Below are positions 1 through 64,000 of a DNA stretch of 64,000 nucleotides, in pieces. Both the position numbers and the translations under genes were made by a program. The stretch spans positions 248,001-312,000 of the forward strand of contig NZ_SJSN01000003.1 in the NCBI RefSeq assembly GCF_004331675.1. The letters run 5' to 3'. Source of the stretch: Pedobacter frigidisoli (GTDB lineage Bacteria > Bacteroidota > Bacteroidia > Sphingobacteriales > Sphingobacteriaceae). Below the pieces are notes generated by a model. That model was not told the origin of the DNA and made no database searches. It saw only the letters and a program-made list of their open reading frames with translations. The stretch's first letter is position 1; every line of letters starts with the position of its first letter.

Positions 1-627
1 ATATTTACGCAACTTACTCAAGAACACATCCATACTACGTCCATTAAAATAGTTATCGTCGTGCCAAATGCTCAATAATGCCTCTTCTCTAGTCAAAACC
101 GTATTTTTCTTTAGGCATAATAAACGCAATAATTCAGCTTCCTTAGTCGATAGCTTTTGTGTTTCCTCACCATTTGCAATAATTTGTGTGGTATAATCGA
201 AAATATATTTTCCCACTGAGAATTGAGTTTCCGCAGCTTCTTCGTTTTGATCACCTTTACCTGCTACACGCTTGAACATGGCATTTATGCGAAGCAAAAG
301 CTCTTCGATACGGAAAGGTTTTGTAATGTAATCATCGCCACCTAGATCATACGCCGCAGATTTATCTTCGAGCATGGTTTTGGCCGTTGCAAAAATAATC
401 GGAATGTGGGCATTTACCTTCCTCACATCCTTGCCCAATGTAAAACCATCCTTTTTAGGCATCATTACATCAAAAATGCAGAGATCGAAACTTTGTTTAT
501 TAAAGGCTTTTAAACCTTCTTCGCCATCGGTACACAGCACAACATCAAACTTTCCCTTTAGCTGCAAATAATCTTGTAGCAATAAACCTAAATTCGGATC
601 GTCTTCAACCAGAAGTATTTTTTTCAT
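1..627 (-). CDS. OmpR/PhoB-type response regulator, 3' end cut by window edge
   Basis: This gene runs off the left edge; 209 residues are visible, starting with MKKILLVEDDPNLG. Residues 1-120 are a receiver domain: the acidic pair ED at 8-9, the phosphoacceptor Asp in FDVMMPKKDG near residue 52 and the conserved KPF motif near residue 104. The rest reads as an OmpR-type winged-helix DNA-binding domain (LSTKEAELLRLLC, followed by VLTREEALLSIW), and it breaks off within the recognition helix region. Such proteins bind promoter DNA as phosphorylated dimers. It lies 173 bp downstream of the histidine kinase at 801-2633 on the same strand, so that kinase is its likely partner. The regulon cannot be told from the sequence. 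Confidence 0.93.
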   Translation of the reverse strand, partial: MKKILLVEDDPNLGLLLQDYLQLKGKFDVVLCTDGEEGLKAFNKQSFDLCIFDVMMPKKDGFTLGKDVRKVNAHIPIIFATAKTMLEDKSAAYDLGGDDYITKPFRIEELLLRINAMFKRVAGKGDQNEEAAETQFSVGKYIFDYTTQIIANGEETQKLSTKEAELLRLLCLKKNTVLTREEALLSIWHDDNYFNGRSMDVFLSKLRKY

Positions 628-800
628 TTTCTTAATTTTATTCACTTATGTAGCATTACCTACACTCAAAGTTTGATTCTGAATATGCCTAACGGTTTAA
701 CTGTTGTGACGATTAAATAATATGCCACTATCAGGCAGATTAAACCTGCTTAATTGCTATGTATCGATAAAGCAACCTTTTGTACCGATGTTTGGTCGAT

Positions 801-2633
801 TTATAAAGGTAAAGATATTTCGAACGTTGTGCCCCTATCTTTTTCGCTACTTACCTTAATGCTGCCGTTAAGTTTTTTAATAATATCCTGAACGTAGTTT
901 AACCCAAGTCCGAAACCTTTAACATCGTGCAAATTACCCGTTGGAACCCTGTAAAACTGATCAAAAACCCGTTTAGATTGCTCTTTGGTCATTCCAATTC
1001 CTTTATCTGAAATTTCGATGATTAAATTTTTGCTTGTATTTCTAGTTGATATTGTAATGTCTGGCGTATCAACACTGTATTTATTTGCATTATCTATCAG
1101 GTTGTAAATTACATTTGATAGATGCAATTCATCGCCAAAAACGGTTGCATTTTCGGCATCTGTATTTACGGTCACTATGGCATTTCTTTTTTGAAGTTGA
1201 AGACCCATGCTATCTAAAACGATAATGATGAGGTCGTTCATATCTACCTCGGTATTATCCATGTGAAGCTCGCTTTTTTCTAATCGGGCAATACTTAAAA
1301 CACGTTCTATATGACTCCCCAAACGCACATTTTCATCATAAATAATGTTAGCCAGACGCTTCAACCTCACTTTATCTTCCGTAACTTCCGGATCTTTTAA
1401 GGCCTCGCTGGCAATCATAATCGTAGCCACTGGAGTTTTAAACTCGTGCGTCATGTTATTGATGAAATCTGTTTTCATTTCTGATATTTTCTTCTGCTTC
1501 ACAATGGTGTAAAGTGTATAAGAAAATATGAAGACCAATACCAATAATAAGCCCCCAGAAGAAGCCAGTGTTGCGCTTAAGTTAGAAAGGATGGCCGAAT
1601 TCTTATTTGGAAAACTAACGATTAACATCCCTGGATCGCGAAATAAATCGTTACCAAATAATGGTGTTTTATAAGTATTTTCTGGTAAAAACTCACCCTG
1701 AATGTTAGATACGTTTGTATAAATGGTAGAATCCTTTTTTGCTAGAGATACGCGATAAGCAGGTTTTAAATTGATATTATTGGCTAAGAGTTCTTGTTTT
1801 AAGATATTACCCAACGAATTTAAATCGATGCGTTTGTATATTGGAACGTTTACCTCCTGTAATTCTTTTGAAACATCTTCTACTACACTTAAGCGGGTGT
1901 AAGTAAAGGTATCTTTTCCTAAGGCAGCGATTTTTAATCCTAATTTTTTCTTCGCAATATCATCCTCACGCTTAAATTTCTTTTCTAGATCATCAGAAAT
2001 TTTAGGCAACCCAACTAACAGTGGATTTCCGGTCATTGGATCAGCTACCAAATATCGAATCGTATCTGGCAAATTCTGGGGCGTTCTAAAATTAAAGGTT
2101 TTTGCATCTGGCGAAATCAACTTCGTCCTCATGCTATAGCCCTTTAGGTTTAAACTATTCAAATCAACCAAAGCGTCCATTTCTACATCCAAACGCGTAC
2201 CTGTGATAGATGATTTAGGTGCAGAAAGTGATTTAAACTCTGTTTCTGAGATTAATTTTGGTCCTCGGTAAGAAGCTCGAATGATACTATCTTGCTGGTT
2301 AAGGTAGTTTTCGATTTGGTTTTCTCGCTCGGCTTGTCTTAATTCGGATTCTTGTGCATATTGCTGCCTTAAATCTTTAACATCAAGCCCTCTTTGTCTC
2401 GAATCTTGCAAGTATTTTAACCTTTTCTCCGCATCCTTTTTATTAAGATGATCGGCTACATTTCTACGCTGAACCTTATTTACAACTGCAGTTAACGTTT
2501 GATTTACCTGCTCATCGAAAAGCTGTGATTTTAGTTTGTACGATTCCCTGATGTAATACAGCTGCATTACAAATACACCAAGCAAAGCAACCGTCATTAA
2601 AACGGTAATAAACCAAAAACTCTTTTTCTTCAT
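801..2633 (-). CDS. Membrane sensor histidine kinase, partner of the 1-627 regulator
   Basis: The 610-residue protein has an N-terminal membrane helix (about 7-27), a long predicted periplasmic region of about 320 residues rich in Glu/Arg/Gln near residues 60-120, and a second helix near 357-380. A HisKA domain follows with the phosphorylatable His in MTHEFKTP (about residue 396), then a HATPase domain with N box (NVIYNLIDNANKY), DKGIGM and GFGLGLNY motifs. It is therefore a classical two-transmembrane sensor kinase that phosphorylates a receiver. The periplasmic sensor region resembles nothing I can name, so the signal is unknown. The regulator gene follows on the same strand. A start at the MKKKSFWF methionine fits the positively charged end of the membrane helix. 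Confidence 0.93.
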   Translation of the reverse strand: MKKKSFWFITVLMTVALLGVFVMQLYYIRESYKLKSQLFDEQVNQTLTAVVNKVQRRNVADHLNKKDAEKRLKYLQDSRQRGLDVKDLRQQYAQESELRQAERENQIENYLNQQDSIIRASYRGPKLISETEFKSLSAPKSSITGTRLDVEMDALVDLNSLNLKGYSMRTKLISPDAKTFNFRTPQNLPDTIRYLVADPMTGNPLLVGLPKISDDLEKKFKREDDIAKKKLGLKIAALGKDTFTYTRLSVVEDVSKELQEVNVPIYKRIDLNSLGNILKQELLANNINLKPAYRVSLAKKDSTIYTNVSNIQGEFLPENTYKTPLFGNDLFRDPGMLIVSFPNKNSAILSNLSATLASSGGLLLVLVFIFSYTLYTIVKQKKISEMKTDFINNMTHEFKTPVATIMIASEALKDPEVTEDKVRLKRLANIIYDENVRLGSHIERVLSIARLEKSELHMDNTEVDMNDLIIIVLDSMGLQLQKRNAIVTVNTDAENATVFGDELHLSNVIYNLIDNANKYSVDTPDITISTRNTSKNLIIEISDKGIGMTKEQSKRVFDQFYRVPTGNLHDVKGFGLGLNYVQDIIKKLNGSIKVSSEKDRGTTFEISLPL

Positions 2634-2790
2634 TAAATAAAATTGATCAGCAATTACTAAAGGACGGGAAGCCTTAATCTACTATCAATCATCAAAAATA
2701 ACGAATAACGAATTGATGCTGTTGTTTTTAACATAATTTAACAAGGGATGGCAATCCATTATAAGCAAGGCAGATGGAGGGTTTTTTCCA

Positions 2791-2820
2791 CAAAAAATGC
2801 CGAGGCAAAAGTCTCGGCAT
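2791..2820 (-). terminator. Rho-independent terminator after the DUF3127 gene
   Basis: An 8-bp perfect stem (2797-2804 with 2813-2820, core TGCCGAG) closes an 8-nt loop. On the minus strand it is followed by a T run (2792-2797). It sits 37 bp beyond the stop codon of the minus-strand gene at 2857-3225. Confidence 0.8.
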
Positions 2821-2856
2821 GGTTCAAAATTGTTTGATTTAAAAAAGATTCTTTAT

Positions 2857-3225
2857 TTAGAAAGGCAAGTCATCGTCTTCACCTGCTGTTGTGCTTACAT
2901 CAACTGGAGCTGCATAAGCTGGAGTAGCTGCTGTTGGAGCGCCTGCCGCAATAGCATTAATTCTCCAAATTACTAAACTATTAAAATATGATGTTTTACC
3001 TGCTTTATCTGTCCAAGGGCGACCGCGTAAATTAAAGAAAACCTCAACCTCATCGCCTGCTTTAAATGTATCTAATAATGCGGTTTTATCTTGCAAAGCC
3101 TCAAAACGAATATATTCTGGGTATGTTGGGTTTTCTGCAAATTCTACTATTAAATCACGTTTTTTAAACGTTTCACTTACTTGCTGTGTGGCACCTACTT
3201 CGTGTACTTTTCCTTTAATTTCCAT
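2857..3225 (-). CDS. DUF3127 family protein with SSB-like acidic tail
   Basis: The 122-residue product starts at MEIKGKVHEVG; an in-frame upstream start at 3258 would add an unlikely hydrophobic extension. The body (GKVHEVG, TFKKRDLIVEF, YPEYIRFEALQDKTALLD, EVEVFFNLRGRPW, YFNSLVIWRI) matches what I know of DUF3127, a Bacteroidota family with an OB-fold appearance. An Ala/Pro/Thr-rich linker follows and the protein ends in GEDDDLPF, the same layout as single-stranded DNA-binding proteins, whose acidic DDDIPF tip recruits partner proteins. Function is unproven; ssDNA or RNA binding is an inference. It is divergent from the methyltransferase gene, with 68 bp between starts, and a clear terminator follows. 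Confidence 0.85.
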   Translation of the reverse strand: MEIKGKVHEVGATQQVSETFKKRDLIVEFAENPTYPEYIRFEALQDKTALLDTFKAGDEVEVFFNLRGRPWTDKAGKTSYFNSLVIWRINAIAAGAPTAATPAYAAPVDVSTTAGEDDDLPF

Positions 3226-3293
3226 AACTAATACTAATATTGTACTTACTAACACCAAATCTCTATAATTTTATTGATAACTTCGCATATATT

Positions 3294-4475
3294 ATGATGC
3301 AAGTTTTCCACAATAAAAGCAAGGTAATCATTACCTGCAACAAGCGCCTTTCTCCGTATTTACAAGATGAGGTTACGGCTTTAGGCTATACCATTGAACG
3401 GGCCTTTCCTACTGGCGTTGAGTTAAATATCACCCTTACAGAGTGTATTAAGCTAAATTTGAACTTGCGTTGTGCCAGTCAGATTTTGTATTCGATAAAA
3501 AATTTCAAGGCCATTACGCCAGATGATTTATACAATGAGATTGGTACCATTGAGTGGGAGGAATTGATCGATTTTTCTGGTTATTTCTCGGTTACCTCGA
3601 ACGTAGACAATCCAAATATTACCACGCCATTGTTTGCCAACTTAAAGGTTAAGGATGCAATTGTAGATCGCATGAAAGAGAAAAAAGGCATTCGCCCAAA
3701 TTCTGGTTCCGATGGCAATAAGGCAGTTGTACATTTATACTGGAAAGATGCTGAGGCTGATGTCTTTATTGATACCTCGGGCGAAACATTGGCAAAACAT
3801 GGTTATCGTAAAATTCCAGGCAAAGCACCAATGCTCGAGGCACTGGCTTCTGGTGTGATATATGCCACAAACTGGGATAAAAAATCACCGTTTATCAATC
3901 CAATGTGCGGATCTGGCACCTTGGCTATTGAAGCGGCATTAATCGCCACCAACCGTGCCCCAGGCTTATACCGTATGAACTATGGTTTTATGCATATTCT
4001 TGGTTACAACGAGGAAGAATTCTTTGCTGAGCGTAGAATTTTAAAGGATCAGGTGATTAAAAATGTAGATCTTAAAATTATAGCTACCGATCTTTCTGAA
4101 GATGCCGTAGAAGTTACCCGTAAAAATGCAAAAACTGCTGGAGTAGATACTTTTATGGAGTTTGAGGTATGCGATTTTGAACTTACCGAAGTTCCTGAAG
4201 ATGGTAGAGGCGTTGTAGTTTTCAATCCTGAATATGGAGAACGTTTAGGTGTGCATAGCAAATTAGAATCTACTTACAAACGCATGGGCGATTTCTTGAA
4301 ATCAAAGTGTAAAGGTTATTCTGGTTATATTTTTACTGGAAACCCCGATCTTGCCAAAAAAATTGGCTTAAAGGCTTCCAAAAAAGTAGAATTCTACAAT
4401 GGTAAATTAGATTGCCGAATGCTAGAATATGAACTTTACGATGGCACTCGCCGAGCACCCCAAATAGACGCCTAG
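3294..4475 (+). CDS. THUMP-domain class I SAM-dependent RNA methyltransferase
   Basis: About 393 residues from MMQVFHNKSKV; the longer frame from 3240 would overlap the divergent promoter. Residues about 10-150 look like a ferredoxin-like plus THUMP RNA-binding region (LFANLKVKDAIVDRM). A Rossmann methyltransferase follows, with the family's NPMCGSGTLAIEAAL SAM-binding loop near residue 202, ATDLSEDAVEVTRKNA, and a catalytic-loop motif NPEYGERLG where E. coli RlmL-type enzymes have NPPYGERL. The family methylates guanine N2 in rRNA or tRNA (RlmL/TrmN-like); the target here cannot be read from sequence. It stands alone on the plus strand. Confidence 0.88.
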   Translation: MMQVFHNKSKVIITCNKRLSPYLQDEVTALGYTIERAFPTGVELNITLTECIKLNLNLRCASQILYSIKNFKAITPDDLYNEIGTIEWEELIDFSGYFSVTSNVDNPNITTPLFANLKVKDAIVDRMKEKKGIRPNSGSDGNKAVVHLYWKDAEADVFIDTSGETLAKHGYRKIPGKAPMLEALASGVIYATNWDKKSPFINPMCGSGTLAIEAALIATNRAPGLYRMNYGFMHILGYNEEEFFAERRILKDQVIKNVDLKIIATDLSEDAVEVTRKNAKTAGVDTFMEFEVCDFELTEVPEDGRGVVVFNPEYGERLGVHSKLESTYKRMGDFLKSKCKGYSGYIFTGNPDLAKKIGLKASKKVEFYNGKLDCRMLEYELYDGTRRAPQIDA

Positions 4476-4541
4476 TCTTTTTGCTTGAAAATTAATATAT
4501 TACGCTCTCTTACGTACCATAACGTAGATAATTTTTATTAT

Positions 4542-5036
4542 ATGGAATTTGATGACATGGATCATATGCCCGAATGGGAGCATTTTAGCCGCTTTGGCCG
4601 AGATGATGAGGATGAAGAAAATTTATCAACTGATGATGCAGAAAAAGTTAGACTAAAAGTTACTAGGGCAAAAAGCCTATATAACCAAGCTAGGGCTGTT
4701 TATAAATATGCAGCCCTATTTTGCGAAACTCTGAAAGGTGAGATGGCTGAAATGACTGCAAGCCTGATTATGCAAAATGCGTTAATGCTTTGCCCAAAAA
4801 TTATTGGCGCTGAAGGCGCAGATATGTATATTTTAAGAATGGAAAACGCTTCAATTATTCGCACCAATTGCCGTGAACTCGAAACGCAGGTTCGTGCCGC
4901 AGATATGTTTGAGATTTGCACTCCAGAATATAAGGATATCGTATTGGATGAAATTGAAAAATTCCGTGTCTTATTTGTTGAATGGGTTAAATACTTTGAA
5001 AAAGATGAATTTGAGGATGATTGGGGATTATATTAA
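4542..5036 (+). CDS. Conserved-looking hypothetical acidic protein
   Basis: I do not recognise this 164-residue protein. The ATG at 4542 (MEFDDMDHMPEWEHF) is preferred to an upstream TTG at 4485. The N-terminus is strongly acidic (DDEDEENLSTDDAEK); the rest is predicted mostly helical, with two Cys (LMLCPKIIG and IRTNCREL) and a C-terminal acidic helix. No signal peptide or membrane segment is visible, so it is probably cytoplasmic. It lies 66 bp after the RNA methyltransferase on the same strand and may be co-transcribed with it. Confidence 0.6.
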   Translation: MEFDDMDHMPEWEHFSRFGRDDEDEENLSTDDAEKVRLKVTRAKSLYNQARAVYKYAALFCETLKGEMAEMTASLIMQNALMLCPKIIGAEGADMYILRMENASIIRTNCRELETQVRAADMFEICTPEYKDIVLDEIEKFRVLFVEWVKYFEKDEFEDDWGLY

Positions 5037-5343
5037 TCTTCAGTGCCGCTTTTTTATCTTCAAAACCTAAAACCTATATAGGGAAACAACATGTTTTAAT
5101 CCCTCCTACCAATTAGCAATCCGTAGATTATCCAGTTCTATTGAATAAATCAATGTTTAAACTTTTTTTAGCAAAAAAAATATGTTTACCATTGCTAATC
5201 AGTTTAAAAACATCATATTAGAATAGATTAAACTTTTATCTACAAAACTTGTTATAGTAATTCGTTTGTTTGTCCTTTTTGCATAATTCCTTATAGTGCT
5301 AAAAAAACCTTAAGAAAAATCTAAACTGGCCGAAGTCTCGTAC
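5037..5343. other. AT-rich intergenic stretch, no recognisable element
   Basis: These 307 bp carry no convincing reading frame, hairpin terminator or repeat shared with the rest of the window. The last 100 bp presumably hold the promoter of the HTH gene at 5344, but I could not place a clear -7 box. Confidence 0.5.
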
Positions 5344-5655
5344 ATGAAAGAAACATTTAAAATTATCCCTAATATGGAAGATGTATTGGCTTTGAAGACG
5401 AAGAATGTTGCTGGGAATATTAGAAAAATCAGAGAATACAGAGATTATACTCAAGATTATCTTGCAGCAAAACTTAAAATATCCCAAAATGCTTATAGCA
5501 AAATTGAGCTAGGATATAGTAAATTAACTGTTGACCGTTTGTTTCAAATAGCGGCAATTTTAGAAGTTGAAGTGCCTCATCTATTGACACTTAATCACAA
5601 TGATTTAATAAAGATTATTGCTGATGATGAAAGTAGAGCAGTAGCAGCGAATTAA
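5344..5655 (+). CDS. XRE-family helix-turn-helix regulator, small
   Basis: A 103-residue protein with an HTH_3-type domain at residues about 25-82: NIRKIREYRDYTQDYLAAKL, then the recognition helix ISQNAYSKIELGYSKL and TVDRLFQIAAILEVEV. The N-terminal 20 residues and the C-terminal tail (IIADDESRAVAAN) show no other domain. Such proteins bind operator DNA as dimers; the targets are unknown. No toxin gene is adjacent, so an antitoxin role is not supported. Spacing to the next gene (75 bp) leaves co-transcription open. Confidence 0.85.
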   Translation: MKETFKIIPNMEDVLALKTKNVAGNIRKIREYRDYTQDYLAAKLKISQNAYSKIELGYSKLTVDRLFQIAAILEVEVPHLLTLNHNDLIKIIADDESRAVAAN

Positions 5656-5730
5656 TATTCGCTGTTTTCTGTTGATATCATTTCTTTCTACCTGCACATA
5701 TTTCCAATACCTTTGGAACAAATAATTATT

Positions 5731-6375
5731 ATGCAGGACCATATTCTAAAAACCATCGATTTTGTTAAGCAAACGTTAGCCCATGCCGAAGCTGGTCATG
5801 ATTGGTTTCATATTGAGCGAGTTTTTAAAACTTCTCAAAATATTAATCAAAACGAAAAAGGCGATGAACTTGTTGTGGCCTTTGCAGCCTTATTACATGA
5901 TATTGCCGATCCAAAATTTAATGATGGCGACGAAGAATTGGGGCCAAATGTGGCAGAATCTTTCTTAAAATCTATTGCTGTTGATGAAGAAACGGTTGAA
6001 CATGTAAAATTGATCATTCAAAATATGTCTTTTAAGAATAGTTTTGATGATACCAGTTTTACCTCAAAGGAAATGCAAATTGTTCAGGATGCCGATCGAT
6101 TAGATGCCATTGGTGCCATTGGTATCGCAAGGGCATTTACCTATGGAGGTTTCAAAAACCGTGTACTTTACGATCCTGCCATTCTACCAGAGCAGCACCT
6201 AACCAAAGAAACCTATAAAAATACAACTGCTCCAACCATCAATCACTTTTACGAAAAGTTGCTTCTATTAAAAGATATGATGAATACGGAAGCTGGAAAG
6301 GCGATTGCGCAGGAACGACATGATTTCATGCTTTTGTATTTAGATCATTTTTATAATGAGTGGGAAGGTAATTAG
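5731..6375 (+). CDS. HD-domain phosphohydrolase (YpgQ/YedJ-like)
   Basis: The 214-residue protein starts at MQDHILKTIDF; a TTG at 5713 would add six residues. The HD metal-binding signature is complete: HDWFHIERV near residue 27, then LLHDIAD near residue 62 and VQDADRLDAIGAIGIARAF near residue 125. The last motif is typical of the YpgQ/YedJ group, of which some members hydrolyse nucleoside triphosphates to pyrophosphate and monophosphate; I place it there by motif only. It is a single-domain, soluble protein. Substrate is not determinable here. Confidence 0.88.
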   Translation: MQDHILKTIDFVKQTLAHAEAGHDWFHIERVFKTSQNINQNEKGDELVVAFAALLHDIADPKFNDGDEELGPNVAESFLKSIAVDEETVEHVKLIIQNMSFKNSFDDTSFTSKEMQIVQDADRLDAIGAIGIARAFTYGGFKNRVLYDPAILPEQHLTKETYKNTTAPTINHFYEKLLLLKDMMNTEAGKAIAQERHDFMLLYLDHFYNEWEGN

Positions 6376-6449
6376 GTTAATTTAAAATACTTATATCTAA
6401 GTATTTCATAATAAGATATTTGAGCTTAACTTTATAAAAATTAGCCCTC

Positions 6450-6977
6450 ATGAAATCTTATCAATTAAAATATCACAAAAATAGTGTGCTATTAATTGCA
6501 ATGCTTGTCATTCCATTTTTCTTTATTTCCCTGCTGTTTTACATTCTATTTAGTTTACCAACTTCCATTTCAGAATTATCTATTTTGGCTTTGGTATTAT
6601 CTTCGATCGCTTCTGTTTTTTTACTTTTATTTTGGGTTAAAGAAACTCAGATTTTCGTTACCGCTAAAATAATTATCAATAATGAGGGGATTGCGTTTGA
6701 ACTAAAAAAATCCTCACTCTTTTACTGGCGAACTTCGTTTTTCTCGGGATGGGAAAGAGTAAGTAATATTACTGAAATGTTCGATAATCACAATGGGGGA
6801 TATTTTTATCAAATTACATTTAAGAATCCTGCGTTTACCGTAAATTTTAGTCCATTAAAAAACCACCAATTAGAAGCTGAGCATTTCTTTGCCGAGCTGC
6901 AGTATTATCAGGAAAATTTCAATCTTGATCATAATATTCCATTTGTTAGAAATCACTCTCTCAAATCTTTCGCATAA
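6450..6977 (+). CDS. Hypothetical protein with two N-terminal membrane helices
   Basis: 175 residues. Two hydrophobic segments (about 15-38 and 43-65) are followed by a soluble domain of about 110 residues containing FSGWERVSNITEMF, which resembles bacterial PH-like or DUF-type membrane-associated proteins only vaguely. I do not recognise a family. It is probably an inner-membrane protein with a cytoplasmic C-terminal domain. It lies 74 bp after the HD hydrolase and about 100 bp before the radical-SAM gene, all on the plus strand. Confidence 0.6.
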   Translation: MKSYQLKYHKNSVLLIAMLVIPFFFISLLFYILFSLPTSISELSILALVLSSIASVFLLLFWVKETQIFVTAKIIINNEGIAFELKKSSLFYWRTSFFSGWERVSNITEMFDNHNGGYFYQITFKNPAFTVNFSPLKNHQLEAEHFFAELQYYQENFNLDHNIPFVRNHSLKSFA

Positions 6978-7075
6978 ATTTAATGCGGTAATATTCCAAA
7001 ACAGAATAGGAATTAGAAAACATAATACTAATAAATTTAGTTTTAAAGCTATATTTGTTAGTAAATAATATTCCT

Positions 7076-8335
7076 ATGTCATTCGATCGAATTCGTGAAA
7101 AATTAAATATTTTGGCCGATGCTGCCAAGTATGATGTATCATGTTCATCTAGCGGCGGAACAAGAAAAAATGACAATAAAGGCTTGGGCGATAGTCACAG
7201 CTCGGGCATTTGCCATACCTACACTGAGGATGGGCGATGTGTTTCCTTGTTAAAAATTTTGCTAACCAACCACTGCATTTACGATTGTTTATTCTGCGTT
7301 TCGAGAAAAAGTAATGATGTAAAACGTGCCGCTTTTACAGTTGATGAAGTGGTAGAACTTACGATGAATTTTTACAGAAGAAATTACATTGAGGGATTGT
7401 TCTTGAGCTCGGGGATTTTCAAAAATGCCGATTTTACAATGGAAAGGTTGCTTTTGGTTTGTAAGAAACTTCGCTTGGAGCAAAATTACAATGGCTATAT
7501 CCATTTAAAAACCATTCCTGGCGCAAGCGATGAGTTAATAAAAGAGGCCGGATTATACGCTGATAGAATGAGCATTAATTTAGAAATGCCAACCGAGGCA
7601 GGATTGAAACTTTTAGCGCCCGAAAAAAGCCATGCCGACGTGATAAAACCATTAGCTTTTGTGCCGCAAAACATTACACAATTTGCTGCCGATAAAAAAT
7701 TAATCAAGCATGTTCCAAAATTTGTTCCTGCAGGGCAAAGTACCCAAATGGTTATTGGCGCTACGCCAGAAACCGATAAGGATATCATGTACACGGCGAA
7801 TGCTTTCTACAAAAATTTTTCTTTAAAACGAGTTTATTATTCTGGGTATGTTCCAATTAGCAACGATACAAGAATGCCTATTTTAGGAACACAACCACCT
7901 TTGTTAAGAGAAAATCGCTTGTATCAAACAGATTGGCTGATGCGTTTTTATGGTTTTAAGGTTCAGGAAATCTTAAATGATGCCAACCCGAATTTGGATG
8001 TAGATATCGATCCTAAACTGAGTTGGGCCATCCGCAATATGCAACATTTTCCAGTAGACATTAACAAAGCTGATTATAGAATGATCTTGAGAATTCCTGG
8101 TATTGGCGTAATGTCTGCACAAAAAATTGTTCAGGCCAGAAAGTTCGGCAAGCTGAGAATTGACCAACTTAAAAAAATTGGAGTTGCTTATAATCGGGCA
8201 AAGCACTTTATTACCTGTGCTGACAGTCCTTATCAATTAAAAGATTATCAAGGCACTCAGATTAAGGCATTTATTCTAGCAGAGAGTCAGAGTAAATATT
8301 TGAAGACAGATAGTAATCAAATGATTTTATTTTAG
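7076..8335 (+). CDS. Radical SAM protein of the UDG-linked DNA repair/modification type (TIGR03916-like)
   Basis: The 419-residue protein starts at MSFDRIREKLNILADAAKYDVSC; a TTG at 7055 is less likely. It carries a CxxxCxxC 4Fe-4S motif (C67, C71, C74 in CIYDCLFC) embedded in the family's LLTNHC...SRKSNDVKRAAFT context, an N-terminal Cys patch (SCSSSGGTR and SGICHTYTEDGRC), and a C-terminal helix-hairpin-helix (RIPGIGVMSAQKIVQARKFG, near 336-360) of the type that grips DNA backbone. I recognise the family named putative DNA modification/repair radical SAM protein, whose genes occur next to a DUF4130 gene or fused with a uracil-DNA-glycosylase domain. The partner lies 37 bp downstream. The chemistry is unknown. 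Confidence 0.9.
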   Translation: MSFDRIREKLNILADAAKYDVSCSSSGGTRKNDNKGLGDSHSSGICHTYTEDGRCVSLLKILLTNHCIYDCLFCVSRKSNDVKRAAFTVDEVVELTMNFYRRNYIEGLFLSSGIFKNADFTMERLLLVCKKLRLEQNYNGYIHLKTIPGASDELIKEAGLYADRMSINLEMPTEAGLKLLAPEKSHADVIKPLAFVPQNITQFAADKKLIKHVPKFVPAGQSTQMVIGATPETDKDIMYTANAFYKNFSLKRVYYSGYVPISNDTRMPILGTQPPLLRENRLYQTDWLMRFYGFKVQEILNDANPNLDVDIDPKLSWAIRNMQHFPVDINKADYRMILRIPGIGVMSAQKIVQARKFGKLRIDQLKKIGVAYNRAKHFITCADSPYQLKDYQGTQIKAFILAESQSKYLKTDSNQMILF

Positions 8336-8372
8336 ATTTTTAGTTTCTGAAACAAAGAAAACACGGAATTAA

Positions 8373-9137
8373 ATGACCTATATTTTCGATAGCTCCCTAC
8401 CCGGACTTTTAACTGCGGTGTTTGAATGGTTTGAACGCAAGCCGGGAAAAGTTGTGCTAAAATCAACCGAAATTTTTCAACCAGAAGCCTTTTCTGAGAG
8501 CTTTACCGTTGCAACAAATTCAGAAAAGGCAGATAGAGTATGGGCAGGACTGCAAAAAAAATTGAAGAAAGATTGGCTAAGAAAATTTTACTGTTCATAT
8601 TTATCTGAAATTCCAGAAGCTTATAATCATCTGTTTCAGTTTACCATTTATATTTTCCAGAACTCGACTGGTGCGGAAACTAATTATGGAAACGAACATG
8701 TAATTGCTTTGGCCAAATATGCAAAAAGTGTAGAAAGAGAAAAACATAGAATGGAAGCTTTTATTCGCTTTCAACATACTGCTGATGGAATTTTCTATAC
8801 TGGTGTTAACCCAGATTTTAATGTTCTGCCTTTAATTTCTAATCATTTTAAAAATCGTTATGCCGACCAGCAGTGGATTATTTATGATTTAAAGCGCAAA
8901 TATGGTCTGCATTATAATTTAAACACTGTTGAAGAAATTACCATAGACTTTACAAATGGCGTAAATAGTAAAAATCCATCCGCTATCTTATTGGATGAAA
9001 AGGAAGAGCTCTATTCGGTTTTATGGAAAGATTATTTTAAAAGTGCCAATATAGTTGCCCGCAAAAACACTAAACTGCATGTTCAACATGTACCAAAAAG
9101 GTATTGGAAATATTTAACTGAAAAGCAGTTGAGTTAA
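8373..9137 (+). CDS. DUF4130 / TIGR03915 family DNA metabolism protein
   Basis: 254 residues starting MTYIFDSSLPGLLTAVFEWFERKP. The sequence (FDSSLPGLLTAVFE, WAGLQKKL, HVIALAKYAKSVEREKHRMEAFIRFQ, FNVLPLISNHFKNRYADQQWIIYDLKRKYG, ending WKDYFKSANIVARKNTKLHVQHVPKRYWKYLTEK) matches my recollection of the family found beside the radical-SAM gene upstream; in some bacteria this module is fused to a uracil-DNA glycosylase. The C-terminal WKxYF...NxxLHxQHxPxRYWKYLxE block is the DUF4130 hallmark. The two genes are 37 bp apart and surely one unit. No stand-alone glycosylase gene is visible nearby. Confidence 0.88.
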   Translation: MTYIFDSSLPGLLTAVFEWFERKPGKVVLKSTEIFQPEAFSESFTVATNSEKADRVWAGLQKKLKKDWLRKFYCSYLSEIPEAYNHLFQFTIYIFQNSTGAETNYGNEHVIALAKYAKSVEREKHRMEAFIRFQHTADGIFYTGVNPDFNVLPLISNHFKNRYADQQWIIYDLKRKYGLHYNLNTVEEITIDFTNGVNSKNPSAILLDEKEELYSVLWKDYFKSANIVARKNTKLHVQHVPKRYWKYLTEKQLS

Positions 9138-9172
9138 AAAAATCTTAGTTAAGTTCGTAGAAAAGAATCATA

Positions 9173-9829
9173 ATGTGGCTTAAATACACTTTAACTTTTC
9201 TGATGTTATTGACATCAAGTTTATCAATTGCACAAATAAAAGGTGAATATGTTTATTCTGCCGGGATTGACGCAGGCACTAGAACATTAACGTTTAATGG
9301 GTTGAGTTTTTCAGATAAATATACAGGCCATATGAATGATGCTTTTGGAGAAGGCTCTTTCAAAATGGCAAACAATAGTCTTTACTTGAACTATTTCAAA
9401 TTAAAGGACAAAGATTCTTCCGTTTATAAAATTGATACACGTAAGGACCCGTTGAACTTAACACGCATTTATGTTCAGGTATTCGACGAAAAGATACCGC
9501 TCATCGCCGCCTCAGTGGCAATAAGGGATCAGGATTTTAACCTATTGTTTTATGTTAGGACCGCAGGCAATGGCACTGCCGATCTAACAATCAGAAAACT
9601 AGAAAGGGCTCATTACCTTACAGTAGATTTTATCGGCTTCAATCGTGTTACCATTCCTTTGAGCCAACTTGCAGGTAAAGCAAATAATATTTTTGTTGGC
9701 CTCAAACCTCAAAAAACAATGATCGAACCACCACGCACAGATGTTTATCGGATTATTAAATTTGAGGAAAAAACATTGACACTACTTGATATAAACAGAA
9801 GAGAATATATATTCAAAAAAGTTAAATAG
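9173..9829 (+). CDS. Secreted hypothetical protein with carboxypeptidase-regulatory-like fold
   Basis: 218 residues with a signal peptide (MWLKYTLTFLMLLTSSLSIAQ, cleavage after about 21). The mature part has beta-rich segments; residues about 108-170 (IPLIAASVAIRDQDF...GTADLTIRKLERAHYLTVDFIGF) look like the beta-sandwich found in carboxypeptidase D regulatory-like domains of Bacteroidota surface proteins. I do not recognise a named family. It is 35 bp after the DUF4130 gene but its envelope location argues that the adjacency is not functional. Confidence 0.6.
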   Translation: MWLKYTLTFLMLLTSSLSIAQIKGEYVYSAGIDAGTRTLTFNGLSFSDKYTGHMNDAFGEGSFKMANNSLYLNYFKLKDKDSSVYKIDTRKDPLNLTRIYVQVFDEKIPLIAASVAIRDQDFNLLFYVRTAGNGTADLTIRKLERAHYLTVDFIGFNRVTIPLSQLAGKANNIFVGLKPQKTMIEPPRTDVYRIIKFEEKTLTLLDINRREYIFKKVK

Positions 9830-9857
9830 CTTTCATTACTAAATGTACAGATATGGC

Positions 9858-9891
9858 TTAACAATCATTTAACATAAAACCACTAAATTGC
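9858..9891 (+). promoter_or_regulatory. Putative PhoB-type box and promoter of the PhoR-like kinase
   Basis: A direct repeat TTAACA-N5-TTAACA (9858-9863, 9869-9874) is followed 9 bp later by TAAATTGC (9884-9891), a partial match to the Bacteroidota -7 box TAnnTTTG, and 3 bp later by the ATG at 9895. The same repeat with the same 9-bp spacing precedes the phosphate transport operon at 11517. The box would occupy the -33 region, as expected for an activator site. Confidence 0.55.
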
Positions 9892-9894
9892 GGC

Positions 9895-10920
9895 ATGAAA
9901 TTAAGTGTGCTGGTTTTATTTACTGCCGTTGCCGTTGCCCTTTCTATTGGCATGGTTAACTTCTATTTTCAGCATAGCTGGTATTATTTAGCTATTTCTT
10001 TCGGGGTTTCTTTCTTAAGTAGTTTCTTAGTTTTTTATTATTTACTGGAAAAATACATCTACACCAAAATCAAGTTGATATATAAGCTTATCCATAATTT
10101 AAAATTGGGTAAGGATTTGAAAGATGCGCTCGGCGAATATGTAAGTTCTGATCCTATTAACGACGTAGAACAAGAGGTAAAGGAATGGGCAGGTGCCAAG
10201 AAAAAGGAAATCGACTTACTTAAAAAACAAGAGCAGTTTCGTAGAGAATTTCTCTCAAATGTTTCTCACGAATTTAAAACACCGCTTTTTGCCATTCAAG
10301 GTTATATAGAAACTTTGCAAGATTGCATTGAAGACGACCCTGAAATGGCGGTGAAATTTCTTAAAAAGGCCGAAAATAATGTTGAGCGTTTAAGTTATTT
10401 AATTAATGATTTAGATGCCATTGCTAAGCTCGAAACAGGAGAATCGCCAATTAATTATCAAAAATTTGATTTCGTACAGCTTGCGAAAGAAGTGATGGAA
10501 AATTTAGAGGATAGAGCGACACGAAAAAATGTTAAACTGTTCTTTAAGGATAAGTATACTGCGGTAACCATGGTTAATGCCGATAGAGAGAAAATCCGTC
10601 AGGTTTTAATCAATTTGATGGTAAACAGCATTAAATATGGTATTGAAAATGGAGAAACAGCACTTAAAATTTTTGAGCTTCACGATCAGGTTTTAATTGA
10701 AGTTACCGACAATGGAATTGGCATTGAGGAGAAACACTTATTTAGATTATTTGAACGCTTTTACCGTATTGATACCCATAGAGCCAGAGAAGTTGGTGGC
10801 ACAGGCTTAGGTTTAGCTATTGTTAAACATATTTTAGAGGCGCATGAGCAAACGATTTCCGTTCGCAGTACGCCAGGAATTGGAACCACGTTTGCTTTTA
10901 CGTTGCAAAAAGGTGGATAG
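9895..10920 (+). CDS. PhoR-like membrane histidine kinase
   Basis: 341 residues. Two membrane helices (about 3-22 and 28-50) are joined by only a few residues, so there is almost no periplasmic sensor domain. A linker of about 60 residues leads to HisKA with the active His in [20 protein letters not shown] (about residue 125). The HATPase domain has the N box ([11 protein letters not shown]), [10 protein letters not shown], the F box ([12 protein letters not shown]) and [12 protein letters not shown]. The architecture and the [10 protein letters not shown] and GYIETL motifs are those of PhoR-type kinases that sense phosphate through the transport system. Its neighbour is the DUF47-Pit operon, and both carry the same upstream repeat. 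The cognate PhoB regulator is not adjacent. Confidence 0.88.
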
Positions 10921-10924
10921 TTAG

Positions 10925-11445
10925 TTTAAGTTTAACCGCAAAGTTCGCGGAGTCAAAGCGCAAAGAACGCAAAGTTTGGCGCAAATGGTTACCAGAGCTC
11001 ACAGAGCACACAGAGTTGGGAGCAAAGGTTTTTTAAACCATGCAAGGCATTTAAGAAAATATAAGCTCGTGGGTTTATTTCAAACTACGAGGGGTCTCCC
11101 CCGCTGGAGGGGGCAGAGGGAGGGTTTTTGATCCAGCACTTCCTCTAAAACATCATCCTTAATTCTTTTTTGCGAAAGCTTTGTGGCCTTTGCGGTTAAC
11201 CTTTAGGCGCCAAGGTTCTTAACCATATAAGGCATTTAAGAAAATATAAGCTCATGAATTTATTTTAAACTCTGAGGGGTTTCCCCCGCTGGAGGGGGGC
11301 GGGAATTAAGAACAACCTCCTTCGGTTCTTAAACCCGATATTGCCAAATAGCTCCTACCTGATTTTTATCGGGAGGACTATAGGCTATTAGCGGGGCTGT
11401 TGTTCCCGAAAAGCTAGTTACGCTTGTTTTCCAAATCTTAACGGT
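10925..11445. repeat. Composite intergenic repeat block between kinase and phosphate transport operon
   Basis: This gene-free stretch holds three repeat types. CGCAAAG/CACAAAG-like strings lie at 10933-10975 and 11176-11205. A unit of about 90 bp occurs twice in direct orientation (11025-11115 and 11211-11300), sharing GGCATTTAAGAAAATATAAG and then CCCCCGCTGGAGGGGG-like palindromes. A modular hairpin element (AAACCCGATA ... GCGGGGCT ... TTTTCCAAATC) lies at 11329-11440, with an internal TCC..CC.GATTTTTATC.GG.GGA hairpin. Related copies occur elsewhere in the window. No reading frame is supported. Confidence 0.8.
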
Positions 11446-11516
11446 TCACTGTCAACCAACTAAAAAGATGCAGAAATGACTAAAACAGCGCTCAATCACT
11501 TAATATAATTTGGAAC

Positions 11517-11550
11517 TTAACATTAACTTAACATTGAGCTTGTAGCTTTG
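11517..11550 (+). promoter_or_regulatory. Putative PhoB-type box plus perfect -7 box of the phosphate transport operon
   Basis: TTAACA-N5-TTAACA lies at 11517-11533, inside a longer run in which TTAAC is repeated three times. Nine base pairs later comes TAGCTTTG (11543-11550), a perfect match to TAnnTTTG. The ATG of the DUF47 gene is at 11570. No TTTG -33 box is at the right place; the repeat occupies that position. Repeat type and spacing equal those upstream of the kinase at 9895. Confidence 0.65.
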
Positions 11551-11569
11551 CAACATATTAAAAATTAAC

Positions 11570-12211
11570 ATGAACAATATTTTTAAGTTCTTTACGCCTC
11601 AGGATAAAAAATTTCATCCGCTTTTTGAGCAAGCTGGTAGCAACGCACTAAAAATTTCAGAAACACTGTTAGAAATGGTGAGCACAGCTGATGCTGAAAG
11701 CAGAAAGACAATTTTTAAGGAAATTGAACGCCTAGAACACGTTGGCGATGATATTACCCATTCGATTTTTCTTGAGTTAAGCAGAAACTTCATTACTCCA
11801 TTTGATAGAGAAGATATTCACCAATTGGCTACAGCTGTTGATGATGTTGCCGATTATATTTATGGTACCGCAAATCGCATGCAAATGTATGGTATGAATA
11901 CAATTAGCGAACCGATTGTTAAAATCGCAGAGCTCTTGGTGGAAATGTGTACTGATATTGACAAGGCAATTAAGGAATTACGCAGTTTCAAAAACATCCG
12001 CGTTATTGCTGATGCTTGTATACGCATTAATAGTGGCGAGAACCAAGCTGATTACGTATTTACATTGGCGGTTGCCCGTTTGTTTGAATACGAAACCAAT
12101 GCGATTGAATTAATTAAACAAAAAGAGGTTTTACAAACGATAGAAAAAGCGACAGATAAGTGTGAGGATGTAGCGAATGTGCTTGAAACTATCTTGGTTA
12201 AAAACGCTTAA
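11570..12211 (+). CDS. DUF47 (PhoU-like) phosphate transport accessory protein
   Basis: 213 residues, all helical: MNNIFKFFTPQDKKFHPLFEQAG, then EIERLEHVGDDITHSIFLELSRNFITPFDREDIHQLATAVDDVADYIYG, the signature of the DUF47/TIGR00153 family, with the metal-coordinating acidic patterns known from PhoU-like bundles. DUF47 proteins are encoded with Pit transporters and are thought to control or assist them. The pit gene follows after 12 bp, so the two are one operon, preceded by a Pho-type box. Confidence 0.93.
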   Translation: MNNIFKFFTPQDKKFHPLFEQAGSNALKISETLLEMVSTADAESRKTIFKEIERLEHVGDDITHSIFLELSRNFITPFDREDIHQLATAVDDVADYIYGTANRMQMYGMNTISEPIVKIAELLVEMCTDIDKAIKELRSFKNIRVIADACIRINSGENQADYVFTLAVARLFEYETNAIELIKQKEVLQTIEKATDKCEDVANVLETILVKNA

Positions 12212-12223
12212 TAAAACATAAAC

Positions 12224-13234
12224 ATGGTAACTACCTTATTGGTTGTTGTTGTAATTCTGGCCATTGCTTTCGATTACATTAATGGCTTCCACGATGCCGC
12301 TAATTCGATTGCAACGGTTGTTTCTACAAAAGTTCTTACGCCTTTCCAGGCGGTTTTGTGGGCTGCGCTTTTTAATTTCGCTGCCTATTTTTATTTTACC
12401 GATCACAAAGTGGCCAACACGGTTGCTAAAACCGTTATCGAGCATTTTATTACACTAGAAGTTATTCTTGCAGGTTTAATCGCTGCAATTATCTGGAATC
12501 TTTTAACCTGGTGGTACGGAATTCCCTCAAGTTCATCTCACACACTAATTGGCGGTTTCGCTGGCGCTGGTATGACGTATGCCATCATTACAGGTGCAAG
12601 CCCGCTAGATGCCGTGAATATGGGTTATGTAATTAAAATCATTTCATTTATTGTTTTGGCACCGATAATCGGCTTGGTGATATCGGTTACACTTACCTTA
12701 ATTATCATCAATATTTGCAAAAATGCAAAGCCTGCAACTGCAGAGAAATGGTTTAAACGTTTGCAGTTGATTTCATCAGCTGCATTGAGTTTCTTTCACG
12801 GTGGTAACGATGCGCAAAAGGTAATGGGAATTATAGCAACCGCTTTAATTGCCGCTAAGGTTATTCCAAATTTCGAGGCGATGCCTTGGTGGGTTCCTGT
12901 AGCTTGTTATTCTGCCATATCGTTAGGCACAATGAGTGGTGGTTGGAAAATCGTTAAAACAATGGGCTCAAAAATTACCAAAGTAACGGCGCTTGAGGGT
13001 GTTGCTGCAGAGGGTGCGGGTGCAATTACATTAGGAATTACGGAGCATTTTGGCATACCGGTTTCAACTACACACACTATTACAGGTTCGATTGTAGGTG
13101 TTGGAGTTGTTAAAAGTGTATCGGCAGTGCGTTGGGGTGTAACTATTAACTTGATTTGGGCATGGATTTTAACCATCCCGGTTTCGGCAACATTGGCTGC
13201 AATCATTTATGCGGCAATTTATTACCTAAAGTAA
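12224..13234 (+). CDS. pit: Inorganic phosphate transporter, Pit family
   Basis: 336 residues with about ten hydrophobic segments. The two inverted-repeat signatures of PiT transporters are present: GFHDAANSIATVVST near residue 21 and FFHGGNDAQKVMGI near residue 191. Also typical are GIPSSSSHTLIGG and GIPVSTTHTITGSIVG, the paired re-entrant Ser/Thr loops. Family members carry metal-phosphate in symport with protons or cations through the inner membrane. At 336 residues it belongs to the shorter bacterial type rather than the roughly 490-residue PitA type. It forms an operon with the DUF47 gene. Confidence 0.95.
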   Translation: MVTTLLVVVVILAIAFDYINGFHDAANSIATVVSTKVLTPFQAVLWAALFNFAAYFYFTDHKVANTVAKTVIEHFITLEVILAGLIAAIIWNLLTWWYGIPSSSSHTLIGGFAGAGMTYAIITGASPLDAVNMGYVIKIISFIVLAPIIGLVISVTLTLIIINICKNAKPATAEKWFKRLQLISSAALSFFHGGNDAQKVMGIIATALIAAKVIPNFEAMPWWVPVACYSAISLGTMSGGWKIVKTMGSKITKVTALEGVAAEGAGAITLGITEHFGIPVSTTHTITGSIVGVGVVKSVSAVRWGVTINLIWAWILTIPVSATLAAIIYAAIYYLK

Positions 13235-13265
13235 AAACAAAATCCTTTAAATATAATACTCAGAA

Positions 13266-13298
13266 GACTAAGGCGGATTGCTTTAGTCTTTTTTTTTG
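13266..13298 (+). terminator. Terminator of the phosphate transport operon
   Basis: GACTAAGG (13266-13273) pairs with CTTTAGTC (13281-13288) with one mismatch, followed by nine T residues. It lies 31 bp after the pit stop codon. Downstream, 13300-13367 holds a fragment of the AGAGAGGGA-type dispersed repeat. Confidence 0.8.
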
Positions 13299-13431
13299 CC
13301 TTACCCTATTAAAGCCAGCAGGTTTGGTTAAGTTCTGCTGTCCCTCTCCAAAAGAGAGGGATTTCGGAAACTGTGACTTTAAATATATTGTTTAAAAACA
13401 TTTTGCCGCATCCTCTTTTCGAGGTTTGGGG

Positions 13432-14046
13432 TTACAAATTCCGCTTCATTTCCTTGGCAACTTCCTGAGCCAAAATGTCATCACTTTGTTCCAAGTTTTT
13501 AATAATGCTTTCCTTATTTGCAGCGGAATGGTTCTGGCTCATTTTAAAAACGTGGTCGATATCGCTTACCAAAATTTCAAAACCAGTTATTGCTTTCAAA
13601 TGCTTTTGAATATAAGCCTCATCCATCTTATTAAAGGCCGCAGGACTGCTTTTAGGATTTTCGTACTTATCGGTTAAATCTTTTATTACCTGATACGTTT
13701 CCTCAGCATTCAATAGTCTGATTATTCCTTTAGCTTGAACGGTTTTATAATTCCAGGTAGATGCTGATTGGGGATTTTCATAAACCGATGCGCTGACGTA
13801 AGCATGAGCGCCAGTAAAAATCGCCAGTACATTCGGGTTTTGCTCAAAAGCTTTAAAATGGTCGGTTTTAGTCATGATGTGCCCGATGAGTTTAATAACC
13901 TCGCCATCCACAACCGTTTTAACGGGAACTTGAGTAGCCACGGGAAATTCGCCATCAAAACCAACTAAGGTTATAAAGGTATTTTGATGCATAAACGCAA
14001 GAATTTCTTCTTGATTATCGCTAGTGAAAGATGGGAGTTTGTACAT
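13432..14046 (-). CDS. PaiB-family FMN-binding protein
   Basis: 204 residues: MYKLPSFTSDNQEEILAFMHQNTFITLVGFDGEFPVATQVPV, then GHIMTKTDHFKAF, VLAIFTGAHAYVSASVYENPQSASTWNYKTVQAKG. This is the PaiB/FMN-binding negative regulator family, a split-barrel flavin-binding fold related to pyridoxamine-phosphate oxidases. The TWNY and GPHAYVS-like motifs are the family hallmark. B. subtilis PaiB is linked to repression of sporulation and protease genes; that role cannot be transferred here. It stands alone, with a REP-like palindrome just upstream. Confidence 0.9.
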   Translation of the reverse strand: MYKLPSFTSDNQEEILAFMHQNTFITLVGFDGEFPVATQVPVKTVVDGEVIKLIGHIMTKTDHFKAFEQNPNVLAIFTGAHAYVSASVYENPQSASTWNYKTVQAKGIIRLLNAEETYQVIKDLTDKYENPKSSPAAFNKMDEAYIQKHLKAITGFEILVSDIDHVFKMSQNHSAANKESIIKNLEQSDDILAQEVAKEMKRNL

Positions 14047-14059
14047 GATTTAGGTTTGT

Positions 14060-14147
14060 CGTAATTGCGAGGCACGAAGCAATCTTACAATGATTGGTTA
14101 TTATTATCAGCGAAAGCATTAAGATTGCTTCGAGCCTCGCAATAACG
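14060..14147. repeat. REP-like long palindrome, copy 1
   Basis: An inverted repeat with about 26-bp arms containing GCGAGGCACGAAGCAATC and its complement GATTGCTTCGAGCCTCGC, enclosing about 34 bp. It begins 13 bp upstream of the PaiB-like gene start and ends 4 bp from the stop of the TonB-like gene. Two close copies are at 36817 and 41855. When transcribed it would fold into a long hairpin and might act as a terminator or mRNA stabiliser. Confidence 0.9.
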
Positions 14148-14151
14148 ATGT

Positions 14152-15426
14152 TTAAAACTTAACGCTCATTTCAACCAGGTCATTTCCGTTTTTAGGTAAA
14201 ACCCATTCAGGACCGGTTTCGATAAGCCGCTTAGCCTCAGCATCTGCTTTTTTGCTTAGCGATTTTATAACATTAACGTTCGTTGGCCGTCCGTTCTTTT
14301 TAACTTTGAAGCTTACAATTACAAACTGCTCAGGTCCATTCGGGTTGTAAAGTTTGTTGTTGCTTTCTAGGTATTGCTTGTAGTTAATAGTAGAAACAGG
14401 AATAGGTTTTGTTATTTCATCTGCAGATTTTCCATCCAAGTTTTGCTCAGCACGAAGTGTAATTTTTGGAGCAGCGATATTCTCTTTCTTACGACCATTT
14501 GAACCTGTAATCAAGGCGATTTCTTGTAAAGATTTATCACCTGTCATTGCATTTCTAATTGCATTCGGATCAGTAATGCCGGTTATTGGCCTTTCTCTAA
14601 AGCCGATTGCATTTATCAAAAGATCTTTATCCTTTGCATTACTATCAGCCGGCAGGGTAAAGAAACCTTTTGCATCTGTAGCGGTCATACTTTTCGATCC
14701 AGCTAACTTTACCACGGCACCTTGGATTGGTTGTCCACTATTTTGATCTACTACATTTCCACTAAAAACTATTCTATTCGATGTCGTTGTTGGCGATGCG
14801 GCCAAAGTTGCTACGCTAGACGCCTCAATTTCCTGCCTTAATGTACTCGAAGTTTCTGCCTTTTGGGTATTTGGAGCAACATAGGCTTTAGCTTCAGCAC
14901 TTTTTGTTACAGGAGCAGTTTTTGTATTCTTGGCTAAATCACTATTCTTAGCATCGACGATAGCTTTATCTATTAAGGCAGATTTAGAAATTTCATTTGC
15001 TTTAACAGCAGTATCTTTAGCTTTAGGTGCCACAGAAGCAAGCGCACTAGAAGAATCCAGATTAACTACAACCCCTTGATTTTTTCTTGCTGCGATTTCT
15101 GCATTCTTACGATTTGTCTCACGCATAAAAAACAAGATACTTACCGCAATAAAAGCAACGGTTGCGGTTGCAGCAATACTTAAACGCTGTGTGGTAATGC
15201 CCCACATTTTGCGCCTAAGTGGTTTTTCAGTAATCCTATCATGAAGCTGTTTCTGTAAAATAGAAAGAGTTTGCTTACGTTTCGGCGATTGGCGCAAACC
15301 CTCAAGCGCCTCGGCAACAAAAGGGTCGTCTAAAGCCTGCCTTTCTACAAAGTGCATACCTTTAGCATCAAGCTTACCATCGAGGTAATCTTCCAGCACA
15401 TCAATATCTAACCAATCGTTATTCAC
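14152..15426 (-). CDS. ECF-linked membrane protein: putative anti-sigma with carboxypeptidase-like and TonB-like domains
   Basis: 424 residues. The N-terminal about 90 residues (VLEDYLDGKLDAKGMHFVERQALDDPFVAEALEGL) form a soluble helical region like that of Bacteroidota anti-sigma proteins; one membrane helix follows near 105-125. Then come a Lys/Ala-rich linker, a carboxypeptidase regulatory-like beta-sandwich (IVFSGNVVDQNSGQPIQGAVVKLAGSK... near 215-290), and a C-terminal TonB-like region (FVIVSFKVKKNGRPTNVNVIKSLSKKADAEAKRLI). It overlaps the sigma gene by 8 bp. I infer a membrane anti-sigma factor whose periplasmic part receives a signal; the TonB-like end is unusual for such a protein but occurs near Bacteroidota ECF genes. 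Confidence 0.75.
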   Translation of the reverse strand: MNNDWLDIDVLEDYLDGKLDAKGMHFVERQALDDPFVAEALEGLRQSPKRKQTLSILQKQLHDRITEKPLRRKMWGITTQRLSIAATATVAFIAVSILFFMRETNRKNAEIAARKNQGVVVNLDSSSALASVAPKAKDTAVKANEISKSALIDKAIVDAKNSDLAKNTKTAPVTKSAEAKAYVAPNTQKAETSSTLRQEIEASSVATLAASPTTTSNRIVFSGNVVDQNSGQPIQGAVVKLAGSKSMTATDAKGFFTLPADSNAKDKDLLINAIGFRERPITGITDPNAIRNAMTGDKSLQEIALITGSNGRKKENIAAPKITLRAEQNLDGKSADEITKPIPVSTINYKQYLESNNKLYNPNGPEQFVIVSFKVKKNGRPTNVNVIKSLSKKADAEAKRLIETGPEWVLPKNGNDLVEMSVKF

Positions 15427-15997
15427 TACTATTTTTCTCTATACAAATCTTTAAATTCCGCTTACCGTTTTGAATATAGCTTTTCACCTTAAGCATGTCG
15501 TAGCCCGTTATATCGGCCACTTCCTTATAACATTTCTCTTGTAAATAAAATAAATCTACGCTTTTTCGCTGTTCTTCAGGCAAAGTTTCCATGCACTTTT
15601 CCATTATGGTAAGCTGCGTTTCTTTTGTGTTGTCAATATCCAGATGCACAAACTCTGTGTTTTCCACAAAAGTATCGTCTATTGAAACGTTATTGTGTTT
15701 CGCCGATTTCCTAAGCGCCATTAAGCAATGGTTACGCGTTAATACGTGCAGCCAGCTTTTAAAATTCTGTACCTCGTGTATTTTGAGTTTGGTTACCAGT
15801 TCCTCGAAAATCTGCATTACGGCATCTTTGCTCAGCTCCTCGTCTTTGAAATAATTGAGGCAAACCCCAAAAACCAAATGCATGTATTTATTGTAAAGCG
15901 TACCCAAGGAGTCTAAATCGCCAGTATTTTTATACTCGGCAATTAAGTCTGCATCTTCTTTCTGGTTATTTCCAGCTGTATTTTTTATAAACTTCAA
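15419..15997 (-). CDS. ECF sigma factor
   Basis: 192 residues. Sigma region 2 is about residues 30-95 (YNKYMHLVFGVCLNYFKDEELSKDAVMQIFEELV, NFKSWLHVLTRNHCL) and region 4 about residues 125-185 (LPEEQRKSVDLFYLQEKCYKEVADITGYDMLKVKSYIQNGKRNLK). No region 3 separates them, so it is an extracytoplasmic-function sigma factor. The downstream gene overlaps by 8 bp and probably encodes its membrane anti-sigma partner. Target promoters cannot be assigned. Confidence 0.93.
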   Translation of the reverse strand: MKFIKNTAGNNQKEDADLIAEYKNTGDLDSLGTLYNKYMHLVFGVCLNYFKDEELSKDAVMQIFEELVTKLKIHEVQNFKSWLHVLTRNHCLMALRKSAKHNNVSIDDTFVENTEFVHLDIDNTKETQLTIMEKCMETLPEEQRKSVDLFYLQEKCYKEVADITGYDMLKVKSYIQNGKRNLKICIEKNSSE

Positions 15998-16089
15998 AAA
16001 AATTGGGTAGCTATTTCGAATTATCCCTCAAGTATAAAAAATATTTTTCGCTAAGGCAGAATTAAAGATATCAAAATGAGGTTTAATTG

Positions 16090-16268
16090 ATTATTTGGAA
16101 AGCAATGTTCTCGGCTTTTGGGTAGCGGCAGTCCCGGTCTCACTAAAATCTTTTTGTAAAGTTACTAACTCTAACAGGCGTTTTGCTTATTAGAGTTAGT
16201 AACTTTTAAAACAAAAGTATTTCCGTTAAATCGGGTTTATAAAACTTAGTTCAGTACAAGAAACTGAG
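16090..16268. repeat. Modular hairpin repeat with AAAGTTACTAACTCTAA inner palindrome
   Basis: The outer blocks are ATTTGGAAAGCAATGTTCTC near 16092 and, at the other end, CGGGTTTAT...AGTTCAGTACAAGAAACT. Within lies a perfect 17-bp inverted repeat, arms 16158-16174 and 16190-16206, with a 15-nt loop. The outer blocks recur in reverse orientation at 21597-21814 around a different inner hairpin, and a diverged copy with the same inner palindrome lies at 62625-62777. The rest of the gap between the sigma gene and 16382 shows only the promoter noted below. Confidence 0.85.
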
Positions 16269-16308
16269 ATGTAAAGCCCAAAGAGTATTTAGCAATTCGA
16301 CAAACCAT

Positions 16309-16316
16309 TATCTTTG
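16309..16316 (+). promoter_or_regulatory. -7 box of the DUF4197 gene
   Basis: TATCTTTG is a perfect match to the Bacteroidota -7 consensus TAnnTTTG, 65 bp before the ATG at 16382. No clear TTTG -33 box is present at 19-21 bp upstream. Confidence 0.5.
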
Positions 16317-16381
16317 CGCAAACAAATCCAACCACAATTTATGGCAGTTGTTTTGCTTATCAAGATTTAAACACACACAAA

Positions 16382-17146
16382 ATGAAAAAAATTAATATTC
16401 TATCTGCATCTCTGGCATTAATATTATTCACAAACCTAAATGTTAACGCTCAAATAAAATTAAGCGACATTTTTAAAAAAATCATCGAGAAACAAGGCAC
16501 AACTACAACGGGTGCAATGGGAACTCCATCTACTTTTGAAATTGGACAGGGCATTAAAGAAGCTTTGCAAATCGGTGTTTCTGCAGGTGCCGATAGATTA
16601 TCGGTTAAGGATGGTTTTTTAGGCAATTTAGCCGTAAAGATTTTAATGCCTCCCGAAGCACAGAAAGTAGAGAAAACGCTACGAAGCATTGGTTTGAATA
16701 AACTTTGCGATAACGTGATTGTAAGCTTGAATCGTGCGGCAGAAGATGCGGCAACAGAAGCTAAGCCTATCTTCATTTCGGCCATTAAACAAATGACTTT
16801 AACTGATGCCACGAATATTCTTTTAGGCAACAATGATGCGGCAACAGCCTATTTTAAACGAGTAACAACTTCGCAGTTAATGCAAAAGTTTAGTCCGATT
16901 GTAACCACTAGCTTAAGCAAAGTTAACGCAACGAAATACTATTCTGATTTAACTTCACAATATAACCGCTTACCTTTAGTAAAACCTGTAAATACTAACT
17001 TAACGGAATACGTTACGCAAAAAGCAATTGATGGTTTGTTTTTGGAAGTTGCGAAAGAAGAACTTAAAATTAGGGGAAACCTAAGTTCTAGAAGTTCTAC
17101 CTTGTTGCAGAAAGTATTTGGCTATGCCGATAAGAAAAAGATTTAA
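16382..17146 (+). CDS. DUF4197 family secreted protein
   Basis: 254 residues with a signal peptide (MKKINILSASLALILFTNLNVNAQ, about 24 residues). The mature protein is helical: GIKEALQIGVSAGADRLSVKDGFLGN, ILMPPEAQKVEKTLRSIGL, NRAAEDAATEAKPIFISAIKQMTLTDATNILLGNNDAATAYFKR, the recognisable DUF4197 pattern. The family is found in the envelope of Proteobacteria and Bacteroidota; no biochemical role is known to me. It is monocistronic, with its own -7 box and terminator. Confidence 0.88.
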   Translation: MKKINILSASLALILFTNLNVNAQIKLSDIFKKIIEKQGTTTTGAMGTPSTFEIGQGIKEALQIGVSAGADRLSVKDGFLGNLAVKILMPPEAQKVEKTLRSIGLNKLCDNVIVSLNRAAEDAATEAKPIFISAIKQMTLTDATNILLGNNDAATAYFKRVTTSQLMQKFSPIVTTSLSKVNATKYYSDLTSQYNRLPLVKPVNTNLTEYVTQKAIDGLFLEVAKEELKIRGNLSSRSSTLLQKVFGYADKKKI

Positions 17147-17170
17147 GTCTTGGTAAAATCATAAAAAGGA

Positions 17171-17206
17171 AAGATTCAGGTTTCGAAAGCGGCTGAATCT
17201 TTTTTG
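17171..17206 (+). terminator. Terminator after DUF4197 gene
   Basis: AGATTCAG (17172-17179) pairs perfectly with CTGAATCT (17193-17200); six T residues follow. It lies 25 bp after the stop codon. Confidence 0.8.
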
Positions 17207-17231
17207 TTTAAAACAATTTGTAAAATTGTAC

Positions 17232-18167
17232 ATGACTAAAATCAGCAATAAAATCGTTTCTATTTTGATTCCGTGTGTGATGCTAATGGTTTCTTGTAGC
17301 AACAATAAATCTGGAGAAGAAAGTTCCAAAGCCGTTTTGGATACCATTTCTCTAAGCAATAAAAACTTTGCCCTTGCTTATCAAGATGGAAGTAAAATTG
17401 TGGCAACAAGCATCGATACCATGAAGCAAATTTCGTTTGGTGGTGCAACCGACCCCGCGATTTCTCCCGATGGAAATAAACTGGCTTATACCGTTAACGA
17501 TACTGCTGGTCACCGAACCATTTGGGTTGCTGATATGGAGAATAAAAGTCAGTTGCAATTACAGGTAAATAGCGGCAATTATTACCAAGCAGTTTGGTCG
17601 CCAAGTGGAAATGCAATTGCTTTTAATATTTTCAATAGCAAGAATCTTTGGAAAATCGGCATTATCAAAACCGATAACACGGGTTATGTGATGTTAGATA
17701 GCGCCTCGAAAATTAATGTTTACGCCCCAACCTGGAAAAACGAAAAGGAACTTATCAGTCAGGATTTGGTTAACCTTTATACTTTCGATATTTCAGGAAA
17801 ATTGATTGACACAAAACCTATCGCCAGCTTAATTGGAAAAGATTTTACCATTGCAAGCAGTAATCGTTTCTTTTATACAAAAGATGGTCAGAAATTAATT
17901 TTTAATGCTGGCAATACCGATGTTTTGGATGGATTGACTGGCCCAAGTGAAGGGGTTTATATTTTAGATTTAGCCAGTAAAAAAGTAAACCGAATTTCGC
18001 CAAAAGGCACGAATGTTCCTTATGTTTTTGTAACTGGTGATGATAGAATTTTTTATAGCGGTTCGGAAAAACCTTACACTCAAAATAAGATTTACGTTTC
18101 TGATTTGAGTGGGAATAGTAAGTTGCTGGTTGATAAGGGAACGAATCCGACAGGAGCTTTGAAATAG
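17232..18167 (+). CDS. TolB-like beta-propeller lipoprotein (PD40 repeats)
   Basis: About 311 residues from the ATG at 17232; a TTG two codons upstream is less likely. The N-terminus is a lipoprotein signal (SILIPCVMLMVSC, lipid-modified Cys near residue 21). The body has repeated WD40-like propeller blades: GGATDPAISPDGNKLAYTVND, YYQAVWSPSGNAIAFNIF, APTWKNEKELISQDL. This is the TolB/PD40 pattern, a propeller in the periplasm or on the outer membrane. There is no Tol-Pal gene nearby, so it is not TolB itself; the ligand is unknown. Confidence 0.82.
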   Translation: MTKISNKIVSILIPCVMLMVSCSNNKSGEESSKAVLDTISLSNKNFALAYQDGSKIVATSIDTMKQISFGGATDPAISPDGNKLAYTVNDTAGHRTIWVADMENKSQLQLQVNSGNYYQAVWSPSGNAIAFNIFNSKNLWKIGIIKTDNTGYVMLDSASKINVYAPTWKNEKELISQDLVNLYTFDISGKLIDTKPIASLIGKDFTIASSNRFFYTKDGQKLIFNAGNTDVLDGLTGPSEGVYILDLASKKVNRISPKGTNVPYVFVTGDDRIFYSGSEKPYTQNKIYVSDLSGNSKLLVDKGTNPTGALK

Positions 18168-18280
18168 GATTAAAGAGTGAAGAAGCTGTACTTCTGCTCA
18201 ATCTGCTAAAAAGAACCACCCCGCCTTGCAGGCACCCCTCAAGAGGAGAATGTTATGCGTCGATTCTGCAATTTGCAACC

Positions 18281-18412
18281 CAAGTTTCCTTTACTGTTTT
18301 GTGTTGTTTAAACCTGATTGCAATGGAAAGCCCGCAAGCGAGGCACGAGTGCGGACTTTGAATGAAAAGCAGGGCTGAATTCCGCCAAAAATTATTGCCT
18401 TTCATTTCAAAA
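18281..18412. repeat. Modular hairpin repeat, degenerate copy
   Basis: The blocks AAGTTTCCTTTACTG, TTTAAACCTGATTG and ATGGAAAG, then GCAGGGCT, CCGCCAAAA and CTTTCATTTC, follow the same order as in the copies at 16090 (reverse) and 21597. The inner hairpin differs here (CCGCA...TGCGG). Minus-strand frames across 18253-18507 are shadows of this repeat. The remaining gap up to 18535 holds nothing else that I recognise. Confidence 0.65.
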
Positions 18413-18535
18413 AAATAAAAGACTTGTGATTTTTCCCACCACCTATTCCACCTAAACTTCTTCATTAAAAAAAACTTCAGAAAATTTAAAGTAATATTGG
18501 CTTTCATCCGTTTACAGCTTTATTAAACAAAAATT

Positions 18536-19087
18536 TTGCCGACAAACGAACCCCAAAATATAATCTCTACGGTTGCCAATTATGGTAAACGCTTATTCAG
18601 TTTCATCCGCGGGCGGGTGAATACGGATGAGGATGCGGAAGATATTTTGCAGGATGTTTGGTACCAATTGAGCAATCAGCCCGAGGCTGGCGCCATAGAG
18701 CAGATGAGTGGGTGGCTGTATCGGGTAGCTCGGAACAAGATTACCGATAAGTATCGGAAGCAAAAAGATGTACTTATTGAGGATTTGAGCTACGAGGATG
18801 AAGATGGCGAAATCAATTTTAGGGAGATTTTGCTGGCAGAATCTTTTTCGCCCGAGGAAGAAAGTTTAAAGAAACTCTTTTGGGACCAGCTGTTTTTAGC
18901 CTTGGAAGAATTGCCCGAAAATCAACGTTATATTTTCGTTCAGAACGAATTGGAAGACAGAACTTTTCAGGAAATTGCTGATGAAACGGGCGAAAACATT
19001 AAAACTTTAATATCAAGAAAAGGTTACGCGGTGAAACATTTGCGAAATCGTTTACAAAATTTATATCAAGAATTTATTAACTATTAA
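18536..19087 (+). CDS. ECF sigma factor starting with TTG
   Basis: 183 residues. Region 2 is ANYGKRLFSFIRGRVNTDEDAEDILQDVWYQL with GWLYRVARNKITDKYRKQ; region 4 is LPENQRYIFVQNELEDRTFQEIADETGENIKTLISRKGYAVKHLR. There is no ATG between the in-frame stop at 18524 and conserved region 2, so TTG at 18536 is the only sensible start. The next gene, a small membrane protein, begins 11 bp downstream and is probably co-transcribed. It could sense or modulate envelope stress with that protein, but no zinc-finger anti-sigma is present. Confidence 0.9.
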   Translation: MPTNEPQNIISTVANYGKRLFSFIRGRVNTDEDAEDILQDVWYQLSNQPEAGAIEQMSGWLYRVARNKITDKYRKQKDVLIEDLSYEDEDGEINFREILLAESFSPEEESLKKLFWDQLFLALEELPENQRYIFVQNELEDRTFQEIADETGENIKTLISRKGYAVKHLRNRLQNLYQEFINY

Positions 19088-19098
19088 TTGAGCTGAAA

Positions 19099-19446
19099 AT
19101 GATGAACAGAAAGTTTAGTAAAGGCAAGAAATTCATTTTCTTTTTACCTGTCGTAGTGCTAATTGCTACAGCTTTGGGTTTTATTGTAATGTATTTATGG
19201 AACTGGATTTTACCTGAAGTTACGAATGTAGGTAGATTAAACTTCTGGCAGGCACTCGGGCTTTTGGTTTTATGCCGATTGCTCTTTGGCAATTTTAATA
19301 AAGGTGGTGGCGGTAATAATCGTTTCCGCGAAAAGGCAATGGGCATGCGCTCTAAGTGGCACAGTATGAATGAGGAGCAACGAGCGAAGTTTAAGGAAGA
19401 ATATAAACGAAGATGTGGCGGTTGGGGACACCGCAACAAGGAATAA
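19099..19446 (+). CDS. Small two-helix membrane protein linked to ECF sigma
   Basis: 115 residues, MMNRKFSKGKKFIFFLPVVV; start at either of the two ATGs. Two hydrophobic helices (about 12-36 and 48-68) are followed by a glycine patch and a basic/acidic C-terminal helix (SKWHSMNEEQRAKFKEEYKRRCGG) reminiscent of the periplasmic metal-sensing Spy/CnrX-type helices, though far too short to assign. Position 11 bp after the sigma gene suggests a regulator or first target. Not a recognised family. Confidence 0.65.
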   Translation: MMNRKFSKGKKFIFFLPVVVLIATALGFIVMYLWNWILPEVTNVGRLNFWQALGLLVLCRLLFGNFNKGGGGNNRFREKAMGMRSKWHSMNEEQRAKFKEEYKRRCGGWGHRNKE

Positions 19447-19451
19447 TTTTA

Positions 19452-19477
19452 AGCCAGCCTTTTAGCTGGCTTTTTTT
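19452..19477 (+). terminator. Terminator of the ECF sigma/small protein operon
   Basis: AGCCAGC (19452-19458) pairs with GCTGGCT (19465-19471), followed by T residues to 19477. It lies 6 bp after the stop codon. Confidence 0.85.
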
Positions 19478-20022
19478 ATGAATTCTGTTGTTATATGTGA
19501 GCTTATATGTCTTATATGGTTTAATTGTTAATTACCGTTAAATGCAGCAATGGCTATGCTTAATTTTATGTACGTTAGGTTTTTTATAAGTTCATTGTCT
19601 TAGCCAGACGGGCTCTCTTCTTTTGGCTTGAACCAAAAGAAGCAAAAGTTCAAGGCTTGCATCTATTTGTGTAAAAACTCGATAAACTGTTTTCGAAAAT
19701 AATTTATTAGGCTCTTTCCAATCCACAAATCCCCCGCACAGCTGAAAATTATTTTGTTCTGTGGTTTATGATTGAAACTGCGAACAGTTTGTCGTTTTTT
19801 CCTACAAATATCTGCTATGCCAGTCCTCGCAACTATGAAAGTTGGTGGTATTATTTCTCTTGTCTTTCTATTTTCAGGCAGTTGGTTAAACCCACCTCCT
19901 CTTATCTCCTTGATTAAATTTCACAGGGTAAGGTTTTCAACAGTGATAAAAACCATTTTTATTTTTTTTAAAGTAAAAATAAATTTCCTCCGTCTACCCT
20001 ATTAAATAACAAAAAATTAAAA
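19478..20022. repeat. Repeat-bearing gap without genes
   Basis: A fragment resembling the GAAAATATAAG unit, in reverse orientation, lies near 19495-19530. A 10-bp inverted repeat CTTCTTTTGG/CCAAAAGAAG (19617-19642) is followed by GCAAAAGTTCAAGGC, a string I associate with dispersed repeats of this bacterial family. The 77-codon plus-strand frame at 19772 has no codon-pattern or motif support and is rejected. The promoter of the gene at 20023 must lie in the last 100 bp. Confidence 0.55.
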
Positions 20023-20292
20023 ATGAAACAGATATTAAAATCAATAGGATTTGGGATTGTACTTGGTGCAGTCGCTTTCTTCATACCATTTATATTCAAA
20101 TTTATCTTCGCCGTAATGATTATCGGTTTTGTGTTCAAAATGATTTTCAGAGGTCGAAGACGTCGCCATTTTGCGAACAGATTTGAGGGATTTGGTAATT
20201 ATTATTCGCCGATAGTTCCAATCGACAACCAATGGTACAAACCTACGGTTCAGGGAAATGGTCCAGTTCGAAACATTAACGTAAATTATTAA
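20023..20292 (+). CDS. Small membrane protein with basic loop
   Basis: 89 residues. One long or two short hydrophobic helices (about 5-40, GFGIVLGAVAFFIPFIFKFIFAV) are followed by RGRRRRHFANRF, a positively charged cytoplasmic flank, and a Pro/Asn/Tyr-rich tail. Unrecognised. It is 5 bp from the next small gene; together with Hsp20 downstream the group looks like a stress-related set, by position only. Confidence 0.55.
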   Translation: MKQILKSIGFGIVLGAVAFFIPFIFKFIFAVMIIGFVFKMIFRGRRRRHFANRFEGFGNYYSPIVPIDNQWYKPTVQGNGPVRNINVNY

Positions 20293-20297
20293 TCGCC

Positions 20298-20525
20298 ATG
20301 AAAGCATTTAGAATATTATTAGCCTTTTTTGTTGCAGGAGCAACATTTTATAGCTTAAACGCATTCGCCGTAAAAAATGGTTATCGCGATAGATTAGATT
20401 TCAAAAACAGGCATTATCACGAATACGATTGCGACCATGAACATTACAGAAATCATGGTTTCAGTCACCACAACAGAAAAGCTGTTGATACTTCGATAAC
20501 ACCAATTGATAGCACAAAACATTAA
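20298..20525 (+). CDS. Small secreted His-rich protein
   Basis: 75 residues with a signal peptide (MKAFRILLAFFVAGATFYSLNAFA, about 24). The mature peptide of about 50 residues is rich in His, Tyr, Asp and Arg (HYHEYDCDHEHYRNHGFSHHNRK), suggesting metal or polyanion binding in the periplasm. Not a family that I recognise. It is 5 bp downstream of the membrane protein gene. Confidence 0.6.
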   Translation: MKAFRILLAFFVAGATFYSLNAFAVKNGYRDRLDFKNRHYHEYDCDHEHYRNHGFSHHNRKAVDTSITPIDSTKH

Positions 20526-20536
20526 ATAATAAGCTG

Positions 20537-20920
20537 ATGTCTCAAGTTCTATTTTTAAGCGTTCCGTCACAAAGTGATGTTAATCCAAATCTTAGTTTGG
20601 CAAGTGAGTTGATTACTCGTGGCGAACAGGTAACGTTTTTCAGTTCTAATGAATTTAAACAACCCATCGAAAATATTGGTGCCGATTTTAAGGCTTACAG
20701 TAAAGATTTGGATGTTTTCAATAATACGGGAGATAACGAAATACCTAAATCGGGTTTGATTACGGCGCTTTTAGAACCGATGAAGTTTATTGATGATATC
20801 GTGGTGCAGATAAGAGGATTGAAATTTGATTATGCCGTTTTTTCTCCTGCTTACCCATACGCAAACATCATCACGCAATTATTGGGAATTCCGAAAACAG
20901 AATATCGCGTTTCCAATTAA
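20537..20920 (+). pseudogene. Truncated MGT/UGT-type glycosyltransferase (N-terminal third)
   Basis: 127 residues: MSQVLFLSVPSQSDVNPNLSLASELITRGEQVTFFSSNEFKQPIENIGADFKAY... This is the N-terminal acceptor-binding Rossmann half of macrolide-type (MGT) glycosyltransferases, with the GHVNPTL-like motif altered to SDVNPNL. Full-length enzymes have about 400 residues and a C-terminal nucleotide-sugar domain. Here the frame stops at GIPKTEYRVSN and only 54 bp remain before the Hsp20 gene, so the C-terminal two thirds are deleted rather than frame-shifted. It is probably a non-functional remnant. Confidence 0.75.
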
Positions 20921-20974
20921 AATATTGGCTTAGGCTGATGAATTAACAGATTAAAAACAATTAAAATTAAAAAA

Positions 20975-21427
20975 ATGTACAACGAAAATAGATGCCATAC
21001 AGGCAAAATGAATAGAGGTTGCGGTCCACGAGGTGGAAGATCTGGTGGTCACCACCATGGAAAATTTGGTCGCCATGCAGAAGAAATGTTTGGACAAGGT
21101 TTCAGACGTGTACCCGCAAATATTGAAGAAACGGATGAAAGTTACATCATTCATCTTTTTGCGCCAGCCTTGGTTAAAGAAAACTTAAAAGTGGTAACCA
21201 AAGATGATGTTTTAACCATTTCTTACACACCAAAAGAGGATGCAGAATCTGCAGAGAAATTTAGCAGAAGAGAGTACAGCAACGGCGCTTTCGAAAGGGC
21301 TTTTGCTTTAAATGGAAAAGTGCTTAGCGAAAACATATCAGCGAAATATGCTGACGGAATTTTGAAAGTTACACTTCCTAAAAACCCCGAAACGAATATA
21401 CCTGCGAAAGATATTGCAGTAAACTAA
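20975..21427 (+). CDS. Small heat shock protein, Hsp20/alpha-crystallin family
   Basis: 150 residues. The N-terminal 45 residues are rich in Gly, His and Arg (RGCGPRGGRSGGHHHGKFGRHA). The alpha-crystallin domain follows from about 46: VPANIEETDESYIIHLFAPALVKENLKV, VLTISYTPKEDAE, FSRREYSNGAFERAFALNGKVLSENISAKYADGILKVTLPK, the A-x-x-x-G-I-L-x-V-x-x-P-K signature being complete. Such proteins are ATP-independent holdases. The His/Gly-rich N-terminal arm is atypical and could bind metal. A terminator follows. Confidence 0.93.
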   Translation: MYNENRCHTGKMNRGCGPRGGRSGGHHHGKFGRHAEEMFGQGFRRVPANIEETDESYIIHLFAPALVKENLKVVTKDDVLTISYTPKEDAESAEKFSRREYSNGAFERAFALNGKVLSENISAKYADGILKVTLPKNPETNIPAKDIAVN

Positions 21428-21451
21428 GTTTCGTCTATTATAATTTCTGAG

Positions 21452-21482
21452 GCTTCGATTGTTTTGTAATCGGGGCTTTTTT
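21452..21482 (+). terminator. Terminator after Hsp20
   Basis: GCTTCGATT (21452-21460) pairs with AATCGGGGC (21468-21476), including two G-U pairs; six T residues follow. It is 24 bp downstream of the stop codon. Confidence 0.75.
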
Positions 21483-21596
21483 GGGTTCGTTGCCGAAACT
21501 ATTTTACCACAAAGACACTAAGAACACAAAGGTTTTTTTGCCACGGAAACACAGAAGACACGGAAAAGGTAAGTTGGGTTTTGCGCTTTGCAACCA

Positions 21597-21814
21597 AAGT
21601 TTCTTACACTGAACTGAGTTATCTAAACCCGATTGTCGCGGAAATACTTTTTTACTGCAGCGACCCCGAATAAGCTTTCGTGCTGAGGCACGAAGCATCT
21701 GCAACCGATGAAACAGATTCTTCGTTCCTCAGCATGACAGAAGTTTAAAAAGATTAGAGCAAAAAGCGGGACTATCGTAACCAAAACGCTCAGAACATTG
21801 CTTTCCAAATCATT
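21597..21814. repeat. Modular hairpin repeat with REP-type inner palindrome
   Basis: The left block AAGTTTCTTACACTGAACT, TAAACCCGATTG and CGGAAATACTTTT and the right block AAAAAGATTAGAGC, GCGGGACT and AACATTGCTTTCCAAAT match the reverse complement of 16090-16268 almost base for base. The inner part differs: here a hairpin TGAGGCACGAAGCATCTG / CAGATTCTTCGTTCCTCA (21681-21734) replaces the AAAGTTACTAACTCTAA palindrome. CACAAAG-type repeats precede it at 21510-21565. No gene is present in 21483-21893. Confidence 0.85.
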
Positions 21815-21838
21815 TAACATATCGAGTTTAAACTCCAG

Positions 21839-21870
21839 TTTGCTATTAGTCGTATTTTAAGGTACTTTTG
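21839..21870 (+). promoter_or_regulatory. Bacteroidota-type promoter of the DEAD-box helicase
   Basis: TTTG (21839-21842), a 20-bp spacer and TACTTTTG (21863-21870) match both elements of the primary sigma consensus TTTG-N19-21-TAnnTTTG. The TTG start is 24 bp beyond. Confidence 0.75.
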
Positions 21871-21893
21871 CTAAAATAAATAAACACAACAGA

Positions 21894-23120
21894 TTGAATT
21901 TTAACGACTTTAATTTTAACCCCGACTTATATGAGGGCCTGATGGCCATGGGGTATAAAAGCGCTACTCCGATACAAGAACAAGCCATCCCCGTAATTTT
22001 AGATAATCACGACCTTATTGCCTGCGCCCAAACGGGAACAGGAAAAACAGCCAGTTATTTACTTCCAGTGATGGATAAAATAATGAGGGCGAAAGATAGG
22101 CACAACAATACTTTAATTTTAGCACCAACCCGCGAACTTGCTCAACAGATTGATTTACAGGTTGAAGCACTTGCTTATTTCACTAATATTAGTTCTTTGG
22201 CGGTATATGGCGGAGGCGATGGTATAGCTTACGAACAACAGAAACGCTCGATGCGTGATGGTGTTGATGTGATTATTGCAACGCCCGGTCGTTTGATGGC
22301 GCACCTTTCTTCAGGCGTTTTGAAGTTGGAACATTTGCAACACTTAATTTTAGATGAGGCCGATAGAATGCTGGATATGGGTTTTTATGATGACATTATT
22401 CGCATTATAAGCTACCTGCCAAAGAAACGTCAAACGCTTTTGTTTTCGGCAACTATGGCACCAAAAATCAGGGCGATGGCGGGCAAGATTTTACACGAAC
22501 CACAACAAATTACCATCTCAATTGCGAAACCTGCCGAGGGAATAAATCAACAGGCTTATATCATTCACGACCAGCAGAAACAGGCTTTATTAACTGATAT
22601 TTTTAAAGACGGAACCTATAAAAGTGCCATTATTTTTGCCTCAACAAAGGAAAAAGTCAAAGCTTTATACAAAACATTTAGAGGTTTAAATATCAAAGCG
22701 GATGCTTTCCACTCTGATTTAGGTCAAAAAGAACGTGAAGATATTTTACTGGCTTTTAAAAATAAAAGATTACCAATCATTATCGGAACCGATGTTTTAT
22801 CTCGCGGGATTGATGTAGAGGGGGTGGATTTGGTTATTAATTACGATGTTCCAGGCGACCCTGCAGATTATGTACACCGAATCGGGAGAACGGCCAGGGC
22901 TTCGACAAAAGGAACTGCGATTACTCTTGTAAACGGAAGAGATAAACGTAAGTTTGATAACATTGAGAAACTGATTGAAAAGGAAGTTCCGAAAATGACT
23001 TTACCTGAGCATATTTCAGCTATGGAAATTACCCATGTGGAGGAAAAAAGACCGCATCAAAATAATGGCAAGAAAAAGGTTTGGCAGAAGAAAAAGCCGA
23101 AACCAAGTAATCCGAGTTAA
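21894..23120 (+). CDS. DEAD-box ATP-dependent RNA helicase
   Basis: 408 residues, starting at TTG (21894): NFNDFNFNPDLYEGLMAMGYKSATPIQEQAIP is a complete Q motif, whose upstream Phe would be lost if the internal ATG of MAMGYK were used. Motifs in order: AQTGTGKT (I), PTRELAQQ (Ia), ATPGRL (Ib), DEAD (II), SAT (III), then the second RecA lobe with IIFASTKEKVKAL (IV), GTDVLSRGIDVEGVDLVINYD (V) and HRIGRTAR (VI). The C-terminal tail is short, Lys/Pro-rich and basic, probably binding RNA. RhlE-like by length and tail. It unwinds or remodels RNA duplexes, with possible roles in ribosome assembly and cold adaptation. Confidence 0.94.
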   Translation: MNFNDFNFNPDLYEGLMAMGYKSATPIQEQAIPVILDNHDLIACAQTGTGKTASYLLPVMDKIMRAKDRHNNTLILAPTRELAQQIDLQVEALAYFTNISSLAVYGGGDGIAYEQQKRSMRDGVDVIIATPGRLMAHLSSGVLKLEHLQHLILDEADRMLDMGFYDDIIRIISYLPKKRQTLLFSATMAPKIRAMAGKILHEPQQITISIAKPAEGINQQAYIIHDQQKQALLTDIFKDGTYKSAIIFASTKEKVKALYKTFRGLNIKADAFHSDLGQKEREDILLAFKNKRLPIIIGTDVLSRGIDVEGVDLVINYDVPGDPADYVHRIGRTARASTKGTAITLVNGRDKRKFDNIEKLIEKEVPKMTLPEHISAMEITHVEEKRPHQNNGKKKVWQKKKPKPSNPS

Positions 23121-23130
23121 ACACATATTT

Positions 23131-23168
23131 AAACGCCAATAGGATAATTCTTATTGGCGTTTTTCTTT
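23131..23168 (+). terminator. Terminator after the helicase gene
   Basis: An 11-bp perfect stem: AAACGCCAATA (23131-23141) and TATTGGCGTTT (23152-23162), followed by further T residues. It lies 10 bp after the stop codon. Confidence 0.88.
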
Positions 23169-23174
23169 TATCGC

Positions 23175-23182
23175 TATCTTTG
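23175..23182 (+). promoter_or_regulatory. -7 box just upstream of the AEC transporter gene
   Basis: TATCTTTG matches TAnnTTTG perfectly and ends 9 bp before the ATG at 23192, so the transcript would be leaderless or nearly so. A weak TTGG lies about 17 bp upstream, within the preceding terminator. Confidence 0.5.
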
Positions 23183-23191
23183 CCACGTTCA

Positions 23192-24103
23192 ATGGCAAAT
23201 TTCATTTTAATCGGACTGTGTATCCTTGCGGGAATTCTTTTCCGCAAAAGTAAAACCTTACCAAAAGATGCACACAAAGGCATTAACGCCTGGATAATCT
23301 ACATCGCACTTCCTGCAGTCTCATTTAAATATCTTCCGCACATTACCTGGACAAAAGATTTACTTTTTCCTGCTTTGGCGCCAATTTGCATCTGGATGCT
23401 GGGTTGGTTATTTATCACCATTTATTCGAAGTTTACCAAAATTAGCAGGGCAACTTCGGGTGGATTGAAATTGGTAAGCTCATTGAGCAATACTTCGTTT
23501 ATTGGTTTCCCGTTAATCATTGCTTATTTCAGTGAAAAGGAATTGGCGATAGCGATAATCTGCGACCAGATTACTTTTACTTTACTATCTACTATCGGGA
23601 TTATCGTGGCGATTCGTTCTTCACAACAGCAGAAATTAAGCGCCAAACTTGTGCTTAAAAAAATACTGACTTTCCCTCCATTAATTGGTTGTGTTTTGGC
23701 TTTGATTTTACCTCGATATTTAGATTTATCTTCTTTAGATGGAATGTTCGATAAACTGGCAGGAACTGTTGGTCCGCTGGCCTTATTTTCTATTGGCTTA
23801 CAATTGAAATTTGGCGGTTGGTTCAGCGAAATCAAACACATCAGCTTTGCTTTATTATACAAGTTGATTTTAGCTCCGCTCTCTATTTTAGTTATCGCAT
23901 TGCTTTTAGGGATGAACGGAATGATAACCAAAATAACGATTTTCGAAATGGCAATGCCGACATTATTAACCGCAGGCGTTGTTGCTGACCAATATAATTT
24001 AAATCCAAAGGTTTCTAATCTGGTAGTTGGGATAGGGATTTTATTGTCGTTTATTACAACGGGATTTTGGTGGTTGGTGTTGAATTATTCGGGATTGGTT
24101 TAG
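23192..24103 (+). CDS. AEC family transporter (auxin efflux carrier-like permease)
   Basis: 303 residues from the ATG at 23192 (MANFILIGLCILAGILFRK). About ten hydrophobic helices arranged as two halves, with the family motifs IYIALPAVSFKYL, SLSNTSFIGFPLIIAYF in the first half and GPLALFSIGLQLKFG and EMAMPTLLTAGVVADQYNLNP in the second. AEC permeases export or take up organic anions such as malate or malonate in bacteria; the substrate is not predictable. It stands alone between a terminator and a repeat block. Confidence 0.9.
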   Translation: MANFILIGLCILAGILFRKSKTLPKDAHKGINAWIIYIALPAVSFKYLPHITWTKDLLFPALAPICIWMLGWLFITIYSKFTKISRATSGGLKLVSSLSNTSFIGFPLIIAYFSEKELAIAIICDQITFTLLSTIGIIVAIRSSQQQKLSAKLVLKKILTFPPLIGCVLALILPRYLDLSSLDGMFDKLAGTVGPLALFSIGLQLKFGGWFSEIKHISFALLYKLILAPLSILVIALLLGMNGMITKITIFEMAMPTLLTAGVVADQYNLNPKVSNLVVGIGILLSFITTGFWWLVLNYSGLV

Positions 24104-24579
24104 ATTTAACCGCAAAGGCGCAAAGTTTTCCGAAAAGAATCCAAAGGTTTTACCATATGAGAAAATATAAGTTGGATGCAGAGGTTTTAACCACAAAGAC
24201 ACAAAAGAACACAAAGACTTAAAGGGAATTTTAGCAAAAGGTTTAATTACTGCACTTCAAATCCCTCTCTTTCGGAGAGGGACAGCACAAACCCACCCAT
24301 ACTACTGCCTTTCATAGGGTGAGGCTTTTTCATCATGTAAGCATTTAAGAAATTATAAGTTGGTTGCAGAGATTTTAACCACAAAGGCACAAAAGAACAC
24401 AAAGATCTAAAGAGAATTTTAGCACAGGTTTTAAATAACTGTACTTCAAATCCCTCTCTTCAAGGATGACAAGTCCCGATTCTTCATCGGGAGGGAGAGT
24501 ACCACCTAACCAAACCACGAACTTTGATAGGGTGAGGTTTTTCTTAGATGAACTAAAATGTGTTAGATGGTGAGGCTTT
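24104..24579. repeat. Tandem duplication of a composite intergenic repeat
   Basis: Two direct copies of about 200 bp lie head to tail, at about 24145-24338 and 24342-24541. Each runs: AAATATAAG/AAATTATAAG, TTGGxTGCAGAG, TTTTAACCACAAAG, CACAAAAGAACACAAAGA, GAATTTTAGCA, ACTTCAAATCCCTCTCTT, then AGGGTGAGG. The second copy has an extra CCCGATTCTTCATCGGG-like hairpin. 24104-24135 holds another CGCAAAG unit. The same building blocks occur at 10925-11445, 13300-13367, 21510-21565 and 43775-43960. No gene is supported. Confidence 0.85.
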
Positions 24580-26007
24580 TTAACACTCCGGCAAACTAAT
24601 CGGAATATTCGTAGCCAAGCCACCATCTGATGTTTCTTTATACTTCGCATTCATATCCAAGGCAGTTTCCCACATTGTATTAACCACGGCATCTAAGCTT
24701 ACCTTTGCTTTATCAGGATTACTTTGTAATGCCAACTGACTTGCGGTAATCGCCTTAATTGCTCCCATTGTGTTTCTTTCGATACATGGAATTTGAACCA
24801 AACCGCCAATCGGGTCGCAGGTTAGACCCAAGTGGTGTTCCATTGCAATTTCTGCAGCCATTAAAACCTGTCTTTGAGAACCCCCTAAGCATTCGGTTAG
24901 CGCTGCTGCAGCCATAGCTGAGGAAACGCCAATTTCTGCCTGACAACCGCCCATCGCCGCTGAAATGGTTGCCCCTTTTTTGAAGATGCTTCCAACTTCT
25001 GATGCACAGGCAATAAACTGAATGATTTTCTCATCAGAATAACCATCACAGAAAGCGATATAATATTGTAAAACAGCTGGAATTACACCCGCTGCACCGT
25101 TTGTTGGGGCTGTAACTACTCGTCCGAATGAAGCATTTTCTTCGTTTACGGCTAGTGCGAAACAACTTACCCAATCCAAAATGTAGTTAAATCCGTTTCC
25201 ACCATTTCTAATAGCAGCTAACCAACTATCATAATCATGGTATTCGCTCTTGCCAATCAATCTTTTATTTAAAGGGAAAGCTCTTCTGGCTACATCCAAT
25301 CCGCCAGGTAAAAAACCTGTTGTATGGCAACCGCGGTAAATACAATCCCGCATTACGGCAAAGTGCTGAAGAATGCCTGCTTTGGTAACTGATTCCGGTC
25401 GCCATGCAGTTTCATTTTCCATTACAATTTCGCTTACTTTTAATCCGGTAGATAAACACCAATGCAAAAGTTCTTTCGCTTTTTCTACTGGAAAGGGTAA
25501 ATCAACCTGCACTTTCTGGCTGTTATCTTCGCCCTCTTTTACCACAAAACCTCCGCCGATGGAATAATAAGTTTCAGAAAAAGCCTTACCGTTTTTTAAA
25601 AATGCCTGAAAAGTAACTGCGTTTGGGTGAAATGGAAGACTTTCGGCGAATAGGAAAAGTAGGTCGCTATCGTAATCAAAATCGATTGTTAAACTACCAT
25701 CCAGGTTAAGCTTTTTGTTGTTTTGAATATTTTCGAAAGTCGGGGTAACTGCATCAACATCAAAAGTAACTGGGTCTGCACCAGTTAAACCCAACAGAAT
25801 AGCAACATCAGTTCCATGGCCTTTACCTGTTTTAGCAAGTGAGCCATAAAGCAATATTTTTACCATCTCTACATCATCTAAAAGATTATTTTCTTTAAGC
25901 GAGGCCGTGAATTGTTGGGCAGCTCGCCACGGACCAAGTGTGTGAGAACTTGATGGGCCTATGCCTATTTTAAAAATATCGAAAACCGAAATCTGTTCCT
26001 TAATCAT
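24580..26007 (-). CDS. sdaA: L-serine ammonia-lyase, iron-sulfur type, single chain
   Basis: 475 residues. The N-terminal part ([40 protein letters not shown]) is the beta domain; the C-terminal half is the alpha domain with [17 protein letters not shown], the 4Fe-4S cysteines in [20 protein letters not shown] and [16 protein letters not shown], and ECLGGS. It is the fused form used by E. coli SdaA. It converts L-serine to pyruvate and ammonia; the cluster acts as Lewis acid. The C-terminus NIPISLPEC contains the conserved terminal Cys that in the homologue of Legionella plugs the active site. It stands alone. Confidence 0.95.
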
Positions 26008-26117
26008 GAAGTATTTTGTTGTACAAAGCTATGATTGTTTTAGCACTTCGAGTAAAATAATTTTTGCGCCGAAATAAAAAAATCTATCTTTAGTTGTTTA
26101 CCAAATAACGCTCTAAA

Positions 26118-26615
26118 ATGGAATTTAAAACCAAAACCTATGAAACAATTGATTATCGTTACTGCCGTGCATCATCGGGATTAAGATTTGCAAATTACAT
26201 TATCGATACTCTTTTCATTTATTTCTTGGTTTTATGCCTCGGTTTTGTAATTGCAATCATTGATCCAAAAATTATTGATGTAATTGATGACGGAATAACA
26301 GATCGAATAATTGGTATGATCTTTTACGGCGTGATCATGTCATTTACAGAAGCCATGTTAAACGGCAAATCAATCGGCAAACTCATAACCAAAACTAAGG
26401 CCGTAAATTTGGATGGAAGTGATCTTACATTCGAAAAAGCATTCACTAGAAATTTGCTTAGAATTATTCCTTTCGATGCATTAAGTGCATTAGGAACTCC
26501 GTCTATACCATGGCATGATAAATGGTCGGACACCATGGTTATTGAGGAGAAAAAGGTAGCCCTGCAACAAGAGAAAACAGATTTATTTGGTTCGTTTAAA
26601 AATCAAACTCTATAA
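26118..26615 (+). CDS. RDD family membrane protein
   Basis: 165 residues with the RDD signature: ASSGLRFANYIIDTLFIYFLVL (R-x-x-N/D variant of the RDD motif), a second hydrophobic segment GMIFYGVIMSFTEAMLNGKSIGKLITKTKAVNLDGSDLTFEKAFTRNLLRIIPFDAL and WHDKWSDTMVI at the end. Three membrane helices are likely. The role of the family is poorly known (some members act in sodium/proton exchange). Its 3' end overlaps that of the convergent MgtC gene by 20 bp. Confidence 0.88.
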   Translation: MEFKTKTYETIDYRYCRASSGLRFANYIIDTLFIYFLVLCLGFVIAIIDPKIIDVIDDGITDRIIGMIFYGVIMSFTEAMLNGKSIGKLITKTKAVNLDGSDLTFEKAFTRNLLRIIPFDALSALGTPSIPWHDKWSDTMVIEEKKVALQQEKTDLFGSFKNQTL

Positions 26616-27255
26616 TTTCATTATCCTTTAACATTTGCTCTACAAATTTTTGGTGGTTTTTTGGTGTTCCGGTAGCTGTCCAATTTCCGGTGATAACGTT
26701 ATTAACCAGCTGATGTTTTCCACGTTGAGGCTTAAGTTTGTTCTCTCTAAAAACCTCTTCATAGCTTTCTAAATCGCCATGCGTATGTTGCTCTTTAACA
26801 ATTCGATAAATACGTTTCGTAAAACGACGATCGCCAATTTCCTCTAAGAAAGGAAAAATAATCAGCGCTAAGAGTACAACACAAGTAACGCCAATGGCTT
26901 GCTCGTAATATCCTGAACCTACTGCCATTCCAATTGCGGCAACAATCCAGATAATGCAAGCCGTTGTTAAACCTTTAACTCTATTTTCTTCCTTAAAAAT
27001 TACGCCAGCACCTAAAAAACCTATTCCAGTAACAATATTTGATGCAATTCTATCTTGACTTGTAGGTCCGATTTTGATGGATAGGATGGTGAATAATGTA
27101 GCCCCCAAGCCAATCATCATCATGGTTTTTAAGCCTGCCGATTTACTTCTATACTCTCGTTCGGCTCCAATTAAACCACATAACAATGTTGCCAAAAGAA
27201 ATTTATTGATTTCACTTTGTGTAATGAAATGGCTATTATCTAGAATATCGTTCAT
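26596..27255 (-). CDS. MgtC/SapB family membrane protein
   Basis: 219 residues with four to five hydrophobic helices: FLLATLLCGLIGAEREYRSKSAGLKTMMMIGLGATLFTILS, IVTGIGFLGAGVIFKEENRVKGLTTACIIWIVAAIGMAVGSGYY. These motifs (GxERE, LRTxxL-like, GxGFLGAG, GLTTAxxIW) define MgtC/SapB. A short C-terminal cytoplasmic domain of about 75 residues follows, ending VEQMLKDNEIIEFDF. In pathogens MgtC modulates ATP synthase and magnesium homeostasis; for the environmental homologue this is only suggestive. Convergent overlap with the RDD gene. Confidence 0.92.
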   Translation of the reverse strand: MNDILDNSHFITQSEINKFLLATLLCGLIGAEREYRSKSAGLKTMMMIGLGATLFTILSIKIGPTSQDRIASNIVTGIGFLGAGVIFKEENRVKGLTTACIIWIVAAIGMAVGSGYYEQAIGVTCVVLLALIIFPFLEEIGDRRFTKRIYRIVKEQHTHGDLESYEEVFRENKLKPQRGKHQLVNNVITGNWTATGTPKNHQKFVEQMLKDNEIIEFDF

Positions 27256-27278
27256 TGCCTTGATTTAACAACGGCAAA

Positions 27279-28301
27279 TTAGTAAAAATCGTAACATCTT
27301 AAGCCATTTGCTCGGCCTCCATTAGAACTATTTTGGAAATATTTCTCATAACCCAAACCAATTTCCGATGTTCCGCCAGTATTGGTATAGTTAATTTTTG
27401 AGGTTGTAGCATCATGGCTAATACCCAATCTGATTTTTTCACCATTGGTTCTTCTGTTAAAAATATCGAAAATCACAGAGAACACTATGGCATCATTTCC
27501 GGCCGAATTTCCATCATTGCGGTACCAGATCCCGGCGTTTACTCCAGCATATTTATATTGCGTTCCAATACTGTAAGACATTACATTTTGCTGTTTATAG
27601 GCTACAAAAGATGGAATTAAGTAACTGCCGTCTCTGTCATACTGATCGGGAATAAGTGTGAGTTTATAACTTAGATTACCAGAAATACGAAGTGGCAATT
27701 TTGCTTGAAAGCCAGAAAGCGATTCATCGGGGCGGTTAATGTGGTGTGCTGCAACGCCCATCATAAATTTACCGTAAACCAAATTTGTTCCGGCATTGGC
27801 ATCGAGATAAAAACGACTATCTATACTTGGCCTTTCTGCACCCGAAACACTTCCAGGAATATATCCAGTACTTATACCAATCTGATCTCCAAAAACCAAT
27901 TTATCCCAATTTAATTTTTGATTGGTAACTCCAGCCTGCAAACCAAACGACAGCGTAAAATCATCGCCACCAATAATGTAAGAATAACTGGCCGCTATGT
28001 TATTTTTTACTAAATAAGCTGTTCCCTCGCTACTGCGATTAAAAATTAAGCCTATTCCACTATTGATACTCTGTAGATTCAAATCTCCTGAAGCACTCAT
28101 ATAAGAAAAATCGCTTGCTAAACCTGTCCACTGATTTCTATATAAGGCATTAAACCTAATATCGCCCTCAAATTGCCCAGTAAGTGCAGGATTTAAATAA
28201 ATGGGTGCATTGTAAAATTGCGAGTAAATGTGGTCCTGCCCAAATAAAGCTATGGGAACCATCATTACAAGCATAAATAATATCCTCCTCGTCATCATCA
28301 T
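27279..28301 (-). CDS. PorP/SprF-family type IX secretion membrane protein
   Basis: 340 residues with a signal peptide (MMMTRRILFMLVMMVPIALFGQ). The mature start DHIYSQFYNAPIYLNPALTGQF is the PorP/SprF hallmark, followed by alternating beta-strands of an outer-membrane barrel and a C-terminal stretch. In Flavobacterium SprF is needed for secretion and surface attachment of the adhesin SprB; related proteins bind type B C-terminal domains. The start codon overlaps the stop of the upstream giant gene as ATGA, so translation is coupled. Its substrate is most likely that protein. Confidence 0.92.
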   Translation of the reverse strand: MMMTRRILFMLVMMVPIALFGQDHIYSQFYNAPIYLNPALTGQFEGDIRFNALYRNQWTGLASDFSYMSASGDLNLQSINSGIGLIFNRSSEGTAYLVKNNIAASYSYIIGGDDFTLSFGLQAGVTNQKLNWDKLVFGDQIGISTGYIPGSVSGAERPSIDSRFYLDANAGTNLVYGKFMMGVAAHHINRPDESLSGFQAKLPLRISGNLSYKLTLIPDQYDRDGSYLIPSFVAYKQQNVMSYSIGTQYKYAGVNAGIWYRNDGNSAGNDAIVFSVIFDIFNRRTNGEKIRLGISHDATTSKINYTNTGGTSEIGLGYEKYFQNSSNGGRANGLRCYDFY

Positions 28302-31300
28302 CTAATCAAATATATTACACCCGTTTTCTTTGGTGGAGATGAATCGTATGTCATTCCTTTCCAATCGCTTCCATTAATAAACCTGATGTCTATTTTCCAA
28401 TAATAAACACCCTGTTGTTGTTCTTCTCCCTTATAGGTTCCATCCCATCCCTCTAGTGGCGCTCCATCATCAAGTTTGGTGGTTTCCCAAAGTAGTTGCC
28501 CCCACTTGTTAAAAATTGTCATGTGCCATTCTTGAATTCCCCTACCTTTAGCCATAAAGGTTCGTAGTTCGTTTTTTGCGCTTGCTGGCATAAATGAATT
28601 CGGAAGATTTAAGAACCCAGGAACACCAACTATTCGAACAGTTTGAAAAGTGGATGAAGAACATCCCTCTTTATTGAAAGTCTTTAATGTTACGGTATAA
28701 GTCCCATCTTCTGCATAGGTGTGATTCGGGTTTTGCAAAGATGATACTGCGCCATCGCCAAAAGTCCATTCCCAGCTTGCAGAACCTATACTTGTATCCC
28801 GAAACCCAAAAGTATAATTTGGAATGGATATTTCGTTTCCTGGTGTAACTGAAAATGCAGCAACCGGAGGAGCAACAACTTTAATGTAATTGGTTAATGT
28901 AGCCGTATTGGTACAACCTAATGCACTCGTTGTTTTTAGGGTAACTGAATAATTATTTCCTGCACCTGTGAATGTGTGCGTAGGCTCAAATTCTTGTGAG
29001 GTTGTGCCATCACCAAAATCCCAAACATAACCAATTGCACTTTTACTTAGGTTTTTGAACTTTACGATAAGGCCATCGCAACCGCTGATTTTATCTGATG
29101 TAAAACTAACTGTAGGTTGCTCGTAAATGGTAACTGTTTCTGTTGTAAAATTAGTAGAGCAATCATTGTTGGCATCTAAACGAATGGTGTATTTACCCGC
29201 CTTAGTAAACGTATAAGGATATACACCGATTGTATTTGAAGTGGCAGTACTTATTTCACCCGTAGTTTCATTTGTGAAAGTATAAATAAACAAACTTGCT
29301 CCGCTGGTATTGTTTACAAAATTTACCGTAAATGGCGCACAACCTGTTTTCTCATTTCCGTTGATTACCAATTCAGGGACAATGTTATTTGGAGACACTT
29401 TAATTGTATAATCTGATGTGCTGGTTCCGCATTGGTTTACTGCAGTCATTACAACCTTAAAATCTTTTATAGTTAAAGTATTAAAAATATGATTAACACT
29501 ACTTCTATCGGTTTTCACTAATGGCGGCGAACCATCACCAAAATCATAAGTATAAACCGTACCTGCACTTTCTGGAGAAGTATTGCTGAAGTTTACTGTA
29601 AATGGCGCACAGCCAACCGTTTTATCGGGAGAAAAAATAGAAACTGCTTTTGCCTTTACTAAAACTGTTGAGGTTTTGATAATGGGATCGCCGCAGGGTG
29701 TTAAGGTTTCTAACGTAATCGTATAGGTAATATCCTTTCCTGTAGGATCTGCCGGAAATGTAATAATTGGTGGTTGCGCCTGATTTGAACTCGCAATATC
29801 TCCGAAATTCCATTTAAAGGTTGCTTCAGTTAGCGAGCTTGATGTATTCGTAAAGGTAACGGCAACCGGCCCACATCCACCAGTTGTATTTTGGGTAAAA
29901 GATGGTGTAACAATTGGTGGAGTAGAAAAAGTATGGCTCATCTCATCACTACTACAACCCAAGCTACTGGTAGTTACAAGCTTAATTACCACAGCTTGAT
30001 TTTCAGTTGGCAAATTGTAACCTGGAAATGTAGCACCTGTTCCAATCTGAATGTTATTAGCAAACCAAGTGTAAGAAGCATTTCTATTTGGATAGAGCAC
30101 AGCAGCAATATTTGAAGCGGTTAGTTGAAAAGGTGCACACACTTTATCTTGAGTAAAAGTAAATTCTGCCTTGGCTGGCGGATTTACGGTTAACTTAATT
30201 TGATTACTGAAAATATTGGAGCAAGGCCCGCTAGCAATCGAACGCCTGTAATAAATGGTTACCGTTGGAATTGGTGGCGCATAACTTACCGCATTAGCTC
30301 CCAGAACATCAACCCAGGTAGTTCCGTTTAAACTCGACTGCCATTGATAAATATAAATTCCACTTCCGCCAGCTGGCGTAGAGCCCGTTAGCGGTGCGGC
30401 GGCTCCACCCAGGCAAATCTGTTGATCTGCAGAAATGGTATTATTGGTTAAACCCGGGAGAACATTTACCTGAACAGCATTGCTTATTGATGTACAAATG
30501 GTACTATTCACCAGTCTTCTGTAATAAGTTGAAGAATTTACAGCTAGTGTTAAATCCTTGTTTATTGCTGGAGACACATTACTCCATGTGCTTCCGTCAG
30601 CGCTGCTTTGCCACTGAAAAGTGAAAGAACCCGTTCCTCCTGTAGGTACATCTCCCATAATCGTAATGCTTTGCCCTGAACAAATTGGTATTGCTGATGC
30701 CGAAATATAATTGGTTACAGGAGAAAAATAAGTAATCGTAGTTTCTGATGATGATGGCGGGCAACTTCCGAACCCTGAAATTGTCCAACGAAATTTATAG
30801 GTTTGCCCAGGAATTAATCCAATTACACTGGTATTAAATAGTGTGGCATCTGTAATGGTAATTCCTGCTTGTCCAGAAATTAGCGCCCATAATCCGGTAT
30901 TTGGTGATGGGTTATTTCCACTTAGGGTTACACCATTTCCGCTACATAAATTTTGATCGATCCCTGCGTTTGCGGCTACCGTCCCAGGATTTACAGTAAT
31001 TGTGGTAACGGTTGATGTAGCTTCTGCACAAACTCCACTTTGCAAAACAGCTCGATATAATGTGGTAGTTGTTAATCCTGTAAACACAAATGGATTAGTT
31101 GTAGAAACCACAGTAGACCAAGTTAAGCCATTATCAACAGAGCGTTCCCATCTTACAATATTCCCAACCTGACCAGTTAAGCTTATACTTCCGCCATTTG
31201 ACCCAGAACAAACAGTTGCATCGCCACTGCTTGTGCCGCCCACACTTATCGGACTAACGGTAATTTGTACATCATCACTGGTAGTGGAACATCCAGCATC

Positions 31301-34246
31301 ACTGATTGTCCAGCGTAATACGTAAACATTGCCTGGCTGCAGACCAGAAAGAATAGTGTTATTTTTCGTGTCGTCGGCAAAACTGATTGAGGTTGGAGCA
31401 GAAACGATTGTCCACTTTCCATTGCCGACAGCTGGAATATTACCCTTTAAAGTATAGGTTGCTGAATTACAAATCGATTCATCGAGACCTGCATTTGCGA
31501 GAGTTGCACTTGGCAAAACCGTAATGGTAATAGTGGTTGGTACACCCGTGCAATTGCCAGATGATAATGGAACAATGGTATAAGTTACCGTTCCAGGTAC
31601 AACACCTGTGTTGGTTAAAACATCATTAATTACTGTTCCTGGTCCAGCTGTTATACGGTTGCTATTTCCTGTAATCGAACCTGTAACCACACTTGTATAA
31701 GTATAGTTTGCTCCCGATGTATTAGATGATAGCGTGATGGCTGATGATGATTTATTACAAATTGATAAACTCGGTGCTATTGCTGTAGCGCTTGGATTTG
31801 GGTTTATTACAACGAATAAACTAAATGGCGTACCGAGGCAACCATCTTTTTGAGGTGTTATAACATAGGTTACACTTGCATCAGCATTTGCATCGGTATT
31901 TGTAATCACATCGTTAATATCACCAGAGCCTGAAGCGGAATATCCAGTTGCACTTGCTGTGCCCGTTGCAGTCCAGTTATACGTAACGCCCACTACTGCC
32001 GAAATTGGTTTGTAGGCAACCATTTTACCGGTACAAATAGTTTTACTTGCGGCACTAGTAAGGTTAATATTTTCCTTAATCCTTAAAATGATATCATCAC
32101 TTATTTCATTACAAGGTGCACTTAACGAGGTAGTAGCTTTTAACTGCAAAGTTACTATACCACTCGCTTTCTCAGCTGCTGTAGGTGTATAAACGGCATT
32201 CAAATCATTTCTATTGGGAGAAAAGTTTCCTAAACCGCCAACCCAACTTTGTGATGTGGTTGTGCCCGAAATTGTTCCTTTTAAAGGGAAGCTTATATCG
32301 TTGAAGCAAATATTTTGATCGGCCCCTGCATTTACCACTGGTGCTGTGCTAAACGTTAATTTTTGGGTACGCGTAATTGTTCCGCAATTATTTGTATGAG
32401 TTACCGAAATGGTGTAGGTATCGTAGCTATCAAACTTTATTGATGGGTATTTAGTATTTGCTGTTGTGCCTCCGGTAAAGCTAAAAGTTCCTGATCCCGC
32501 AGGTGTAACTGTCCATGTATAAGTACCCGCTAAATCCTGGGCCGTTCCGGCAATGGTTGTTTTGGTAGGACCAGAGGTTGTATTATTAAAATCGTAAGTG
32601 GCCAGATTACATAAAATAACATCTGGAGAAAGCGTTGCAATGGGAGTTGTATTAACCACAACAGTTTGAGGTGCGGTAGTAACTAATCCACATGATGGTG
32701 TGTTAATCCCCAAAGTTATGGTGTAGGTTCCAGATGTTGTAAAGTTAAATTCTGGTTCCTTACTTGCTGCATTTGTACCGTTAGCAAAAGTTACTGTTGG
32801 AGTAACTGTCCAAACGTAAGAGTTTGCAAGGTTACAAATATTATCAAGCACAGAGCTATCAGTTGGCTTTAGGGTTGAACCCGCACAAATTAAGGTTGTA
32901 GGCAAAGTAAAAGCTGGCTTTGGCGGATCCTGAATACAGATTTTAAATTCAATCGGATCAGCATTACAAGAACCCGAACTGCTCGATTCTAAACGAATGG
33001 TGTGCTCTCCATTGGTGATAAACTTGGTTACCAAACTAAAGGATCTTGGTTTATTTACTTCCCTAATTACACCATCTATAAACCAATTATAGGTTACCAT
33101 GTTTGGCGTACAGGCTGGTGTATTGGTGTTTGGATCCTCTCCAAGAACAGAAGTATTTGTAAAGGTAATATCAGTATTGGTACAGCCTGAGGTACCCGAA
33201 GAAATTGAATTTACTGGCTTTACAACAACCTTTGCCGATGAGGAAACTGGCGTACCTACATTACCGCAAAAAGCATTCGATACATTTATGGTAACATCGA
33301 AAGCATTATAAATAGTACCAGCACTTGTTGTCGAGACATTTCCGCATGAAGATTTAGTGTAGGCATGTTGAACTTTACCACCATTAGCCCTAATATCACA
33401 AAGTGTGTAAACTGATGTGCTTTGATCGCCCCAGGTAATGGTGTAAATATCTCCAGGAAAGTTATTCTGAATACCTGCTGAGGATGTGATATCAACGTTA
33501 AAGGTTAAAAAACCCATTGGCAAACAAACAATGTTATTCCCTGTGGTTCCAAAGGCTGTAATACTTCTATTGTTAATTAACAAATATGCTTTTGTTCCAA
33601 TTGTACCATTTGGCATAACCGCCTTGGCGATGATGGTATAATGTGCAAGCTGGGCTGTAAAATTTTGAATTGCTGTAGGGAAAGGAAGTAAGGTTGGTGC
33701 GCCACCATTTACCTCATCTGTAATACTGGCGGTTACCGTACTGGATGAGGTAGACTCGTTTGTTAAATAAGTGATATTATCTGCTTTACTGATACAGGTT
33801 CCGAAAGTTTCAGTGTTGCTTGCAGTTAAATAATTAGATGTAAGTTTTGCTTCAACCGAGGTACCTGCCCTTACCTCAAATGGTCCAGATTCTGTACTTA
33901 CAGCCGCTGGGCTGGTTGCCTTAACCCTAACTTTATAACCTGTTCCTGCTGGTGTACCCTTGGGAATTATACCATTAACATAGGTACTGTAAAATCCGGT
34001 ATAACTACCAATTAAGGTTTCAGAACCAAAACTTCCATTCTGATCGGATAGATATAACTCAAATTTATTTCCGGGAATTGCACAATTTGAGCCTGCATTA
34101 AAGGGCACGCCTATGGTACTTCCTGGCGTAAATGGACCTGCATCAACTGCACCAACATTTATTTGTGCAGAACTTGCGGATGTATAAAATAGTACCCCAC
34201 AAAAGAGGGCAAAAAAAAGCCATTTCCTTTTACAACGAATCTTCAT
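28298..34246 (-). CDS. Giant PKD/Ig-repeat surface protein with gliding-type C-terminal domain
   Basis: 1982 residues. Signal peptide at 1-28. A long series of beta-sandwich modules follows: many CxGSxxxL-type segments and, in the second half, PKD-like domains with repeated motifs VTFTNTSS...KWNFGD, VNFSNTSPES...TYDFGDGSP, VKFKNLSKS...VWDFGDGTTSQ, WEWTFGDGAVSSLQNPNHTY. The last about 95 residues (LPNSFMPASAKNELRTFM, EWHMTIFNKWGQLLWET, GWDGTYKGEEQQQGVYYW) are the CHU_C / type B T9SS C-terminal domain. It is presumably exported by T9SS and displayed on the surface with its PorP/SprF partner encoded downstream with a 4-bp overlap. Ligand unknown; a role in adhesion or gliding is an inference. 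Confidence 0.93.
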   Translation of the reverse strand: MKIRCKRKWLFFALFCGVLFYTSASSAQINVGAVDAGPFTPGSTIGVPFNAGSNCAIPGNKFELYLSDQNGSFGSETLIGSYTGFYSTYVNGIIPKGTPAGTGYKVRVKATSPAAVSTESGPFEVRAGTSVEAKLTSNYLTASNTETFGTCISKADNITYLTNESTSSSTVTASITDEVNGGAPTLLPFPTAIQNFTAQLAHYTIIAKAVMPNGTIGTKAYLLINNRSITAFGTTGNNIVCLPMGFLTFNVDITSSAGIQNNFPGDIYTITWGDQSTSVYTLCDIRANGGKVQHAYTKSSCGNVSTTSAGTIYNAFDVTINVSNAFCGNVGTPVSSSAKVVVKPVNSISSGTSGCTNTDITFTNTSVLGEDPNTNTPACTPNMVTYNWFIDGVIREVNKPRSFSLVTKFITNGEHTIRLESSSSGSCNADPIEFKICIQDPPKPAFTLPTTLICAGSTLKPTDSSVLDNICNLANSYVWTVTPTVTFANGTNAASKEPEFNFTTSGTYTITLGINTPSCGLVTTAPQTVVVNTTPIATLSPDVILCNLATYDFNNTTSGPTKTTIAGTAQDLAGTYTWTVTPAGSGTFSFTGGTTANTKYPSIKFDSYDTYTISVTHTNNCGTITRTQKLTFSTAPVVNAGADQNICFNDISFPLKGTISGTTTSQSWVGGLGNFSPNRNDLNAVYTPTAAEKASGIVTLQLKATTSLSAPCNEISDDIILRIKENINLTSAASKTICTGKMVAYKPISAVVGVTYNWTATGTASATGYSASGSGDINDVITNTDANADASVTYVITPQKDGCLGTPFSLFVVINPNPSATAIAPSLSICNKSSSAITLSSNTSGANYTYTSVVTGSITGNSNRITAGPGTVINDVLTNTGVVPGTVTYTIVPLSSGNCTGVPTTITITVLPSATLANAGLDESICNSATYTLKGNIPAVGNGKWTIVSAPTSISFADDTKNNTILSGLQPGNVYVLRWTISDAGCSTTSDDVQITVSPISVGGTSSGDATVCSGSNGGSISLTGQVGNIVRWERSVDNGLTWSTVVSTTNPFVFTGLTTTTLYRAVLQSGVCAEATSTVTTITVNPGTVAANAGIDQNLCSGNGVTLSGNNPSPNTGLWALISGQAGITITDATLFNTSVIGLIPGQTYKFRWTISGFGSCPPSSSETTITYFSPVTNYISASAIPICSGQSITIMGDVPTGGTGSFTFQWQSSADGSTWSNVSPAINKDLTLAVNSSTYYRRLVNSTICTSISNAVQVNVLPGLTNNTISADQQICLGGAAAPLTGSTPAGGSGIYIYQWQSSLNGTTWVDVLGANAVSYAPPIPTVTIYYRRSIASGPCSNIFSNQIKLTVNPPAKAEFTFTQDKVCAPFQLTASNIAAVLYPNRNASYTWFANNIQIGTGATFPGYNLPTENQAVVIKLVTTSSLGCSSDEMSHTFSTPPIVTPSFTQNTTGGCGPVAVTFTNTSSSLTEATFKWNFGDIASSNQAQPPIITFPADPTGKDITYTITLETLTPCGDPIIKTSTVLVKAKAVSIFSPDKTVGCAPFTVNFSNTSPESAGTVYTYDFGDGSPPLVKTDRSSVNHIFNTLTIKDFKVVMTAVNQCGTSTSDYTIKVSPNNIVPELVINGNEKTGCAPFTVNFVNNTSGASLFIYTFTNETTGEISTATSNTIGVYPYTFTKAGKYTIRLDANNDCSTNFTTETVTIYEQPTVSFTSDKISGCDGLIVKFKNLSKSAIGYVWDFGDGTTSQEFEPTHTFTGAGNNYSVTLKTTSALGCTNTATLTNYIKVVAPPVAAFSVTPGNEISIPNYTFGFRDTSIGSASWEWTFGDGAVSSLQNPNHTYAEDGTYTVTLKTFNKEGCSSSTFQTVRIVGVPGFLNLPNSFMPASAKNELRTFMAKGRGIQEWHMTIFNKWGQLLWETTKLDDGAPLEGWDGTYKGEEQQQGVYYWKIDIRFINGSDWKGMTYDSSPPKKTGVIYLIR

Positions 34247-34478
34247 AAATCTCTAACACTGGGAATGATTTTATTGGGTTCGAAAGCGTTTGTTTGGTGA
34301 ACTTTGGCTTTTAAACACACTACTCAATTATGTGTAGTGGTGTCGATCTACGATGCTTCAATAAATATCAACCGTAAAGTAAGTAATTTTTGCATTACAC
34401 TTCTAGAAATTTACACCAACATTAACTAAATGAATAGGTTATAAAACCAAATGATGGCTTTAGGATATTCAAAGGCAT
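34247..34478. other. Upstream region of the giant surface protein gene
   Basis: This is the 5' region of the minus-strand gene starting at 34246. It holds an inverted repeat CACTAC/GTAGTG (34318-34323 with 34334-34339) within a wider ACACACTAC context that could form a leader hairpin. I found no perfect -7 box and no repeat shared with other sites. Confidence 0.4.
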
Positions 34479-34511
34479 AAAAAAACCTCCAAGGCATGCA
34501 TGCCTTGGAGG
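34479..34511 (-). terminator. Terminator of the groES-groEL operon
   Basis: A perfect 26-bp palindrome (34486-34511, half-site CCTCCAAGGCATG) with seven A residues at 34479-34485, i.e. a T run on the minus strand. It lies 48 bp after the groEL stop codon. The loop must open by a few base pairs in the centre. Confidence 0.9.
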
Positions 34512-34558
34512 AATATTTTTACACGAAAAAATTTCGCTTAAAAGATAGATGGTACGAT

Positions 34559-36196
34559 TTACATCATGCCGCCCATGCCACCTCCGCCACCCATAGGAGG
34601 CATAGAAGCGCCACCTTCTTCAGGTTCGTCTGCTAAAACAACTTCTGTTGTTAATAACATCGCTGCGATAGATGCTGCATTTTCTAATGCTACACGACTT
34701 ACTTTAGTTGGATCGATAACACCAGCACCAATTAAGTTTTCGTATACGTCAGTACGAGCATTGTAACCGAAATCGCCTGTTCCTTCTTTAACCTTTTGAA
34801 CTACGATAGAACCTTCAATACCTGCGTTTTCGCAAATTTGACGTAATGGCTCTTCAATAGCACGACGGATAATCTGAATACCAGTGTTTTCATCTTCATT
34901 AATTCCTTTTAAATCAGCTAAAGCCTCAACCGCACGGATGAAAGCAACACCACCACCAGCAACAATACCTTCTTCTACAGCTGCACGAGTTGCATGTAAA
35001 GCATCATCAACACGGTCTTTTTTCTCTTTCATTTCAACCTCACTAGCTGCACCTACGTAAAGAACCGCAACACCGCCAGCTAATTTAGCCAAACGCTCTT
35101 GTAATTTTTCTTTATCGTAATCAGATGTAGTTGTATCTATTTGTGCCTTAATTTGGCTAACACGAGATTTAATATCATCAGAATTACCAGCACCGTTGAT
35201 TACAGTTGTATTGTCTTTATCAACAACAACTTTCTCAGCAGAACCTAAGTAAGTTAAATCAGCATTTTCTAACTTATAACCTCTTTCTTCTGAAACCACG
35301 ATACCGCCAGTTAAGATTGCAATGTCTTCTAACATAGCTTTTCTTCTATCACCAAAACCTGGAGCTTTAACCGCAACAACTTTTAACGAACCACGGATTT
35401 TGTTTACTACCAAAGTAGCTAAAGCTTCACCATCTAAATCTTCAGAAATGATCACTAAAGGTTTACCAGTTTGAACAGTTTTTTCTAAAACTGGCAACAA
35501 TTCTTTCATGTTGCTAATTTTTTTGTCGTAGATTAGAATGTAAGGATTTTCTAATTCCGCTTCCATTTTATCTGCATTGGTAACAAAGTATGGAGATAAA
35601 TAACCTCTATCAAATTGCATACCCTCAACAGTTTTAACTTCAGTTTCAGTACCTTTTGCTTCTTCAACAGTAATTACACCATCTTTACCCACTTTGCTCA
35701 TTGCCTCAGCAATTAACGAACCGATTACCTCATCATTGTTTGCTGAGATAGATGCAACTTGTTTGATTTTGTTGTTATCATCACCAACAGCTTGAGATTG
35801 TGCTTTTAAGTTAGCAACAACAGCAAGAACTGCTTTATCAATACCACGTTTTAAATCCATTGGATTTGCACCAGCAGCAACATTTTTAATACCAGTAGTA
35901 ATAATCGCTTGAGCTAAAACTGTAGCAGTTGTAGTTCCATCACCAGCAATATCTGCTGTTTTAGAAGCTACTTCCTTAACCATTTGAGCGCCCATGTTTT
36001 CAACCGCATCTTTCAATTCGATTTCTTTTGCAACCGTAACACCATCTTTGGTAATTGCTGGTGAACCGAACTTTTTATCGATGATTACGTTACGACCTTT
36101 TGGGCCTAAGGTTACTTTTACTGCATTTGCAAGAATATCAACACCTCTTTTCAGGGCATCGCGTGCTTCTACGTTATATTTTACTTGTTTTGACAT
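34559..36196 (-). CDS. groL: 60-kDa chaperonin GroEL
   Basis: 545 residues from [18 protein letters not shown] (36196); the longer frame to 36253 includes the spacer. The sequence is a full Gro[32 protein letters not shown] (ATP site), [12 protein letters not shown], and the C-terminal GGM-rich tail [10 protein letters not shown]. It forms the double-ring folding chamber capped by GroES, driven by ATP. GroES is encoded 126 bp upstream. The spacer between them (36197-36322) is AT-rich and contains several near-repeats of ATTCAATCATT. Confidence 0.98.
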
Positions 36197-36322
36197 TTTG
36201 TTTTTGAATTTTGAATGATTGTATGAGAGAATGATTGAATGTTCATTCCTCAAATTCTTTATAATTATTTATTTGACCTATGCTGAATTCACTCATTCGA
36301 AATTCAGTCATTCAATCATTAA

Positions 36323-36613
36323 TTATCCTACAACAGCGTAAATATCTGTTTCACGCATGATTAGGTAATCTTGGCCTTCGTAAGGGAATTCGGTACCACC
36401 GTATTTACCATAAATAACAACATCGCCAACTTTAACGGTAGCTTTTTTACCTTCAGAATCTTCTTCAGAAACAGAAACTACAGTTCCTTTAGATGGTTTT
36501 TCTTTAGCAGTATCAGGGATATACAAACCCGATGCAGTTTTTTCTTCTGCCGCAGCCGGTTCTACGATTACTCTGTTCGAACTGCCAGCAATTGGTTTAA
36601 GGTTTAACGCCAT
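36323..36613 (-). CDS. groS: 10-kDa co-chaperonin GroES
   Basis: 96 residues: MALNLKPIAGSSNRVIVEPAAAEEKTASGLYIPDTAKEKPSKGTVVSV, then VGDVVIYGKYGGTEFPYEGQDYLIMRETDIYAVVG. Core barrel, mobile loop (KTASGLYIPDTAKEKP, which contacts GroEL) and beta-hairpin roof are all present at standard length. First gene of the groES-groEL pair. No CIRCE operator (TTAGCACTC repeat) is visible upstream. Confidence 0.98.
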   Translation of the reverse strand: MALNLKPIAGSSNRVIVEPAAAEEKTASGLYIPDTAKEKPSKGTVVSVSEEDSEGKKATVKVGDVVIYGKYGGTEFPYEGQDYLIMRETDIYAVVG

Positions 36614-36664
36614 AACTTTTATTATTTTTTATTTTGATTTAAGTTTTTTACTACCCATACAATT

Positions 36665-36681
36665 AACACTTTTTGTGCCAA
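36665..36681 (-). promoter_or_regulatory. Possible sigma-54-like promoter upstream of groES
   Basis: On the minus strand TTGGCAC (36675-36681) is followed by AAAAA and GTGTT (36665-36669). The -24 half is perfect, and the GG is followed after ten bases by GT where sigma-54 promoters have GC, so the match is partial. It lies 52 bp before the groES start. Confidence 0.25.
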
Positions 36682-36816
36682 TAGGTTTAGAGGGACAAAT
36701 TTTCACCAAACTGTCAAAAACGCTACCCCAAATAAGAATGCTCGTGTCAGCTTGGCAGAGAAGATTTGTGTTAAATGTCAAATAAAGATTTTCATCCAAA
36801 CCAAATTATAGGCATC

Positions 36817-36899
36817 CGTCATTGCGAGGCACGAAGCAATCTCAATGCGATAGGTTGGTTAGCGAAAGTTTTAGGATTGCTTCGTGCCTCGCAATGACG
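36817..36899. repeat. REP-like long palindrome, copy 2
   Basis: CGTCATTGCGAGGCACGAAG... and its inverted copy ending GCCTCGCAATGACG enclose about 32 bp. Arms of about 24 bp pair almost perfectly. It sits in the gap upstream of groES and downstream of the broken PAP2 gene, with no gene of its own. Highly similar to 41855-41936. Confidence 0.92.
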
Positions 36900-36969
36900 G
36901 AAATGCGTCAGAATGTACCGTCTAAATTAATACTTAATAAAGCTTTTGAAAAGGACTATAACAATGATA

Positions 36970-38314
36970 CTACCACAAAAAAGCCGTCAACCCTAAACCA
37001 AAGGTGATGTGGTTAAACTTTACTTTTTCGCTTCCTTGGTTTTTAAAAGTGTAATTTCCATCTGAATTAATTTGGTCGATAACATCTACAGTGAAGTCAT
37101 TATTGGAATCGAAATAACTTACGTAAGCTTTAACACCAGGATTTCGTTTCACTTGTTTTTGAATACCCAATCCTGCCGACCAACTAAAGGCCGATTCTGG
37201 TTTATAGCGAAAAAACGGCAACTCTTTCCCCTTAAAAAGGTCTTGATAGTCCTCCTTGATGTTCAAAATTACTTCGCCTTGCGCACCTGCTGATGTACCA
37301 CCGTTAAGCTTTCCAGTTATGAACCAATTTTTAGGAAGTGGAATGCTAAAGTTGGCTGGGTATAAAACCTATCACTCACAGTTAATATATCTGGATCGGC
37401 AAAATCGAGTTGATCATCATTCATTGGAAAGCTCGAGAAAGCAAACTCGGCACCAATGCCCACATTTTTAGAAAAAAACCAAGCACCTTCCAAGCCAAAG
37501 TTAAAGCCAGTTTTGGCGTAAAGGCCACTGTTTTTATCTGTTAAATCTTTGCTTAATGCTTCCGCATAGTCCAAACGAAGTTCGATGAAGCTGGGGTTTA
37601 AATGTACTGGAATCGGGTTATTATTTAATTTAATGTGCTCACCATGTTCTTTGAAAATTCTATCGGCAATAACATAACCAACCTCGGTTGATAAAATTCC
37701 AATTCCGGCGCCAGCCAAAACATCCGAAATCCAATGTCTATAGTTAAGTTCTCTGCCCACTGCTGTTGCGGTTGCCGCGGTGTAGGCACCAATACTGTAA
37801 AGTGGAGATCGATATTGCCCATACTCTTTGTGTAAGAATGTAGCATTCATAAACGAATTGGCCGTATGGCCGGATGGAAAAGAATTATGAGTGCTTCCGT
37901 CTGGTCGCTCCACCTTCGCCGTGTATTTAACCGTATTTACAACCGAGGCCATAATTACAGCAGAAAAAGCATAAGAAACTAACGCTCTTCCAATTTTATG
38001 CTTGCCCTTTATCCCTGCCGCATTTAGGGCAAAAACCGTTGCCACTGGCGCATATTGCAGGTAATCATCATAGTGATATCTAAAAGTTGGGAGATAGCGA
38101 TTTCGAAGTTCTCGCACATCTTTTCTAACACCCCAAGTAGCGGCACTACCTGCCAATAATAGAACTGGAACGGAAGAGATTCGCACCGCTTTCGACTTAA
38201 AGAAGTTATCCTTTACAATGGTGCTGTCGATAATCTCAATTTGTTGTGAATAGGAATTTTGGGCAATTAAAAAAGTCAATATCGTACCCAAGAGAAATGA
38301 AGAGCATTTTTCAT
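36970..38314 (-). pseudogene. Frameshifted PAP2 phosphatase/outer-membrane-barrel gene
   Basis: Two minus-strand frames belong to one gene. Frame A (stop 37317) holds a PAP2 lipid-phosphatase-like domain with signatures KVERPDGSTHNSFPSGHTANSF and NYRHWISDVLAGAG, then beta-strands of a barrel. It ends at FHFLKIGS, but shifting by one base at the T run 37328-37332 (an A run in the gene) continues as WFITGKLNGGTSAGAQG and NIKEDYQDLFKGKELPFF to the natural end LGLTAFLW at 36970. At the 5' end, the only good start, ATG at 38312-38314, reads MKKCSSFLLGTILTFLIAQN only if one A is added to the run at 38307-38311. Both lesions are loss of one A from six. Either a decaying gene or homopolymer sequencing errors. 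Confidence 0.75.
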
Positions 38315-38422
38315 ATTGAGGAAGCCTAATCAGAAGACCTTTATCTAAGATTAAAGATAATAATTTTTACTTTTTCACAGAATAGAAAAACTGATTTAAT
38401 AAATTTTAAGATTGTTATAAAC

Positions 38423-38454
38423 CAAAAAAGCTTTCCCTTTTGAGGGAAGCTTTT
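38423..38454 (-). terminator. Terminator after secG
   Basis: AAAAAAGCTTTCCC and GGGAAGCTTTT pair around a short loop (38423-38454), giving a T tract on the minus strand. It lies 23 bp after the secG stop codon. Confidence 0.75.
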
Positions 38455-38476
38455 AAAATTAATGCTTTACGATTAA

Positions 38477-38833
38477 TTATTTCTTTGTAGTATCTGCTGG
38501 TGCAGGTGCTACAGGTTTAGTACTATTTAACCCGCCACCAAGTGGAGATGGTGATGGTGTTTTATCTAAACGTTCTTGAATAGCTGAGTTACCAACCGCT
38601 GTTGCGCCACCACCAGTTTTAGCAATGGTAGTAATTGATAATGTTAAAACAACAATCGCTGCTAACAATATCCACGATCCTTTTTCTAAAACATCACCAG
38701 TACGTTGTACACCAAACATATTGCTTGTACCGCCACCAGCCGCTAAACCACCACCTTTAGGATTTTGTATCAATACAAATAAGCCTAAAGCTACACACAC
38801 AACAATTAATAAAATGATCAAAAAGGTTACCAT
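38477..38833 (-). CDS. secG: Preprotein translocase subunit SecG
   Basis: 118 residues with two membrane helices (about 2-22 and 54-74) joined by IQNPKGGGLAAGGGTSNMFGVQRTGDVLEKGSW, the SecG signature loop (GGG...FG..R). The C-terminal tail is Pro/Ser/Gly-rich and longer than in E. coli. SecG is the small accessory subunit of the SecYEG channel in the inner membrane. It is the last gene of a minus-strand run, 14 bp after the hypothetical gene. Confidence 0.92.
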   Translation of the reverse strand: MVTFLIILLIVVCVALGLFVLIQNPKGGGLAAGGGTSNMFGVQRTGDVLEKGSWILLAAIVVLTLSITTIAKTGGGATAVGNSAIQERLDKTPSPSPLGGGLNSTKPVAPAPADTTKK

Positions 38834-38847
38834 GGCAATATTATATT

Positions 38848-39921
38848 TTAAAATTTCTTTTCTATAGATTGGATAAGGTCGGCAAAGTAACCACTTTTTT
38901 CTGGATATTTCAAACTTAATTTTTTATAAGTATCTATGGCTTTGTGGTAAAGCATTTGCTCGATATAAATTTTGGCCAAAGTTTCAGAAACCAAGTCGTA
39001 ACGGTCTTCTGCACTCTTTTTCGCTTTGTTCTCGTTATCGATCTGCTCTGGTTTTGGTGGTTTTATTGTTGGGTCTTCCTTTAAAAACTTATCGATAATC
39101 TCTGCTCCCTTTGCATCCTTAACCTCTCCGTTAGGATATTCGGCCAAGTGATCTGCAACCTCGAACGGTGTTTGAATATGAAAGATATGCTCTACAAACT
39201 GCTGTTGAAACTCAGCACGATTTTGTTGTTGCGTTGGCTGAGTTTGCTTTTTTGCCAAACCTGGCTTTGGTTGAGCATAAGGCTGAAAAATTTGTTCATG
39301 CTCCTTACGTGTTTTAGCCAACCACCATAAAAAGGTATAAGGTAATTGATCGTCATCGTATTTAGAAACGCGATGAAGTTCAGGCTCATCGGGAACAACA
39401 GTTTCTATGTGCGGTGCTTCTACAACAACGTCTGTGCTCAATTTTTGCTCAAAAGCGAAGAAATCTGAGGCAGCAATGCTTTCAATAAAAGAATCTTCCT
39501 CAACGGGCAAATCCATTAAATGGCTATCGATGCCTGGTAAATTATTCGGCGTTTCTATATTAATGGGCTGGGTAATATTTGGTACCGAAACCTCATTTGG
39601 TTCGCCAATTTCATCAAAAATCTCTTGCTCATCTTGGCTACTTTCCGCATCAATCTCAGCAAAAGCACGCTCATCTTCAAGCGCTGTTATTTCTTCCACA
39701 TCTTCTTTTATCGAAACCATATTCAACACATGGAACAGCACATTTCCCTGACTATATAAAGCCGCTTTAGGAATAAATGAAGCTTCGGCTTTTGCCAACA
39801 ACAAATGAATGGGCTGGGCATAAGGATATAAGGCTGCCATTTCCTTTAACATGGGTACATGCTCTGGCCCAACCTTTCCGGGTTGTGCAAGTAAATTTGC
39901 CAGTAGCTTATTGTTATCCAT
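38848..39921 (-). CDS. Hypothetical protein with C-terminal TPR-like helices
   Basis: 357 residues. N-terminal about 55 residues are helical (LLAQPGKVGPEHVPMLKEMAALYPYAQPIHLLLAKA), followed by a long acidic, low-complexity middle (EEITALEDERAFAEIDAESSQDEQEIFDEIGE...), a Gln-rich stretch (KKQTQPTQQQNRAEFQQQF) and a C-terminal TPR-like pair ending AKIYIEQMLYHKAIDTYKKLSLKYPEKSGYFADLIQSIEKK. No signal peptide or membrane helix. I know this type from Sphingobacteriaceae as an unassigned protein. It lies between LptE-like and secG, 14 bp from secG. Confidence 0.7.
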   Translation of the reverse strand: MDNNKLLANLLAQPGKVGPEHVPMLKEMAALYPYAQPIHLLLAKAEASFIPKAALYSQGNVLFHVLNMVSIKEDVEEITALEDERAFAEIDAESSQDEQEIFDEIGEPNEVSVPNITQPINIETPNNLPGIDSHLMDLPVEEDSFIESIAASDFFAFEQKLSTDVVVEAPHIETVVPDEPELHRVSKYDDDQLPYTFLWWLAKTRKEHEQIFQPYAQPKPGLAKKQTQPTQQQNRAEFQQQFVEHIFHIQTPFEVADHLAEYPNGEVKDAKGAEIIDKFLKEDPTIKPPKPEQIDNENKAKKSAEDRYDLVSETLAKIYIEQMLYHKAIDTYKKLSLKYPEKSGYFADLIQSIEKKF

Positions 39922-39994
39922 TATCGAGGTTTGCCGCTAAGTTAAAAAATGTAGGCGGTTTTTTGAAAAACTTTGTCTAAGATCACTTAGATTA

Positions 39995-40507
39995 TTACCA
40001 TTGCGCAAAAGCTCTGTTGAAAATATCTTCCGTAAGCTGTTTGTTAATATTTTCAATTGCGCCAGGCAATAAAGATTGTATCGGCGCACCAGCCAATGGA
40101 AAATCGAAGTTACGCGTAAAACTTTCCTCGAAGCTATTTTTAGTGCCGGGTTTATCTAAAGTACTCGTGTATTTAACAGATATTGTAATGGTTAGTCTGT
40201 TTGCCCCAGCGGTAGGTGTAGTGCTAGATTGTAGCGCTACCGGTTTAATGTCGTAACCTGTAATTCTTCCCTCGAAAGTTGCATCGGCCTCATTGGTAAC
40301 TAAACTTAGGTTGGTTTGATTACGAATTCTGGTTTTTAAAGCCTCGGTAAATTGATTGCTTAAGGTAGGTATAACCAATGGCGCATTATTTTCAAATACC
40401 CTCACATTTACCGTTTTTAAACCTACGGTAGAAGCTCCGCTAAACTTGTAAGAACAAGCGTTAAGCGCAATCGCGATTAGGATTAATGTGAATAATTTTA
40501 TTTTCAT
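39995..40507 (-). CDS. lptE: LptE-like outer-membrane lipoprotein
   Basis: 170 residues from MKIKLFTLILIAIALNACSYKFSG; a TTG at 40549 is less likely. The lipobox LNAC gives a lipid-modified Cys, with the YKFSG motif right after it, as in Bacteroidota LptE-family proteins. The rest (VNVRVFENNAPLVIPTLSNQFTEALKTRI, ADATFEGRITGYDIKPVA, LTITISVKYT, FNRAFAQW) is an alpha-beta sandwich. LptE plugs LptD for lipopolysaccharide assembly; the name rests on the family pattern, not on a search. It begins 44 bp after the sigma-54 activator gene on the same strand. Confidence 0.82.
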   Translation of the reverse strand: MKIKLFTLILIAIALNACSYKFSGASTVGLKTVNVRVFENNAPLVIPTLSNQFTEALKTRIRNQTNLSLVTNEADATFEGRITGYDIKPVALQSSTTPTAGANRLTITISVKYTSTLDKPGTKNSFEESFTRNFDFPLAGAPIQSLLPGAIENINKQLTEDIFNRAFAQW

Positions 40508-40550
40508 AAAGGCTAAATTAGAGCTTGATTTCTTAATCACAATACGCAAC

Positions 40551-41801
40551 TTATAAATTTAATTCTTTTATCTTTCGGTAGAGCGTACGTTCAGATATTC
40601 CAAGTTCTTGTGCTGCAAATTTACGCTTGCCCTTATGTTTTTTCAATGCTTTTTTTATCAGGTCAGATTCCTTATCAATTAGTGATAAAGATTCTTCAAC
40701 CTCTTCTGCATCATGAGCAAAGTAATCGGCATTGCCATTATTGTTGTTATTATTACTACCGTTTGGTGTTGGCTGCTGAATGGTAAAGGCATGTTCTTGG
40801 CCAGCTGGCAATTCTACGTCTCTGTAGAGTTGATTGATGTACTGTGGATTATCAGCCAAAACCGTTGCCGTATTTCCACCATGTTGAATGATTTCTGCCA
40901 CCAATTTTTTAAGCTCCACCATATCCTTTTTCATATCGAAAAGCACCTTGTACAAAATATCTCTTTCTGTAAAATCTTCTTTCGATTGAGAATTGATAGT
41001 CATTGGCAAGTTACTGCCAGCTTCATTTGGAATATAGTTTAAAATTGCCTGTCCGGTTACGTTTCTTTCTTTCTCTAAAACGCAAATTTGCTCGGCGATA
41101 TTCTTTAACTGTCGAACATTACCCGGCCAGCTATAATTGGTTAAAATTTGTACTGCATCTGGCTCTAAATGCAAAGCCGGACTGCGATATTTATCACTAA
41201 AATCGGCAGCAAACTTTCTAAACAATAAATAAATATCCTCTTTACGCTCATGCAAAGCAGGAATGCGCAATGGAACAGTATTTAATCTGTAGTATAAATC
41301 TTCACGGAATTTTCCGTTTTTAACGCGGTTATAGACATCAACATTGGTGGCTGCGATAATCCGAACTTCTGTTTTTTGAACTTTTGATGAACCAACGCGT
41401 AAATATTCGCCACTTTCTAAAATCCTCAACAAACGGGCCTGAGTACCCAAAGGTAATTCGGCAACCTCATCTAAGAAAATTGTTCCGCCGTTGGCAACTT
41501 CGAAATAACCTTTACGGGCTTCGTGTGCTCCTGTAAACGAACCTTTCTCGTGGCCAAATAATTCTGAATCGATTGTTCCCTCAGGAATGGCGCCACAATT
41601 TACGGCAATAAAAGGCCCGTGTTTGCGGGCACTCATTTGATGGATAATTTGCGAGAAAACCTCTTTACCACTTCCACTTTCACCAGTAATTAACACCGAC
41701 ATATCGGTTGGCGCTACCTGGCTTGCAATATCGATGGCACGATTAAGTAACGGCGAATTGCCAATAATACCGAACCGCTGTTTTATATTTTGTGTATCCA
41801 T
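40551..41801 (-). CDS. Sigma-54-dependent transcriptional activator without receiver domain
   Basis: 416 residues. AAA+ domain about 10-245: Walker A GESGSGKE, the L1 loop motif written GSFTGA instead of the usual GAFTGA (FGHEKGSFTGAHEARKG), Walker B GTIFLDEVAELP, and R fingers NGKFREDLYYRLNTVPLRIP. A linker with an Asn-rich stretch and acidic segment leads to a C-terminal Fis-type helix-turn-helix AAQELGISERTLYRKIKEL. No receiver, GAF or PAS domain precedes the AAA+ part, so regulation must come from interaction or expression. It activates sigma-54 RNA polymerase. The next gene begins 43 bp downstream. Confidence 0.94.
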   Translation of the reverse strand: MDTQNIKQRFGIIGNSPLLNRAIDIASQVAPTDMSVLITGESGSGKEVFSQIIHQMSARKHGPFIAVNCGAIPEGTIDSELFGHEKGSFTGAHEARKGYFEVANGGTIFLDEVAELPLGTQARLLRILESGEYLRVGSSKVQKTEVRIIAATNVDVYNRVKNGKFREDLYYRLNTVPLRIPALHERKEDIYLLFRKFAADFSDKYRSPALHLEPDAVQILTNYSWPGNVRQLKNIAEQICVLEKERNVTGQAILNYIPNEAGSNLPMTINSQSKEDFTERDILYKVLFDMKKDMVELKKLVAEIIQHGGNTATVLADNPQYINQLYRDVELPAGQEHAFTIQQPTPNGSNNNNNNGNADYFAHDAEEVEESLSLIDKESDLIKKALKKHKGKRKFAAQELGISERTLYRKIKELNL

Positions 41802-41854
41802 TTATTAGTATTGAGTATCAGGTATCAAGACTGGGTATTTAATCAGACCAGCTC

Positions 41855-41936
41855 CGTCATTGCGAGGCACGAAGCAATTTTACTACTTGAGGTTTAGAGC
41901 GACCGCATTAGGATTGCTTCGTGCCTCGCAATGACG
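41855..41936. repeat. REP-like long palindrome, copy 3
   Basis: Same arms as 36817-36899 (GCGAGGCACGAAGCAATTTT / GGATTGCTTCGTGCCTCGC), enclosing a 25-30 bp region of different sequence. It lies 5 bp downstream of the miaB stop codon and 53 bp upstream of the sigma-54 activator start, so it may act as a terminator or attenuator between them. Confidence 0.92.
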
Positions 41937-41941
41937 AAACC

Positions 41942-43357
41942 TTAAACTATTCTTCCAATCAGCGTAGCTGATGTGCATTTTTCAATTAATACGTTTGCGT
42001 ACTGGCCAGGCTTAACACCATCAATTGCAGGGAAAATTGCCATTGCTCCGCTATCTCCTCTTCCACAATAATCCTGGTCAGATTTTTTTGATGTTCCCTC
42101 GATTAACACACGAACCGTTTTGCCAATCCATTCTTGCAAACGCAATAATGAATGCGCTTGTTGCTTAGCTAAAATTTCGGCCAATCTGCGTTTTTTAACT
42201 TCTTCGGGAATATCATCTTCTAGCTTACGGGCGGCCAATGTTCCTGGTCTTTCAGAATAAGTGAAATTATAGGCAAAATCATATTTCACGTAATCCAACA
42301 TGCTCAAAGTATCCTGATGTTCTTCTTCAGTTTCGGTGCAGAAACCTGCGATGATATCGGTAGAAATTGCACAACCTGGAATAATATTTTTAATCGCATC
42401 AATACGATTGATATACCATTCACGGCTATAAGTTCTGTTCATTAAATCCAAAATACGTGTATTTCCCGATTGAACAGGCAAGTGAATATAATTGCAAATG
42501 TTATCGTATTTGGCGATGGTATATAAAACCTCATCGGTAATATCTTTCGGGTGCGAGGTAGAGAAACGAACTCTTAAATCAGGATTTATCAACGCTGTTT
42601 GTTCCAGCAATTGAGCGAAATTCACCGTTTCAGTTCCATCTTCCGAAGTCCAAGTGTAAGAATCTACGTTCTGCCCCAAAAGTGTAACCTCACGATAGCC
42701 GGCCTCAAATAAACTTTGTGCTTCTGCTACAATCGAATGTGCATCGCGACTGCGTTCTCTGCCACGAGTAAATGGTACCACACAGAACGAACACATATTA
42801 TTACAACCACGGGTAATCGAAATAAAAGCAGTAATTCCGTTGCTGTTTAAACGAACCGGGCTAATATCTGCGTAAGTTTCCTCTCGAGATAAAAGTACAT
42901 TAACGGCTTTATGGCCACTTTCTACCTGCTCAATTAGGTTAGGCAAATCACGATAAGCATCCGGCCCAACAACTACATCTACCAAACGTTCTTCCTCTAA
43001 AAACTTAGATTTTAAACGTTCTGCCATGCAGCCTAAAACCCCAACAATCAACTTCGGATTACGACGCTTTTCTACCCCAAATTGCGACAAACGATTCCTT
43101 ACCCTTGTTTCTGCATTCTCACGAATGGAGCAAGTGTTGATGAAAATTACATCTGCTTCGTGGTAATCGCCAGTAGTCTCAAAACCTGTTTCAGAAAGGA
43201 TAGAAGCCACAATTTCACTATCAGCGAAGTTCATTGCGCAACCATAACTTTCGATGTATAATTTACGGGCATCAACTTTTATAGGCGTATCTAAAATTAA
43301 AGCTTCGCCTTGTCTGGTCTCATCGTGCGTCTTATCCTGTACTTGTAAATCAATCAT
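41942..43357 (-). CDS. miaB: tRNA-2-methylthio-N6-dimethylallyladenosine synthase MiaB
   Basis: 471 residues. UPF0004 N-terminal domain with the cysteines [30 protein letters not shown] and [11 protein letters not shown] binding the auxiliary cluster; radical-SAM core with CNNMCSFC (C-x-x-x-C-x-x-C) in ISITRGC; and a C-terminal TRAM domain ([26 protein letters not shown]). MiaB methylthiolates i6A37 of tRNAs reading UNN codons, using SAM twice. Full length and without defects. It has its own promoter and a REP element after the stop codon. Confidence 0.96.
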
Positions 43358-43380
43358 TATTTAAAAACTTTTGGGGATTG

Positions 43381-43413
43381 CAAAAATACATAAATAAAAT
43401 TAAAAGTGACAAA
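43381..43413 (-). promoter_or_regulatory. Bacteroidota-type promoter of miaB
   Basis: On the minus strand TTTG (43410-43413), a 21-bp spacer and TATTTTTG (43381-43388) match the -33 and -7 consensus. The start codon at 43357 is 24 bp further. Confidence 0.7.
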
Positions 43414-44152
43414 TTGACATATTTAGTTTAAATGTTTACAAATCGATTATTTTAATGACCTTGTTCGTTTAAACAAATGGCAATGAATTGGCTGTAAAAC
43501 TATTCTAAACCGAGCAACTTGCCTGTAAAATTCATTGCCGTTGACTTCAGTCAACGGAACCGTTACACATGCTAATTACCGTAAAATGATTTGGAAATTA
43601 ATTCTCCGGTTTCTATAGTGGTCTGCAGCCCCGCTATCCCTACTGCCGTGAAAAACGGCATTCGTACTATCGGGTTTATGAACAAAGGTTTTCATATACC
43701 ATCAAAAAAAACCAAATGAACCGTAAGTCAAAGTTTTAAAATTAGCACCAATTTAAGTTTGCATCGAATTTTTACCTCACCCTATCAAAGTTTTTGCATT
43801 GGCAACTATTATGCTGTCCCTCCCGATGTAAAATCGGGAGGGATTTAATGGACAGTGAATAATACACATTGGCTCAAGCACAGTCTCAATTTCCCCTCTA
43901 TCCAAGGAGAAAGATGCAATGCCAAACAATAACCATTACCGTTCATAGGGTGAGGTTTAGCTCAAAACACTTGGGTGAACAAAATTTTATTCTGCTTTAA
44001 AATGGTTCTCTTTATTAATAATAAATCCTCGATGAAATATATGCAGGGGTGAACAATCGCCCGTAAATTCATTGCCGTTCACTTCAATCAACGGAACATA
44101 CATTAAAAAACCTTTCTAGCCACTATCTGTTATTAAGCAATAACTTATAAAA
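43414..44152. repeat. Repeat-rich gap between miaB and the AsmA-like genes
   Basis: Two direct copies of TGTAAATTCATTGCCGTT-type sequence lie at 43523-43560 and 44063-44095, each with a CCGTTGACTTCAGTCAACGG-like hairpin (the second copy degenerate). Between them lie a modular hairpin repeat at 43585-43688 with inner TGCCGT/ACGGCA hairpin (43644-43660) and, at 43775-43960, blocks CTCACCCTATCAAAG, GTCCCTCCCGATG/ATCGGGAGGGA and AGGGTGAGG of the composite family. No reading frame is supported. Confidence 0.8.
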
Positions 44153-45940
44153 ATGACAGCTCAAAAAAGAAGCCGGATTTGGATTTGGATAGGAAGCATT
44201 TTCGGTGTGCTAATTTTAATTTTAGCATTTGGCGCAATGTATTTAAGCGCCAAATGGAAGCCGCTACTCACCGAAAAAATAAAGGCTGGCGTTTACAATG
44301 GCTCGCATCATTTATATAAAATAGATTTCAAAAGCATCAATTTAAATTTAATTACCGGCAGTGTGGCGCTTCGTGAGGTTACGCTTACGCCAGATACATT
44401 AGTGTTCGATAGTTTGAAAACATTGAAGCTTGCTCCCGCACACACCTTTGAAATCAAGCTAAAAAAATTACAGATAACACGGGTTGGCATACTAACAGCC
44501 TACTTCAAAAAGCGTGTTGACGTAAATGAAATTAGGTTGGATAAACCATCCATCAATATGGTTTTTAACAAGGTGCCTAAGAAAATTGATACCACCGAAG
44601 TTAAAAAATCGCTATACGAGCAGATATCGAAAACCTTTAAGTCTGTTCGTGTTCGGTTGGTTAAAATTGTAGATGCCGATTTCGATTACATCAATAAAAG
44701 TGGTATTAAGAAAACCAAGAACTCCATCAAACACCTGGATATTACGGTTAAAGACTTCCTATTAGATTCCTTATCAGGCAGCGATACCTCCAGGTTTTAT
44801 TACACCAAAGATGTATCCTTTCAATTGGCTGGTTATAAATCCATCACCAAGGATAAAATGTATTCGATGAAAGTGGATACTATCAGCGGCTCTGCTGCCT
44901 CGAAAAAAATTACAGTGAAAGGGCTTAAATTAATGCCACTTTATCCAGAATTAACCTTTGCCAGAAAATATAAAACCCAGAAGGACCGATACAATTTAGC
45001 CTTTGATAAAATAGAGTTTAATGGTGTAGATTTTATTGGCCTAAACACCGATGAAAAATTGCATGCAAAATCGCTGAGGGTTGGACCAGCAACGGTAGAG
45101 GTCTTTATGAGCCGAGAATCTCCAGCTCCAACAGGATTGGATAAAGGTCAAAACTATCCGCATTTGGCGTTGAAGAGATTAAATCTTCCCTTAATTATCG
45201 ATACCGTAAAACTTAGAAACATCGATTTAAAATATTCAGAGTATAATCCAGCAAGCAAAAAGACTGGTTCGGTAAGCTTTAAGGCATTAACAGGAAACAT
45301 CCTCAACGTAACCAATGATAGTCTACGATTAGCAAAAAACAACCATGCTAAAGCCGATTTAAATTCGCTTTTAATGGGAACAGGTAAGTTTAATGTTAAA
45401 ATCGATTTCAACCTGACCGACAACAATGGGGCATTTAGTTATAGCGGAACATTGGGCAAGTTCGACATGAAGCAGTTAAATTCCCTATCTAAAAACCTTG
45501 GTCTGATAGAAATCGAATCGGGAAATATTCAGCATATAGACTTTAAGGCAAATGGAAACTTAAGAACCGCAAAAGGCTCAATGAATATGCTCTATACCGA
45601 TTTAAAAGTAAAACTGCTTTCGGATAATATTGATGGCGAGGGGACAAAAGAAAAAGGCTTTTTGTCCTTTTTGGCAAATACCATTCTAGTAAAGGATGAA
45701 AATCCTAAAAAGGGTGAGGCACCAAGAACAGCCACCATGACCAATACCAGAATAAATTCTGCCTCATTTTTTAACCTGATGTGGAAAACGGTTTTTGTGG
45801 GAATAAAGGATATTGTAGGTGTTGGCGTTGTTCCAGAAAAAAACCCTGTTAAACAGCAAAAAGTGATCGCGAAAAAAATTAGGGAGCAAAAAAGAGCGGA
45901 TAGAAAGGCGGCCAGAATAGCCAGAAGAGAAAAAAACTAG
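44153..45940 (+). CDS. AsmA/DUF748-like inner-membrane anchored protein, paralog 1
   Basis: 595 residues. A single N-terminal membrane helix (WIWIGSIFGVLILILAFGAMYL, about 11-31) preceded by basic residues, then a long periplasmic region of beta-strand repeats: KIDFKSINLNLITGSVALREVTLTPDT, KKLQITRVGILTAYFKKRVDVNEIRLDKPSINMVF, and FNVKIDFNLTDNNGAFSYSGTLGKFDMKQLNSL, ending in a very basic tail (REQKRADRKAARIARREKN). This is the AsmA/DUF748 layout, thought to act in envelope lipid or lipopolysaccharide handling. The ATG is 60 bp from a -7-like TTTCTAG region. The paralog follows at 46007. Confidence 0.75.
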   Translation: MTAQKRSRIWIWIGSIFGVLILILAFGAMYLSAKWKPLLTEKIKAGVYNGSHHLYKIDFKSINLNLITGSVALREVTLTPDTLVFDSLKTLKLAPAHTFEIKLKKLQITRVGILTAYFKKRVDVNEIRLDKPSINMVFNKVPKKIDTTEVKKSLYEQISKTFKSVRVRLVKIVDADFDYINKSGIKKTKNSIKHLDITVKDFLLDSLSGSDTSRFYYTKDVSFQLAGYKSITKDKMYSMKVDTISGSAASKKITVKGLKLMPLYPELTFARKYKTQKDRYNLAFDKIEFNGVDFIGLNTDEKLHAKSLRVGPATVEVFMSRESPAPTGLDKGQNYPHLALKRLNLPLIIDTVKLRNIDLKYSEYNPASKKTGSVSFKALTGNILNVTNDSLRLAKNNHAKADLNSLLMGTGKFNVKIDFNLTDNNGAFSYSGTLGKFDMKQLNSLSKNLGLIEIESGNIQHIDFKANGNLRTAKGSMNMLYTDLKVKLLSDNIDGEGTKEKGFLSFLANTILVKDENPKKGEAPRTATMTNTRINSASFFNLMWKTVFVGIKDIVGVGVVPEKNPVKQQKVIAKKIREQKRADRKAARIARREKN

Positions 45941-46006
45941 TCAGACATTTTCTACAAATACTTTTATAAATGTATATTGCTGATAAAAACATCCCGTATT
46001 TCTTAA

Positions 46007-47824
46007 ATGCCAGATACTAAAAGACGACGTTATAAAATTTTCAAATGGATTACGGGAACAGTACTCGCCCTTTTTATAATACTTGGTGGTATTGCATGGT
46101 TTTTAAATGTTAAATCTCGTCCGCTGCTAACCGATAGAATTAAAACGCTTCTATATAAATCTACCGATAGTTTATACACCATCAGTTTTACTAAGGTTTC
46201 TACCAATATCTTAACCGGAAATGCAACACTTCAAAATGTAAAGATTGTTCCGGATACGCACCGATTTAGAGAATTAATTACCCTGAAAAGGGCACCAAAC
46301 AACCTATACACAGTCAGCTTAAAAAAGTTAGTGGTAAAACATTTTCATCCACTAACCCTTTACCGCGATCAGAAACTCCAAATAGATGAAGTGCTTTTTG
46401 ATAAACCTGAGGTGGTAATGATGAACCAGCAATTTGATTTTAACGAGGGTCGTGCTCCTCGTCCAATCAAATCGCCTTACGCCATGATTGCCAAAAACCT
46501 AAAGGAATTCAGTATCAAAAATATCCTTTTTAAGGATGTAAGCTTTAAATACGTAAATAATAATATCGTTAATGCTACTCCATTTTCTATTGATGATCTT
46601 AACATCACCTTGACAGACTTATTGGTAGATTCTACATCAGCAGAAGATCCCACTCGCTTTTATTTGTTAAAGGATATTGTTATCAACCTCAAGAATTATG
46701 TTTATGCCACGCCCGATAAGATGTACAACATTAAGCTCGATAAACTTGATTTTAGGGCGACCACAGGCAAGTTAAGGATTAACAGTTTTGCATTTGAGCC
46801 GCTTTACGATGAAATGAAATTTGGCCAAGTTGAGGGTTATGCCAAGGAACGTTTCAATATAAAAATGAGCGATATCCTTCTAAACGGAATAGATCTACCG
46901 CTTTACATTAGCAAGCAGGAACTTTGGGCCAAGGAAATGGCCATTTCCAACGGACTTGTTGCGGTTTTTAATAATACAGGATTGCCCCAAAAAGCAAAGG
47001 AAAGTAAAATTGGCAAGTTTCCACATCAACTTTTGCAGTTGGTTAATGCGCCGATTTTGGTGCAGAAAATACAATTGAAAGATGTTGATATCACCTATGG
47101 GGTTTTTAACAGCGAAAGCCAGCAGCGAGGCAAGCTTACATTCGAACATACCTCTGGAACCATAAAAAACGCTACAAATCTCGAAAAAATCAAGGCTATA
47201 AATCCAGTGATGGATGTAAACCTTACTTCTTATCTTTTTGGGCAGGGCAAACTCGATCTACATTTCAAATTCGATTTAACGGCGAAAGATGGTGCTTTTG
47301 ATTATGATGGCGTACTCCATAGTTTCAATGCCCGGGTTTTAAATCAAATTACCAAACCTCTGGGCCTTGTGAGAATAAACAGGGGAAGCGTAGATCAGCT
47401 TAAGTTTAACTTTAAGGCAAATGATTTGGGCGCAAAAGGCAAAGTTGCTTTCTCCTATTACGATCTTTCCGTTTCCTTAATGAAAAACGATCCGGGTAAA
47501 GATCACCTCGTAGCACGCGGACTACTCTCTATTTTGGCAAACGCCTTAATTATCAATTCAGAAAACCCTGGGCCCAATGGCAAATTGGTTACTGTAGATG
47601 TAGATTATGATCGCCCGAGCAACTCTTCCTTTTTTAATATGATTTGGAAAAGCCTTTTTATTGGCATAAAATATAGTGTTGGCATTACCGAAGAAAAGCA
47701 AACCGTAATGCGAGAACATATTGCAAATTTTAAGGCCATGCAGCAAAGTCATAGGCAGCGTAAACAGAAGAGGTTACAACGCAGACAACAAAAAGAGCAA
47801 AGAGAACAAAATGAAAAACGGTAA
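46007..47824 (+). CDS. AsmA/DUF748-like inner-membrane anchored protein, paralog 2
   Basis: 605 residues, same plan as the gene before it: basic start, membrane helix (WITGTVLALFIILGGIAWFL), TISFTKVSTNILTGNATLQNVKIVPDTHRF, LFDKPEVVMM, LDLHFKFDLTAKDGAFDYDGVLHSFNARVLNQI, and a Gln/Arg/Lys-rich tail (HRQRKQKRLQRRQQKEQREQNEKR). The shared order (ISF..ILTG..L..V, DPTRFYL, GAF.YDG) shows an old tandem duplication with strong divergence. It starts 66 bp after paralog 1. Function unproven; envelope lipid transport is inferred from the fold class. Confidence 0.75.
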   Translation: MPDTKRRRYKIFKWITGTVLALFIILGGIAWFLNVKSRPLLTDRIKTLLYKSTDSLYTISFTKVSTNILTGNATLQNVKIVPDTHRFRELITLKRAPNNLYTVSLKKLVVKHFHPLTLYRDQKLQIDEVLFDKPEVVMMNQQFDFNEGRAPRPIKSPYAMIAKNLKEFSIKNILFKDVSFKYVNNNIVNATPFSIDDLNITLTDLLVDSTSAEDPTRFYLLKDIVINLKNYVYATPDKMYNIKLDKLDFRATTGKLRINSFAFEPLYDEMKFGQVEGYAKERFNIKMSDILLNGIDLPLYISKQELWAKEMAISNGLVAVFNNTGLPQKAKESKIGKFPHQLLQLVNAPILVQKIQLKDVDITYGVFNSESQQRGKLTFEHTSGTIKNATNLEKIKAINPVMDVNLTSYLFGQGKLDLHFKFDLTAKDGAFDYDGVLHSFNARVLNQITKPLGLVRINRGSVDQLKFNFKANDLGAKGKVAFSYYDLSVSLMKNDPGKDHLVARGLLSILANALIINSENPGPNGKLVTVDVDYDRPSNSSFFNMIWKSLFIGIKYSVGITEEKQTVMREHIANFKAMQQSHRQRKQKRLQRRQQKEQREQNEKR

Positions 47825-47873
47825 AACTGTAACCTTTTTATATCTTTAATATCTAAACCTTAAAATTAAAGCT

Positions 47874-48431
47874 ATGATTATTGCCCTCATTATTATCGGA
47901 ATCATCTTCCTTTTCGGAATTTTCTTTTACAATTCCCTTATCGGAAAGAGAAATCAAGTCACCAACGCTTTCTCTGCGATTGATGTAATGCTTAAAAAGC
48001 GATTTGATTTAATTCCCAACCTTGTAGAAGTAGTAAAACAATACACCAACTACGAACAAGAAACGCTTACCAAAATTGTAGAGTTAAGGGCAAAAGCCAC
48101 TTCTGGAAACATCAGCGATGCTGAAAAAGCACAAATTGATAGTCAACTGAGCAGTAGTGTAAAAGGCTTGATGGTAAATGTAGAAAACTACCCAGATTTA
48201 AAGGCGAATACAAACTTCATCAATCTACAAACCACTTGGACAGAAAGTGAGGAACAAATTGCGGCTGCCCGCAGAACTTACAATTCATCCGTAACGGATT
48301 ACAACAATGCCATAATGATGTTTCCTGGGAGTTTTTTTGCTGGAATGCTAAATTATCAACCTATTCCTGTATTAGAAACTGCAGCAGAAGAAAGAAAAAA
48401 CATCAGCGCAAAAGATCTTTTTAACAGTTAA
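47874..48431 (+). CDS. lemA: LemA family protein
   Basis: 185 residues. N-terminal membrane helix (MIIALIIIGIIFLFGIFFYNSLIG), then the LemA signature NQVTNAFSAIDVMLKKRFDLIPNLVEVVKQYTNYEQETLTKIVELRAKA, a long helical bundle and FPGSFFAGMLNYQPIPVLETAAEERKN. LemA proteins are membrane-anchored cytoplasmic helical proteins of unclear function, usually encoded with a membrane partner. The next gene overlaps by one base (TAATG). Confidence 0.94.
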   Translation: MIIALIIIGIIFLFGIFFYNSLIGKRNQVTNAFSAIDVMLKKRFDLIPNLVEVVKQYTNYEQETLTKIVELRAKATSGNISDAEKAQIDSQLSSSVKGLMVNVENYPDLKANTNFINLQTTWTESEEQIAAARRTYNSSVTDYNNAIMMFPGSFFAGMLNYQPIPVLETAAEERKNISAKDLFNS

Positions 48432-49387
48432 TGCAATTCGGTATCGACACGAATGTAGCCCTGCAAAATGTATTGGCTACCATGGAAGTGGAGCGCAAAA
48501 AAATAGCCGCAGCACAAACAAAAGGCTATATTTTTCTTGGCGTTGGCGTAGTGCTAGCCATTCTTGGCTTTGCTTTGGGCTTCCCGATTCCAGCGGTTAT
48601 CGGTGGCTTAATTCCCTGTATTTATGGTGGTGTTTTACTTTATCAAATTAGCGATGAATTAAGTGCTTATAAAACGGCTTATAAAAATGATGTGATTGGC
48701 GCCGCACTTAAATTTTTAGATCAAAGCCTTACCATAAGTCCTAATCAAGGCATAGATTCATCAGAATTTGTTTACACGCAGCTTTATAGCCAAGGGCCAG
48801 ATCGTTACAAAACCGAAGATCTGGTTACCGGTTCTGCCGGGCAAACAAGATTCTATTTTGCAGAGGTTCATGCTGAATATAAAACGACGACGCAAACCAA
48901 GAATGGAACAAAAACGGAATGGCACGATATTTTTAAGGGAATTATTTTTGCTGCCGATTTTAACAAGAACTTTAAAGGGGTAACAATCGTTAAGCCAAAG
49001 GATTTTGGAAATGCGATAGGCGCTTGGTTCTCGAAAAATGTATTCTCATTCGGCAGTAATGATGTGGTACAATTGGAAAATCCCGATTTTACCAAGGCCT
49101 TTGTAACCTATGGAAGCGATCAGGTGGAGGCGAGATACCTTTTAACCCCTGCCATGATGGAAAGGATCTTAAAACTAAACGCACAAAGCAGCTATAGCAT
49201 CACTTTATCTTTTATCGAATCGAGAATGTACATTGCTTTTCCGCTGGATAGAAATTATTTTGAAGCACCGATTTTTAAATCATTGCTTAATCCAGATGCC
49301 TTAAATGATGATATCACCACGATAAAATTTATGTATGATATTGTTAAGGAGCTAGATCTTAACACCAGAATTTGGGGGAAGAATTAA
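48431..49387 (+). CDS. DUF3137 membrane protein
   Basis: 318 residues. Two hydrophobic helices near residues 35-75 (GYIFLGVGVVLAILGFALGFPIPAVIGGLIPCIYGGVLL) and a cytoplasmic domain with SSEFVYTQLYSQGPDRYKTEDLVTG, FYFAEVHAEYKTT, DIFKGIIFAADFNKNFKGVTIV, VQLENPDFTKAFVTYGSDQVEARYLLTPAMMERIL, the DUF3137 pattern. Its ATG overlaps the LemA stop codon (TAATG), so both are translated together. LemA and DUF3137 pairs are common in Bacteroidota; the function is unknown. Confidence 0.9.
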   Translation: MQFGIDTNVALQNVLATMEVERKKIAAAQTKGYIFLGVGVVLAILGFALGFPIPAVIGGLIPCIYGGVLLYQISDELSAYKTAYKNDVIGAALKFLDQSLTISPNQGIDSSEFVYTQLYSQGPDRYKTEDLVTGSAGQTRFYFAEVHAEYKTTTQTKNGTKTEWHDIFKGIIFAADFNKNFKGVTIVKPKDFGNAIGAWFSKNVFSFGSNDVVQLENPDFTKAFVTYGSDQVEARYLLTPAMMERILKLNAQSSYSITLSFIESRMYIAFPLDRNYFEAPIFKSLLNPDALNDDITTIKFMYDIVKELDLNTRIWGKN

Positions 49388-49435
49388 TACCGCGATATTT
49401 ATTTGTAAAGCAAGGGCAGTAATGCTTAGGTGAGT

Positions 49436-49511
49436 TTGTTCCCGCTTTTGCTCCAACAAAGCAGAAAAAGCTTTTGGTTTCCACGGCAATCGGGTTTAGT
49501 TTACTTCTGTA
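49436..49511. repeat. Modular hairpin repeat, short copy
   Basis: Read on the minus strand: ACTAAACCCGATTG, CCGTGGAAA, a hairpin core CAAAAGCTTTTTCTGCTTTG, then GCAAAAGCGGGAAC. Outer blocks fit the family at 16090, 18281 and 21597, but the far block (TTTCCAAAT) is missing. Confidence 0.6.
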
Positions 49512-49556
49512 TTGCTTCTAGGTTGGGTTTTGTATTGCCTTATGAAAAGAAATAGG

Positions 49557-49922
49557 CTAACTCAAATGCTTCTTAACAATTTCCTCAAGGGCAGCAATAT
49601 CAAATGGCTTAGAAAGATAACTGTCAGCACCAGCTTCATCAGCAAGTGAAGAAATATCATTGTTGGCAGAGAAATAAATCACAGGAATATGTTTTAAATC
49701 AGGGTGTTGCTTCAATGCTCTAGTTGCCTGAATCCCACCTAAATCAGGTAACCAGTTATCCATAAAAATTAAGTCTGGCATATAATCCGAAACCTGTTTT
49801 TCAATATCATTAGCAGTTTCCGATGTTTTAATTTCATAACCTGCATCTTCTAAAATGAAAGTACACAAATCGAGGATATCTCGGTTATCATCAAACACAA
49901 AAACTTTCTTGGCAATTATCAT
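49557..49922 (-). CDS. Single-domain response regulator
   Basis: 121 residues, receiver domain only: VFVFDDNRDILDLCTFILEDAGY (acidic pair), LIFMDNWLPDLGGIQATRAL with phosphoacceptor Asp near residue 55, VIYFSANNDISSLADEAGADSYLSKPFD with Thr/Ser switch and Lys. CheY-like without an output domain. It is the last gene of the six-gene signalling operon, 23 bp after the CheB gene, and may act as phosphate sink or by protein contact. Confidence 0.92.
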   Translation of the reverse strand: MIIAKKVFVFDDNRDILDLCTFILEDAGYEIKTSETANDIEKQVSDYMPDLIFMDNWLPDLGGIQATRALKQHPDLKHIPVIYFSANNDISSLADEAGADSYLSKPFDIAALEEIVKKHLS

Positions 49923-49945
49923 ATCTTCTCCTTTGGAAAAACAAT

Positions 49946-50527
49946 CTAATTTAATTTATTTATAAAGCCAGCCATATCATAACTATTTAAGGTAATATGT
50001 GGCTTTACGTTTAGAACGGCTTGTTGCGGCATATACGGCATAATTGCAGTACTTGGATTTTGAATAACCACACAACCACCGAAATTGTTTACATTTTTTA
50101 ATCCTTCCATTCCATCGGCATTAGAGCCAGAAAGCAAAATGCAAACCAATTCTGCTCTAAAAACCTCTGCCGCAGATTGGAAAGTAACATCTATCGACGG
50201 CCGTGAATAATTCACTTTTTCGGAGTAATCTAGCGAAATACTTTGATCATCTTCAATTAATAAATGGTAATCAGCAGGAGCAACATAAACATTGCCAGGC
50301 TTTAAAAACACCTTTTCATCTGCTTCGCTAACCTGTAAGCTTGTTCTACTTTTTAAGAGATCGGTTAATAACGATTCATTACTTGCCTTGCGATGAATAA
50401 CAACTATAATGGGAAAGGCAATTTCTGCTTTCAGGCTTGGGAATATTTCCAATAAAACATCAAGACTACCAGCAGAACCGCCAATAACCAATGCACTACA
50501 TTTTGCAGGATCTATAGTTTGCGCCAT
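49946..50527 (-). CDS. CheB-type methylesterase domain, no receiver
   Basis: 193 residues that match only the catalytic domain of CheB: ALVIGGSAGSLDVLLEIFP with catalytic Ser18, IIVVIHRKAS with His, and LLSGSNADGMEGLKNVNNFGGCVVIQNPSTAIMPYMPQQAV with Asp. The N-terminal receiver domain of chemotaxis CheB is absent. The start overlaps the end of the CheR gene by 16 bp. In chemotaxis CheB removes methyl groups added by CheR to receptors; here no receptor is encoded nearby, so the methylated substrate may be the hybrid kinase or another protein. Confidence 0.9.
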   Translation of the reverse strand: MAQTIDPAKCSALVIGGSAGSLDVLLEIFPSLKAEIAFPIIVVIHRKASNESLLTDLLKSRTSLQVSEADEKVFLKPGNVYVAPADYHLLIEDDQSISLDYSEKVNYSRPSIDVTFQSAAEVFRAELVCILLSGSNADGMEGLKNVNNFGGCVVIQNPSTAIMPYMPQQAVLNVKPHITLNSYDMAGFINKLN

Positions 50528-51330
50528 ATCTTCTCCAATTTTATCCTTTTATATTCTTTAGATTTTGCCCAAAACTCCAAGCTTTCCTTACTTCCCAAAG
50601 CTAGATAACCCAATTTTTCGATGCTGTTATCGAACAGGTTAAATACCTTATGTTGTAAATCCTTATCGAAGTAAATGAGCACATTTCGACAAAGGATTAA
50701 TTGAAATTCGTTAAAAGAATGATCTGAAACTAAATTATGGGTAGAAAAAATCATTTTTTTATTCAAGCTCTCATCAAATTTCGCCAACGAATAACTAGCT
50801 GTGTAATACGATGAAAATTCTTTTGTTCCACCCGATTGAAGATAATTTTCTGAGTATTGTTTCAAATAATTTAATGGAAACATCCCATTTTTCGCTTTTT
50901 CCAAAACCGATGGATTAATATCTGTAGCATAAATAAGCGATTTATTAAGCAGGTTAAGTTCCTTTAAAAGAATGGCAAGCGAATAAGCTTCCTCACCAGT
51001 AGAACAGCCTGCTACCCAAATCCTAATGAATGGATAAGTGCCTAATGCAGGAAAAACATCATTTCTCAGCGCTCTGTAAAAAGATGGATCGCGAAACATC
51101 TCGGTAACGTTTACCGTAATTTCCTCCAAGAAACGCTTAAAATATTGTTTATCACTTTTAATGGTATATCTAAACTCCGCAAAACTTACAAAGTTATCAA
51201 GCGCATATAAACGTGTGATTCTTCTTTTTATCGAGGCATGAGAATATTCCAGAAAATCATATCCGTGAGCCTCTAAAACATCGTTGAGCAGGATTGCTAC
51301 CTGTTCGTTATCTATTACATCACTTATCAC
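50512..51330 (-). CDS. CheR-type protein methyltransferase, GTG start
   Basis: 272 residues, starting at GTG (51328-51330) directly after the TAG stop of the receiver gene upstream. An N-terminal helical CheR_N part (LEAHGYDFLEYSHASIKRRITRLYALDNF) precedes the SAM-binding domain: ITVNVTEMFRDPSFYRAL, IRIWVAGCSTGEEAYSLAILL, IYATDINPSVLEKAKNGMFP, FQLILCRNVLIYFDKDLQHKVFNLF. All CheR landmarks are present. It transfers a methyl group from SAM to a glutamate of a target protein. The operon has no chemoreceptor, so the target is unknown. Confidence 0.93.
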   Translation of the reverse strand: MISDVIDNEQVAILLNDVLEAHGYDFLEYSHASIKRRITRLYALDNFVSFAEFRYTIKSDKQYFKRFLEEITVNVTEMFRDPSFYRALRNDVFPALGTYPFIRIWVAGCSTGEEAYSLAILLKELNLLNKSLIYATDINPSVLEKAKNGMFPLNYLKQYSENYLQSGGTKEFSSYYTASYSLAKFDESLNKKMIFSTHNLVSDHSFNEFQLILCRNVLIYFDKDLQHKVFNLFDNSIEKLGYLALGSKESLEFWAKSKEYKRIKLEKIWRKL

Positions 51331-51702
51331 CTAACTTGTAAAATTTTCTATCTGAATTAATAATTCATCAACATTAATTGGTTTAGAAACATAGCCCGAG
51401 GCACCAGCACTTAAGCAACGTTCCTTATCGCCAACCATGGCTTGTGCTGTAACCGCCAGAACCGGAATGTTCTGCATTTTCGCTGATTTTTTCATCGTTG
51501 CGATGGCTTGGTAACCATCCATATCTGGCATCATCATATCCATTAAAACGATCGTTACATTGTCGCTTTGCTCCATTAGCGCAAAACCTTCTTGCGCACT
51601 TGTTGCAGATAAACAATCGAAACCCTTGGCCTTTAAAACAGCTTTTAGGGCAAAAATGTTTCGATTATCATCATCAATAATGAGAATTCTTTTTTGAGGC
51701 AT
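51331..51702 (-). CDS. Single-domain response regulator
   Basis: 123 residues from MPQKRILIIDDDNRNIFALKAVLKAKGFDC; an upstream in-frame start at 51750 would overlap the hybrid kinase. Receiver domain with VTIVLMDMMMPDMDGYQAIA (Asp near residue 55) and VLAVTAQAMVGDKERCLSAGASGYVSKPI. It closely resembles the third receiver of the hybrid kinase upstream (FALK/LTKV, MDMMMPxxDGY, VTAKAMMGDREKCIAAGASDYISKPV), suggesting duplication. It starts 13 bp after the hybrid kinase stop codon. Confidence 0.92.
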   Translation of the reverse strand: MPQKRILIIDDDNRNIFALKAVLKAKGFDCLSATSAQEGFALMEQSDNVTIVLMDMMMPDMDGYQAIATMKKSAKMQNIPVLAVTAQAMVGDKERCLSAGASGYVSKPINVDELLIQIENFTS

Positions 51703-51715
51703 ATTAATAAAATGG

Positions 51716-54700
51716 TTAAGATTTATGGTGATTTTCGTATAGCCAAACACGTAGGAGTGAGACCAATTGATCCATATCTACAGGCTTGCTAATGTAATCT
51801 GAAGCACCCGCAGCAATACATTTTTCCCGATCGCCCATCATTGCCTTTGCTGTTACTGCTAAAATTGGGAGGTTTCTATATTTAAAATCCTGGCGGATAG
51901 CCGTTGTCGTTTCATAGCCATCAAGTTCGGGCATCATCATGTCCATTAAAACAACATCAATCTCTGGATTATCGCTTAGCATTTTTAGCGCCTCCTTTCC
52001 ATCAATTGCGGCCAGAACTTTCATTTGATGTTGCTCCAAAACTTTGGTTAAGGAAAATATATTCCGAACATCATCATCGGCAACCAATACAGTTTTCCCT
52101 TTTAAAACGTCTTGCAGCTCAGAGAATTTTTTTGGCAACTTGGTTTTTTCCTTACTCTTTTCTTCTACCAAATGTAGAAACAGGCCTGCTTCATCCAAAA
52201 TACGTTGGTAAGAATGGGCCGTTTTAACCACAATCGAATCTGCATATTGCTTAATTCTATTCTCCTCACCTTTTGATAGGTTTTTGCCAGTAAAAATTAT
52301 TATGGGTAAATTCTCTAGTCCTGGAGTTTTCTTTACCACTTCTAAGGTTTCGTAGGCGTGTTTATCCGGAATCCCCATATCTAAGATTACGCAATTTATC
52401 TCCGGCTTATGCAGAGCAGAAACACCATCACTTACCTGGCTAACGATTTCGGTTTGAATATCAAAGTTGCTTAAATAATAACTTAAGGCCTTTGCATGTT
52501 GCTCATTTTCTTCGACAATTAACACCTTTTTTGGGTGGCGACTTAAGGCATGCTCTAACTTGGAAAATATTTCCTGCATGTGCTCAAAAGCGAAAGGCTT
52601 GTTAATAAAATCAACGGCACCCTTTAGCAGACTTTCTTTTTTAACCTGCAAAGAAGACATTATGTGAACCGGAATCGGGCGAGTTGCGGGATCTGCCTTA
52701 AGCTCTTCCATTACCTGCCAACCATCTTTTATTGGCAATTGAATATCGAGCAAAATTGCTTTTGGTTTATATGCTTTTGCCATTTCGATACCCACATCGC
52801 CACGAACGGCAACAATTCCCTTATAATTTCTTTTTCTGGTAAAATCCAAAAGTGTTTTGGCGAAAGGTGTATCATCCTCTACAATCAAAATTACCTTATC
52901 ATCGGGCTGTATGTTATCACGATCATCCTCAATTTCTTGCGGAATATTCATAACCGTTAACCTTTCTATTTTCCTGGGAGCCAAATCGGGAGTTTCGGGA
53001 ATCGATTTCTCCCACGGATCTACAACACCATCAAAGCCTTTATTTTTATCGACTGGCAATGTTAAGGTAAAAATACTTCCTTTGCCTTCTTTACTTTTCA
53101 AATCAATATAGCCACCCAATAATTTCGCCAATTCCCTACTTATCGATAATCCTAAACCGGTACCACCAAACTTACGCCTTGTAGAACCATCTGCCTGTTG
53201 AAAGGCTTCGAATACCATCCCTTGTTTTTCTGGCGCAATACCCAACCCAGTATCAGTTACCTTAAAAATTAGCGCATTTAACTTTTCATTTTTATCAATA
53301 TTTAAGGTTACAGAACCCTCGGTTGTAAACTTAATCGCATTGGATAACAGGTTTTTAATAATCTGCTCTAAACGCATTTTATCTGTATTGAAAATCTCTG
53401 GCGTTTCAACCGATTTTTCTACAACAAAGTTTAGGTTTTTTTCTTTCGCTACAGGATTAAATAGCGAACGCATGTTTTGGATTACCTCATCAATCTTAAT
53501 GTTTGCCCTATCCAATTCCATTTTACCAGCCTCAATTTTAGAAAGATCCAAAATCTCGTCGATCAAACTTAGTAGTCCTTGTCCTGAGCTCTGGATTACA
53601 CCTGCATATTCTTGATGCTCAGGATCCATCGCTTCGTTTTCGGCCATTAATCGAGATAGTAGCAGAATCGAGTTTAGCGGCGTTCTTAACTCGTGCGACA
53701 TGTTTGCTAAAAATTCCGATTTATAGCGAGTGCTTAATTCCAAAGCCTCCGCTTTTTGTTGTATTTCTACGTTACGTTCTTCAATCAGTTCGTTTTTCTC
53801 TTCCAACAAGCTACTTCTTTCCTCCAACTCCTGGTTACTTTGCAATAACTCTTCTTGTTGTACGCGAAGTTCTTCTTCTGATGCCTGAAGTTTTTGTGCC
53901 TGTGCCTCAAGCTCTGCGTTCATCCCTTCGAGCTCATTGTGTTGTACCTGTAACTCTTCAGATTGTGCTTGGGTTTCCTCTAATAACTGCTGCAGTTTCT
54001 GTCTGTTTTGGGCGCCAAGTAATGCGGTGCCTACATCAGATAGGATTAAATTCAAAAAGTGCAATTGCAATTCTGAGTATTGTGCAATGGTACCCAATTC
54101 CAAACCTCCAATAGAAATTCCGTTCCGAATAATTGGCAATACAATTAGTTGTGCTGGTTTTATATTTCCTGTGGCGTGGGTTACAGTAAGCTCGTTTTGC
54201 GGAACATCATCCAATAGAATTGCTTTGCCCGATTTAACAGCTTGCCCAATTAATCCCTGCCCGAGCTCAATAATTTGAGTTAAATTTTTTCCTTGCAACG
54301 CATACTGACCTTTGAGGTGCAAATAACCATCATCCTTAAATAGGTAAATGGCCCCAATTTGGCTTTTGGTATAATTCGCCAAAAACTCAATAATATCTTC
54401 TGCCAAATGGAAAACGTCTTTTTCGCCAACCATTTTTACATTAAGGTTAGCCACACCGGTTTGAATCCATTCGTTTTCTGCCAAGGTATCGAAAGATTTT
54501 TTCAACGAAGACGACATCGTGTTCAACGAACCTGAAAGCTCTCCAATATCATCCTGTGTTTGGTTATCTAACTTTACACCATAATTACCATTTGAAATTT
54601 GAAGCGCAATTTCCTTAATGGCAATAATGCGTTTCTCCATCTCATGCTTTTTATCCTCGATCTCTCTTTGAAGTTTAACGCGTTCATCAAAATCAACAGA

Positions 54701-55303
54701 AACTTTTCTATAAAAAAACAAGGTGATTAAAATAGCCAACGCCGCAGCAATAAGAATAAGAATTGGCGTGTAAGCAGTTAGCTTATTTAACTCTATAGTT
54801 CGCTCATCAAGCAAACGTCTTTCTTCGACAACCATTTTACTAACAATAGCCCTTGCCTGGTCCATATAGGTTTTTCCCTGCAAAAGCACTGTAGGATCTA
54901 TTTGCCCGCCCAAAGATTTTATCTCAACCGTAGATTTAATAATATCCATACGTTTAAATAAAATCTCCCTTAGTTCAGTAACATTCTTTTGCTGTGTTGG
55001 GTTATCTACAGTAGCCAAAGCAACACGCTTTAATAATGCAGCTGCTGTATCGCTTGCGCCCAAGTATGGCTGTAAAAAAACTTTATTGCCGGTTAACAGA
55101 TAGCCACGTTGCCCAGTTTCTGCATCCTTTAATGCAGATATTACACTTTCCGTATTAAGAATAACCTCATCGCTATGCTTAACCAAATCGGTACTTTTAA
55201 TAAGGTTGCTAATGCTAATGTAAGATGCCAGTGAACTGATAAATAGAATAATTAGCGACAAACCGAGGCCTAAACGTAAATTATTTTTAAGCGTTGTTTT
55301 CAT
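51716..55303 (-). CDS. Large hybrid histidine kinase: CHASE3-HAMP-GAF-kinase-three receivers
   Basis: 1195 residues. Membrane helix about 10-30 and 176-196 flank a CHASE3-like periplasmic domain (LKDAETGQRGYLLTGNKVFL). Then HAMP-like helices (about 200-270), a GAF domain (about 280-430, IYLFKDDGYLHLKGQYALQGKNL...GLIGQAVKSGKAIL), a long Gln/Glu coiled coil (about 435-525), HisKA with FLANMSHELRTPLN (His near 537), HATPase (NLLSNAIKFT, DTGLGIAPEKQG, FGGTGLGLSI) and three receivers starting near 810, 930 and 1070 (AILLDIQLPIKDGW; CVILDMGIPDKHAY; VVLMDMMMPELDGYE). It starts 15 bp downstream of the 377-residue hybrid gene. Confidence 0.94.
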   Translation of the reverse strand: MKTTLKNNLRLGLGLSLIILFISSLASYISISNLIKSTDLVKHSDEVILNTESVISALKDAETGQRGYLLTGNKVFLQPYLGASDTAAALLKRVALATVDNPTQQKNVTELREILFKRMDIIKSTVEIKSLGGQIDPTVLLQGKTYMDQARAIVSKMVVEERRLLDERTIELNKLTAYTPILILIAAALAILITLFFYRKVSVDFDERVKLQREIEDKKHEMEKRIIAIKEIALQISNGNYGVKLDNQTQDDIGELSGSLNTMSSSLKKSFDTLAENEWIQTGVANLNVKMVGEKDVFHLAEDIIEFLANYTKSQIGAIYLFKDDGYLHLKGQYALQGKNLTQIIELGQGLIGQAVKSGKAILLDDVPQNELTVTHATGNIKPAQLIVLPIIRNGISIGGLELGTIAQYSELQLHFLNLILSDVGTALLGAQNRQKLQQLLEETQAQSEELQVQHNELEGMNAELEAQAQKLQASEEELRVQQEELLQSNQELEERSSLLEEKNELIEERNVEIQQKAEALELSTRYKSEFLANMSHELRTPLNSILLLSRLMAENEAMDPEHQEYAGVIQSSGQGLLSLIDEILDLSKIEAGKMELDRANIKIDEVIQNMRSLFNPVAKEKNLNFVVEKSVETPEIFNTDKMRLEQIIKNLLSNAIKFTTEGSVTLNIDKNEKLNALIFKVTDTGLGIAPEKQGMVFEAFQQADGSTRRKFGGTGLGLSISRELAKLLGGYIDLKSKEGKGSIFTLTLPVDKNKGFDGVVDPWEKSIPETPDLAPRKIERLTVMNIPQEIEDDRDNIQPDDKVILIVEDDTPFAKTLLDFTRKRNYKGIVAVRGDVGIEMAKAYKPKAILLDIQLPIKDGWQVMEELKADPATRPIPVHIMSSLQVKKESLLKGAVDFINKPFAFEHMQEIFSKLEHALSRHPKKVLIVEENEQHAKALSYYLSNFDIQTEIVSQVSDGVSALHKPEINCVILDMGIPDKHAYETLEVVKKTPGLENLPIIIFTGKNLSKGEENRIKQYADSIVVKTAHSYQRILDEAGLFLHLVEEKSKEKTKLPKKFSELQDVLKGKTVLVADDDVRNIFSLTKVLEQHQMKVLAAIDGKEALKMLSDNPEIDVVLMDMMMPELDGYETTTAIRQDFKYRNLPILAVTAKAMMGDREKCIAAGASDYISKPVDMDQLVSLLRVWLYENHHKS

Positions 55304-55318
55304 TATATAGATTGATGA

Positions 55319-56452
55319 TTATTCTTGGTTTTTTAAGATTTCTGCCTCAGTAATGGGAATGATGAAATGAAATTCAGAGCCCTCATCGGGTACGCTATTA
55401 ACACCTATTGTACCACCATGGCGATTTATAATCTCCGAACAGATGTATAATCCAATACCCAAGCCATTAAAGCGATTGCTGTTTTCCTCTACGCGATAAA
55501 ATTTATCGAAAATTTTATCTTGTTGCTCGTTAGGGATTCCAATACCAAAATCCTTAACGGCCAGATAAAATTTTTCATCCTTAATATTAATGGTAACATT
55601 AACCTGGTTGGTTCCTGGGGCATATTTTATAGCATTGGTGATGAAATTAATAACAACTTGTTCTAGTCGCATTTCATCTCCAAAAACCATATCGCTGGTT
55701 TTACCAAGTTTTGTAATTGTAAAATCTGGATTAGATTGCTGCAGCATTTCTATGGCATTGTTAACCATGTTATCTGCACAAAAACTTTTCATGTTAAATT
55801 TCATCTTCCCGCTTTCGATTTTGGAGATATCGAGTAGGTCGACAATTAAGTCGTTCAATTTTTCTAGCTGAACGCTTGCCTTTTCTATATGGCTCTGGGC
55901 CATTTCCTTATTATCCTTACTTAAACTTCGTTGAAGCAATTGGATATAACCCTTTACACTGGTTAAAGGTGTTTTTAATTCGTGGCTTGCAATACTAATA
56001 AACTCATCTTTTTTGTGTTCGGCCTGCTTTCTAAACTCAATTTCCTCCAATAGCTTTTCTTGTACTTCGTTCAGCTTTCTACTCTGTTCGTAAATGCGGT
56101 AGAAAGTTTTAATTTTAAGTAAAAGCACATTAATATCGACAGGTTTGGTAATATAATCCAAGCCGCCACTCATGTAACCCTTAGTAATAAACTTAAGCTC
56201 GGTATTTACAGCCGACAAAAATATAATGGCGGTATCTTTTGCCTTACTGAAACCAGAAATGGCTTCGGCAACCTCAAAACCGTCCATATCAGGCATTTGA
56301 ACATCGAGAATAATTAAGACATAATTATTCTTCAGAACTTTTTTTAGCGCTTCCTCTCCCGATGAAGCGGTTTCGACCTCAAAATTGTGTGCTTGTAATA
56401 CTTTTTGTAACGAGATCAGGTTTTCAGGCCTGTCATCAACTATTAGGATCAT
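55319..56452 (-). CDS. Response regulator-histidine kinase fusion (receiver first)
   Basis: 377 residues. N-terminal receiver (MILIVDDRPENLISLQKVLQAHNFEVETASSGEEALKKV; Asp in LIILDVQMPDMDGFEV near residue 52), a coiled-coil linker, then HisKA (SIASHELKTPLTSVKGYIQLLQR, His near residue 157) and HATPase (INFITNAIKYA, DFGIGIPNEQQDKIFDKFYRVEENSN, GLGIGLYICSEI). The receiver-then-kinase order without membrane helices is that of cytoplasmic kinases controlled by phosphorylation of their own receiver. It is the first gene of the operon running down to 49557. Confidence 0.93.
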   Translation of the reverse strand: MILIVDDRPENLISLQKVLQAHNFEVETASSGEEALKKVLKNNYVLIILDVQMPDMDGFEVAEAISGFSKAKDTAIIFLSAVNTELKFITKGYMSGGLDYITKPVDINVLLLKIKTFYRIYEQSRKLNEVQEKLLEEIEFRKQAEHKKDEFISIASHELKTPLTSVKGYIQLLQRSLSKDNKEMAQSHIEKASVQLEKLNDLIVDLLDISKIESGKMKFNMKSFCADNMVNNAIEMLQQSNPDFTITKLGKTSDMVFGDEMRLEQVVINFITNAIKYAPGTNQVNVTINIKDEKFYLAVKDFGIGIPNEQQDKIFDKFYRVEENSNRFNGLGIGLYICSEIINRHGGTIGVNSVPDEGSEFHFIIPITEAEILKNQE

Positions 56453-56602
56453 CTTTATTGAAAAAAATCAGAAGTCGGGGTAATTATGTTTGGTTTCGAG
56501 ACAAAAATCTCATTAACTGTAAACCAACAGCGAAACTTAAAAAAAGTTTTAATTTTCTTAGTTTTTTTTTTAAAAAGCAGCGTTTGTACACAGATTTAAG
56601 TT

Positions 56603-56692
56603 TTTTCCCGCTATCCATTACAAGGCCTTAAGCATTAAAATGCTTTTCGGCGCTTTTCATTTCTATCGGGTTTAGGTGGGCAAATTGTGCTG
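56603..56692. repeat. Modular hairpin repeat, copy downstream of the metallopeptidase gene
   Basis: On the minus strand: CCTAAACCCGATAG, AATGAAAAG, an inner hairpin with GCATTTTAATGC, then GGATAGCGGGAAAA. The same order of blocks occurs at 43585-43688. It lies 33 bp beyond the stop of the metallopeptidase gene. Confidence 0.65.
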
Positions 56693-56724
56693 CTATTACA
56701 CAACCTCCCCTCAAAATAAAGAAC

Positions 56725-57561
56725 CTATAGCTGGCTAAAAGTATCGCCCTGTTTAATGTCACCCGTTTCGAAACCTTTTTTAAACCAATACATTCGCTGC
56801 GCTGAAGTTCCATGTGTAAAAGAATCTGGCTGAACATCTCCAGTTGCCTGCTTTTGTAATTTATCATCGCCAATGGCATTAGCAGCGGTAAGAGCTTCTT
56901 CAATGTCACCCTCATCTAATTTAAAATCTTTAAGGTTCTGTGCGTTATGTGCCCATAAACCCGCAAAAAAATCAGCCTGTAATTCTAATTTTACAGATAA
57001 GCGATTGTACTCTTTCTCGCTCACCTGTCCTCTAGCCTGATCTAATTTTTCGGAAATACCCAAAAGGTTTTGCACATGATGACCCACCTCGTGTGCAATT
57101 ACATAAGCTTGGGCGAAATCGCCAGCTGCACCAAAACGGTTTTTAAGCTCATCGTAAAATGATAAATCGATATATACTTTATGGTCGCCTGGGCAATAAA
57201 ACGGACCAACGTTTGCACTTGCATTACCACAAGCTGTTTGTACGCCATCTCTAAAAAGCCTTAATTTTGGGTATTCGTATTGTTTTCCCATGGCCTCAAA
57301 TTCTTTAGCCCAAACTTGCTCTGTCGATTCTAGCACACCAGAAACAAATTGTGCCTGCGGATCATTTGCCGGAACACCTTGCTTTACTTCTTCTGTACCA
57401 TTTCCAGTTGGGATTTGACTTACCACACCCGATAAATCCTTACCGAAGATTAAACCGAGTACCACTACAATAATCCCGATACCACCACCTAAAATAGTTT
57501 TACCTCCGCCTCCACTTCTACCATCTTCTACATTATTACTGCCTTTACCAAACCACTGCAT
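56725..57561 (-). CDS. YpfJ-family neutral zinc metallopeptidase
   Basis: 278 residues: MQWFGKGSNNVEDGRSGGGGKTILGGGIGIIVVVLGLIFG with a membrane helix at about 25-43, then FYCPGDHKVYIDLSFYDELKNRFG, the catalytic AYVIAHEVGHHVQNLLGI (HExxH), LELQADFFAGLWAHN (Glu ligand) and DGVQTACG. This is the YpfJ/putative neutral zinc peptidase family, membrane-anchored with the catalytic domain outside. Substrate unknown. Its REP-like neighbour downstream may terminate transcription. Confidence 0.92.
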   Translation of the reverse strand: MQWFGKGSNNVEDGRSGGGGKTILGGGIGIIVVVLGLIFGKDLSGVVSQIPTGNGTEEVKQGVPANDPQAQFVSGVLESTEQVWAKEFEAMGKQYEYPKLRLFRDGVQTACGNASANVGPFYCPGDHKVYIDLSFYDELKNRFGAAGDFAQAYVIAHEVGHHVQNLLGISEKLDQARGQVSEKEYNRLSVKLELQADFFAGLWAHNAQNLKDFKLDEGDIEEALTAANAIGDDKLQKQATGDVQPDSFTHGTSAQRMYWFKKGFETGDIKQGDTFSQL

Positions 57562-57664
57562 AGCCTTATTTTTTTTAGTTTAATCAATAACCAGAATTGT
57601 ATGACAATTGTTAGACCAAATTAGAAATTATTTTTCTGATTTATTCTTTTAGGGTGTATTGAAA

Positions 57665-57693
57665 TAAAAAAGGCCCGAAAAATTTCGAGCCTT
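57665..57693 (-). terminator. Terminator after gltX
   Basis: AAGGC-C-CGAAA and TTTCG-A-GCCTT pair with one mismatch around a 2-nt loop core (57670-57693); the minus-strand T run is at 57665-57671. It lies 22 bp after the gltX stop codon. Confidence 0.75.
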
Positions 57694-57714
57694 AATAACT
57701 TTATGAATTATATT

Positions 57715-59223
57715 CTAACTATTGAAAACCGCTAGGGCTTTTGCAATTCTAGCTTTAGTTTCTTCTACACCCAGTAAAATAGCGATATCAAAAACACCAG
57801 GCCCAAATTTTCCACCTACCAACATAATCCGGAAAGGCAACATTAGTTCGCCTGGTTTAAATCCTTTTTCTTCGGCCAAGCTTTTAAATGCGGCCTCCGC
57901 ACTCGAAGCGTCAGCAAGTGTTAAGTTTTCAGCGAAGCTATTGAAGAATTCTGCTTTTTCAGCACTCCATTTTGGCTTAACCGAATTCACATCATACTCC
58001 GTTGGTGAAGCAAAGAAATAACTGCTTTGCGCTACAAAATCTGGCAGCAAAGTACAACGATCTTTAATTAAGTCGATAATAGTATTTAAGTAACCGTTAT
58101 CGCTAATTTCTATTCCGGCTTTTTGCAGTTCGGCTTTAACTGGCAACTGCAAACTGTTAACCGGCGCCTGCTTAATCCACTCATGATTATACCATTTTGC
58201 CTTTTCGAAATCGAATTTAGCTCCTGCCTTACTAATTCTATCTATCGAGAATTTCTCCTCTAATTCTGAAAGCGTAAATATCTCTTGCTCCGTTCCATCA
58301 TTCCAGCCCAAAAGCGCCAGCATATTAATAAAAGCCTCAGGCATAAAACCCAATTCCTTAAAACCCTGCGTTATGTCGCCCGTTTTGGGGTCAGTCCAAT
58401 TCATTGCGTAAACAGGAAAACCTAAGCGATCGCCATCACGTTTGCTCAATTTTCCATGTCCATCAGGCTTTAAGATTAATGGTAAATGTGCCCAAGCTGG
58501 CATATCAGCTTCCCATCCTAAATATTTCCATAGCAAAATATGCACGGGTGCAGATGGCAACCATTCCTCACCGCGGAAAGCGTGCGAAATTTCCATCGCC
58601 TTATCATCAACCACAACGGCTAAATGGTAAGTTGGCATTCCATCGGCCTTTAACAAAACCTTATCATCGACTATAGAAGTTTCGAAACTTACATCGCCAC
58701 GAATTAAATCGTTAAAATGTACAATTTCATTTTCTGGCACTTTTATTCGGATCACATGTGGTGTTTTCGCTGCCAATAAATCCTCAACCTCGTTTAAGGT
58801 AAGCGTTAGGGAATTACGCATTTGCATACGAGACGCTTGTCCATACTGGAAATTCGGAATTTCCTTACGCTTCGCATCTAAATCTTCTGGCGTATCAAAA
58901 GCATAGTAAGCATAACCATCATTAATTAATTGCTCAGCGAATTTTCTGTAGCTCGGTTTACGCTCACTTTGGCGATAAGGACCATATATCCCCGGGTTAT
59001 TTGGACTTTCATCTGGCGTTATGCCACACCAATTTAGGCAATCTACAATGTATTCTTCAGCTCCGGCAACGAAACGATTTTGGTCGGTATCTTCTACACG
59101 AAGCACGAAGGTTCCATTGTTCTTTTTTGCGAACAAATAATTAAACAACGCCGTACGAACACCGCCTAAGTGCAGGCCTCCGGTTGGGCTAGGGGCAAAT
59201 CTTACTCTAACTTTTTTATCCAT
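57715..59223 (-). CDS. gltX: Glutamyl-tRNA synthetase
   Basis: 502 residues. Class I catalytic core with the HIGH-type motif FAPSPTGGLHLGGVRTALFNYLF, LRVEDTD, and the KMSKS-type motif GHGKLSKRDGDRLG near residue 255. tRNA-contact and anticodon-binding helical domains follow to the C-terminus (LGVEETKARIAKALAVF). It charges tRNA-Glu with glutamate, and in organisms without GlnRS also tRNA-Gln; which applies here is not visible. Standard length, no defects. Confidence 0.97.
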   Translation of the reverse strand: MDKKVRVRFAPSPTGGLHLGGVRTALFNYLFAKKNNGTFVLRVEDTDQNRFVAGAEEYIVDCLNWCGITPDESPNNPGIYGPYRQSERKPSYRKFAEQLINDGYAYYAFDTPEDLDAKRKEIPNFQYGQASRMQMRNSLTLTLNEVEDLLAAKTPHVIRIKVPENEIVHFNDLIRGDVSFETSIVDDKVLLKADGMPTYHLAVVVDDKAMEISHAFRGEEWLPSAPVHILLWKYLGWEADMPAWAHLPLILKPDGHGKLSKRDGDRLGFPVYAMNWTDPKTGDITQGFKELGFMPEAFINMLALLGWNDGTEQEIFTLSELEEKFSIDRISKAGAKFDFEKAKWYNHEWIKQAPVNSLQLPVKAELQKAGIEISDNGYLNTIIDLIKDRCTLLPDFVAQSSYFFASPTEYDVNSVKPKWSAEKAEFFNSFAENLTLADASSAEAAFKSLAEEKGFKPGELMLPFRIMLVGGKFGPGVFDIAILLGVEETKARIAKALAVFNS

Positions 59224-59300
59224 GATTGGTTTGTTGGGCGTTTGGCGCCTAGCGTTTGGCGATTTAACGCTCGTCGCTCAGCGCAAATCGCATGACGATG

Positions 59301-59308
59301 CAAAGATA
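59301..59308 (-). promoter_or_regulatory. -7 box of gltX
   Basis: On the minus strand TATCTTTG (59301-59308) matches TAnnTTTG perfectly, 77 bp upstream of the gltX start. No TTTG is found at the -33 distance. Confidence 0.45.
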
Positions 59309-59444
59309 GGTTTTTCATCCATTTTTCTTGTTTTCATAGGCAATCCAGCTCTTATAGTCTCAAAATTATTATTCTACGGTTTTATGAAAAGCATAATGGT
59401 TTTCTGTTTTTTTCGTTTTGTTATTGTAATTTGCCCACCAAAGC

Positions 59445-60653
59445 ATGAACCCTTATCAAAAGAAACGCCGCTGGAAATTTTTCCTACTCATATTTGCAAT
59501 CTTAATCGGCATTGCCTCAGTTTTTTATACCGATTCTTTTGTAAAGAAAATGGAACGTGAAGAAGCTATTCAAATGCAACTTTGGGTGAGAATCCAAGAA
59601 CGTTCCATGTTTTTAATGGATAATGATGACTTTAGCACAGTAGTTGAAACCGTTAGGGCAAATACCAAAGTGCCAGTTATAATGGTAGATTCGAGCGGTA
59701 CAATCAGTTCTTTTTTTGGTTTAGATAGTACGAAAACGAATTACATAACAGCCGATACTAAACTTACTTACGATAGTCTGTATTTTGTTCGTCAATTAAA
59801 AATAATGAAAGGGCAGCACCGTCCGTTAGAGATGAACATTTTGGGTAGTAAATACAAAGCCTACTACAAAGATTCATTCATTTTAACCCAACTTCGCTAC
59901 TTTCCATACATTCAAATGGGGGTCATTTTTCTATTTCTTTTAACGGCATACGCTGCATTTAGTTCGGCCCGAAGAGATGAACAAGACCATGTTTGGGTGG
60001 GTTTGGCCAAGGAAACTGCGCATCAGTTAGGAACACCCATATCATCTCTAATGGCCTGGGTCGAGCTAATGAAATCGAAATTCGATGCTGAAGATGATCC
60101 GTTGATTGCAGAGATGGAGAACGACATTAAACGATTGGAAATTATTACGGATCGTTTCTCAAAAATCGGCTCCAAACCAATTCTCGAAGACCACACTGTT
60201 TACATTGTGATCAGTGATTTTATTCGTTATTTTAAGGTTAGAACATCAGATAAGGTAAAGTTTAGTATTACAGGCGATGAGCAAGTTAGGGCGATGCTTA
60301 ACGTGCCATTGTTTGATTGGGTAACTGAAAATTTATTGAAAAATGCTGCAAACGCCATCGAAAACGAAGGTTCTATTTCCATAAACATCATTGAAAACCT
60401 TGCTAAAGAACAGGTATTTATTGATGTTACCGATACTGGCAAGGGAATCCCAAGGTCTAAATTTGATGCAGTTTTCCAACCTGGTTACACCACCAGAAAA
60501 CGTGGTTGGGGCTTAGGGCTTTCACTTACCAAACGTATTGTAGAAAACTACCACAGCGGAGAAATTTTTGTAAAAGACTCCGAAATGGGCAAGGGAACAA
60601 CATTCAGAATTATTTTAAAAAGCAGTTTAAGATATGAACCGACCACAGCCTAA
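59445..60653 (+). CDS. Sensor histidine kinase with HQLGTP-type phosphorylation motif
   Basis: 402 residues. Two membrane helices (about 10-30 and 155-175) enclose an extracytoplasmic region of about 120 residues. The kinase has the motif VGLAKETAHQLGTPISSLMAWVELM (His near residue 199), different from the usual SHELRTP and typical of a Bacteroidota kinase subgroup. HATPase: ENLLKNAANAIENEG, DVTDTGKGIPRSKFDAVFQPGYTTRKRGWGLGLSLTKRIV. No response regulator adjoins. The gene downstream (DinB family) overlaps by 20 bp, so they are co-translated. Confidence 0.9.
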   Translation: MNPYQKKRRWKFFLLIFAILIGIASVFYTDSFVKKMEREEAIQMQLWVRIQERSMFLMDNDDFSTVVETVRANTKVPVIMVDSSGTISSFFGLDSTKTNYITADTKLTYDSLYFVRQLKIMKGQHRPLEMNILGSKYKAYYKDSFILTQLRYFPYIQMGVIFLFLLTAYAAFSSARRDEQDHVWVGLAKETAHQLGTPISSLMAWVELMKSKFDAEDDPLIAEMENDIKRLEIITDRFSKIGSKPILEDHTVYIVISDFIRYFKVRTSDKVKFSITGDEQVRAMLNVPLFDWVTENLLKNAANAIENEGSISINIIENLAKEQVFIDVTDTGKGIPRSKFDAVFQPGYTTRKRGWGLGLSLTKRIVENYHSGEIFVKDSEMGKGTTFRIILKSSLRYEPTTA

Positions 60654-61143
60654 CGAATACCCTATTTGGGGCGAAACCTACATTAGCAAGGTTGATCGAG
60701 ATATTTTCGAGATTTTAACTGAACAGGTAGAAAGTATTCCTACATTATTTTTGGCAAATGCAGATAAAGCCAATTATGCTTATGCCGAAGGCAAATGGAC
60801 TTTAAAAGAAATGCTGGGCCATATTATTGATGCCGAACGTGTTTTCGCCTATCGCATTACTTGTTTTGCCAGAAATGACCAACAGCATTTGCCAGGTTTT
60901 GAAGAAGATGATTATGTGAGTAACGCCCGTTTCGCAGAGCGAGATCTGGAAGATTTGGCTGAGGAATTTGCAGCCTTACGAAAAGCTAACCTCTATCTTT
61001 TTAAATCACTTAACGATGACGAACTGAATAGAAAAGGAATCGCATCAGGTAGAGAAATCAATGTAAAATCTATTTTATTTATAGCTGGCGGCCACATTAT
61101 TCACCATGTTTCCATTTTAAAAGTACGTTACCATGTGGTTTAA
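60634..61143 (+). CDS. DinB-family putative metal-dependent protein
   Basis: 169 residues of four-helix bundle type. Motifs: WTLKEMLGHIIDAERVFAYRITCFARNDQQHLPGFEEDDYV, and GGHIIHHVSILKVRY near the end. The three His residues form the metal site usual in DinB/YfiT-like proteins, some of which are thiol-dependent transferases. The start overlaps the kinase gene by 20 bp and its end overlaps the thioesterase gene by 11 bp, so the three form one translational unit. Function unproven. Confidence 0.88.
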   Translation: MNRPQPNEYPIWGETYISKVDRDIFEILTEQVESIPTLFLANADKANYAYAEGKWTLKEMLGHIIDAERVFAYRITCFARNDQQHLPGFEEDDYVSNARFAERDLEDLAEEFAALRKANLYLFKSLNDDELNRKGIASGREINVKSILFIAGGHIIHHVSILKVRYHVV

Positions 61144-61561
61144 AAACTTTACTATCGATGAATTAAATAATCGTCCGAAGAACCATTTAGGCGGTTTATT
61201 GGATATAAAATTTACCGAAATTGGGGAAGATTACATTATCGGCACTATGCCTGTCGATGAACGTACCCACCAACCCGCTGGCATTTTACATGGTGGCGCA
61301 TCGGTTGTTTTAGCCGAAACATTAGGCAGCATTGCCTCTTACATGTGTATCGATCCAGAGAAATATTTGGCCGTAGGTTTGGAGGTAAACGCCAATCATC
61401 TACGACCAGTAAAAAGTGGCTTGGTAAAGGGAATTTGTACCTCTTTACACCGCGGCGCTAAAACCCAGGTTTGGGAAATAAAGATTTACGATGAACGTGG
61501 AAAAATGAATTGCGTCAGCCGTTTGACAGTTGCCATTATAAACAAACCGCAAACTGTTTAA
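61133..61561 (+). CDS. Hotdog-fold thioesterase (PaaI-like)
   Basis: 142 residues with the hotdog acyl-CoA thioesterase signature: IGTMPVDERTHQPAGILHGGASVVLAETLGSIAS, VGLEVNANHLRPVKSGLVKGICTSLHRGAKTQVWEIKIYDERGK. The HGG loop and catalytic Glu are present. It probably hydrolyses an acyl-CoA thioester; the PaaI/4-hydroxybenzoyl type is likely, substrate unknown. It overlaps the DinB gene by 11 bp. Confidence 0.88.
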   Translation: MWFKNFTIDELNNRPKNHLGGLLDIKFTEIGEDYIIGTMPVDERTHQPAGILHGGASVVLAETLGSIASYMCIDPEKYLAVGLEVNANHLRPVKSGLVKGICTSLHRGAKTQVWEIKIYDERGKMNCVSRLTVAIINKPQTV

Positions 61562-61607
61562 AACTTGCGAAGTCTCGCCGATTCAGGCATTTAAGACCTC
61601 GCAAGTT
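61562..61607. terminator. Hairpin between convergent genes, probable bidirectional terminator
   Basis: AACTTGCGA-A-GTCT (61562-61575) pairs with AGAC-C-TCGCAAGTT (61594-61607), 13 of 14 positions. It sits between the stop codons of the thioesterase (+) and DUF6249-like (-) genes. T runs on both sides are weak, so termination efficiency is unsure. Confidence 0.6.
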
Positions 61608-61609
61608 GA

Positions 61610-61975
61610 CTATTTTAGGGATTCTTTATCTAGCCATTTCTTCTCGATTACGTAAGAAACGATTAGGCCGATGCCTCCAAAAATCCCGATGCATCCAAAA
61701 TAAATCGCTACGGCCTGGCCCTCTTCTGTATGGGTCATATCGCTACCAAATGTCGATCTTACTGTAAACAACGCAACTAATAAACCGATGCCTAAACCAA
61801 CCAAAAGTAAACCGAATTTTAAGCTTAAAAATGGTTTTGGCGTAGATCTACTTACGCCTGGATCGATACCTCTTTCGATCATGGCCATTTTTTCCTTGTT
61901 AGATAAATAGCGTATTCCAAATACCATTGCGAATGCGCCTAAAAAAAGTGAGATTGGGACTAATATTCCTGTCAT
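61610..61975 (-). CDS. Small membrane protein, DUF6249-like
   Basis: 121 residues with three hydrophobic helices (about 4-22, 53-70, 88-108) and the cytoplasmic loop YLSNKEKMAMIERGIDPGVSRSTPKPFLSLKFG, which I associate with DUF6249-type proteins of Bacteroidota, often encoded near ECF sigma genes. The assignment rests on one motif (MIERGIDP). Function unknown. Confidence 0.7.
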   Translation of the reverse strand: MTGILVPISLFLGAFAMVFGIRYLSNKEKMAMIERGIDPGVSRSTPKPFLSLKFGLLLVGLGIGLLVALFTVRSTFGSDMTHTEEGQAVAIYFGCIGIFGGIGLIVSYVIEKKWLDKESLK

Positions 61976-62120
61976 GATTATATTTTTTAATTGTTAATAT
62001 TTTTTAAATGAACCGTGTTCTGTGTATTATGACTACACACTTTTAAATCAGGTTACACCTCTATGAAGAAAATAATCAATAAATAATAATCAATTTTCAG
62101 ATCTCAGGTAAAAACATTTC

Positions 62121-62128
62121 TACTTTTG
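62121..62128 (+). promoter_or_regulatory. -7 box immediately upstream of the exporter gene
   Basis: TACTTTTG is a perfect match to TAnnTTTG and ends 4 bp before the ATG at 62133, so transcription would start at or within the start codon region (leaderless mRNA). Confidence 0.5.
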
Positions 62129-62132
62129 CACA

Positions 62133-62453
62133 ATGAATTGGATTATCTTAATTATTGCTGGACTTTTTGAAGTTGGCTTTACAACTTGCCTTAAACTTTC
62201 GAATAACTTTTCGAATATAAAATGGAGTGCAGCATTTTTTGTATGCATTACATTAAGCTTTGTATTGCTTAATAAGGCCACGCAAACTTTACCAATGGGC
62301 ACAGCTTATGCCGTTTGGACAGGCATTGGCGCCGTTGGGACGGTAATTATCGGTATCGCTTATTTCAACGAGCCAGCTACTTTTTGGCGCATATTTTTCA
62401 TTTGCACACTAATCGGATCTATTGCAGGTTTGAAGTTTTTTGCATCGCATTAA
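62133..62453 (+). CDS. sugE: SMR-family exporter, Gdx/SugE type
   Basis: 106 residues with four membrane helices. The conserved Glu is in IILIIAGLFEVGFTTCLKLSNNF (Glu near residue 13), and PMGTAYAVWTGIGAVGTVIIGIAYFNEPATFWRIFF is the Gdx/SugE type rather than the EmrE type. Gdx proteins export guanidinium in antiport with protons as antiparallel dimers. No guanidine riboswitch is visible in the upstream sequence, which consists of only a short AT-rich gap. A single SMR gene, not the paired type. Confidence 0.9.
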   Translation: MNWIILIIAGLFEVGFTTCLKLSNNFSNIKWSAAFFVCITLSFVLLNKATQTLPMGTAYAVWTGIGAVGTVIIGIAYFNEPATFWRIFFICTLIGSIAGLKFFASH

Positions 62454-62848
62454 CTATAAAATCATTTTTTTTGAAGCGCAATACCTGTGTAAGTAAATAA
62501 CATAGTTCCCGTGTTTTGCTTTTACGCTTCGGGCCTCGTACCTCAGCCCTGCAGGGTAACGCTTCACCCGGGGCTAGATGGACAATTTGTGCAATTTTTA
62601 ACGTTTGGATGGTCAGCCATTGTACCTAAACTTAACTGAAGTGAAATCCTTTTTTGATCTTAAAAGTTACTAACTCTAGTGATCGAATCGCTAGTTAGCG
62701 TTAGTAACTTTCATAAAAAGATTAAACAAAAGGCGGGACCGTAAGCCGCCAAAAGAACTGAGCTTTCATTTCCAAAAACCTACACTGAAATAGAAAATAA
62801 TCACTTGCCTGTAACCTCGCTATCTTGCATGTAGTCTTACTGCTAAAT
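62454..62848. repeat. Modular hairpin repeat region upstream of the third ECF sigma gene
   Basis: A diverged repeat lies at 62625-62777: inner palindrome AAAGTTACTAACTCTAG (62663-62679) with CTAGTTAGCGTTAGTAACTT (62691-62710), then AAAAAGATT, GGCGGGACC, GCCGCCAAAAG and TTTCATTTCC, the reverse orientation of 16090-16268. Upstream at 62505-62600 a GC-rich stretch with GCCCTGCAGGG and TTTGTGC resembles the outer part of the 56603 copy. The last 70 bp probably contain the sigma promoter. Confidence 0.7.
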
Positions 62849-63430
62849 ATGGAGCAAAAATTTACAGATTTAGAGCTGATCCAAAATGTATTGAACGGAG
62901 ATTCCGCTCAGTATGCTTTGTTGGTGAGACGCCATCAGCGGTTTGTATTTACGCTTGCTTTAAGGTTTTCAAAAAATAGAGAGAATGCCGAGGAAATTGC
63001 TCAAGATTGCTTTGTAAAAGCTTATAAGGCATTGGGAACGTTTAAACAAACAGCAAAATTTAGCACTTGGCTGTACACGATTACCTATACAACGGCGATG
63101 ACTTTCTTGCGCAAGAAACGTTTGGATACTTCATCTATTAATGATGAAGAAACATTTGTTCAGCTCGAAAATCATACCTCGAGTTTTAATGCAAATGGCT
63201 ATGAAAGGCAAGATAGTCACAAGTTTTTAAACCAGGCCATTAATATGCTCTTGCCTGATGATGCTACAATAATTACCCTATTTTACCAAGGCGAACAAAG
63301 CTTGGAGGAAATAGGCGAAACCTTAAATATGGAGCCAAACACGATAAAAGTAAAATTACATCGAGCAAGGCAAAGGCTTAAGGAAAAATTACAATATTTG
63401 TTAAAAGATGAAGTAAAGGAGTTACTATGA
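62849..63430 (+). CDS. ECF sigma factor
   Basis: 193 residues from MEQKFTDLELIQNVLNGD (ATG at 62849); a TTG at 62825 would add eight residues. Region 2: YALLVRRHQRFVFTLALRFSKNRENAEEIAQDCFVKAYKALGTFKQTAKFSTWLYTITYTTAMTFLRKK. Region 4: LLPDDATIITLFYQGEQSLEEIGETLNMEPNTIKVKLHRARQRLKEKL. The next gene overlaps by the ATGA tetranucleotide and encodes its likely anti-sigma factor. Confidence 0.95.
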   Translation: MEQKFTDLELIQNVLNGDSAQYALLVRRHQRFVFTLALRFSKNRENAEEIAQDCFVKAYKALGTFKQTAKFSTWLYTITYTTAMTFLRKKRLDTSSINDEETFVQLENHTSSFNANGYERQDSHKFLNQAINMLLPDDATIITLFYQGEQSLEEIGETLNMEPNTIKVKLHRARQRLKEKLQYLLKDEVKELL

Positions 63431-63909
63431 ACACAATAGAACAACAGCTTTGGGATTATATCGACGGAAATTTAGATGCAACCCAGGCAAAAAACATCGA
63501 AGAAAAAATTAAATCAGATGCTGAGGTTAAGCTTCAGTACGAGGAGTTATTGAACCTAAATTTAGCTTTTGGAGATTTAGAACTAGAGGAACCGTCCATG
63601 TCTTTCACCAGGAATGTGATGGAAAGTGTTGCGCTTTTGCCAGCTCCAGTTGCCTTGAAAACCAAGGTTAATAAAAATATTATTTACGGCATCGGTGGCT
63701 TTTTTGTGATTTCGTTACTCGCTTTATTTGGATATACAGTTTACAATGCAAACTTGAGTTTATCTGATTTTAAATTGAACGTAAATTTAGACTTCAATTT
63801 AAATAGTTACTTAACACCTACAGCAATCTATAGCTTCCTTTTCGCCGATTTGGTTATTGGATTGGTGTTTTTAGATTATTTATTGAGGAAGAAAATGGCT
63901 CATAAATAA
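63427..63909 (+). CDS. Putative anti-sigma factor with two membrane helices
   Basis: 160 residues. The N-terminal cytoplasmic part (MNTIEQQLWDYIDGNLDATQAKNIEEKIKSDAEVKLQYEELLNL) is a helical region resembling anti-sigma domains without zinc ligands. Two membrane helices lie near 82-104 and 130-150, with a short periplasmic loop (NANLSLSDFKLNVNLDFNLNSYLT). Translation is coupled to the sigma gene through a 4-bp ATGA overlap. The DUF6249-like gene upstream at 61610 may belong to the same regulatory theme, by position only. After 63910 nothing is visible to the window end. Confidence 0.8.
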   Translation: MNTIEQQLWDYIDGNLDATQAKNIEEKIKSDAEVKLQYEELLNLNLAFGDLELEEPSMSFTRNVMESVALLPAPVALKTKVNKNIIYGIGGFFVISLLALFGYTVYNANLSLSDFKLNVNLDFNLNSYLTPTAIYSFLFADLVIGLVFLDYLLRKKMAHK

Positions 63910-64000
63910 ATTTTTAGTAATCCACTCCCATTCTAAAAATATCATCTTCAATGTGCGGGAGCATTTTTATATAATTCAAATCTCAATGAGCGCTATTCTC

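Follow-up and report, generated by a model that had tools for sequence, protein, structure and literature searches.

The window, the whole 64-kb stretch of Pedobacter frigidisoli DNA that was analysed, contains two open reading frames on one strand, separated by an intergenic gap of 37 bp and lying where an earlier note on this DNA had placed them (Table 1). An in-frame TTG exists at 7055, upstream of ORF1; the ATG at 7076 matches the starts of its relatives. ORF1 belongs to NCBIfam family TIGR03916 (rSAM_link_UDG; 674.8 bits, cut-off 343.5) and contains the Pfam Radical_SAM domain (41 bits, cut-off 29.5, E 2.9e-10). At E up to 0.001 its only other NCBIfam match is a weak one to PylB, and no other radical-SAM family scores above cut-off; placement in a non-DNA radical-SAM family, which the note had named as adverse to its own reading, did not occur. 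ORF2 belongs to TIGR03915 (SAM_7_link_chp; 264 bits, cut-off 112.25), and the DUF4130 module that the note recognized there is the sole Pfam family listed for it at E up to 10 (E 1e-49). PADLOC models of anti-phage defence matched neither protein (0 families), and a reading of the pair as a defence system was dropped.

Table 1. Features of the locus (positions in the window)
Feature	Position	Strand	Remarks
Predicted LexA (SOS) box CTAATAAATTTAG	7028..7040	+	Exact CTAA-N5-TTAG, 35 bp before ATG 7076
Second, imperfect LexA-like site CTATATTTGTTAG	7049..7061	+	7/8 match
TATATTTG, within CTATATTTGTTAG	7050-7057	+	Resembles Bacteroidetes -7 element
Radical-SAM ORF1	7076..8335	+	419 aa, ATG 7076, stop ends 8335
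Extra cysteine codons C23 (7142-7144), C46 (7211-7213), C55 (7238-7240)	7142..7240	+	52/52 homologues
CxxxCxxC radical-SAM cluster motif C67/C71/C74	7274..7297	+	52/52 homologues, Pfam Radical_SAM
Helix-hairpin-helix HHH_3	8051..8176	+	Pfam 27.6 bits, cut-off 27, E 3.2e-6
QMILF, beta-sliding-clamp-binding-type pentapeptide, C-terminus of ORF1	8318..8332	+	Pattern conserved in homologues
DUF4130 partner ORF2, TIGR03915	8373..9137	+	254 aa, without UDG domain
DUF4130 C-terminal motif RKNTKLHVQHVPKRYWKYLTEK	9060..9125	+	54/54 in alignment A3

Cysteines, predicted folds and the C-terminal peptide

The complete CxxxCxxC motif, extra N-terminal cysteines and C-terminal helix-hairpin-helix (HHH) that had been claimed for ORF1 are all present, as C67/C71/C74, as C23, C46 and C55, and as a Pfam HHH_3 match just over its cut-off; the structural model has a mean pLDDT of 94-97 in the 10-residue blocks spanning the HHH. 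All six cysteines are invariant in 52/52 aligned homologues. A single radical-SAM cluster requires only three of them, and C23/C46/C55 may bind an auxiliary [4Fe-4S] cluster. Lipoyl synthase, with its N-terminal motif CX4CX5C, likewise has three cysteines ahead of CxxxCxxC, although their spacing in ORF1 is CX22CX8C and the ORF1 model is unreliable over the cysteine region (pLDDT < 50 at residues 20-59 and 64-81). Structure comparison of the model recovers the radical-SAM fold: the ten best VIA-align rows are all lipoyl synthase (Z 15.6-16.8, rmsd 3.1-3.7, 215-229 residues aligned), and Foldseek places HydE first and lipoyl synthase 19th. Profile searches at E 0.001 found no solved relatives of the protein; spore photoproduct lyase is missing among the structural rows listed, an absence that carries no weight. 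The sole divergent homologue found, from Gemmatirosa (L066), has CxxxCxxC, the HHH and an internal QLSLW, lacks the extra cysteines, and has no DUF4130 in the same record.

A clamp-type peptide like that at the end of ORF1 occurs in the last 20 residues of 113 of 119 radical-SAM homologues, compared with 1 of 300 flanking ORFs. The strict pattern Q[LM]x[LIM][FL] accounts for 100 of the 119, a hexapeptide form for 13, and 6 have neither; among internal 20-mers the strict pattern was found in 0 of 2,295. The family form is mostly QLxLF, and a consensus for beta-clamp binding given in published text is QL[S/D]LF (PMC3716654). QMILF of the window fits the strict pattern but departs from that exact consensus. 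Because the enzyme carries a tag of the clamp-docking type, the replication machinery is probably where the pair acts on damaged DNA.

The DUF4130 model (pLDDT 91) has a DHH-like predicted fold from residue 1 to about 211 (8a8k_A: Z 8.8, rmsd 5.6, 191 aligned; RecJ 8y30_A: Z 7.9, rmsd 6.9, 200 aligned). Nearly all of the 50 structural rows listed are DHH/DHHA1 proteins, some by title and others by what we take them to be; the best Z of 8.8 is middling and the others are below 8. The likeness to DHH phosphoesterases (RecJ, Cdc45, PAP phosphatase) lies in predicted fold alone, with no sequence similarity detected: the DHH motif is absent among the invariant columns of alignment A3, 37/54 sequences have D or E at the acidic position of a motif-I-like DG, where the window protein has P, hhalign against NrnA and RecJ alignments gave a probability of 0.1, no better than a control against A2, and profile searches for solved relatives returned weak S100 rows alone (E 0.06-0.12). 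DUF4130 may have the candidate fold of RecJ and Cdc45 without their catalytic residues. Cdc45 is a DHH-fold relative without a catalytic role, and the function of DUF4130 is probably likewise not catalytic. The C-terminal motif RKNTKLHVQHVPKRYWKYLTEK is its densest invariant cluster and, with I227 just upstream, makes up 7 of the 19 invariant columns; it is altered or missing in both of the two genomes that have DUF4130 without the radical-SAM gene.

Pairing, predicted LexA boxes and UdgX fusions

Over curated cut-offs, 78 of 247 genomes encode both families, 2 and 4 encode one alone and 163 neither; this is a strong co-occurrence, as had been claimed in the note, which regarded its absence as a refutation. 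DUF4130 thus appears to be a near-obligate partner of the radical-SAM protein; the pairing of TIGR03916 and TIGR03915 was known beforehand, their function was not. TIGR03916 exceeds its cut-off in 80 of the 247 genomes, and the pair is widespread in Bacteroidota and also present in Proteobacteria, Fusobacteriota and Clostridia. A control search matched both families in the laboratory strain Caulobacter vibrioides as well. At E 0.001 TIGR03916 is matched in 136/247 genomes, 56 of them solely below cut-off and dropped from the co-occurrence count; the sub-cut-off matches listed are, except in G052 and G060, short, low-scoring and mostly at the HHH end. The two genes lie on separate contigs in at least two genomes (G178 and G233), and extra genes lie between them at some Hymenobacter and other loci.

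The box CTAATAAATTTAG is an exact copy of CTAA-N5-TTAG, described as the Bacteroidetes LexA motif (PMC8565304), and is the only one in the window, where shuffles would lead one to expect 1.67. Across the host genome such sites number 102, compared with 268 for a backwards control, so most of them need not mean anything and the position of the box, rather than its sequence alone, is the evidence. In the host family the exact box is found at 6/6 loci, 37-64 bp upstream of the start of the profile match, against a background of 2 in 118,866 positions. Sites matching 7 of 8 positions, like CTATATTTGTTAG, also occur at two loci of the same genus (L009 and L013); we liken TATATTTG to the Bacteroidetes -7 element TAnnTTTG. 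Pairs of CTAA-N5-TTAG lie upstream of two of the three Y-family polymerase loci of the host (93-146 bp and 837-856 bp upstream of the domain match).

Thirty of 80 loci from genome contigs are boxed, 19 with CTAA-N5-TTAG and 11 with at least three GGA-N5-TCC; controls inside genes gave 0 and 0, and shuffle means were 0.55 (CTAA) and 0.006 (at least two GGA). Both types are missing within 200 bp at the other 50; L140, one of these, carries TTAC-N5-GTAA at -179, and two GGA boxes lie beyond 200 bp at L106. The divergent neighbour is a gene for a LexA-like S24+HTH-type repressor at 12 of the 80 loci (assignment Pfam-checked on 3 of the 12); other recurrent neighbours seemed to track taxonomy. Plasmid loci carry GAAC-N7-GAAC in alphaproteobacteria (10/10), CTGT-N8-ACAG in betaproteobacteria (2/2) and a group-specific box in the one clostridial case (1/1), while the Acinetobacter and Fusobacterium plasmid loci have none of the box patterns scanned. 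The predicted boxes are thus those of each host group and mutually unrelated across several groups. Published work predicts SOS control in Bacteroidetes (PMC8565304) and LexA control in Clostridium acetobutylicum (PMC3828012), and reports induction during desiccation in Acinetobacter (PMC13130816). Streptomyces also has a 'Radical SAM protein' under LexA regulation (PMC9380542), which may belong to another family and was left out of account. Judging from these boxes, the cell appears to switch the pair on upon DNA damage.

ORF2 contains no PF03167 (Pfam, E up to 10), which rules out a glycosylase reading of the window partner; the sole PF03167 protein found in the host genome is a family-1 Ung, and no UdgX was found there. 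At 12/12 plasmid loci of alpha- and betaproteobacteria, DUF4130 is followed in frame by UdgX, a family-4-like covalent glycosylase; GEQPG is present in 12/12 and an R-loop like KRRIH in 10/12, and all three fusions tested score above the TIGR03914 cut-off. The statement that DUF4130 is elsewhere fused to a uracil-DNA glycosylase (UDG) therefore holds for these 12 loci and not for the window partner. Among the loci examined, the fusion is confined to these plasmids: UdgX is absent from Fusobacterium, Acinetobacter, clostridial and Bacteroidota DUF4130 loci, and from a betaproteobacterial one in a Brachymonas MAG (L135). At the examined loci, which are mostly from Bacteroidota, the partner is DUF4130 alone, in open frames of 237-361 aa, and PF03167 is not among the families shown. 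A base-excision end step thus cannot be general, and the description of the partner as related to base excision finds no support, DUF4130 itself being no glycosylase and having a DHH-like predicted fold.

Possible function of the pair

We consider it rather likely that the radical-SAM enzyme is induced in the SOS response, is probably tethered to the clamp and, together with DUF4130, processes lesions in DNA; the SOS boxes, clamp-type motif and UdgX fusions support the DNA-damage role proposed in the earlier note. Upon DNA damage LexA would leave the promoter and both proteins would be made. The radical-SAM protein would dock on the replication clamp via its C-terminal QxxLF-type peptide and grip DNA, its putative substrate, with the helix-hairpin-helix. 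The CxxxCxxC cluster would then split SAM into a 5'-deoxyadenosyl radical that attacks the damaged (or bypassed) nucleotide, probably assisted by a second iron-sulphur cluster on C23/C46/C55. Because its DHH-like predicted fold lacks the DHH catalytic residues, DUF4130 would be less likely to cut DNA than to present or hold it, or to use its C-terminal motif for docking on the enzyme. Where UdgX is fused, the pathway would probably end in base excision and covalent capture of the abasic site.

Alternatively, though this seems unlikely, the pair may make a DNA modification or aid SOS mutagenesis, with the radical enzyme altering bases during translesion synthesis. Lipoyl synthase, which the enzyme core resembles, inserts sulphur from an auxiliary cluster, and common SOS control and the clamp-type motif would suit a translesion-linked role. 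The legend of a 2013 figure suggests thymines as the modified bases (PMC3765255); however, fusion to UdgX, which removes the base and captures the site (PMC10359453), points to removal, and no gain from base modification in an SOS burst is known.

It is likewise unlikely that the radical-SAM protein is a maturase that modifies the C-terminal motif of DUF4130, the modified DUF4130 then doing the work. For many radical-SAM enzymes the protein that they modify is the product of an adjacent gene, and the prominence of the motif among the invariant columns, together with its alteration or loss in both genomes that lack the radical-SAM gene, agrees with such a role; yet a binding interface would change likewise, and an HHH and a clamp-type peptide would be unexpected on a maturase. 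We think it more doubtful still that the enzyme directly reverses a UV dimer in the manner of spore photoproduct lyase, likewise a radical-SAM enzyme with a DNA role and, to our knowledge, essentially the only one through which radical-SAM DNA repair is known. ORF1 does combine a radical-SAM core with a DNA-binding motif, but it differs in its six invariant cysteines, HHH, clamp-type peptide and partner protein, which spore photoproduct lyase, as far as we know, does not have. NCBIfam includes models of the spore photoproduct lyase family, and none is among the matches of ORF1 at E up to 0.001. DUF4130-associated radical-SAM proteins have nevertheless been called SplB-like in print (PMC3765255).

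A more specific version of the lesion-processing reading is offered tentatively, as possible rather than probable: the pair would include the first radical-SAM enzyme that the replication clamp brings to DNA. Induced in the SOS response and holding two clusters, this enzyme would remove or rewrite a lesion at the replisome. Its partner DUF4130 would be a RecJ/Cdc45-like protein without catalytic activity, which in many proteobacteria carries the covalent base-excision domain UdgX.

The window pair shares the first two families and the adjacency of the TIGR03916/TIGR03915/TIGR03914 gene set, above cut-offs, but its partner has no UDG domain and its host genome no detected UdgX; the NCBI names of the set state no reaction. 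No description of the reaction was found in searchable literature; PMC7739468 and PMC9611098 offered nothing specific, and PMC10776899 has none of the fusion terms sought. We take COG4277 to be the same radical-SAM family as ORF1. With COG1573 it forms a two-gene operon in the Bacteroidetes SOS regulon, with the same LexA motif as in the window, and text of that paper presents the operon as a system for base excision that includes a uracil-DNA glycosylase, without labelling COG4277 as radical SAM (PMC8565304). We infer that this operon and the window pair are the same. The legend mentioned above connects DUF4130 with UDGs and with proteins of the radical-SAM type (PMC3765255), and SOS predictions are also in print (PMC8565304, PMC3828012), so the earlier phrase 'biologically undescribed' was too strong. 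New here are the LexA box and the host-group boxes, the clamp-type peptide, the six cysteines, the DHH-like predicted fold of the partner and its lack of a glycosylase, the UdgX fusions at 12 proteobacterial loci, and the altered orphan DUF4130. The wide spread of the pair, its host-group LexA boxes and its clamp-type tag make the long-standing label 'putative DNA repair' directly testable in laboratory strains; DUF4130 gains a candidate fold and UdgX a suggested native setting, and what is known as the 'UDG base-excision operon' in the SOS regulon of Bacteroidetes may hold no glycosylase in many species.

Features of the Pedobacter frigidisoli locus (window positions)
Feature	Position	Strand	Description
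HD-domain phosphohydrolase	5713-6375		upstream of the pair; PRK10119-like, under that family's cut-off
LexA box CTAATAAATTTAG	7028-7040	+	exact CTAA-N5-TTAG, 35 bp 5' of ATG
ORF1, radical-SAM protein	7076-8335	+	419 aa; TIGR03916, 674.8 bits (cut-off 343.5)
ORF2, partner	8373-9137	+	254 aa; TIGR03915, 264 bits (cut-off 112.25)

Occurrence of the gene pair

The earlier note had delimited two open reading frames at this locus, and its coordinates for both were borne out. Pfam identified Radical_SAM and HHH_3 in ORF1, and DUF4130 as the sole family in ORF2. A family-1 Ung was the only PF03167 protein detected in the host genome (5.27 Mb, 60 contigs). The closest named relative found, Pedobacter psychrotolerans, has a radical-SAM protein of 96% identity.

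Across 247 genomes drawn evenly from the phylum, TIGR03916 occurs above cut-off in 80 and TIGR03915 in 82; 56 more genomes that match TIGR03916 solely under cut-off were left out of the count. Both genes are present in 78 genomes, the radical-SAM gene only in two, DUF4130 only in four and neither in 163, and since the genomes share kinship a Fisher P value for this pairing overstates independence. Both radical-SAM-only genomes have the gene at a contig end. Among the DUF4130-only genomes, the radical-SAM gene is split in two in G052 and partial in G060, and no radical-SAM match was found in G033 and G134, which are single-contig genomes. The C-terminal DUF4130 motif is affected in both of these true orphans: in G033 it carries changes at three invariant positions, the remainder of the protein scoring 200 bits, and the G134 protein ends ahead of it. 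The pair is split between different contigs in two genomes (G178 and G233), and in genus g8 some genomes have both genes and others neither. DUF4130 lies downstream on the same strand in 76 of 80 genome-contig loci (the best 80 of 586 confirmed), its open frame starting less than 300 nt from the radical-SAM stop in 67 of those 76; it was not found inside the locus in four of these best 80.

LexA boxes upstream of the pair

CTAA-N5-TTAG, a motif bound by a Bacteroidetes LexA-like repressor according to PMC8565304, occurs once in the window. The host genome contains 102 such sites versus 268 for the backwards-read pattern; therefore, the position of the box alone is telling. Exact pairs of the motif lie upstream of two of the three host Y-family polymerase loci, close to the polymerase in L071 and 837-856 bp 5' of the domain in L072, where a gene likely intervenes; no pair was found upstream of the third, L070. 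The pairs at L071 and L072 are in keeping with the motif being the host SOS box.

Thirty loci were turned to the gene strand and scanned, with distances taken from the profile match start. All six host-family loci have the exact motif 37-64 bp 5', and so does one of the two f9-family loci, at -87. Family f4 has three GGA-N5-TCC in one locus and one copy in two; neither box occurs in the remaining 20 loci. The background is two exact CTAA-N5-TTAG in 118,866 positions. Within 200 bp upstream of the 80 genome-contig loci (best 80 of 586), 19 loci carry CTAA-N5-TTAG, 11 carry at least three GGA-N5-TCC and 50 carry neither box type; equal-length stretches within the genes of the pair gave no locus with either. 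Loci from Chryseobacterium, a member of the Weeksellaceae, belong to the box-less group. Motif loss is tied to repressor paralogy, with Weeksellaceae named, in PMC8565304.

In 12 of the best 80 of 586 loci, an S24-type repressor gene lies next to the pair in divergent orientation (Pfam S24 and HTH confirmed for three of the 12). Eleven of these repressors start 99-253 bp off with three to four GGA-N5-TCC in between; the other, in L106, is 519 bp off with two. The truncated orphan DUF4130 of G134 (L156:2929-4642), which has no radical-SAM partner, is also divergent to an S24/HTH LexA-like repressor gene.

Outside the phylum, 16 plasmid loci were sampled from 158 plasmid records with a match. 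GAAC-N7-GAAC starts 17-57 bp 5' of the chosen start codon in all ten alphaproteobacterial loci, with only two further sites of this type in 77.5 kb; it is the opposite-strand form of GTTC-N7-GTTC, given as the alphaproteobacterial LexA box in PMC8565304. Both betaproteobacterial loci carry a single CTGT-N8-ACAG (at -29 and -27), and the clostridial locus two GAAC-N4-GTTC (-185 and -156). None of the scanned patterns was found at the Acinetobacter and Fusobacterium loci, and an uncertain start codon makes the scan of the Gemmatirosa locus uninformative. Because a local LexA box is present in several groups, the sequences argue strongly that selection holds the pair within the SOS response. Such a protein is listed as up-regulated in desiccated Acinetobacter in PMC13130816, and a table in PMC9848294 gives a Fusobacterium co-culture ratio of 1.585 and also lists uvrC and nth.

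Protein architecture

The radical-SAM protein of the window ends in QMILF, a clamp-type tag. Q[LM]x[LIM][FL] occurs within the last 20 residues of 100 of 119 homologues, a set of related proteins that includes the window's own copy and in which species may recur; 13 more have a six-residue form and six have neither, with endings such as QLSLI, QINLF and QLTLW. The pattern matches none of 2,295 internal 20-mers from these homologues, 1.0% of shuffled tails and none of 111 DUF4130 frames (last 40 residues). Of 300 flanking ORFs that have homologues at other loci, one matches when either form is allowed. The host Y-family polymerases, intended as positive controls, do not fit the patterns (L070 ends in QLEFEF). 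The stretch ahead of the tag is weakly conserved. QL[S/D]LF is the clamp-binding consensus as cited in PMC3716654. Of nine papers naming both radical SAM and the sliding clamp, none deals with such a tag, judging by titles and the abstracts listed.

All 52 aligned homologues keep C23, C46, C55, C67, C71 and C74, and the protein may hold a second iron-sulphur cluster; a further C-terminal cysteine column is kept in 34 of the 52. The radical-SAM model (pLDDT 71.5, pTM 0.73) is good at the helix-hairpin-helix and poor around the cysteines. Lipoyl synthase is the top VIA-align match (8tsk_A, Z 16.8, rmsd 3.5, 226 aligned), with HydE 1.4 Z lower (7o1o, 15.4, rmsd 2.8, 213 aligned), and Foldseek ranks HydE first; together these indicate that the modelled barrel is an ordinary radical-SAM core.

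The DUF4130 model is confident (pLDDT 91, pTM 0.84). Its best Foldseek match is the PAP phosphatase 8a8k (E 1.4e-3), with none at E <=0.001. VIA-align matched 8a8k_A (Z 8.8, rmsd 5.6, 191 aligned), RecJ 8y30_A (Z 7.9, rmsd 6.9, 200 aligned) and 6skl_E, a Cdc45 chain (Z 7.3, rmsd 6.5, 194 aligned). Nearly all of the 50 matches listed are DHH/DHHA1 proteins, judged in part by title; only two chains among them reach a Z of at least 8, and lower values may reflect no more than a shared arrangement. The N-terminal consensus YDGSFDGLLTAVF resembles DHH motif I; its second acid is not kept in the DUF4130 alignment, a DHH triad is not conserved, and hhalign gave no support for the relationship. A degenerate DHH-like fold is therefore proposed as a likely candidate.

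PF03167 is absent among the 25 of 43 families listed for 54 aligned DUF4130 members. DUF4130 continues into a domain bearing GEQPG, the UdgX motif, in every one of the 12 plasmid loci from alpha- and betaproteobacteria; an R-loop like KRRIH is present in ten, and TIGR03914 scores above cut-off in the three tested. According to PMC10359453, UdgX removes uracil and forms a covalent bond with the abasic site via its R-loop histidine.

Proposed role and atypical copies

Most of this is accounted for if the pair is an SOS-induced system for processing DNA lesions: the SOS response would induce both genes, the radical-SAM enzyme would dock on the clamp and process lesions with DUF4130, and UdgX, where fused, would capture the base. 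Alternatively, the pair may have a base-modifying or mutagenic role, or the radical-SAM protein could be a maturase of DUF4130 or a photoproduct lyase. Searches of open-licence PubMed Central papers turned up no account of a clamp-type tag on this enzyme, of its six conserved cysteines, of the tentative fold of DUF4130, of LexA boxes that differ by group, of a divergently placed repressor or of altered orphan DUF4130; both families and their pairing are already catalogued, and SOS control has been predicted.

The radical-SAM gene also occurs among viral contigs and phage records (L153, L068); the L153 copy retains a C-terminal QLELF and the L068 copy adjoins DUF4130. A betaproteobacterial Brachymonas MAG (L135:4001-6067) has DUF4130 without UdgX in a 274-aa frame, a Bacteroidota-like arrangement unlike that of the betaproteobacterial plasmid loci, which may reflect transfer or a binning error. 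Three Acinetobacter copies (L061, L096, L102) share 68-69% identity with the window protein, are accompanied by DUF4130 without UdgX, and probably reflect transfer between phyla. A divergent Gemmatirosa homologue (L066:3797-5095; 303 bits, under cut-off) has none of the three extra cysteines and no DUF4130, but retains CxxxCxxC, the HHH and an internal QLSLW.
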